DNA of 24,080 nt, from positions 1 to 24,080 of the IMG/VR virus record IMGVR_UViG_3300034375_006207; one strand, given 5' to 3'. Shown piece after piece: positions 1 through 24,080 of the stretch. A program made the position numbers and the translations under genes. Below the pieces are notes generated by a model. The model was not told the DNA's origin, did no database searches, and saw only the letters and a list, made by a program, of their open reading frames with translations. Each line of letters opens with the position of its first letter. Within the stretch, counting starts at the first letter, position 1. Source of the DNA: a virus.

Positions 1-68
1 TGTTTTAAGATATCATCTCTTGTAATAAGATCATTAAATATTATTGAATTTAAATCTATGTTTTCCAT
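1..68 (-). CDS. 5' end of an unidentified leftward gene (partial)
   Basis: An ATG on the minus strand at 66-68 opens a frame of 22 codons with no stop that runs off the left edge of the window. The peptide starts MENIDLNSIIFNDLITRDDI. It lies just downstream of a strong minus-strand terminator (72-106), so it is probably transcribed from its own promoter or by read-through. Too little is present to assign a function. Confidence 0.5.
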   Translation of the reverse strand, partial: MENIDLNSIIFNDLITRDDILK

Positions 69-71
69 AAT

Positions 72-106
72 AAAAAAGAGAGGGCTTTTACACCCTCTCT
101 GTTTTT
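72..106 (-). terminator. Rho-independent terminator of the leftward gene at 121-723
   Basis: A perfect 8-bp stem (77-84 with 93-100) encloses an 8-nt loop. Read on the minus strand it is followed at once by a run of T. It lies 15 nt past the stop codon of the 121-723 gene. The plus-strand side also has a T-rich tail, so it could work in both directions. Confidence 0.9.
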
Positions 107-120
107 ATAGTTTAGATAGT

Positions 121-723
121 CTACCAGTCGTCGCCTTCTAGAAGCTCATCTGCTTTAGCAGTTGCAACTTCTACTTCATCTTTCACTATTCTATCCATAG
201 CGTCGATGCTGACGGCTAGTTTTAAACGTGTTTGATTTACATCAACACTCATAGATTCTACAAATGGAACCCAGCTACGAGGCTGAATATATTGTTTAGG
301 AGCATTTACAGTACCATAAGTAGCGAAAACTCTAAACTTACCAGCATTAGCTAGTCCGTCTTTAATATACTTCATAGCTTGGTCAAGCAATTCTTTAGGG
401 TTATTAGCCTTAAAGCCAATCTGATGGTCAGCACCATATACAGCGTGTATAATGTGCTTCATAGATTTACCTTGCTTTTTTACTTGTTCATCCACAGTAC
501 TATACTGTGTGTCTTTAGTAACATACCAATATGAAGTAGAACACTCGCCACCATTATCATCTGTAAAAGTGATTTTATAATCAGGAGCGTTTTCCTTATC
601 ATCTGGTTTCTTTTTGTAAACAGACATTTTAACATCGTTTACTAAACCTGCTACACCACCGTTAAATATTACGGCATTTCCTCCAGTTGCGGCATCAAAA
701 CCGCTGTCATTTAAATCGTACAT
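121..723 (-). CDS. Conserved phage protein, candidate single-stranded DNA-binding protein
   Basis: A 200-residue protein, the last gene before a strong terminator. The protein ends in a short acidic tail with a terminal aromatic residue (LLEGDDW). Bacterial SSB and T7 gp2.5 carry tails of this kind for docking partner proteins. The body is a mixed, beta-rich sequence with scattered aromatic residues and no enzymatic motif that I recognise. It sits two genes downstream of a Sak4-like ATPase, and Sak4 proteins are known to work with an SSB, which fits. The coding sequence is visibly more GC-rich than its neighbours, consistent with high expression. The SSB call rests on the tail and context only; it could equally be an unrelated abundant early protein. 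The leader just before the ATG (TTAAAAACAATT) recurs before the SF2 helicase gene. Confidence 0.8.
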   Translation of the reverse strand: MYDLNDSGFDAATGGNAVIFNGGVAGLVNDVKMSVYKKKPDDKENAPDYKITFTDDNGGECSTSYWYVTKDTQYSTVDEQVKKQGKSMKHIIHAVYGADHQIGFKANNPKELLDQAMKYIKDGLANAGKFRVFATYGTVNAPKQYIQPRSWVPFVESMSVDVNQTRLKLAVSIDAMDRIVKDEVEVATAKADELLEGDDW

Positions 724-742
724 AAATTGTTTTTAAAAATTA

Positions 743-1267
743 TTACCATTGATTATTACTTACATCTTCAGAAGGAGTTAATTCTAATCCTTCTTCTACA
801 GTTGGATAATTTACATTACCTGTAGAATCATCTAAAATTTCTTCAGTAGAAGAATTGTTTTCTTGATAATTTTCTATAGAAGCTTCTTCTTTTATTAATA
901 CTAAAGTATTAAGGCCAGGAATATCAGAAACAATTTTAAATTCATTTTCTACATTATTAGATAATTTTAATATTTTAGAAATAAATTCAAAAGTTTTCTT
1001 ATCACTAAGAGTACAAGTTTTAGTTAATTTAAAACCTGCATCTCCGTCTGCTTTACGAACAGCTACAATAGTTCTATCAGCATTAAAGCCAAAAGAAATT
1101 CTATCTTCTCCTTGAATATTTAGTAATTCTTGTGCAGCTTTATTAAAGCTAAACTTTCTACCTGCACCAGGCTTTGACAATGCTGCCATAGTCATTACAG
1201 GATAATCATACTTTTCTACTTTTCGCTGTCTTTGTGAGGGCACAGCATCCCATACGAAATTTTCCAT
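743..1267 (-). CDS. Unidentified protein of the recombination block
   Basis: A 174-residue protein between the Sak4-like gene and the SSB candidate, with gaps of about 20 nt on each side, so it is probably co-transcribed with both. Residues 1-115 look like a compact mixed domain. From about residue 130 onward the sequence is acidic and low in complexity (Asn, Ser, Glu, Asp), ending SEDVSNNQW. Like its downstream neighbour it ends on a tryptophan after an acidic stretch, which may be a shared docking signal. I do not recognise the family. Position suggests an accessory role in replication or recombination. Confidence 0.8.
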   Translation of the reverse strand: MENFVWDAVPSQRQRKVEKYDYPVMTMAALSKPGAGRKFSFNKAAQELLNIQGEDRISFGFNADRTIVAVRKADGDAGFKLTKTCTLSDKKTFEFISKILKLSNNVENEFKIVSDIPGLNTLVLIKEEASIENYQENNSSTEEILDDSTGNVNYPTVEEGLELTPSEDVSNNQW

Positions 1268-1290
1268 TTCTGTTGTTTATAAATTAAAAA

Positions 1291-1965
1291 TTAAATTGAA
1301 TAATACTCTCTTATTGCATTGTTAACGACAGTGAGATCGTTGTCGATCTCATCGTTTTCAAACATTTCGAGAGGTGTTTTACAAGTGTCGGAACCTGATG
1401 ATACAGTTCTAAATATATGCCTGTTAGGCTTGCCAGGAGATTTAATAATCTCTGTGTACAGAACTATAGTGCTAAAAGACTCAGGAACAAATCTTTCTAA
1501 CATTTTACCTTGAACTCCAATACGTTCAGATGCAAAACCTGATTCATCATAATGTGTTTCAGGATGCGCCATAAGATATACTATGATATCATCACGCATA
1601 GAGTCATTAATAAAATTGATTAGGTCATATTGGTTAGCAGCCATTTTTGACCATTTATCGAAACCTTTCTCGGATCTAAATTTTTGACTCATAACTGTAT
1701 CAGTCATAATACGAGACCAAGTGTCGATAACTACCGTCTTAACATTTTTTAGTTCGTTTACTTTTTTCAAAGTAGCTAATACTATACTAATGTCAGACGT
1801 TTTGCGATAATTACGCTTTTCCTCATTATAATTTTTGCTAAACTGTTTAAAAGGTAACGCCTTTTGATCGGTGTTAATTATTACAGTTTCTTCGGGATTT
1901 AGCTTACGTAATGAGGTAGATTTACCCATACCTGATTTACCAACCAGGAACACTAATTGTGCCAT
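1291..1965 (-). CDS. Sak4-like RecA-fold ATPase (AAA_24 type), phage recombination
   Basis: A 224-residue P-loop ATPase. Walker A is GKSGMGKST at residues 9-17, almost at the N terminus, and the Walker B strand is VKTVVIDTW ending near Asp81. The short RecA-core-only size and the sequence around both motifs fit the phage Sak4/AAA_24 group. These proteins promote single-strand annealing or strand exchange together with an SSB. The segment RIGVQGKMLERFVP (about 148-161) fits the nucleotide-sensing part of this family. A likely SSB lies two genes downstream and the replicative helicase two genes upstream, so the protein belongs to the DNA metabolism block. A 132-nt gap with an inverted repeat precedes it, so it may start a transcript. 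Exact subfamily not proven. Confidence 0.85.
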   Translation of the reverse strand: MAQLVFLVGKSGMGKSTSLRKLNPEETVIINTDQKALPFKQFSKNYNEEKRNYRKTSDISIVLATLKKVNELKNVKTVVIDTWSRIMTDTVMSQKFRSEKGFDKWSKMAANQYDLINFINDSMRDDIIVYLMAHPETHYDESGFASERIGVQGKMLERFVPESFSTIVLYTEIIKSPGKPNRHIFRTVSSGSDTCKTPLEMFENDEIDNDLTVVNNAIREYYSI

Positions 1966-1996
1966 AAAGTTATTGTTTTTTGATTAATTACTACTA

Positions 1997-2032
1997 TGTA
2001 AATATAGTCATTTTTCCCTGTATTTACAAGGG
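1997..2032 (-). promoter_or_regulatory. Inverted repeat and possible promoter in front of the Sak4-like gene
   Basis: The 132-nt gap 1966-2097 holds an 8-bp inverted repeat (TGTAAATA 1997-2004 with TATTTACA 2021-2028, 16-nt spacer). A competing hairpin uses CCCTGTA (2016-2022) and TACAAGGG (2025-2032) with one bulge. On the minus strand the sequence TATATTTAC overlaps the left arm and resembles, without matching, the Bacteroidota box TAnnTTTG. This could be an operator, an attenuator or a promoter; the sequence alone does not decide. Confidence 0.4.
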
Positions 2033-2097
2033 ATAGAGAGTTAAAATTGCTTAATTTATTTCATACGTTTTTCTGTTTTTAAAGGGTTAATATTAGA

Positions 2098-2553
2098 TTA
2101 AATTTTATCATACACAGTTACTAATAACTGCTCTTGAAAATGTAGAATTTGCTCTACTGTTTTCCATTCAGCATCTCCTATATTTTTCTTACAAAAAGCA
2201 AGCTCTATATAGTGACCATTGCTTAAGCCTTCCATAGATAATTTTTTAAGACAAGACTTTAAAGCAGAATACTCAAATTCATTATTTTTTAAAGATGTAT
2301 AAAAGTTTAATACACTAGCCGACTGTGCTATATTAGCAACAGAATAATCTCCTAGTTTATATAAAGCTGGTAGAGGAAATGCTTTATGCACTTCTTCTAT
2401 AATTTCAAACTTTTCATACAACTTTTTAGATAACTCAGGCCTTTCTTCTTCAGCTGGTTCTTTTGAACAATTAATATTGTTAACTAATAGAAGTATTTTA
2501 CCTTCTTCGAAAGCTTTACTAATGCTTCCTTTTTCTTTTTTTACAATTGGCAT
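2098..2553 (-). CDS. Unidentified protein downstream of the replicative helicase
   Basis: A 151-residue, mostly helical protein with no motif that I recognise. It lies 6 nt after the DnaB-like helicase gene, so the two are almost certainly co-transcribed and perhaps functionally linked, for example as a helicase or primase accessory. It carries three scattered cysteines but no CxxC pair, so a zinc site is unlikely. After its stop codon comes a 132-nt intergenic gap, so it may end this transcription sub-unit. Confidence 0.75.
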   Translation of the reverse strand: MPIVKKEKGSISKAFEEGKILLLVNNINCSKEPAEEERPELSKKLYEKFEIIEEVHKAFPLPALYKLGDYSVANIAQSASVLNFYTSLKNNEFEYSALKSCLKKLSMEGLSNGHYIELAFCKKNIGDAEWKTVEQILHFQEQLLVTVYDKI

Positions 2554-2559
2554 AATTGA

Positions 2560-3633
2560 TTAATTTAATTTAGAATAATAATCGTGAACTTTCTTAAGTT
2601 CTTCAGGCTTACCATAAACTTCATTAGCTTTTGGTAATTGATAATAAGCACCTATCTCGCCTACAAATAGGAAGCTTGCTAGTAGATTTACATCACCGTC
2701 ACGGTTCTTACAAATCTTAGCTAGTCTATAACGATTTTTGTATTTTGTTATGTCAAATCCGAGACACTTATCTACACCATAATAAAACGGACTTGCTAAA
2801 CCTATTACAGTATTAGCATCCTCTGAGACATTACCAGTGTTTTTGATGTCACTTAACATAGGCATCCAATTATCTCTTTCTCTACGGTCCATAGCTTCTG
2901 ATGAACGATTAATCTGTGATATAACCACAGGACTAAAGTTGAACATATTTCTAAAGAACACTAGAGTTCTAGATGCTTTGTCGATAGCTTCTTTTAGAGA
3001 GCTATAATTATTGTAGTTTATTAAACCTATATGATCTATTACTACAAGAGTAATTAAACCAGGATTATTAGGTTCATAGCCTACAATAAGCTTATTGTTA
3101 TCTCTAATAACTTTACCACGTTTTTCTGCATAATCCATAAGATCTTTATACAAAAACTCTGGACTAAGTGTACTACGATAGTGCAAATACTTATCTTGTA
3201 TTTGTCTCATTCTATCTTCGTATTGTGGTATTAGCTCTGCTACTTCAGGACGTAGTGTTTCTCCACCTAAACTTAGTATTTCATTTAAATTAGTCAATAC
3301 TCCGTGTTCACGCCACATAAGATTAGCAATATGTTTTGCTATCTGATGAGGCGGAGGTATCTCTAGAGAATAATATATAATCTCTATGTCATGGATGTAC
3401 CCAGGGTTTGATTGCAAAAAATCTATAGCGCCATAAACATAAGTTGAATTTACAAATGACGTTTTACCGACACTTGTACCTGCGAAAACTAAATCGTATC
3501 TACCTGGCTGTATATTTTTTATATGATTACTTAAGGTTGTAAACCCTTGAAAAGGTATACCTGTATTTAATCCTCTCTTACCACGTTCTATTGATTCTTT
3601 TAGTTTATCCCAATACTTAATTTTTGCTGTCAT
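2560..3633 (-). CDS. DnaB-type replicative DNA helicase (SF4), motor domain only
   Basis: A 357-residue RecA-fold helicase that should unwind the replication fork as a hexamer. Visible motifs in order are Walker A GTSVGKTS (52-59), the SLE motif YYSLEIP (87-93) matching the DnaB H1a motif with its catalytic Glu, Walker B LVVIDHIGLI with Asp200, SQINR (239-243) corresponding to the DnaB SQLxR motif, and KNRDGD (309-314) in the place of the DnaB arginine-finger segment KxRNG. The N-terminal primase-interaction domain of bacterial DnaB (about 150 residues) is missing; only about 40 residues precede the P-loop. An insert of roughly 100 residues separates the SLE motif from Walker B. The unidentified gene just upstream (3641-4201) is a reasonable candidate for a loader. 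Confidence 0.9.
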   Translation of the reverse strand: MTAKIKYWDKLKESIERGKRGLNTGIPFQGFTTLSNHIKNIQPGRYDLVFAGTSVGKTSFVNSTYVYGAIDFLQSNPGYIHDIEIIYYSLEIPPPHQIAKHIANLMWREHGVLTNLNEILSLGGETLRPEVAELIPQYEDRMRQIQDKYLHYRSTLSPEFLYKDLMDYAEKRGKVIRDNNKLIVGYEPNNPGLITLVVIDHIGLINYNNYSSLKEAIDKASRTLVFFRNMFNFSPVVISQINRSSEAMDRRERDNWMPMLSDIKNTGNVSEDANTVIGLASPFYYGVDKCLGFDITKYKNRYRLAKICKNRDGDVNLLASFLFVGEIGAYYQLPKANEVYGKPEELKKVHDYYSKLN

Positions 3634-3640
3634 ATAATAT

Positions 3641-4201
3641 TTAAATTTGATCCGAATTCCAATCTTGTTCTTCCACTCCTTCAGGTTGTATAAAGACTTC
3701 CCATTGTTCCCACATAGAATTGTTAAGAACAGTTTCCATGTTAGGCAAGTATTGAAGTTTATTAGCTCTTTTTTGTTGAGCTATAAAAGCTTCAGTTGCT
3801 TTAATTGCTAATTCATGTTGAGCAATTCTTTTGACTCTAGCAAGATATTTCTTTTCATGTTTCTTAGCAACTTGAGCAATGGAACCAGAGGCACGTAACA
3901 CTCTGGTTCCTACTCTTACAGGATAACATTGATAAAATTCCCAAAAGTTAATTTGATCTCCACGTATTCCAAACAATTTTTCAATCTTGTCTGTAGAAAT
4001 AATCGTATCCATAAATAAACCCCCTTGGGATAATATATATGGGGTATCTTTTAAGGATTCTCTTATATCAATTGCTTGATCTTTACCGAAAATTTTCTCA
4101 ATATTAGTATAGTCTTTATTATACAGAAGTTGTAGTAGAACTAGCTGATTCGGAGTCAGGGATGACCGCTGGAGCAACTCCAGATTCATCGATATTTCCA
4201 T
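3641..4201 (-). CDS. Unidentified replication-block protein overlapping the SF2 helicase gene
   Basis: A 186-residue protein, largely helical and rich in Lys, Gln and Glu in its second half. It starts inside the 3' end of the SF2 helicase gene, in another frame, for 83 nt. The start used here (MEIS) could be replaced by the in-frame ATG at 4189, which still overlaps by 71 nt. The N-terminal segment SLTPNQLVLLQLLYN looks like the first helices of a winged-helix domain and argues that the overlapping part is really translated. It lies 7 nt before the DnaB-like helicase gene, so a role as helicase loader or primase-like partner is possible, but nothing in the sequence proves it. Confidence 0.75.
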   Translation of the reverse strand: MEISMNLELLQRSSLTPNQLVLLQLLYNKDYTNIEKIFGKDQAIDIRESLKDTPYILSQGGLFMDTIISTDKIEKLFGIRGDQINFWEFYQCYPVRVGTRVLRASGSIAQVAKKHEKKYLARVKRIAQHELAIKATEAFIAQQKRANKLQYLPNMETVLNNSMWEQWEVFIQPEGVEEQDWNSDQI

Positions 4202-5369
4202 AATTTAACTGATTTAAAAAGTCTTCTAAGTTACAAATAATTACCTTATTTTTATCTATATCACCTAACCTTTTTTTCATCCAAACTTCTTCTTGAGTCC
4301 CAGGAGAATAAAGGTTTACAATGATTGCTTCTTTATCAGGTTGCATACGGACAACTCTACCTAATTGCTGTATAAAAGTACGTTTAGTAGAATTAGAACC
4401 AGCTATAATTGCTAGCGAACAATCAGGAACGTTGAAACCCTCGTTTAGTGCTTGTACACTGCTGATATATCGCACCTTGGTGCGTTTGTCTTTGAACCTT
4501 GCTACTATGTCTTTCTGTTGTTTCTTGGTTATTTTGCTGTGAAAGCTCATACATATATCACCAAGCTTTTCTTGCAACAATTCTGCAAATTCCACAGTGC
4601 CACTAAATATAAGGCCGTTACGTTTACCTACAGCTTGGATAATATCATGAGTAGCTTGCGCTTTATTGCTATTATTTAAACATATAGTCTTACGCTTTCT
4701 CATAGATGCATAATATTGAGCCGCTTTACCTTTCTGTTCACTAGTACCGCTTTTAAGATGCTGTTGTGCTTTTCTAAATGCATCTCCACCAAATCCTAAA
4801 ACTGCAGCAAAATGCTTAAAAGTATTATTAGCTTTATCATATGATTCTTGCTCATCTTTAGGCAAAGGCACAGCTACATTGTACACAGTATACGGTGCTA
4901 TCCATCCTGCTTCTAAGCAATCATCTACAGTAACTTCATCAATTACTTCTAGATAATCTAGAATAATATCATGAAGTCCGTCTTCACGTTCTAAAGTTGC
5001 TGTTAGACCTAATACATACTCACAATCTGCTACTTCAAATATTCTTTTGAAACTATCAGCAGCATATCTATGACATTCGTCTAAAACTAACATGTCATAG
5101 TTACGAGGTTGCTTTATAGCAGTATTAATTACTAACACATCGGCAAACTTTACTTTATTTTTAGCTAGTTCTGCTTCCCATTGTGCTTTTAATGTAATAG
5201 TAGGCACAACAACTAGACAGGATTCTATACCTGCTCTATCTACCATACCTTTAATAGCCATAATAGCAGTATAGGTTTTACCGAAGCCTGTAGCAGCTTG
5301 GAATATACCTCTAAAGTTATTCGCTCGCCATTTTTTTAGTACTTCTATTTGTCTTTCTGTTCTTGTCAT
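4119..5369 (-). CDS. Superfamily 2 DNA/RNA helicase (DEAD/DEAH-like)
   Basis: A 416-residue ATP-dependent helicase with both RecA lobes. Motif I is ATGFGKT (26-32), motif II is DECH (97-100), motif III is TAT (123-125) and motif VI is QQLGRVVRM (334-342); NEGFNVPDC (309-317) fits motif V. This arrangement is typical of the UvsW/XPB-like DNA branch migration and unwinding helicases of phages. The last 25 residues are Ser/Thr-rich and low in complexity, and exactly this stretch overlaps the start of the next gene in another frame. A 153-nt structured element separates it from the polymerase gene upstream. The leader TTAAAAACAATT before its ATG is shared with the 121-723 gene. Confidence 0.93.
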   Translation of the reverse strand: MTRTERQIEVLKKWRANNFRGIFQAATGFGKTYTAIMAIKGMVDRAGIESCLVVVPTITLKAQWEAELAKNKVKFADVLVINTAIKQPRNYDMLVLDECHRYAADSFKRIFEVADCEYVLGLTATLEREDGLHDIILDYLEVIDEVTVDDCLEAGWIAPYTVYNVAVPLPKDEQESYDKANNTFKHFAAVLGFGGDAFRKAQQHLKSGTSEQKGKAAQYYASMRKRKTICLNNSNKAQATHDIIQAVGKRNGLIFSGTVEFAELLQEKLGDICMSFHSKITKKQQKDIVARFKDKRTKVRYISSVQALNEGFNVPDCSLAIIAGSNSTKRTFIQQLGRVVRMQPDKEAIIVNLYSPGTQEEVWMKKRLGDIDKNKVIICNLEDFLNQLNYGNIDESGVAPAVIPDSESASSTTTSV

Positions 5370-5390
5370 TTAATTGTTTTTAATTTTTAA

Positions 5391-5543
5391 TAATATCCCA
5401 ATGTCTTAACTTTATGCCCCGCCAACTATATTTCAGATATTTGAGGTACTAGGATCGATTATTTTTACGGATATTTTCACCAACATTTTCTAGCTTTCGC
5501 CAACCTAATCCAGAACTATGTACATTAGTGACATTGGGTATTA
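5391..5543 (-). ncRNA. Structured element directly after the DNA polymerase stop codon
   Basis: The whole gap between polymerase and SF2 helicase is bracketed by complementary arms. CCCAATGTC (5397-5405) pairs with GACATTGGG (5530-5538), and TAATA (5391-5395) with TATTA (5539-5543), giving 14 bp with one bulged T. The right arm abuts the polymerase stop codon. Between the arms the minus strand carries GTTGGYG three times (5420-5426, 5478-5484, 5498-5504), two of them 20 nt apart and followed by GAAA or AAAA. Short inner hairpins are also possible. It could be a 3'-UTR stability or attenuation element, a processed RNA, or a protein-binding site. No known family recognised. Confidence 0.55.
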
Positions 5544-7553
5544 TTAATGTTGCCAATATTTTGTTATTTCAGGTTCAGCTTTTAGTTTTACTGTTTTACA
5601 GAAAACATCACCTGCTTTTTCCATACATACTTGAAGTACTTTACTTATCTCATTCTTGATATCCTCACTGCATTCTACAACCCACTCGTCATGAACTACA
5701 TTAGGCATTTTAACTTTAAATACTAAATCATTTTCTTCTAGATACCTAAAGAAATATATACCTGCTAGTTTAGTGATATCTGCAGATGAACCTTGAATAG
5801 GATAATTAAGTGACATTCTTTCTATATCACCTTTCTTAATAAAATATTGACGTACTTTTGGTTTATAATATTCTTTAAATTTCTCAGTGTTTCTTGCTTT
5901 ATGGTCTCTATAATCCGACCAGAACTCTGGATCTTCTTCTATCTCAGCAGTTAATCTTTGAAAGTCTTCAAAGAATGGTATATAGCACTTACGACCACTT
6001 ACCTCATTAAATTGTATATAACCTGATTTTAATGCTTTAGTCTTTTCTTGCTTAAAATAATTAGCAAGACCAGGAAAAGCTTTAAAATATGCTTTATATA
6101 CTTCTTCGCCTCTAGTCATAGAGATGTTAAGATTTTGAGATATAGTTATACCTGTACCACCATAGTTAATTGCAAAGCCTGCACCTTTTGCTATCTGTCT
6201 TTTCTCTTTATGATCACTTTTAATATCATTAAGAGCTAAATCAGCTAGCTCAGGAAATATCTTAGATGCTACAAATGAATGCATATCACCTAAGCCTTGA
6301 GCATAGAAATTTAATAAGTCCGTATCTTTAGATTTATTAGCTAATACTATTTGCTCTTGACCACTATAGTCACTAACTATTAATGTATTACCTTTCTCTG
6401 ATTGAAAACAACTTCTTGTTCTTGTATCAGAAGGTATATTTTGCATATTAGGCATTTGAGGAAGATTGTATTTTTTATTAGCTTTTTGACCAGAAGATAA
6501 ACGACCCGTATTCATTATTTGTGTAAAATTAGAATGTATTCTTCCTGTTATAGGATTTATATAATTAAACCAATTTTCACCATATGTACTTACAACTTTA
6601 TGTTTTTCAGTGTATTCTAAATAAGTACTAATAATAGGATGTTTATCTTTTTGCTTAACAAGAACTTTCTTATCTACAGAATCTTTCATCAAGCCTGACT
6701 TTTTATCTTTAATCTTAGTATCTACACCAAGAGATTGCATAAAAGGTATAACTTGTTGAGACGAAGACCAGTTTATATTACACTTAACACCGTCTTGAAA
6801 TAAATCAAGCTGTGAGTCTATAAAGCCACTATATGTCTCAGGATTCTCTAGTATAAATAGATTAAGCTTTCTTGTTATTTCCATAAGATCGCTATAATCT
6901 TGATTACACTTGTTTTGCCAATCTTCAGGATTCATATAAAAGCCACAGAATTCTATATAAGCTAGTACTTTCACAAACTCATTGTCTAAACTTGCTGTTC
7001 TTTTTAGCCCTTTCTCTTCTAGGGCTACTATTTGCTTTCGTCTTATCTCGTGGAGATATTTTACGTCGTCAGCTGCATATTTTATTACTCTAGAGCTCAG
7101 TCCTTCTTTGTGTATATAACCTCGTACAGTTTTATCAAGCTCTATTTTACAGTATTTATAAGTCACTGCATCAAGAGATTTTCTTACTGTATCTATACCA
7201 GTAAATAATATTCTTTCTACAAGAAAACTATCATATACTTTCTTCGGAACTATTCCATGATAATACAAAAATCTTAAGTCAAACTTAGCATTATGCATTA
7301 TTAGTTCTTTCTTCTCAAGAATATCCTTATATTCTTTAGGGTCAATAGTAGTACAATCGATTACATATTGTTTGTCATTATCGCCTAGCTGCATAGATAA
7401 CAGCTCACAGGTATAAGGATCCATACCCATAGTCTCGGTGTCAAAACCGATTATGTCTAATGTTTCTAAATATTCTAGTGACTCCTCTATAGAAGACATA
7501 GAATAACCAGCAGAGTTAAACATACTCTGCTGATTGCTTACTAAATATATCAT
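5544..7553 (-). CDS. polA: Family A DNA polymerase with 3'-5' exonuclease (phage PolA)
   Basis: A 669-residue replicative polymerase. The DEDD exonuclease domain is intact: motif I FDTET (37-41, Asp38 and Glu40), motif II MHNAKFDLRF (87-95, Asp92), motif III YAADDV (159-164, Asp163). The polymerase domain has TGRLSS (349-354), motif A VSDYSGQEQ with Asp395, motif B RQIAKGAGFAINYGG (452-466, Lys456, Tyr464), YPIQGSSAD (583-591) and motif C VVHDEW (618-623). Motif A reads DYSGQEQ where cellular Pol I has DYSQIEL, as in divergent phage polymerases. There is no 5'-3' exonuclease domain. A spacer of about 85 residues rich in charged residues lies between motif B and the YPIQGSSAD segment. A tight gap of about 35 nt separates it from the small membrane gene upstream, so it is probably the distal part of a long leftward transcript. 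Confidence 0.97.
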   Translation of the reverse strand: MIYLVSNQQSMFNSAGYSMSSIEESLEYLETLDIIGFDTETMGMDPYTCELLSMQLGDNDKQYVIDCTTIDPKEYKDILEKKELIMHNAKFDLRFLYYHGIVPKKVYDSFLVERILFTGIDTVRKSLDAVTYKYCKIELDKTVRGYIHKEGLSSRVIKYAADDVKYLHEIRRKQIVALEEKGLKRTASLDNEFVKVLAYIEFCGFYMNPEDWQNKCNQDYSDLMEITRKLNLFILENPETYSGFIDSQLDLFQDGVKCNINWSSSQQVIPFMQSLGVDTKIKDKKSGLMKDSVDKKVLVKQKDKHPIISTYLEYTEKHKVVSTYGENWFNYINPITGRIHSNFTQIMNTGRLSSGQKANKKYNLPQMPNMQNIPSDTRTRSCFQSEKGNTLIVSDYSGQEQIVLANKSKDTDLLNFYAQGLGDMHSFVASKIFPELADLALNDIKSDHKEKRQIAKGAGFAINYGGTGITISQNLNISMTRGEEVYKAYFKAFPGLANYFKQEKTKALKSGYIQFNEVSGRKCYIPFFEDFQRLTAEIEEDPEFWSDYRDHKARNTEKFKEYYKPKVRQYFIKKGDIERMSLNYPIQGSSADITKLAGIYFFRYLEENDLVFKVKMPNVVHDEWVVECSEDIKNEISKVLQVCMEKAGDVFCKTVKLKAEPEITKYWQH

Positions 7554-7590
7554 AAATTATAAGGTTAACTTAAATCAGACAATAAATTGT

Positions 7591-7773
7591 CTATTCATTA
7601 TATAAAATATAGCCTACTGCAAAGCATAGAGGCCCGAATATTGCCATCATTGGGATAGCATTTACTTCTCTTGTTCTCCATCTTTTATGGTAGTATCTAT
7701 TACGCTTACTTATCCAGTAAATATAGCCATATATTCCTATATATAGCCACGATATTATTAATAATGTTATCAT
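7591..7773 (-). CDS. Small membrane protein with two predicted transmembrane segments
   Basis: A 60-residue protein. Residues 1-20 form one hydrophobic segment (MITLLIISWLYIGIYGYIYW) and residues 41-58 a second. They are joined by a very basic, arginine-rich loop (KRNRYYHKRWRTR) that should stay in the cytoplasm by the positive-inside rule. It sits between the polymerase gene and a run of tiny accessory genes, 11 nt after the 7785-8030 gene. No family recognised. Small phage membrane proteins of this kind often act in superinfection exclusion, holin function or membrane anchoring; the sequence does not choose. Confidence 0.65.
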   Translation of the reverse strand: MITLLIISWLYIGIYGYIYWISKRNRYYHKRWRTREVNAIPMMAIFGPLCFAVGYILYNE

Positions 7774-7784
7774 AATTTTAAGGT

Positions 7785-8030
7785 TTATTGTTCAATTGGT
7801 AAATCCATTGCTACAGCTTGTATATGAGATTTGGGCAAGTTATACTTAGTCATAAGCTCAAGCATCTTTCCATTGCTCATTTTGGTTAATAAACTGGATT
7901 CATCAATAACATATTCTTCTACTTCATTTGTTTTCGGGTCTATATCCATTAATTGAAAGAAATACCCTTCTGCATGATCAAAGCCATATGCTATAACTTG
8001 ATCGCTTTTTTCTATTACGTGTCTACTCAT
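7785..8030 (-). CDS. Unidentified small accessory protein
   Basis: An 81-residue soluble protein starting MSRHVIEKSDQVIAYGFDHA, with acidic middle and no visible catalytic motif. Its ATG overlaps the stop codon of the upstream gene (8027-8230) in an ATGA arrangement, so translation is probably coupled. The N-terminal part reads like two beta strands of a small single-domain protein. Function unknown; the surrounding set of coupled tiny genes suggests early host-directed functions. Confidence 0.7.
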   Translation of the reverse strand: MSRHVIEKSDQVIAYGFDHAEGYFFQLMDIDPKTNEVEEYVIDESSLLTKMSNGKMLELMTKYNLPKSHIQAVAMDLPIEQ

Positions 8031-8230
8031 TTTTTTAAAAGTATTAATTGTCTAACTTGTTTACCAAACTCTGTATCATTAGGATATTTTTCATGTAATT
8101 CCATTACTGATTCTCCTAAATGACAGAGAGTAAACTTATTTTCCATTATAGTTTCTTTTATACGATCATAATCATGTTGATTACTATCTACACTTTTTAC
8201 CTGTCTGTGTTTATTTAAATCTTCACTCAT
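8027..8230 (-). CDS. Unidentified small accessory protein
   Basis: A 67-residue protein, mostly charged and helical (MSEDLNKHRQVKSVDSN at the N terminus). It is coupled on both sides: its start overlaps the stop of the small membrane gene 8227-8358 (ATGA), and its stop overlaps the start of 7785-8030 (ATGA). The start codon context ATGAGTGAAG recurs at the 8603-8794 gene and at the scaffold-like gene 22855. No family recognised. Confidence 0.65.
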   Translation of the reverse strand: MSEDLNKHRQVKSVDSNQHDYDRIKETIMENKFTLCHLGESVMELHEKYPNDTEFGKQVRQLILLKK

Positions 8231-8358
8231 AAGCCTAACTTAAAAATTATTTCTACTAAACGTAAAATCATTAATCCATAAAAAACCCATGCAAATATTC
8301 CATAAAGTTTAATTCTTCTCCAATTCCAGTGGAGTTCATGTTTAATTCTTCTTTTCAT
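8227..8358 (-). CDS. Very small single-pass membrane protein
   Basis: A 43-codon gene that fills what would otherwise be a 131-nt gap. It starts MKRRIKHELHWNWRRIKLYG and continues with a hydrophobic helix (IFAWVFYGLMILRLVEIIF, residues 21-39). The strongly basic N terminus followed by one membrane helix is a typical small inner-membrane protein. Support for it being real is its ATGA overlap with the downstream gene and its position 3 nt past the stop of the lipoprotein gene 8362-8610. Function unknown. Confidence 0.65.
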   Translation of the reverse strand: MKRRIKHELHWNWRRIKLYGIFAWVFYGLMILRLVEIIFKLGL

Positions 8359-8361
8359 AAT

Positions 8362-8610
8362 TTATTCTTTTATTTCTGTTTTATTTAAGGGTATTGCTAC
8401 TAATCTACCACCATAACTACTATGATATACAATAATCTTATGGTCATCTATTATAAACGTACTTACTTTTGCTTCATGGTAATTTGATTCATCTATGTAC
8501 CTTTCTACCTTGAGAGGTTTTGCATTTGACCAATCTTTTTCATGCTGCTCTAATCTTCCTTTCTCTCCACACCCTACTAATAAGAGTGCTACTAATAATA
8601 ATTTATTCAT
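8362..8610 (-). CDS. Phage-encoded lipoprotein
   Basis: An 82-residue protein with a classic lipoprotein signal: MNKLLLVALLLVGCGEK has a short basic start, a hydrophobic core and a lipobox LVGC with the acylated cysteine at position 14. The mature part is about 69 residues and looks like a small beta domain. Bacteroidota often move lipoproteins to the cell surface when acidic residues follow the cysteine; here Gly-Glu-Lys follows, which is ambiguous. Known phage lipoproteins of this size (for example T5 Llp) block the phage receptor and give superinfection immunity, so that role is a reasonable inference. Its ATG overlaps the end of the upstream gene by 8 nt. Confidence 0.7.
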   Translation of the reverse strand: MNKLLLVALLLVGCGEKGRLEQHEKDWSNAKPLKVERYIDESNYHEAKVSTFIIDDHKIIVYHSSYGGRLVAIPLNKTEIKE

Positions 8611-8794
8611 TCTCTTTTATTTTATTTCTGATATTACTACACTTTTCATAGTCTTCTATATCTATAAAATACTCCAGTGTAACTAAAGGATCTTCATGGT
8701 TCTTTGGTAACAAGAACGGCCCATCTCTACCTAATTCATCATACGTTGTTTCTCCCATCAATAACTTATAGGAGTTTTCATACGCTTCACTCAT
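8603..8794 (-). CDS. Unidentified small acidic protein
   Basis: A 63-residue acidic protein (MSEAYENSYKLLMGETTYDE at the start). It overlaps the lipoprotein gene at its 3' end by 8 nt and the 8787-8906 gene at its 5' end by 8 nt, so it is part of a tightly packed operon. Its translation start lies inside a 23-nt sequence (8789-8811) that is repeated at the start of the next gene upstream. No family recognised. Confidence 0.65.
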   Translation of the reverse strand: MSEAYENSYKLLMGETTYDELGRDGPFLLPKNHEDPLVTLEYFIDIEDYEKCSNIRNKIKENE

Positions 8795-8906
8795 CTTTGT
8801 TTTGGTTTAAATCATCAATCTTTTCTACAATATCATCTTTTAACTCATCAGTTAAAGTTTGTAGTGGTAGATTATAAATCCACTCTATTAATTCTTCTTT
8901 ACTCAT
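8787..8906 (-). CDS. Very small acidic helical protein
   Basis: A 39-codon gene filling the gap between the 8603-8794 and 8919-9161 genes. The product starts MSKEELIEWIYNLPLQTLTD and is rich in Asp, Glu and Lys, consistent with two amphipathic helices. It ends inside the start region of the next gene (8-nt overlap) and starts 12 nt after the stop of the 8919-9161 gene. The 23-nt start region is a near-identical copy of that of the next gene, which supports it being a real gene and hints at local duplication. Function unknown. Confidence 0.55.
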   Translation of the reverse strand: MSKEELIEWIYNLPLQTLTDELKDDIVEKIDDLNQNKDE

Positions 8907-8923
8907 CTTCGTTTTGGTTTAAA
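8789..8923. repeat. Two copies of a 23-nt translation-start repeat
   Basis: The sequence at 8789-8811 and that at 8901-8923 agree in 22 of 23 bases and lie 112 bp apart. On the minus strand each copy spans the last leader bases and the start codon of a small gene (core TTTAAACCAAAAC then AAGATGAG). In the left copy these bases also encode the end of the preceding gene. The pair looks like the trace of a small tandem duplication. Confidence 0.7.
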
Positions 8924-9161
8924 ATTTATCTAACTCATCTTTTGAAGATCTCAAATCTTCATATACATCAAACTTTTCAAAATATTGTTCTATAACAAAA
9001 TCTCCCATACAAGAATATTCTTTACATTTTTCTTGAAAATCTTCCCAGTTATATATATTCCATTTACGCATTAATACAGCATCATCTAAAGTTAAATTTT
9101 TAGGTATTTCCCCATTATTTGCGTTACATATATCTATATGCAAATCTTTCATTTTTCCCAT
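8919..9161 (-). CDS. Unidentified small acidic protein
   Basis: An 80-residue acidic protein (MGKMKDLHIDICNANNGEIP at the start) with four cysteines that do not form CxxC pairs. Its ATG lies 13 nt inside the 3' end of the HTH/RHH gene 9149-9598, so the two are likely translated from one message. A second in-frame ATG at codon 4 is an alternative start. No family recognised. Confidence 0.65.
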   Translation of the reverse strand: MGKMKDLHIDICNANNGEIPKNLTLDDAVLMRKWNIYNWEDFQEKCKEYSCMGDFVIEQYFEKFDVYEDLRSSKDELDKF

Positions 9162-9598
9162 ATCTTATCTTTTAATGCTTTTCTTATTAAATATCTGATT
9201 GTTATAGCTACATCAGTATGTTCTAATTCTTTACGAATTTCTACTAATTTATTTCTTTGATCATTAGTAAATCTTACTTTAACAAAATCTCCATTTCTTT
9301 TCTTCTTTTTTACTTTATAAGGAGGAAATTCAAAAGGATATTTTAATGCAAGACTTTCTATATTATACATATAATCAGGCTGACCTTTATATTTTGCAGG
9401 TAAATGCTTATTATATTGTACTTTAGCACGACTAATATTTACTTTACTAGCTATTTTTTCTTCTTTTAATCCGAATTTAAAATACATTAATGCTATTAAG
9501 TAAGATCTTTTATCTACTAATTCACGTAAACGTGAAGAAGTATTTATTTTTTGAAATTCTTTAATAATATCTTCTAATTTATAATTATCCGACTTCAT
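9149..9598 (-). CDS. DNA-binding protein with HTH-like and ribbon-helix-helix parts
   Basis: A 149-residue basic protein. Around residues 45-65 the sequence LKEEKIASKVNISRAKVQY has the spacing of a helix-turn-helix of the sigma/LuxR kind. The C-terminal 40 residues (VKVRFTNDQRNKLVEIRK onward, ending IRYLIRKALKD) match a ribbon-helix-helix domain: a short beta strand followed by two helices. A basic stretch KVKKKKRNG joins the two. This arrangement suggests a transcription regulator or partition-type DNA-binding protein. It overlaps both neighbours by about 13 nt, so it sits within an operon. Confidence 0.7.
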   Translation of the reverse strand: MKSDNYKLEDIIKEFQKINTSSRLRELVDKRSYLIALMYFKFGLKEEKIASKVNISRAKVQYNKHLPAKYKGQPDYMYNIESLALKYPFEFPPYKVKKKKRNGDFVKVRFTNDQRNKLVEIRKELEHTDVAITIRYLIRKALKDKIWEK

Positions 9599-9836
9599 CT
9601 TTATTTAGTTTTTCTAATCTTTGTTTAATTTCTTTTAATTCTATTAACATAGCTTCACTACAAGCTTTATAAGAACCTGCTAAACTACCTATAGAAGCAG
9701 CTATTGATGCTCCTTCTTTTGTTGCTTTTTCATATTCCTGTTCTATTTCAGGTAATCTTTTTTCGTAATAGCTCACTAAAGTATTTATGTGAGCTTGTAT
9801 TACTATTTTTTCTACTTTTAAATCTGTTATTTTCAT
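9585..9836 (-). CDS. Small coiled-coil protein
   Basis: An 83-residue protein that is helical throughout, with heptad-like spacing of Leu and Ile in two segments (about residues 5-42 and 60-80) separated by a Gly/Ala/Ser-rich turn (GASIAASIGSLAGSYKA). This helix-turn-helix hairpin shape suits a small oligomer or an adaptor. Its start overlaps the zinc-ribbon gene stop (ATGA) and its end overlaps the HTH/RHH gene. No specific family recognised. Confidence 0.6.
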   Translation of the reverse strand: MKITDLKVEKIVIQAHINTLVSYYEKRLPEIEQEYEKATKEGASIAASIGSLAGSYKACSEAMLIELKEIKQRLEKLNKDEVG

Positions 9837-10048
9837 CTCATCATTGCTTTAAAACAGTTATTACTACATACTTCGTTCATCTTATCAACGGGAGCTCCAC
9901 ATTCGGAGCACTCCCATTGATAACTACTATCTACAGATAGTAATCTTAATTCTCCATTACACTCTATACATTCTGTAAGAGCTTTAGGATGTTCATCGAA
10001 CACTTCTATTTCTTCACATTCTGAACACTTATATTCATATCTTGCCAT
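9833..10048 (-). CDS. Small protein with two zinc-ribbon-like Cys clusters
   Basis: A 71-residue protein. The start MARYEYKCSECEE with a second pair CIEC at about residues 27-30 matches the FmdB-type zinc ribbon (CxxC ... CxxC). A second cluster, CSECGAP near residue 52 and CSNNCF near residue 62-67, could hold a second zinc. Such proteins act in nucleic acid binding or as transcription cofactors; in a phage a role in redirecting host transcription is possible but unproven. It lies 2 nt after the 10050-10247 gene and overlaps the next by 4 nt. Confidence 0.7.
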   Translation of the reverse strand: MARYEYKCSECEEIEVFDEHPKALTECIECNGELRLLSVDSSYQWECSECGAPVDKMNEVCSNNCFKAMMR

Positions 10049-10049
10049 A

Positions 10050-10247
10050 TTATCTACCTCTTGCTACATCACTTAGCCATTCATAATCTGGTTCTTCATC
10101 AACTTGATTTATTTTATCATATAAATCAGCTTTATTTTTATCCATTTCAGCTTGGATTTCATCTATTATTTCTGCTATATCTGCTAAATCTGTGATAATA
10201 TCATTAGCAATTTTTTGAGAGGTTTTATTATTCTTATTCATAAACAT
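10050..10247 (-). CDS. Unidentified small helical protein
   Basis: A 65-residue acidic, helical protein with likely coiled-coil character in residues 12-45 (repeated Ile, Asp, Glu, Ala). An in-frame ATG two codons in (10241) is an equally good start. It follows the strong terminator of the 10331-10846 gene, so it is probably the first gene of the accessory operon that runs leftward to about 7591. Function unknown. Confidence 0.55.
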   Translation of the reverse strand: MFMNKNNKTSQKIANDIITDLADIAEIIDEIQAEMDKNKADLYDKINQVDEEPDYEWLSDVARGR

Positions 10248-10271
10248 TAAGGTTAAATTTTTTACTTAAAA

Positions 10272-10306
10272 CAAAAAAAGACAGAGCTCCTGAGAACTCT
10301 GTCTTT
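10272..10306 (-). terminator. Strong rho-independent terminator of the 10331-10846 gene
   Basis: A perfect 10-bp stem (10277-10286 with 10297-10306) with a 10-nt loop, followed on the minus strand by an unbroken run of T. It lies 24 nt past the stop codon of the 10331-10846 gene and should isolate it from the accessory operon. Confidence 0.92.
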
Positions 10307-10330
10307 GTCCAATAAATAGTTTATAGGCTA

Positions 10331-10846
10331 TTACCCGTTAAGTGCATCTGCAATTGCAGCACCCGCACTTGGTGCTTTACGAGTAGTTTCCGAATAAACT
10401 TTGTGTTGTGGTTCACCAGCAACTACACTTGACGTTACATAAATATACATTCCGTCAAACATAATGAAGTCACCATCTTTTCCAGCTCGTTTTGCACGAG
10501 TTTCAAAGTTAGCCACATCATATTCTGAACCTTCAGTAGACTCTGTAATTTGAATATTAAGAGCTACATCAGGGTGAGCTGCTAAACGAGGATCAACTTG
10601 ACCTATTTCCAATGTATCACCCTCACTTAATCCTTCTAGGCTAATACCAAACTGCTTTTCGATATCAGACTTTTGACCAGTAACCCAAGCATATCTTGGT
10701 TTTTGTTGGTTAAATCTGTCATCTGATGCATTAAGTAAACCTAGTACATTTTTAGGAGCAACTCCTGTGTTAACAATTTGAGAAAAAGTTAATTGTACTT
10801 TTCCATTTCTTACGCCTCTGGCGCTTTCTAAAACAATCTTGTCCAT
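10331..10846 (-). CDS. Unidentified, probably highly expressed protein in its own transcription unit
   Basis: A 171-residue soluble protein with mixed alpha/beta character and no enzymatic motif I recognise. The N terminus (MDKIVLESARGVRNGKVQLT) reads as beta strands, and an Ala/Gly-rich tail (SAGAAIADALNG) closes it. Three things suggest high expression: it stands alone with its own strong terminator, it has a long AT-rich leader with a promoter-like TATATTTA about 35 nt upstream, and its coding sequence is more GC-rich than most neighbours, as are the 121-723 and 14445-14711 genes. A nucleic-acid-binding or structural role is possible. Identity unresolved. Confidence 0.8.
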   Translation of the reverse strand: MDKIVLESARGVRNGKVQLTFSQIVNTGVAPKNVLGLLNASDDRFNQQKPRYAWVTGQKSDIEKQFGISLEGLSEGDTLEIGQVDPRLAAHPDVALNIQITESTEGSEYDVANFETRAKRAGKDGDFIMFDGMYIYVTSSVVAGEPQHKVYSETTRKAPSAGAAIADALNG

Positions 10847-10900
10847 TTTTGGATAGTTTTTAATAATTAATAAATATAGATTTTTGTGTGTTTTAGATCA

Positions 10901-11032
10901 GACTTATAAAGTCCATAAGAGTATAAGTTCACACATACTTATACAATTGCCTACTATTATTTTTTTGACGATGCTAATAGCAATAGCTTATTAAAATGTT
11001 ATACTAAAGACTCAATTCAATGTATGGTCTTT
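10901..11032 (-). other. Run of four small hairpins upstream of the 10331-10846 gene
   Basis: Between the tRNA-like gene and the 10331-10846 gene there is no supportable ORF. The stretch contains 5-bp GACTT/AAGTC (10901-10913), 8-bp GTATAAGT/ACTTATAC with an 8-nt loop (10921-10944), TAATAGC/GCTTATTA with one bulge (10975-10993) and 6-bp AAAGAC/GTCTTT (11006-11032). Four hairpins in about 130 nt of AT-rich sequence is more than I would expect by chance, though each is weak. They may be processing or stability elements of the transcript that begins with the tRNA-like gene. Confidence 0.4.
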
Positions 11033-11043
11033 CAAGTATATCG

Positions 11044-11134
11044 AAGCCAAATTAGGACTCGAACCTAAAATTTATACAACAAAACTTTATTTACCATTTT
11101 TTGTGTATATGTTTTACCGTTAAACTACTTGGCT
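11044..11134 (-). tRNA. tRNA-Gln(UUG)-like gene with a 20-nt insertion in the anticodon arm
   Basis: On the minus strand a cloverleaf is complete apart from one anomaly. The acceptor is AGCCAAG/TTTGGCT (one G-T), followed by U8-A9, D stem GTTT/AAAC with loop AACGGTA, anticodon stem TATAC/GTATA, a 4-nt variable region, and T stem TTAGG/CCTAA with loop TTCGAGT. The anticodon stem closes 27 nt instead of 7. Its last 7 nt (TTTTGTT) form a canonical-looking loop with anticodon TTG (Gln), and the 20 nt before it (11085-11104) are extra. The insertion can pair with the loop (ACAAAA with TTTTGT), making one long extended hairpin. The discriminator would be U where Gln tRNAs normally have G, and position 37 would be U where a purine is usual. 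It could be an intron-bearing tRNA, a decoy, or a decayed gene. Confidence 0.6.
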
Positions 11135-11162
11135 TACCTACCTCAACTTTAAACTTAAAAAT

Positions 11163-11411
11163 TTAGTTAGGGTATTCAACAGCACGCATTATTCCTTGGC
11201 ATGCTAACTGGAAATATTTACTGGAACTATCAAAGGTTCCAACTTTTTCAAATTCGATTTCTTCAGGTATTAGACCTTCGTCTAATAGATTCATCATATA
11301 GTTTTCTTTTTCTAGGATATTATTTTCCATATCCGATTCTGTAAATAGATTTACTATTATTACGTGGGAGTCGTCTAATACTGCTGTTATTTTATATTGA
11401 TATATCAACAT
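11163..11411 (-). CDS. Unidentified small acidic protein
   Basis: An 82-residue acidic protein starting MLIYQYKITAVLDDSHVIIV, with alternating hydrophobic residues that suggest a small beta sheet followed by helices (DMENNILEKENYMMNLLDEG). It stands between a terminator-like hairpin (11430-11457) upstream and the tRNA-like gene downstream. No family recognised and no catalytic motif visible. Confidence 0.65.
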   Translation of the reverse strand: MLIYQYKITAVLDDSHVIIVNLFTESDMENNILEKENYMMNLLDEGLIPEEIEFEKVGTFDSSSKYFQLACQGIMRAVEYPN

Positions 11412-11429
11412 AGTATCAAGTTTTTAAAT

Positions 11430-11457
11430 AAGACCTAGGATTTTACTCCTAGGTCTT
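11430..11457 (-). terminator. Hairpin, probable terminator of the 11486-11653 gene
   Basis: A perfect 11-bp stem (11430-11440 with 11447-11457) around a 6-nt loop, 29 nt past the lipoprotein gene. On the minus strand the tail is TCTTATTTAAAAA, so the T run is broken; termination may be partial. On the plus strand the tail is TCTTTCT, also weak. Confidence 0.65.
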
Positions 11458-11485
11458 TCTGTACTATAAGTACTAAGATAATAAA

Positions 11486-11653
11486 TTAAACGTTATCATC
11501 TTCCAATACTGTGACACTCTCCCCAGAGTCACCGTATGCATCACATGTTACATATCCTGTACCACACGATGTCAATAAACTTGCAACTATAAATATAATT
11601 GCAAACCAGCTAATAACAACAACTGCTGGATTTTTCATAACTAAATTTTTCAT
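11486..11653 (-). CDS. Small phage lipoprotein
   Basis: The frame could start at 11707, but that start overlaps a convincing upstream gene (11670-11798), so I choose the ATG at 11653, giving 55 residues. The product has a hydrophobic signal helix (NPAVVVISWFAIIFIVASLL) ending in the lipobox LTSC, with the acylated cysteine at about residue 30. The mature peptide is only about 26 residues, acidic, with a second cysteine and the tail VLEDDNV. Such a tiny lipoprotein could be a lysis protein (the colicin-lysis kind), an exclusion protein, or a spanin-like partner. A terminator follows it. Confidence 0.6.
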   Translation of the reverse strand: MKNLVMKNPAVVVISWFAIIFIVASLLTSCGTGYVTCDAYGDSGESVTVLEDDNV

Positions 11654-11669
11654 TTTTCGAAAATTTAAA

Positions 11670-11798
11670 TTAAACAATAAGACGAGCAGTAATATTATCA
11701 GGCTCATCCGTTCTAATGTAAGCTACATCTCTATTAGTAGTTACAAATTCTTCTCCATTTCTATAGTACGTATACAAATAACTTCTCTCTTCAATCAT
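11670..11798 (-). CDS. Very small protein coupled to the DUF1287 gene
   Basis: A 42-codon gene. The product begins MIEERSYLYTYYRNGEEFVT and looks like two beta strands with an acidic end. Its ATG overlaps the stop codon of the DUF1287 gene (ATGA at 11795-11798), which is the main reason to believe it. It sits between the exported DUF1287 protein and a lipoprotein. Function unknown. Confidence 0.5.
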   Translation of the reverse strand: MIEERSYLYTYYRNGEEFVTTNRDVAYIRTDEPDNITARLIV

Positions 11799-12424
11799 AA
11801 ATAAAATTTTAAAACTCTAAACACTTTTATATTATATTCACTAGGAACAATTACATCGTAATATAAATCTTCTTTAACAGGTCCTAATCCCATATTGTGA
11901 ACACAATAATATCTATCAGTATCTTCAACCTTTTCGTCAATTAGTATACCAATATGCCAATCCTGCCAAATTATTACATCACCTGGCATCCAAGTGTCAT
12001 ATAGTCCTAATTCAGCTTCAGGAAAATGTAATTTAAAATATTTATGTAATATTTTTACACGTCTGTGATCAATATTAGCATCAGGTTTCAATCCATATCC
12101 TGGTTTAGGTTTAGGATAATAATATTTATGATTTTTAACTACAGATTTATGTACGTGTTCTTGTAAATCTATACCAACAGCTCTAAAAGCTCTAATAATT
12201 ACATCAGTACATACACCAATATTCTCAGGAACATCTCCCCAAGGATAATCTATAATTCTATAGCTTCCATCATAAGTTACATTTTGTGTAGTCTGCCATT
12301 TAGCATTTGCACATACTTTACTGATTTTTGATTTTTCGTATTCTCCCCAATCAATGGAAGATTGGGAATAAGATATCAATCCTATTCCCATCATTACTAT
12401 AAGCAATATATTTTTCATAATCAT
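11795..12424 (-). CDS. Exported DUF1287 protein (NlpC/P60-like fold), candidate cell wall hydrolase
   Basis: A 209-residue protein with a clear signal peptide (residues 1 to about 20, hydrophobic, cleavage near ISYS-QS). The mature part carries the hallmarks of DUF1287: YPWGDVPENIGVCTDVIIRA (60-79), NIDHRR (117-122) and PGDVIIWQDWHIGIL (147-161). By analogy to NlpC/P60 peptidases the likely nucleophile is Cys72, with His157 as its partner. DUF1287 proteins occur mainly in cellular bacteria (for example E. coli YijF) and their substrates are poorly defined; an action on peptidoglycan is inferred. The ATG chosen overlaps the upstream stop (ATGA); an ATG two codons later is equally possible. In a phage an exported hydrolase could be a signal-peptide endolysin or a tool against host or competitor walls. 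Confidence 0.9.
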   Translation of the reverse strand: MIMKNILLIVMMGIGLISYSQSSIDWGEYEKSKISKVCANAKWQTTQNVTYDGSYRIIDYPWGDVPENIGVCTDVIIRAFRAVGIDLQEHVHKSVVKNHKYYYPKPKPGYGLKPDANIDHRRVKILHKYFKLHFPEAELGLYDTWMPGDVIIWQDWHIGILIDEKVEDTDRYYCVHNMGLGPVKEDLYYDVIVPSEYNIKVFRVLKFYL

Positions 12425-12681
12425 TCAGTATTAGCTACTATTCTACAGTCATCTACAACTTCATTATCTACTAATCTAAAACATTCATTATACTGGAAGT
12501 TTCCATTAGTTTGAATATAATATAATATTTCTTCTTCGTAGCAATGTTCATAGACAAATACTTCAGCTGTTTTATCTTTTATTACATAAAGATAATACAA
12601 ATCGCGGTCATCATTTTTCTCATTCATAGGCGTGACTATACCTAGACCCAATAAATGGGTAAAGATTAATTTTAATAACAT
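12421..12681 (-). CDS. Unidentified protein with hydrophobic N terminus, coupled to DUF1287
   Basis: An 86-residue protein. Residues 1-18 (MLLKLIFTHLLGLGIVTP) are hydrophobic and could be a signal peptide or a membrane anchor. The rest is acidic with many Tyr and four cysteines. Its stop overlaps the ATG of the DUF1287 gene (ATGA), so the two products are made together and may act together in the envelope, for instance as chaperone or inhibitor. It is the first gene after the structured elements at 12706-12907. No family recognised. Confidence 0.6.
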   Translation of the reverse strand: MLLKLIFTHLLGLGIVTPMNEKNDDRDLYYLYVIKDKTAEVFVYEHCYEEEILYYIQTNGNFQYNECFRLVDNEVVDDCRIVANTE

Positions 12682-12705
12682 AATTTTGATTTAAATAAAT
12701 AAAAT

Positions 12706-12767
12706 AACAAGGTGCGCTAGATGTCTTAGTAGGTTTTATTCATGCGATGATGACACCATACCTTGTT
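12706..12767 (-). ncRNA. Structured element E1
   Basis: The outer stem AACAAGGT/ACCTTGTT (12706-12713 with 12760-12767) has 8 perfect bp. An inner stem (720-725 with 752-757 of 12 kb) pairs fully on the minus strand with one G-U wobble, but gives an A-C mismatch on the plus strand; this points to the minus strand as the RNA. The minus-strand 3' side runs into a T-rich tail. No known family recognised. Confidence 0.5.
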
Positions 12768-12782
12768 TGTCTGCTTAATACC

Positions 12783-12853
12783 CCTGACTTTACAGAGCCT
12801 AACTCGGAAGTTAGATTTAAAATAGATTTAGTATTTTATTTAATACATACAGG
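12783..12853 (-). ncRNA. Structured element E2 with a UNCG-type hairpin
   Basis: A perfect 6-bp hairpin CTAACT/AGTTAG (12799-12814) has on the minus strand the loop TCCG, a UNCG-type tetraloop. A second hairpin GTATT/AATAC lies at 12831-12846. Weak outer pairing CCTG/CAGG (12783-12786 with 12850-12853) may close the unit. Weaker than its neighbours as a single structure. Confidence 0.35.
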
Positions 12854-12863
12854 TCATTCGCTA

Positions 12864-12907
12864 AGAGTATAACAAGGAGCAAATAAATGCTTCCCACTAT
12901 ATACTCT
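12864..12907 (-). ncRNA. Structured element E3
   Basis: The outer stem AGAGTATA/TATACTCT (12864-12871 with 12900-12907) has 8 perfect bp. It encloses a second stem, GGAGCA with TGCTTCC (12876-12881 with 12888-12894, one bulge), around a 6-nt loop. The nested arrangement in 44 nt makes a rod-like hairpin. It lies 15 nt downstream (minus direction) of the membrane protein gene stop, but has no clean T tail. Confidence 0.45.
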
Positions 12908-12922
12908 AACCTATGTTCTTTT

Positions 12923-13354
12923 CTAAACATATTTATACTTTTCATTTGGATCCATAGAAAGATAAGATATTCCTAATACTATAAACAATGTTGTAAATAA
13001 TACTGATACCATTATCAAAGCATTTGCTCCATAAATATCGGTACTAGGTCTAGCAGCTTCATACAAAGCTGTTCCTGCCATAAGACCGCAAAATAAAGTA
13101 ATCATAGCTATCAATTTAGCTATAAATGTCTTTTTCTTTGTTTTCTTTTTAGGAATAAATTCGTTTTCTTGTCTAGCAATAAGTTTTTTAGAACTAAGTT
13201 CTATACTAAAACATATAATGTGTAGTAAAAACGTTGTAGTTTTAATTGCTTTTCTTGTAGAATCTACTTTTTTATAAGAAGTTCTTCCAATTGCTAATCC
13301 TATAATAGGAAAAGTTGTTATGCTTAATGTAAACTTTCGATTTAAAATGTTCAT
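12923..13354 (-). CDS. Membrane protein with basic middle segment
   Basis: A 143-residue protein. Two clear membrane helices lie at about residues 78-97 (FIAKLIAMITLFCGLMAGTA) and 109-131. Residues 38-52 (TTTFLLHIICFSIEL) may form a third, weaker segment. A very basic stretch (PKKKTKKKTF) just before the first clear helix should be cytoplasmic. The neighbours are structured non-coding elements on both sides, so it stands alone. No family recognised. A holin or superinfection-exclusion role is possible but not shown. Confidence 0.6.
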   Translation of the reverse strand: MNILNRKFTLSITTFPIIGLAIGRTSYKKVDSTRKAIKTTTFLLHIICFSIELSSKKLIARQENEFIPKKKTKKKTFIAKLIAMITLFCGLMAGTALYEAARPSTDIYGANALIMVSVLFTTLFIVLGISYLSMDPNEKYKYV

Positions 13355-13387
13355 AATATATGATTTTTAATTTATAATTACAGTTTA

Positions 13388-13526
13388 ATAGTACACAAGA
13401 ACTATCCAGGAATTCATGCTCATCTGGAGTCGATATCATTCTTAATTAAATAAGTATAGAGTGTGCTTCTTAATTTACAGATCTATTGATACAAGAAATT
13501 CAATTCTTAACATTCTTGTGTACTAT
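13388..13526 (-). ncRNA. Structured element S7 closed by a perfect 14-bp stem
   Basis: The arms ATAGTACACAAGAA (13388-13401) and TTCTTGTGTACTAT (13513-13526) are perfectly complementary over 14 bp and enclose 111 nt. Inside, smaller hairpins are possible: TCCAG/CTGGA at the left, AATTAA/TTAATT in the middle, AAGAA/TTCTT at the right (minus-strand reading). There is no supportable ORF. The size and design resemble the element at 5391-5543. Confidence 0.55.
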
Positions 13527-13527
13527 A

Positions 13528-13550
13528 CATTTACCATTCAGCAGTAAATG
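13528..13550 (-). other. Hairpin between element S7 and the tRNA-like gene
   Basis: A perfect 7-bp stem CATTTAC/GTAAATG with a 9-nt loop, one base from the end of element S7 and 6 nt from the 3' end of the tRNA-like gene. It may be a processing signal between the two RNAs. There is no T run to suggest termination. Confidence 0.45.
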
Positions 13551-13556
13551 ATTTAG

Positions 13557-13628
13557 TGGCAGTAATAGGATTCGAACCTATACATTCCAGACCCATCATA
13601 AGAGCTATCATTCCTATGTGGTACTGCC
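13557..13628 (-). tRNA. tRNA-like gene with degenerate D arm
   Basis: The minus strand shows a perfect 7-bp acceptor GGCAGTA/TACTGCC, discriminator A, and a perfect T arm ATAGG-TTCGAAT-CCTAT in exactly the right place; the total length of 72 nt is normal. The D arm is reduced to about 3 bp (CAT/ATG), and U8-A9 are replaced by CC. The anticodon stem is imperfect (GCTC/GGGT around loop TTATGAT; apparent anticodon ATG, His). It may be a decayed tRNA, a tRNA with an unusual core, or a tRNA mimic. Its 5' 15 nt overlap the end of the small gene 13614-13730. Confidence 0.5.
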
Positions 13629-13730
13629 ATTTTTATGCTTCTTCTTGCGATAGTACTTAGACTTATCACGATAGACTTGCTTTTTGCAAGCCTCTTGAAT
13701 TTCTTGTTGTGTTACTACAATCTTTTTCAT
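13614..13730 (-). CDS. Very small basic protein whose end overlaps a tRNA-like gene
   Basis: A 38-codon frame: MKKIVVTQQEIQEACKKQVY followed by a basic, Lys/Tyr/Arg-rich tail ending KNGSTT. The predicted helix and strong positive charge suggest nucleic-acid binding. It starts 10 nt downstream of the 13741-13971 gene in an A/T-rich leader typical of this genome. The last five codons lie in the acceptor region of the tRNA-like gene. Small size makes this tentative. Confidence 0.5.
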   Translation of the reverse strand: MKKIVVTQQEIQEACKKQVYRDKSKYYRKKKHKNGSTT

Positions 13731-13740
13731 AATTATTAAT

Positions 13741-13971
13741 TTATTTAATTCTACCAACTACTTCACGATAATGAAAAGTATACATATCACATCCACAACC
13801 ACAACCATCAGATCCGCCCATTTTAATGACACGTTTATTATCATAATCAATTTTATACTCAAGATATTGCCACATATATCCGCTGAACCAATTATGATTA
13901 CGAACACCTTTACTTTTGTTTTTATAATCAACGTAGTGTTCAGCTTTTTTTATTGTATTGAAAACAGTCAT
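13741..13971 (-). CDS. Small Cys-rich protein
   Basis: The frame could open at 14007, but that start lies in the closing stem of element S6, so I choose the ATG at 13971, which has a normal AT-rich leader; 76 residues. The protein is basic and aromatic with a compact cluster GGSDGCGCGCDMYTFHY near residues 52-68. Three cysteines alternating with glycines, followed by Asp and His, could bind a metal ion. No family recognised. Confidence 0.65.
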   Translation of the reverse strand: MTVFNTIKKAEHYVDYKNKSKGVRNHNWFSGYMWQYLEYKIDYDNKRVIKMGGSDGCGCGCDMYTFHYREVVGRIK

Positions 13972-14002
13972 AATAATATGTATTAAGTTATAAAATAAAA
14001 AA

Positions 14003-14093
14003 GGCAATGATTAGGTTAGTCAGCTCCACCAATAGGATACTACATACTAAAGCCGAAGCTATATTTAGTATGCCTAACTTGTCGCTCATTGCC
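14003..14093 (-). ncRNA. Multibranch structured RNA-like element S6 with a UUCG tetraloop
   Basis: The closing stem GGCAATGA/TCATTGCC (14003-14010 with 14086-14093) has 8 perfect bp and continues with TTAGG/CCTAA (14011-14015 with 14073-14077). Inside is a hairpin CATACTAAA/TTTAGTATG (14043-14072); on the minus strand it is capped by AGC-TTCG-GCT, the very stable C(UUCG)G loop. A second small arm (AGT, TCC / GGA, ACT; 14018-14041) completes a three-way junction. The minus-strand 3' end is followed at once by six T, like a terminator tail. This is the best-supported of the array and indicates minus-strand transcription. Confidence 0.65.
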
Positions 14094-14103
14094 AAAAGCG
14101 AAA

Positions 14104-14146
14104 CATAAGATAGCATTGTCTCCTGATTTTAGACCCTATTCTTATG
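14104..14146 (-). ncRNA. Structured element S5
   Basis: CATAAGA/TCTTATG plus TAG/CTA gives 10 bp with one bulge (14104-14113 with 14136-14146), enclosing a GTCT/AGAC hairpin (14118-14134). It lies 10 nt from element S6. Confidence 0.45.
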
Positions 14147-14168
14147 ATACTACAGGTAATTATAAAAT

Positions 14169-14217
14169 TGAGCCATAACAATATAAATCGCTATGGCTCA
14201 TCAATGCTTTAAGCATT
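14169..14217 (-). ncRNA. Structured element S4
   Basis: A perfect 9-bp hairpin TGAGCCATA/TATGGCTCA (14169-14177 with 14192-14200) with a 14-nt loop, followed after 2 nt by the near-perfect palindrome AATGCTT-T-AAGCATT (14203-14217). No T run and no ORF. Confidence 0.45.
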
Positions 14218-14226
14218 AGGGTTGGC

Positions 14227-14296
14227 GATGTTGTCTAACTCCGTTAGAACTCCATCAATAATGACTAACTGATACATAATGTTATAAGTAATTATG
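14227..14296 (-). other. Two small hairpins between elements S4 and S1
   Basis: TCTAAC/GTTAGA with a 3-nt loop (14234-14248), closed by GATG/CATC (14227-14230 with 14253-14256), and CATAAT/ATTATG with a 10-nt loop (14275-14296). The first resembles the CTAACT hairpin of element E2 in sequence as well as shape. Individually weak. Confidence 0.35.
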
Positions 14297-14320
14297 TTAT
14301 TATTAAACTAAAAGATTATT

Positions 14321-14397
14321 TCTTCATCATAATAGATCCATTCTAGATGTTCACAGCGCTATCACCTGCGTGAAGATCCTTACTATTATGATGAAGA
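14321..14397 (-). ncRNA. Structured element S1 closed by a perfect 15-bp stem
   Basis: TCTTCATCATAATAG (14321-14335) is perfectly complementary to CTATTATGATGAAGA (14383-14397). The 47 nt between contain TTCAC/GTGAA (14350-14354 with 14370-14374) and a possible CAT/ATG mini-stem. This is the longest perfect stem in the window. It lies just past the terminator of the 14445-14711 gene in the minus direction, so it needs its own promoter or read-through. Confidence 0.6.
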
Positions 14398-14400
14398 CAG

Positions 14401-14432
14401 AAAGAGAAAAGAGTGTCAGATAACTAACACTC
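14401..14432 (-). terminator. Rho-independent terminator of the GC-rich gene
   Basis: On the minus strand GAGTGTTAG-TTAT-CTGACACTC forms 9 bp with one T-G wobble (14411-14419 with 14424-14432), followed by TTTTCTCTTT. On the plus strand the wobble becomes an A-C mismatch and the tail is not T-rich, so it works in the minus direction. It lies 12 nt past the 14445 stop. Confidence 0.82.
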
Positions 14433-14444
14433 GTGTGGTACGCA

Positions 14445-14711
14445 TCATTTGATACGCACCACCTTGCCCACGACACGACCATCGTACTCCTGTGGGATGA
14501 TGTCCAACTCGTCGCTCCAATCCTCCTTGGACTTGCCGTACTGCTCAGCTTTCGCTTGAGTAACACCGTCCAAGACGAACTCGAATCCCGTTAGACATTG
14601 AGAAGCCACGACTTCATCTCCCGTGACTTTAGAGAACATCAACATTCGCGTGCCCTTAGAGGATTCAACAAAACGTTGGAATTTAATCTTTGCTTTTTTA
14701 GCTTTTGCCAT
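14445..14711 (-). CDS. Small GC-rich basic protein, first leftward gene
   Basis: An 88-residue protein, MAKAKKAKIKFQRFVESSKG at the start, basic at the N terminus and more acidic later (SKEDWSDELDIIPQE). I do not recognise the family. The base composition is very unlike the surroundings: over 14461-14520 I count 34 G+C of 60, against about one third in the neighbours. This means either strong codon selection for very high expression, as its isolated position with a private terminator also suggests, or recent transfer. As the first gene left of the divergent control region it is a good candidate for an immediate-early, DNA- or ribosome-associated protein. Confidence 0.8.
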   Translation of the reverse strand: MAKAKKAKIKFQRFVESSKGTRMLMFSKVTGDEVVASQCLTGFEFVLDGVTQAKAEQYGKSKEDWSDELDIIPQEYDGRVVGKVVRIK

Positions 14712-14929
14712 AATTGAAAATTGAACGTAGGGAATGGTTTGCCCCCGCTCACTTTCAACCCAGGTCGTTGACTGTGCTAGTTACCACTCTTACAAAATTT
14801 TATAGCTCATATAAAAATACGGGGGGTATATTCACCAATTAGAAAAAGACTACCAAATAAGAATAAGTGTAAAAAATAAAATATCAGGCTATAGACTAGA
14901 CTACTACTGACACACAGAGGATTTAGGGT

Positions 14930-14988
14930 GGTACTAAAAATAGTACCTAAAACGCCCTATAGGTACTAAAAATAGTACTTTTGTACTA
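14930..14988. promoter_or_regulatory. Tandem palindromic operator in the divergent control region
   Basis: Two near-identical palindromes lie at 14930-14947 (GGTACTA-AAAA-TAGTACC, 7-bp arms) and 14963-14978 (GTACTA-AAAA-TAGTAC, 6-bp arms). Their centres are 32 bp apart, about three helical turns, so bound dimers would face the same side. A further half-site GTACTA lies at 14983-14988 and another at 15017-15022 over the predicted transcription start and the ATG. This is a likely binding site for an autoregulator or an origin-like iteron set. The rest of the gap 14712-15021 holds no ORF; a leftward promoter is not clear, the nearest match on the minus strand being TAAAATTTTG around 14795-14804. 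Confidence 0.7.
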
Positions 14989-15009
14989 GTTATTGTAATA
15001 TATTTATAA

Positions 15010-15017
15010 TATCTTTG
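15010..15017 (+). promoter_or_regulatory. Bacteroidota-type promoter box before the RepL-like gene
   Basis: TATCTTTG matches TAnnTTTG. It ends 4 nt before the ATG at 15022, so transcription should start at or next to the start codon (leaderless mRNA). TTG trinucleotides upstream are not at the usual -33 spacing. Confidence 0.7.
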
Positions 15018-15021
15018 TACT

Positions 15022-15537
15022 ATGGGAAACAGAATAATAAAGAAGCGCAGTACTAAGAAGCAACAGTTTGATGTGGGTAAGTATGTAAACGCAGAGACTG
15101 GTGAATTATTATCATCAGAACTTGGTAAAGATAAGATGTCAGTTAATATAACAGAAGAAGGAGAGATGGTAGTCATTACTTCTGACGATTATATTGTACT
15201 AGATGCTAAAACAGTTAAGTATTTATCTAATGAGTTATCACGTACAGAGATTAATTCTATGCTTATGATGGCTACAGATCTTAAAACGCCTCTAAATATA
15301 GTGTGGAATGGCTCACAGCCTCATAGCAATAAGTCACTACAGAAGTTTTTAAACTATAGTTCTAAGGCTATGTTTCTAAAGTTACTTAGTAAGCTTATGA
15401 AAGTAGGAGTAATCTATCAGCTTAAAGGAAAAATTAGAGATGAGGTTAGAGTAATCTACATGTTAAACCCATACATAGCTAGAAAAAGAAAAACCATCGA
15501 TAAAGAAGTATTTAATGTATTTCATCCTTTTATATAA
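15022..15537 (+). CDS. RepL-like winged-helix replication or regulatory protein
   Basis: A 171-residue protein and the first rightward gene. The N terminus is basic (MGNRIIKKRSTKKQQFDVGK) followed by a NAETGELL segment. The middle (about residues 70-140) has the helix spacing of a winged-helix fold, and the C-terminal part carries VIYMLNPYIARKRK. The E-T/S-G-E segment, the winged helix and the M-L-N-P motif together resemble the RepL family of plasmid replication initiators, also reported in crAss-like phages. It lies behind two phased palindromes and a leaderless promoter, so it may bind that region itself, either to start plasmid-like replication or as a repressor. A plain MarR-like regulator is the alternative. 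Confidence 0.75.
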   Translation: MGNRIIKKRSTKKQQFDVGKYVNAETGELLSSELGKDKMSVNITEEGEMVVITSDDYIVLDAKTVKYLSNELSRTEINSMLMMATDLKTPLNIVWNGSQPHSNKSLQKFLNYSSKAMFLKLLSKLMKVGVIYQLKGKIRDEVRVIYMLNPYIARKRKTIDKEVFNVFHPFI

Positions 15538-15582
15538 ATATTATAATAATTAATAATATTGTACAAGTTATTATAAAATTAT

Positions 15583-15590
15583 TATATTTG
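15583..15590 (+). promoter_or_regulatory. Bacteroidota-type promoter box before the second winged-helix gene
   Basis: TATATTTG matches TAnnTTTG, with a TTG at 15559-15561 that could be the -33 element (21 nt between). The box ends 4 nt before the ATG at 15595, the same geometry as at 15010-15017, again predicting a leaderless mRNA. Confidence 0.75.
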
Positions 15591-15594
15591 CGTT

Positions 15595-15861
15595 ATGATA
15601 TGTGTTAGCCTAGATACTAATGACAGTATTCTTCTAAAGTCTAAAGACAGAAGTTTCCATGCATTATTCTATATAATACGACAAATGCCTAATGAGGTTT
15701 GGTACAGTGACGGTGTAAACAAACAAGAGATCTGTGACGAGTTGAATATCTCTAGAGCTGCTCTTGAAAAGATGTTAAGCTCATTGACTGAAAGAAAACT
15801 GCTAGTTAAGATATCAAGAGGCAAATACACATTATCAGATGAATTAAAAGAGGATTACTGA
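15595..15861 (+). CDS. Winged-helix DNA-binding protein
   Basis: An 88-residue protein. Residues about 42-60 (NKQEICDELNISRAALEKML) form a helix-turn-helix, followed by SSLTERKLLVKISRGKYTLS, the recognition helix end and the two-stranded wing. It lies just downstream of the RepL-like gene with its own promoter box and probably controls the late rightward operon or the switch at 14.9 kb. The next gene starts at its stop codon (TGATG overlap), so the late block is coupled to it. Confidence 0.8.
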   Translation: MICVSLDTNDSILLKSKDRSFHALFYIIRQMPNEVWYSDGVNKQEICDELNISRAALEKMLSSLTERKLLVKISRGKYTLSDELKEDY

Positions 15862-16058
15862 TGGAAATTGGAGAATTAAGGTCAGAGGATCTGGGAGAAA
15901 TATTAGAAAAGTCACGGGTCTTAGAAGATAGATTTAAGGATTATTGTAGACAGCAGAATAAATTCTTTTATTCTAAATTATTCTTAGGCCCTGACAAAGT
16001 AATAATGAAATGTTATTTAATAAACAATGAAGACAGCAGAGAAATTAAAAGTAGCTAA
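15861..16058 (+). CDS. Unidentified small charged protein
   Basis: A 65-residue protein (MEIGELRSEDLGEILEKSRV at the start), helical and charged, with a short hydrophobic strand pair in the second half. It starts within the stop codon of the winged-helix gene and overlaps the next gene by 32 nt. No family recognised. Confidence 0.6.
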   Translation: MEIGELRSEDLGEILEKSRVLEDRFKDYCRQQNKFFYSKLFLGPDKVIMKCYLINNEDSREIKSS

Positions 16059-16428
16059 AGAATTATTAGCTACAGCTTTTGTAGTAGCATCAGAAAAATC
16101 TACAGCTTCAGGACTTACGTTTAAGTATAAGTCATATCCTGAAGAAATAAAAGAAGAAAAACATATATTTAAAGCATGGCATGTAGACATCATAGTTGCT
16201 GAACTCGGTCACGGTGAAAGAACTGTACAACAGTTTAGATTACCTAGACCAAATAACATAGATGCAAAGACTATGGAGTACCATGCAATTATAGAAGTAC
16301 TTGCTACTCTTACACAGGGAGCGCTTATTACTTGGTATGAAGTAGCTAAGATGCTTGCTACTGATAAAGAAATGCAGAAAACAATTATTCATGAAGCAAC
16401 GAAAGGTCCTATCATTACCGACAAATAA
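16027..16428 (+). CDS. Unidentified conserved-looking protein of the late block
   Basis: A 133-residue protein. It has a helical N terminus (MKTAEKLKVAKELLATAFVV), a beta-rich centre (HIFKAWHVDIIVAEL) and a helical end rich in Ala, Leu and Thr. No catalytic motif recognised. It overlaps the previous gene by 32 nt and the next by 38 nt, so it is translated within the same message. Such dense overlap is typical of the phage operons here. Confidence 0.7.
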   Translation: MKTAEKLKVAKELLATAFVVASEKSTASGLTFKYKSYPEEIKEEKHIFKAWHVDIIVAELGHGERTVQQFRLPRPNNIDAKTMEYHAIIEVLATLTQGALITWYEVAKMLATDKEMQKTIIHEATKGPIITDK

Positions 16429-16921
16429 TAAAATTATATATCGTCAGATATTGGCGTTTATGAATTTTATGCTTGGACTTACTCCCCAGGAGCGAGATGT
16501 ATTAGCTGAACTGATAAGTTTAAATAACGAATACGAAGCACTGCCTGAAGAGAAACGAGCTAAGTTTATTTTGTCTACTGATGTACGTAAAGAGATCAGA
16601 GAAGATTTGGGCATTGCTGAAAAACAATTTAATGTAATCATATCTAAGCTTAGAAAGAAGACTATGTTTAATAAGCCGTTAATAGACGATAAAAACATAT
16701 TACATCCTGAGCTGAGATATAAACCTGATACTGATGGCTATCGAATTGAAGTGAATTTAGTTATGACTGCTAATCCTCCTAAAGAAGAAAAGCCTGTTAT
16801 TAAAGAAAAAGAAAAGAAAGAAGAGGTAAAGCCTCCTAAAGAATATAAACATGATGCTTCTAAAGCACCTGTAGTGGAAGAACAAGAATTTGATTTTACT
16901 ATCGAGATCCCTGATGAATAA
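16391..16921 (+). CDS. Winged-helix-like protein with charged linker and acidic tail
   Basis: The frame is open from 16355, but the ATG at 16391 avoids most of the overlap and is my choice, giving 176 residues. Residues about 21-100 carry LTPQERDVLAELISLNN and LGIAEKQFNVIISKLRKK, the pattern of a winged helix-turn-helix. After this comes a Lys/Glu/Pro-rich linker (EEKPVIKEKEKKEEVKPPKE) and an acidic tail ending FTIEIPDE. The linker suggests a flexible tether between a DNA-binding head and a docking tail. Overlaps the IHF-like gene by 8 nt. Confidence 0.72.
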   Translation: MKQRKVLSLPTNNKIIYRQILAFMNFMLGLTPQERDVLAELISLNNEYEALPEEKRAKFILSTDVRKEIREDLGIAEKQFNVIISKLRKKTMFNKPLIDDKNILHPELRYKPDTDGYRIEVNLVMTANPPKEEKPVIKEKEKKEEVKPPKEYKHDASKAPVVEEQEFDFTIEIPDE

Positions 16922-17174
16922 ACAAAAAGAGATTTTAAAAAAGATAGCAGCTGCTCACGGTATAAAAGTTTCCCAGGCAGAAGAAATATGGAACTTATTA
17001 GGTTCTAAAATATCAGAGGTAATTAGTAGCGATCATAAGACAGAAGGATTATTTGATGAGAACAAGTTTCCTATAATACACATAGATAACTTTGGAAAGT
17101 TTGTTCCTAATAAAAGAAAAATAAATCATGCAAACTATTGCATAAAAAAGAAACAAAATGAATCTAACACTTGA
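16914..17174 (+). CDS. IHF/HU-like DNA-bending protein
   Basis: The frame opens at 16890, but the ATG at 16914 fits better (ATGAATAA overlap with the upstream stop), giving 86 residues. The N-terminal half is the two-helix body (KQKEILKKIAAAHGIKVSQA, then AEEIWNLLGSKISEVI). The end, FPIIHIDNFGKFVPNKRK, matches the strand and NFGKF signature at the base of the IHF/HU DNA-binding arm. The arm itself is short compared with bacterial HU. IHF-like proteins are a regular part of crAss-like genomes. Likely roles are bending DNA for packaging, replication or regulation. Confidence 0.8.
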   Translation: MNKQKEILKKIAAAHGIKVSQAEEIWNLLGSKISEVISSDHKTEGLFDENKFPIIHIDNFGKFVPNKRKINHANYCIKKKQNESNT

Positions 17175-17355
17175 AGTAGTTGTAGACAATAAATTAATGT
17201 TAGTGACTTTCTATAAAATAGATGCATTAGCTAAACATCATAATGGAAGTTCTATTATAATTTTAGGAAGTAGAGAATATCATTCTGAAGTTCCTTATAA
17301 CGAGATGTGGGAAAAGCTTAAGAAATTAAATTATGAAAGCACTATACGAAAATAA
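17158..17355 (+). CDS. Unidentified small protein
   Basis: A 65-residue protein starting MNLTLEVVVDNKLMLVTFYK, with beta strands first and a helix at the end (YNEMWEKLKKLNYES). It overlaps the IHF-like gene by 17 nt and the following gene by 23 nt. No family recognised. Confidence 0.6.
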   Translation: MNLTLEVVVDNKLMLVTFYKIDALAKHHNGSSIIILGSREYHSEVPYNEMWEKLKKLNYESTIRK

Positions 17356-17869
17356 TTTCTGGGACATGTATCCTGAGTTAAAAATCATTAAAGAGTTTAA
17401 TGAAATATATACAAAAGATAAATCTAAGTCTAAATCTAATAGCTCACGATTAATGTGGGCTATTGACTTTGCACACAATCCTGAATCAAAGTTTTTTAAT
17501 ATACCTGATAAGTTAGATATAATTAAAAAAGATTTTCTTAAAGATCCCAAATTTAAATGGGAAGATGTGACTGACGTAGTAGACTTATACAAATCTATGG
17601 TCCTTTCAGATGCAGAGCGAGCATTAGTTAATTGGAACGAAATAATGACGATGAGAGATAAGTCACTAAAGAAACTATACAAACAAGCTTTAGATGTACA
17701 ACATATAGCAGAAGTCGACACAAAAATTTTAAAAGAAATAGATACTATGTTGGCTAATACAGCTAAGTTATTTGATGATTATAAAAAGATTAAAAAAGAT
17801 TACGAAGAAGAAAAAATAACCAAGAAAGGAAAGAATATAGTATCTTTAACTGAATCAGGAGAAATATAG
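17333..17869 (+). CDS. Unidentified helical protein, candidate small terminase subunit
   Basis: A 178-residue protein. The N-terminal two thirds contain WAIDFAHNPESKFFNIPDKL and other conserved-looking aromatic stretches; the C-terminal third (about 105-165) is a long charged helix suited to a coiled coil (VDTKILKEIDTMLANTAKLF). It stands two genes before the large terminase, is all helical and ends in an oligomerising helix. Those are features of small terminase subunits, so that is my leading guess. No DNA-binding HTH is obvious, and the call rests on context. Confidence 0.7.
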   Translation: MKALYENNFWDMYPELKIIKEFNEIYTKDKSKSKSNSSRLMWAIDFAHNPESKFFNIPDKLDIIKKDFLKDPKFKWEDVTDVVDLYKSMVLSDAERALVNWNEIMTMRDKSLKKLYKQALDVQHIAEVDTKILKEIDTMLANTAKLFDDYKKIKKDYEEEKITKKGKNIVSLTESGEI

Positions 17870-17871
17870 TT

Positions 17872-18126
17872 ATGGATAACATTTGGGAAAATAAACAAAA
17901 AATATTATCAGGAATTAAAAACCTGATATTAAAAAATGAATTTATAGAAGAAGTAGCTGAGGCTAGAAATACTATCTGCTCAGACTGTGAACATAAGTCT
18001 ACAAACTGTGCAGCTCTTATTTCTTCTTGTTGTTCAATCTGTGGATGTTCTTTAAAATTTAAAACACGCTCATTAGAATCTTCTTGTCCAATAGATAAAT
18101 GGCCAGCATTAAATGATAAACAATAA
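17872..18126 (+). CDS. Zinc-ribbon protein next to the large terminase
   Basis: An 84-residue protein. The C-terminal half holds a run of cysteines: CSDC (36-39), a further Cys near 47, CCSICGCSL (53-61) and CPIDKW (72-77). The pattern CxxC ... CxxCGC ... CPxxKW is common in small phage proteins lying near packaging genes and should bind one or two zinc ions. The N-terminal 35 residues are a helix. It starts 2 nt after the previous gene and overlaps the terminase start by 14 nt. A packaging-related or DNA-binding role is inferred from position. Confidence 0.75.
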   Translation: MDNIWENKQKILSGIKNLILKNEFIEEVAEARNTICSDCEHKSTNCAALISSCCSICGCSLKFKTRSLESSCPIDKWPALNDKQ

Positions 18127-20284
18127 GAACTTTAGATTAGATGAGATACCACAATTCCATCCTATACTAGAACATTATGAGAGACTTTCATTTTGGAAAG
18201 AAGAAAAACGTAAATGTATAGAAGGATATTGGCAACAAGGCAAATGGATGCCTGGGCCGCTATACTATTACATAAATTTCCATAACATACAATTTGAAGA
18301 TGATTCATCTGTATCGCAAGCATTTGGCTTACCGTTCTTACGTGATATAGATTGGGAACTATTTTTAATCTACGAAGAATGCCGAGGATTCTCAGGCTTT
18401 ACTAATGACAAGAAATATACATGTGATCGTAAATACGGTCCTGAAAAAGAATTAGCTCTTAAGCTACAACGTATAACTAAAGAAGAATTAAAGAAACTAG
18501 AATACGTACCTGCACGAGAATATCTTAGAAAGAACCACGGTAAGAATCTAGGAAAGCCTCTGTATAAAAATTCTGCAAAACACTTTATAAGTATCCAGGC
18601 ACGGGGATCTGGTAAGAGTTATTCGACATCGGGGATAGCCAACCATAATTTTTTATTTGATGGGGCTACAGATTATAACGATTATTTAGCTAGAAAGAAA
18701 ACTAAAAACTTTTTAGCATCTGATACAATTATTGGGGCTATTGATACTAAGTATTCGATACCTCTTATGAAAAAAGTTACAACTGCATTAGATTTATTAG
18801 CGGGAGATTTTCAACTAGGAGACGAATATTATCCGTCGCCACTATCAATATCTCACACAGGTTCTTTTATGGCTAACAGAGAAGCAACTACAAGAACAGG
18901 CTCTGTGATGCGACATCGTACATTTAAAGATAACCCGCTAGCAGCTAACGGAACACGGCCTAACTTAGTAGCACTAGATGAGGTTGGTTTCATGTATAAT
19001 ATAAAAGAATCTTGGGGAGCAATTGAAGCAACACAAGCATCTAAAGCAAAAAAGAATCTTGTAATATGGGCCCTAGGGACAGGAGGATTAGTATCTGGAA
19101 AAGCTGCACTATACGCAGAAACTATATTTAGAAATCCTCATGATTACAATTGCGTAGAGTTTGAGGACATATTTGAAAATAGAGGAACTATAGGATACTT
19201 TGTACCATACTCTCTAACACTCAATGAATTTAAAAAAGGCCCTAACCTTATTACTAATGAAGAGCTGTCTAGAGTATTTATAGAAAGTAAAAGAGACGTA
19301 GCTAAAAAGTCTCCTGATCCAACAGTATACCAAACTGAAATAATTAACGGACCGATGTTGCCGTCGGAAGCTTTCTTAATTTTAGAAGGAGCATTTTTCC
19401 CAACACTACAATTAAAAGAGCAGCTAGCAGAAGTTGAAGGAGGTAAATATGCTAAGTTCCAAGATGCAAGTTTTAAAGGTATATTATCATTTAACGATAG
19501 AAACGAAGTAGAGTTTAGTACCATTCAGGATCTAAAACCAATAAGAAAATTCCCATTGCAACGTAATGACGATAAGCGAGGATGCGTAGAAATATGGGTA
19601 AAGCCTCAAAAAAATGATGAGGGCGTAGTTCCTAGAAATGTATACATAGCAGGAATAGACGTTGTAGATAAAGATAAGTCTACTACTGACTCTCTTCCGT
19701 CTATATTTATAATGAATAGATTAACAAGACAACTTGTAGCAGAATATACAGGTAGAACTTCTGAAGCAAAAGATTTTTATGAAATCTGTAGAAAACTTCT
19801 GTTATATTATAACGCTATAGGTATGTATGAGAAAAACCTTATCGGTTTATTTAATTACTTTGATCGCCATAAGTGCACATATTTACTTGCAGACACGCCT
19901 TATCAATTGCGGTCTTCTGATACATATAAACAAACTGGTAACACATCTAAAGGAATTAACGCATCAGCAACTGTTAACTCAGAAGGACGTAATATGGTTA
20001 AGTCTTGGTTACAAGAAACTACGTCGATTAATTCAGAAACTAAAATTTACGAAACTATATATTCTCCTGCACTTTTAACAGAGCTAGTTATGTGGAACCC
20101 ACAAGGCAACTTTGATAGAGTATCTGCGTTAATAATGCTTATGTGGTTAGATTCTACTATGTATAAACAGACAGAAAAACGTGTAGAAGAAGTTAAAACA
20201 TTTCTAGATAATGATTATTTTTCTCAGATGGGCGTTTTAAAAAAGAAACCTACTGGAACTATAGATTCAAATTTTTATTCATAG
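18113..20284 (+). CDS. terL: Large terminase subunit
   Basis: A 723-residue DNA-packaging motor. ATPase domain: Walker A is ARGSGKSY at about residues 162-169, and Walker B is NLVALDEVGF at about 283-292 with the catalytic Glu after Asp. Nuclease domain: a first acidic motif IAGIDVVDKD (about 511-520) and a second LLADTPY (about 591-597) fit the RNase H-like metal-binding residues that cut concatemers. The protein is longer than T4-type TerL by about 100 residues, with an extended N terminus containing MPGPLYYYINF. It works with the portal encoded next. An exact promoter box (TAGATTTG) overlaps its stop region. Confidence 0.95.
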   Translation: MINNKNFRLDEIPQFHPILEHYERLSFWKEEKRKCIEGYWQQGKWMPGPLYYYINFHNIQFEDDSSVSQAFGLPFLRDIDWELFLIYEECRGFSGFTNDKKYTCDRKYGPEKELALKLQRITKEELKKLEYVPAREYLRKNHGKNLGKPLYKNSAKHFISIQARGSGKSYSTSGIANHNFLFDGATDYNDYLARKKTKNFLASDTIIGAIDTKYSIPLMKKVTTALDLLAGDFQLGDEYYPSPLSISHTGSFMANREATTRTGSVMRHRTFKDNPLAANGTRPNLVALDEVGFMYNIKESWGAIEATQASKAKKNLVIWALGTGGLVSGKAALYAETIFRNPHDYNCVEFEDIFENRGTIGYFVPYSLTLNEFKKGPNLITNEELSRVFIESKRDVAKKSPDPTVYQTEIINGPMLPSEAFLILEGAFFPTLQLKEQLAEVEGGKYAKFQDASFKGILSFNDRNEVEFSTIQDLKPIRKFPLQRNDDKRGCVEIWVKPQKNDEGVVPRNVYIAGIDVVDKDKSTTDSLPSIFIMNRLTRQLVAEYTGRTSEAKDFYEICRKLLLYYNAIGMYEKNLIGLFNYFDRHKCTYLLADTPYQLRSSDTYKQTGNTSKGINASATVNSEGRNMVKSWLQETTSINSETKIYETIYSPALLTELVMWNPQGNFDRVSALIMLMWLDSTMYKQTEKRVEEVKTFLDNDYFSQMGVLKKKPTGTIDSNFYS

Positions 20285-20289
20285 ATTTG
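20282..20289 (+). promoter_or_regulatory. Possible promoter box before the portal gene
   Basis: TAGATTTG matches TAnnTTTG at the terminase stop codon, 24 nt before the portal ATG. No clear -33 element. May give extra transcription of the head genes. Confidence 0.35.
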
Positions 20290-20313
20290 TAAAAATAGAA
20301 AATAATTATTATT

Positions 20314-22764
20314 ATGGCCGACGCTCTAGATAATCAAGGTTATATAAATTTTCCACGACAAAAATTATCTGATACACAAAAGACAGATAAGTGGTATAAA
20401 AAGAATATAGACTTCGCAGAACATCTTTTAACATCTGATGTCAATCTTAGAAACAGTTTTAGAAATAAACGTATTAATTATAATCTACGTTCTAATGTAA
20501 TCTCTCCTAGAGATTTTGAAAAATTTATTAATCCTGATAATTTAGATCTCGATTCACTGCCTGCGACTTTTCAACACATCGGTATTGAAAACACAAAAAT
20601 TAATTTATTATTAGGAGAATACGCAAAGCGTAAGAAAGAGTTTAAAGCTTATATTTCTTCAGGCGATCAAGAAGGTATTTCTAGAAAAGAGCAAATTTTA
20701 ATGGAACAGATTAAACAAGAGATGATGGGAATCATCCAGATGGAATCTATTTCCGAAGAAGAAATACAAAAAAGATTACAAAATCTTGAAAGATATAAAA
20801 ATTACGAGTTCCAAGATATAAGTGAAATCGTAGCTAATAAAATCTTAAAAAAAGAATACAAAGAACAAAACTTTGATTTTGAATTCTTAAGAACATTTGA
20901 AGACTTACTTACAGCAGGTGAAGAAATAGTATATTGCGGTGTATTAGGAGGAGAACCTGTAATGCGACGAGTAAATCCAATGAACTTATATACTCTTGGC
21001 GGCAGCTCTATGTATATTGAAGATGCAGATATTATTGTAGAATACGGATACAAATCTGTAGGCCAAGTAATCGATGATTATTGGGATACTCTTAAACCAA
21101 AAGATATAGACTTCCTAGAAAAAGGAAAAGTAGACACTGCTATGGATGGTGGTGGAGGTGTTGGCTTAAATAGAGATATATCAATATTTGATTTCTATGG
21201 AGAAGCTGGAGCATTAGATATATTTCATCCTAATGAAGCAGGTGTTAGAACTTTTGCAGGTGCATTTGATACATACGGCAATGTAAGGGTTATGAAAGTA
21301 TGTTGGCGTTCTAGACGTAAGATTGGAGAGCTAACTTATTTTGATGAAGAAGGTGTGGAGCAAAAAGATTGGGTTCCTGAAGACTACAGACCCAATAAAG
21401 AACTTGGAGAAAAAGTAAAATGGATATGGGTAAACGAATGGTTAGAAGGAACTAAGATAGCTGACCACATTTACACAGTAATGCGTCCTGTACCATTTGC
21501 TAGCAAATCATTAGTAAATAAATCTAAAGGGACCCCACCATATATTGGCTCTGTTAATTCCACAAACGATTATAAAGTCCAATCTCTTATGGACGTTATG
21601 AAACCTCTCGCTTATTCTTATGACATAGCTTACTACAAAAGAGAGCTCGAAATTGCCACGTATAAGGGGTCCTTTACTGCTATTAACTCTGCACTTGTAC
21701 CCTCAGGATGGGATCCAAAAGAGTGGATGAGATACGTAACTGTAAATAAGTTTGCTTGGTTAGATCCTACTAATGAAATCCTTAAAGGCCCTGCCCAAGG
21801 TAAGTCTGCAGGACAATTTAATCAGCTTACTGCGCAACAAGTTAATATAGGAGATCCTAATGCAATAGGCATGTATACTAATTTACTAGTCGACATAGAA
21901 AATACACTAGGCAAGCTAGCTGGTGTTTCTGGAGCACGGGAAGGACAAATACAAAATAGAGAAGCAGTAGGCAATGTTGAAAGAGAAGTTGCACAGACAT
22001 CTCACATTACAGAAAAATGGTTTGCTATAGACCAAAACTTTAGAAAAAGAGCATTAACTAAATTTTTAGAATGTTGTAAATATGCATATAAAACTAATCC
22101 TCAAAAAGGGCAATTCTTACTTGATGACCTTAGTCAGCAATTTATTACTCATTTCGATGAGTTTGCCTCTACAGAGTATGATTTACATCTTTCTAATTCT
22201 AGCAATGATACGCAATTGTATAACGACATTAGAGCGTTATCTCAAGCAGCTATTCAAAATGGTCAAGCAACTATTTCGGATTTAGTAGCTATATCGCAAT
22301 CTGACTCTGTACAAGATATTGCTAAAAAACTTCAAAATTCTGCAGAAAGAATTAGAGAAGAAAATAATAAAATGCAAGAGCAACAAATGCAACAACAACA
22401 AGAAATGCAACAAGCTCAAGCACAACAAGCAGAAGCTGAAAGAGAATTCGAAATTAAGAAGCATGATGATGATATAGCTGTTAAGAGAGAAAAGATTCAA
22501 GCAGATATACAAATAGCAGCTATGAGAGAAGCTAATAATAATTATCGTACAGAATCAGGTTTATTAGATTCTGACGGTAACGGTATTGCTGACGAATTAG
22601 ATTTACGACGAACAGAAGTTGAAGAGAAAAGGAATGATCAAAAAACACAACTAGATCAAGCTAAATTAGACGAGACTATTCGAAGTAATCAAGCTAAAGA
22701 AGAAATTGCTAAAGAAAAAATGAAGCTAGAAAAGCAAAGAACTAAAGCAATCAAAAACAAATAA
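20314..22764 (+). CDS. Portal protein
   Basis: An 816-residue protein placed directly after the large terminase, with the size and composition of crAss-like portals. The identification rests on position, size and the general pattern: a long alpha/beta body of about 640 residues and a helical end. The last 150 residues are unusual. A Gln-rich segment from about 687 (NKMQEQQMQQQQEMQQAQAQ) is followed by charged coiled coil. Between its halves (about 752-763) lies LDSDGNGIADELD, which has the D-x-D-x-N-G-x-x-D spacing of EF-hand-like and thrombospondin type 3 calcium loops. The body would form the dodecameric DNA channel; the tail may face the capsid interior or the scaffold. Confidence 0.88.
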   Translation: MADALDNQGYINFPRQKLSDTQKTDKWYKKNIDFAEHLLTSDVNLRNSFRNKRINYNLRSNVISPRDFEKFINPDNLDLDSLPATFQHIGIENTKINLLLGEYAKRKKEFKAYISSGDQEGISRKEQILMEQIKQEMMGIIQMESISEEEIQKRLQNLERYKNYEFQDISEIVANKILKKEYKEQNFDFEFLRTFEDLLTAGEEIVYCGVLGGEPVMRRVNPMNLYTLGGSSMYIEDADIIVEYGYKSVGQVIDDYWDTLKPKDIDFLEKGKVDTAMDGGGGVGLNRDISIFDFYGEAGALDIFHPNEAGVRTFAGAFDTYGNVRVMKVCWRSRRKIGELTYFDEEGVEQKDWVPEDYRPNKELGEKVKWIWVNEWLEGTKIADHIYTVMRPVPFASKSLVNKSKGTPPYIGSVNSTNDYKVQSLMDVMKPLAYSYDIAYYKRELEIATYKGSFTAINSALVPSGWDPKEWMRYVTVNKFAWLDPTNEILKGPAQGKSAGQFNQLTAQQVNIGDPNAIGMYTNLLVDIENTLGKLAGVSGAREGQIQNREAVGNVEREVAQTSHITEKWFAIDQNFRKRALTKFLECCKYAYKTNPQKGQFLLDDLSQQFITHFDEFASTEYDLHLSNSSNDTQLYNDIRALSQAAIQNGQATISDLVAISQSDSVQDIAKKLQNSAERIREENNKMQEQQMQQQQEMQQAQAQQAEAEREFEIKKHDDDIAVKREKIQADIQIAAMREANNNYRTESGLLDSDGNGIADELDLRRTEVEEKRNDQKTQLDQAKLDETIRSNQAKEEIAKEKMKLEKQRTKAIKNK

Positions 22765-22854
22765 AGCTATAGCACTATAGAACAAAGCTATAAATATAAT
22801 CGAGTTTAATTATAAAAATAATTTTAATATTGTAACCAAATAAAGACAGCAATT
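22765..22854. other. Intergenic gap between portal and scaffold-like genes
   Basis: Ninety nt of AT-rich sequence without an ORF. It has a 6-bp hairpin TATAGC/GCTATA (22768-22773 with 22787-22792) and a one-mismatch promoter box TAATATTG (22825-22832). Neither is strong. Confidence 0.35.
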
Positions 22855-24012
22855 ATGAGTGAAGAAAAAGATGATCTATTTGAAGGACTTCAAATAATGT
22901 CACCAGAAGAGCTTAATTCAGTCGTGGAGTCTGAAGAAAGCGAAGAAAAAGAAGAAACAAAAACTGAGGAGGAGAACTCAGAAATGTTTCAACCTGTAGA
23001 ATCAGAAGAAGGTGAAGGTGCTTATGAAAACACTGACAATCAAACTGAGTCTAAAACCGCTGCCTCAAGCGAGAGGAGTGAAGAAATTTATAAAGGATTG
23101 ATTAAAGAATTAGTTGATGCAAATATTATCACTAGTGCAGAAGCTGATAAATTAGATGAATTAGAAGGGTCATTAGATACTATTAAAGAGTTAATGACTA
23201 AAACGGTTCAAACTAATTTTAAAGCAGCTGAAGAACAGTGGAAAGCTAACATGCCTGCTGCTAAAAAAAGATTCTTAGAAATTGAAGATGCATTTGATGA
23301 GACTGACCAAGCTATTATAATGGCACAAAGGTTAGAATTTTTTGACTCTGTAACAGAGCAATCAATTAAAGAAGATGAAAATCTACAAAAAGAGATTTAC
23401 TACGATCTTTTAAAGTCAAAGAATTTTTCTAATGAAGAAGCAGCTGAAGCAGTGCAAGATGCAATAGAAGTTGGTAAGCTACAAGACAAAGCACTTAAAG
23501 CAGTACCTGAGTTAAAGAACCAAGCTAATGCAGTAGTTACAGAAGCTAAAGAATATAAAGCAGCAAGAACTAAGAAACAAATAGAAGAACAAAATAAAGC
23601 TTTTGAATCTTTAATTAATAATATAGATCAAAGAAGTTCTTTTATAGATGGTATCAACCTTAATAAAATAAGTAAGGAAAAAATTAAGCAGAATATTCTA
23701 AACCCTGTTTATAAAGATAATAAGACAGGAAGAGAATATAATAGTTTAATGTATAAGCAAACTAGAAACCCAGTAGAGTTTGAAATGCTTATAAATTACT
23801 ATGATACTTTAGGACTGTTTAATTTAGATAAAGAAGGTAAGTTTAAACCTGATATTTCTAAACTAAAACAAGTAGCTAAAACAAAAGCAATTAATGAATT
23901 AGATAAAATAATTGCATCAGAAGATAGAAACGTAGGTAAAAATACTTCCGTAGAAACTTCTCAGAAAACAAGTAATATATTAGATATGCTCGATAGAGCA
24001 ATGAAAAAGTAA
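22855..24012 (+). CDS. Acidic head protein, probable capsid scaffold
   Basis: A 385-residue protein between portal and capsid genes, the usual place of scaffold proteins. The first 75 residues are extremely acidic (SEESEEKEETKTEEENSEMF and similar). The central part is alpha-helical with coiled-coil character (about 75-260, with AEEQWKANMPAAKKRFLEIE). The end has a helix ILDMLDRAMKK, basic at the terminus, typical of the coat-binding end of scaffolds. The product is free of Cys and has no enzymatic motif; a built-in protease is not visible. The start context ATGAGTGAAG is shared with small genes at 8.2 and 8.8 kb. Confidence 0.75.
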   Translation: MSEEKDDLFEGLQIMSPEELNSVVESEESEEKEETKTEEENSEMFQPVESEEGEGAYENTDNQTESKTAASSERSEEIYKGLIKELVDANIITSAEADKLDELEGSLDTIKELMTKTVQTNFKAAEEQWKANMPAAKKRFLEIEDAFDETDQAIIMAQRLEFFDSVTEQSIKEDENLQKEIYYDLLKSKNFSNEEAAEAVQDAIEVGKLQDKALKAVPELKNQANAVVTEAKEYKAARTKKQIEEQNKAFESLINNIDQRSSFIDGINLNKISKEKIKQNILNPVYKDNKTGREYNSLMYKQTRNPVEFEMLINYYDTLGLFNLDKEGKFKPDISKLKQVAKTKAINELDKIIASEDRNVGKNTSVETSQKTSNILDMLDRAMKK

Positions 24013-24050
24013 AATAAATTTATACCGTTAACAAATAATACAAATCAAAA

Positions 24051-24080
24051 ATGGCACAATTACTTCCATTACAAAAGTAT
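24051..24080 (+). CDS. Start of the next head gene, probably major capsid protein (partial)
   Basis: An ATG at 24051 with an A-rich leader opens a frame that runs off the window after 10 codons, MAQLLPLQKY. The order portal, scaffold, major capsid protein is usual, so this is probably the capsid gene. The 10 residues cannot prove it. Confidence 0.6.
   Translation, partial: MAQLLPLQKY

Follow-up and report, generated by a model that had tools for sequence, protein, structure and literature searches.

With slightly more confidence than doubt, we read positions 12,706 to 14,397 of the window (the whole 24,080-nt stretch of DNA that was analyzed) as exchangeable cargo made of non-coding RNAs, including a tRNA mimic that does not decode. 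The phage from which this fragment comes is environmental and crAss-like, with a TerL 33% identical to that of Cellulophaga phi14:2; crAss-like phages are among the most abundant viruses of Bacteroidota. That small structured RNAs and very short genes follow one another here was partly confirmed, and comparison with the sequences of relatives (loci carrying L numbers) supports the individual elements to different degrees: E1 through seven phages, E2 through four, E7 through three, E4/E5 through one relative and E3 through none. The following features are referred to throughout.

12697..12830, minus strand: E1, RNA element, 8-bp closing stem (12706-12767) round conserved single-stranded blocks
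12849..12914, minus strand: E2, long hairpin within a 37-codon ORF (12817-12930, start at 12930)
13384..13526, no strand assigned: E3, 14-bp closing stem enclosing smaller hairpins
13558..13628, minus strand: tRNA-like RNA with 7-bp acceptor stem, 10-bp hairpin, 11-nt linker and T arm
13614..13730, minus strand: 38-codon ORF, its end overlapping the tRNA-like RNA, weakly similar to DUF7230
13758..13985, minus strand: small protein gene of 75-76 codons
14003..14160, minus strand: E4 (8-bp closing stem 14003/14093, nested UUCG hairpin) and the co-conserved E5 upstream of it
14169..14200, minus strand: E6 terminator-like hairpin, 14-pair stem then T-rich tail
14203..14217, minus strand: small hairpin with the micropeptide stop codon in its loop (alignment, by eye)
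14209..14277, minus strand: E6 micropeptide ORF, 22 codons (MYQLVIIDGVLTELDNIANPNA), peptide pattern present in relatives
14320..14400, no strand assigned: E7, 15-bp stem enclosing the invariant apical core CACGCAGGUGAUAGCGCUGUG (minus-strand reading)
14411..14432, minus strand: intrinsic terminator of gene 14445-14711, 9-pair stem then TTTTCTCTTT
14800..15021, no strand assigned: putative divergent promoter/operator region containing the palindromes TACTAAAAATAGTA, where the leftward transcript presumably begins

The original prediction described units bracketed by long stems, and the stem arms were indeed found in place, with lengths of 15 bp (14321/14397), 14 bp (13388/13526), 9 bp (14169/14200) and 8 bp (12706/12767, 12864/12907, 13557/13629 and 14003/14093). 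Bare stems, however, surpass chance only modestly: 15 perfect stems of at least 8 bp were counted in 12700-14450 against a shuffle mean of 8.6 (sd 3.1; 60 dinucleotide shuffles), and two stems of at least 10 bp against 0.63, with one shuffle yielding a 16-bp stem; it is the relatives that decide. When folding on the minus strand was compared with shuffles, low z-scores were obtained for E6 (-6.8), the terminator at 14411-14432 (-4.7), E7 (-4.1), E2 (-3.2) and E4 (-3.1), followed by E3 (-2.9) and the tRNA-like RNA (-2.8), but not for the two halves of E1 (-1.1 and -1.3) or for E5, which alone folds no better than shuffles (-0.1). Folding alone does not give the strand, because the plus strand folds as well or better for E3 (-4.3), E4 (-3.1), E7 (-5.5) and one half of E1, the second (-2.2). 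The minus strand, proposed to be the RNA, is supported by wobble pairs that exist there alone: U-G in 2/7 E1 sequences, G-U pairs in E2, a change from C-G to U-G in 7/18 E6 sequences and from A-U to G-U in 2/7 copies of the tRNA-like RNA. These observations establish the minus strand for E1, E2 and E6 and agree with it for the tRNA-like RNA; E3, E4 and E7 may be read from either strand.

E1 was found in seven phages (the window, L003, L011, L013, L050, L053 and L092), in which its 13 pairs are 100% paired (0/500 shuffles as high). Two hairpins (12782-12797 and 12798-12814) precede the closing stem, and compensatory changes occur at three of the five pairs of the first, while the closing stem is invariant. 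A 10-base likeness of E1 to 16S rRNA, seen by eye, was dropped as possible chance. E2 is shared by four phages, with 98.9% of the cells of its 22 pairs paired (2/500 shuffles as high) and two-sided changes at four pairs. Its ORF is kept in 4/4 phages with dN < dS in 6/6 comparisons; E2 also encodes a 37-aa peptide. Selection on RNA elements appears to be the best explanation for E1 and E2. In E1, E2 and E6, compensatory changes on the minus strand show that relatives maintain the pairing, which supports the proposal that several structured RNA elements unrelated in sequence are neighbours here.

The region was said to be interleaved with small genes only, which is right, but several units lie in or overlap small frames themselves: E2 sits in its 37-codon ORF, E4 in a 42-codon frame, E6 holds the end of the 22-codon ORF, and the tRNA-like RNA overlaps the end of the 38-codon ORF. 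The ORFs of E2 and E6 are conserved, and 8-bp stems are common in shuffled sequence, as expected if the region consisted mostly of microprotein genes with stems as by-products of codon choice in AT-rich DNA. We regard this as very unlikely, since the pairs of E2 covary, neither E1 nor the tRNA-like RNA was seen to have a common reading frame next to it, and the E4 frame differs from that of its relative by four changed bases in 40 codons with none at a third position. Among the remaining small genes, the 38-codon ORF scored 26.4 bits against DUF7230 in Pfam (cut-off 27) and has dN well below dS compared with L003, L008 and L091; the gene at 13758..13985 had no Pfam or PHROG match.

That same gene is 75% identical in DNA to L008, whereas the adjacent E4/E5 are 96-97% identical to this one relative. 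E7 was found in the window, L003 and L013, and across these three phages the letters of its stem change yet still pair around an identical apical core. E4/E5 and E7 are therefore probably RNA elements under selection. When shortened to 17 bases, the E7 core occurs in 17 contigs, namely five known E7-carrying phages and 12 others (13 matches); the latter were judged coincidental from their folds, as their flanks lack the E7 stem. A UGAUAGC common to the loops of E7 and the tRNA-like RNA was noticed by eye and likewise dropped as possible chance. No homologue of E3 beyond the window's species was detected among the loci searched.

E6 proved to be of a different nature. Its peptide pattern could be read in 22/25 aligned rows (three of them from the window's species); in the other three, another frame was picked (L031, L028) or none was found (L026, a contig end). 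E6 is a 22-codon micropeptide gene with its own terminator-like hairpin. In 18 sequences, 12 pairs of the hairpin at 14169..14200 are 91.7% paired (0/500 shuffles as high), with two-sided changes in 20 cells, and both arms of the smaller hairpin over the stop codon have changed in L029/L030, L073 and L015/L021/L022/L071 (by eye, uncounted). The structure at 14411-14432 is an ordinary terminator. With two clear terminator-like hairpins, one of which follows a short ORF as in leader-peptide attenuators, and with a T-rich stretch behind the stem in which E1 ends, the conserved units could act in cis, as terminators, RNase III sites or leader or attenuator hairpins that tune the small genes, rather than being separate RNAs. 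We consider this unlikely as an account of the conserved units: the genes adjoining E1 and the tRNA-like RNA vary from phage to phage, and termination explains neither the tRNA-like RNA nor the apical core of E7 nor why E1 has invariant blocks. The claim that all eight units are small RNAs nevertheless finds no support in that form, given the terminator, the micropeptide gene, the lack of a separate fold signal in E5 and the absence of E3 from the loci searched outside the window's species; a cassette interpretation is partly supported, with several elements lying where 19 usable relatives have much non-coding sequence.

The tRNA-like RNA (71 nt) shares with tRNA (RF00005) a 7-bp acceptor stem, a canonical and perfect T arm GGUUCGAAUCC and tRNA length, but where tRNA has its D and anticodon arms it has a single 10-bp hairpin, in which one A is bulged. 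Rfam searches of the region, at the gathering threshold and at E up to 10, returned tRNA as the sole match of plausible strength (13557-13628; 25.0 bits, under the cut-off of 29), and five records of other carriers scored 20.4-23.2 bits. The original prediction had considered a tRNA origin less likely because most units lack T arms, which is accurate for the other units but not for this one, a tRNA derivative. The RNA is conserved, paired and modular, and no conserved standard anticodon arm is present. It occurs in seven phages, with the acceptor stem (7 bp) and T arm (5 bp, UUCRANY loop) paired in 7/7 copies and every cell of 22 pairs paired, although only one of these pairs varies, so that the pairing count carries no covariation information. 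Its identity to the copies in L091 and L092 is 70/71 and 69/71, whereas the TerL proteins of these phages are 28-30% identical to that of the window over part of their length. A homologue in L042 has the same plan with other stem letters (45.3 bits, E 7.6e-8; 68 sources searched), while the exact pattern had no match in the genome collection. The proposed fold is the minimum-energy fold in L008, L013, L091 and L092; in the window and L011 the unconstrained minimum differs, and the proposed fold is slightly less stable.

ARAGORN annotates 13558-13628 as tRNA-His(atg) in the window, L003, L011, L013 and L092, which would fit a genuine though degenerate tRNA that decodes (His, anticodon AUG) and belongs to a tRNA array undergoing decay. 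The chance of this seems slight indeed. For nearly the same sequence in L008 and L091 the program reports 'tRNA-???', the Rfam score is below the cut-off, and the anticodon stem that ARAGORN requires is not kept (GGGU, GGAU and GGCC opposite an unchanged GCUC). The copies retain no conserved 5-bp anticodon arm with a 7-nt loop; at most four pairs (two Watson-Crick) form in 5/6 distinct copies, in two registers, and none in L011. Conservation of 69-70/71 bases across diverged phages is unlike decay, and the remaining units of the supposed array are without a T arm. The acceptor stem and T arm are complete, yet one bulged hairpin stands where the D and anticodon arms should be, so 13558-13628 probably does not decode. 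Among 22 acceptor-plus-T-arm units in the loci (7/7 acceptor pairs required, leaving out L110, L106 and L114 with 6/7; the T arm of L076 may have arisen by chance in coding DNA), two have a full 5-pair anticodon arm, five, all copies of the tRNA-like RNA, pass only a lax 4-pair test, and 15 pass neither, whereas 23/24 control tRNAs passed the lax test.

RNAs of related build suggest another possibility, that of an orphan bacterial Y RNA, a tRNA-like partner of the Ro60 (TROVE) protein, which would come from the host if not from the phage. The title of Chen et al. 2014, as cited in PMC4726728, presents bacterial Y RNAs as mimics of tRNA, and YrlA (RF02553), like the RNA described here, is tRNA-like without a standard anticodon arm. 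In the cultured crAss-like phage PhiCrAssBcn17, a TROVE gene is followed by two tRNA-like RNAs in which an insert replaces the anticodon arm. Against this, the window's RNA lacks a D arm and is only 71 nt long, and a TROVE gene was found in 0/22 records of the window's group, which may be fragments and include two larger contigs of the window's species (the same search was positive in 1/14 control genomes). RF02553 was over its cut-off in 0/18 records, a weak null because the TROVE-adjacent RNAs of PhiCrAssBcn17 are missed by the model too. On this evidence a Y RNA is distinctly improbable. A few Ro60-binding motif strings, which are not a validated model, had no match in the window's tRNA-like RNA. 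The tRNA-like domain of tmRNA likewise has an acceptor stem and T arm but no anticodon arm; unlike tmRNA, the 71-nt RNA has no space for a tag reading frame, and ARAGORN found no tmRNA in the window. The island is also comparable to the tRNA cluster of phage T4, which contains small stable RNAs that are not tRNAs (RNAs C and D).

The same gene-poor island recurs in relatives, in support of the island reading. In 19 loci, a mean of 46% of the island is non-coding, compared with 26% in the DNA farther to the left and 7% on the side of the structural genes, with ORFs of fewer than 40 codons scored as non-coding; this count leaves out L001 and L002 (the window's own species), L004, L027 and loci with less than 9 kb left of TerL, and includes L018 and L019, which look like near-duplicates. 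In 18 of these loci (L018 out), overlapping minus-strand windows with z below -3 made up 11.1% of non-coding, 4.4% of coding and 1.8% of TerL windows; non-coding windows on the plus strand did nearly as well (9.2%). Island units are gained and lost between close relatives. Megablast of the whole window against the phage collection gave no match, and distant blastn of 12690-14460 a single one, within the coding stretch 13924-13995. Conservation of the putative promoter/operator region is seen in 31 nhmmer hits, and its palindromes cause some of them to appear on both strands; a sigma-70 scan found no excess of promoter-like sites (11 versus 12.6 expected). RNAalifold yielded only three pairs for the leader E9 (14726-14790), and a structured leader is therefore not claimed.

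Taken as RNA cargo, the region would supply the non-coding RNAs of a gene-poor island with which a leftward gene row begins. We infer that transcription starts in the divergent region at 14.8-15.0 kb and that the terminators (14411-14432 and 14169-14200) and structured units partition the transcript. The intact acceptor stem and T arm suggest maturation by host tRNA enzymes, and the near-perfect conservation of the tRNA-like RNA in diverged phages points to exchangeable cargo and a conserved host partner. The likeliest partner would be a protein with affinity for the acceptor/T-arm half of tRNA (EF-Tu, an enzyme of tRNA processing or a defence nuclease directed at tRNA), and the RNA may occupy it as a decoy. 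Among the targets originally suggested, something acting on tRNA appears the most plausible because a tRNA-like unit is present. If this is correct, crAss-like phages reserve an exchangeable locus for tools made of RNA, not of protein, ARAGORN tRNA counts in such phages include RNAs unable to decode, and the 71-nt RNA, which keeps 69-70/71 bases where TerL is only 28-30% identical, offers a direct bait for the host partner.

Relatives' islands also carry other tRNA-like units without a standard anticodon arm, and in some a predicted ornate RNA of ~0.8-1 kb that is absent from the window. The latter resembles GOLLD and ROOL, function-unknown RNAs of phages and prophages that, according to PMC12286853, are often found near tRNA islands; Rfam models of both gave no match in the window and scanned relatives, including L013, L091, L092 and L022 (L062 and L005 lay outside the scan). 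More tentatively, and at somewhat less than an even chance, environmental crAss-like phages in general keep an RNA island traded between lineages, with non-decoding tRNA-like decoys for a host protein that binds or cuts tRNA and, in relatives, this new ornate RNA; no report of such RNAs in crAss-like phages was found among titles, where coverage of subscription papers is thin. The tRNA-like class in this broader reading, some members of which tRNA finders score as tRNAs, keeps the acceptor stem and T arm and has its anticodon arm replaced, and in the window's RNA the D arm is absent too.

On sequence grounds, the 24,080-base IMG/VR virus record G000 is placed among the crAss-like phages, because TerL runs rightward, DNA polymerase A runs leftward, and TerL resembles those of Cellulophaga phi14:2 (33% identity) and Bacteroides crAss-like phages (about 30%). 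Scanning IMG/VR with TerL confirmed 109 relatives, and the best 80 of 109 were retained; L001, L002 and L083 belong to the window's own species (99.96-99.97% identity). The region holding the candidate RNA units heads the leftward gene row and adjoins a divergent region with palindromes TACTAAAAATAGTA.

Features of the window
12697-12830: candidate RNA unit E1
12849-12914: candidate RNA unit E2
13384-13526: candidate RNA unit E3
13558-13628, minus strand: tRNA-like RNA, 71 nt
14003-14160: candidate RNA units E4/E5
14169-14200 (hairpin) and 14209-14277 (22-codon ORF): unit E6
14320-14400: candidate RNA unit E7
18113-20284, rightward: TerL
leftward gene: DNA polymerase A

The original prediction read at least eight stem-closed units at 12706-14397 as a cassette of small non-coding RNAs, probably on the minus strand. 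The claimed stem arms are present, with 15 perfect stems of at least 8 bp observed against 8.6 expected, short stems being frequent in this AT-rich DNA. Most units folded better than shuffled sequences, but E5 did no better and E1 only weakly so. In E3, E4, E7 and a portion of E1, the plus strand folded at least as well as the minus strand. In E6, a C-G to U-G change in 7/18 sequences shows that its RNA lies on the minus strand. Because the stem excess is modest, E5 and E1 are weak and several units fold equally well on the plus strand, stems and folding alone are suggestive only, and relatives are needed to decide. Overall, the observation was partly confirmed, and its interpretation partly supported and sharpened.

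Homologues were sought with nhmmer in the first 80 TerL loci and then in every locus in the collection analysed. E6 gave 24 matches in the first 80, including L001 and L002; E1 was found in seven phages (window, L003, L011, L013, L050, L053 and L092), E2 in four, E7 in three and E4/E5 in two, while no E3 homologue outside the window's species was found in any locus analysed. In E1, all 13 counted pairs are kept in 7/7 sequences (0/500 shuffles scored equally high), one hairpin shows changes on both sides at 3/5 pairs, and the 8-bp closing stem is invariant across the seven. E2 has 22 pairs (98.9% of 88 cells kept), with two-sided changes at four, and is also a 37-codon ORF with dN < dS in 6/6 comparisons; it is likely constrained both as RNA fold and as ORF. 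The apical core of E7 is unchanged, and its stem letters vary yet pairing holds. E4/E5 are 96-97% identical to the relative L008, as are the 38-codon ORF and tRNA-like RNA beyond them (95-97%), against only 75% for the gene on one side; in the 42-codon frame of E4, the four base changes over 40 codons all fall at first or second positions.

Unit E6 is of another kind: its 5' part is the end of the 22-codon ORF, with the peptide pattern in 22/25 rows. In its 3' part, a small hairpin whose loop carries the stop codon (seen by eye) comes first, and then a 14-pair terminator-like hairpin that persists in 18 sequences, among which 20 two-sided changes were counted. With its stop codon in the loop of a hairpin, the conserved micropeptide at 14203-14277 (relatives' consensus ...VVNGVVTxxxWxxNPNA-stop) resembles a leader-peptide setup. 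The hairpin at 14411-14432 is the ordinary terminator of gene 14445-14711. Upstream of the first leftward gene, 14726-14790 holds a conserved GTGGTTAC...TCAACGACCCC...GGGG...CCCC stretch (33 nhmmer matches) that precedes genes apparently differing from one locus to another; loci L029, L035, L061 and L050 carry repeats of parts of it, and no consensus RNA fold was found for it.

Across 19 usable loci, the region 6.5-3.3 kb left of TerL is 25-81% non-coding (mean 46%); the mean is 26% beyond it to the left and 7% on the structural side, with ORFs of <40 codons counted as non-coding. Among 100-nt windows, z < -3 was reached by 11.1% (minus strand) and 9.2% (plus strand) of non-coding, 4.4% of coding and 1.8% of TerL windows. 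The units of this gene-poor island appear to behave as cargo, being gained and lost among close relatives while the backbone stays constant. The islands of five relatives contain an ornate RNA of about 770-1000 nt, which is also present partly in L005 and as a fragment in L060, and is absent from the window.

Ornate RNA in relatives' loci
L013:1328-2330, minus strand
L091:2488-3484, minus strand
L092:6643-7511, minus strand
L062:2425-3205, minus strand
L022:4518-5285, minus strand
L005:2-638, partial

Of its 174 predicted pairs, 90 differ on both sides in one or more of the five sequences, a count made without a shuffled control. Its longest frames are 45, 61, 130, 30 and 35 codons, so no long frame is shared, and no Rfam match was found at it in the scanned carriers L013, L091, L092 and L022. 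In L013 it separates the small ORF from the tRNA-like RNA, two features that overlap in the window.

The tRNA-like RNA, carried by seven phages, is called tRNA-His(atg) at 13556-13628 by ARAGORN, and its Rfam tRNA score (25.0 bits) lies below the cut-off of 29. Relatives support a fold in which an acceptor stem encloses a hairpin, a linker of 11 nt and a T arm; the hairpin has an 8-nt loop on a stem of 3 bp, a bulged A and 7 bp. This fold has the lowest energy in L008, L013, L091 and L092 but not in L011 or in the window, where an alternative is slightly more stable. The seven copies are too similar for a covariation test; a covariance model built from them detects L042 (45.3 bits, E 7.6e-8), a homologue with the same plan, including the bulged A, and different stem letters. 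Despite TerL identities to the window of 28-30% (over part of TerL only), L091 (a 114.9-kb contig) and L092 (57.3 kb) match its tRNA-like RNA at 70/71 and 69/71 bases, and the L013 and L092 copies are identical over 71 bases. An exact pattern search of the bacterial and archaeal genome collection found it in 0 genomes.

A search of the loci for units combining a 7-bp acceptor stem with a T arm yielded 20 distinct ones, and a T-arm pattern gave 19 matches in 18 records against 1 with a reversed control pattern. Several units have a tRNA-Leu-like D arm, followed by other structure at the anticodon-arm position.

Units with tRNA-Leu-like D arm and intact T arm, 40-100 nt of other structure replacing the anticodon arm
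L028:1949-2107
L033:969-1106
L033:1173-1333
L035:3107-3212, same build
L068:471-575, same build
L102 (in record G014), same build

A full 5-pair anticodon arm was present in 2/22 distinct units (L034; L109, from the L091 phage), the lax 4-pair test alone was passed by 5/22, all copies of the window's tRNA-like RNA, and neither test by 15/22; 23/24 control tRNAs of PhiCrAssBcn17 passed the lax test. The window's 'tRNA-Leu' (11043-11134, minus strand; 47.3 bits, above the Rfam cut-off) also fails the anticodon-arm test; its 27-nt anticodon-loop insertion can lengthen the anticodon stem into a long hairpin.

Y RNAs were considered because in PhiCrAssBcn17 (L123; OQ221552.1, plus 50,000 in the record) a TROVE gene precedes two insert-bearing tRNA-like RNAs.

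L123:31091-32509: TROVE-domain (Ro60-like) gene
L123:32764-33156: two tRNA-like RNAs

Both RNAs contain AGAGUUACUUCAA, and in both a long insert replaces the anticodon arm; in this cultured crAss-like phage they are Y RNA candidates. TROVE matches were found in 0/22 records of the window's group, and no YrlA match rose above the cut-off in 18 records, a weak test because the RNAs of PhiCrAssBcn17 do not pass it either. Since both matches are lacking, the window's tRNA-like RNA was not classed with Y RNAs; by analogy, it may work like them.

Kept nearly to the letter without a standard decoding arm, the tRNA-like RNA would be a tRNA half-mimic, for which the best explanation is a host partner, itself conserved, that reads the acceptor/T-arm half; the RNA could serve as a decoy against tRNA-binding or tRNA-cutting host proteins. 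The region is thereby read as a non-coding-RNA cargo island, one of whose RNAs is tRNA-like and non-decoding, and as a novel form of the phage RNA cassettes already known; this reading is partly supported. Within the same region, the start (13924-13995) of the small gene 13758-13985 (minus strand) shares 79% DNA identity with LR745206.1, a 634-kb uncultured phage record.
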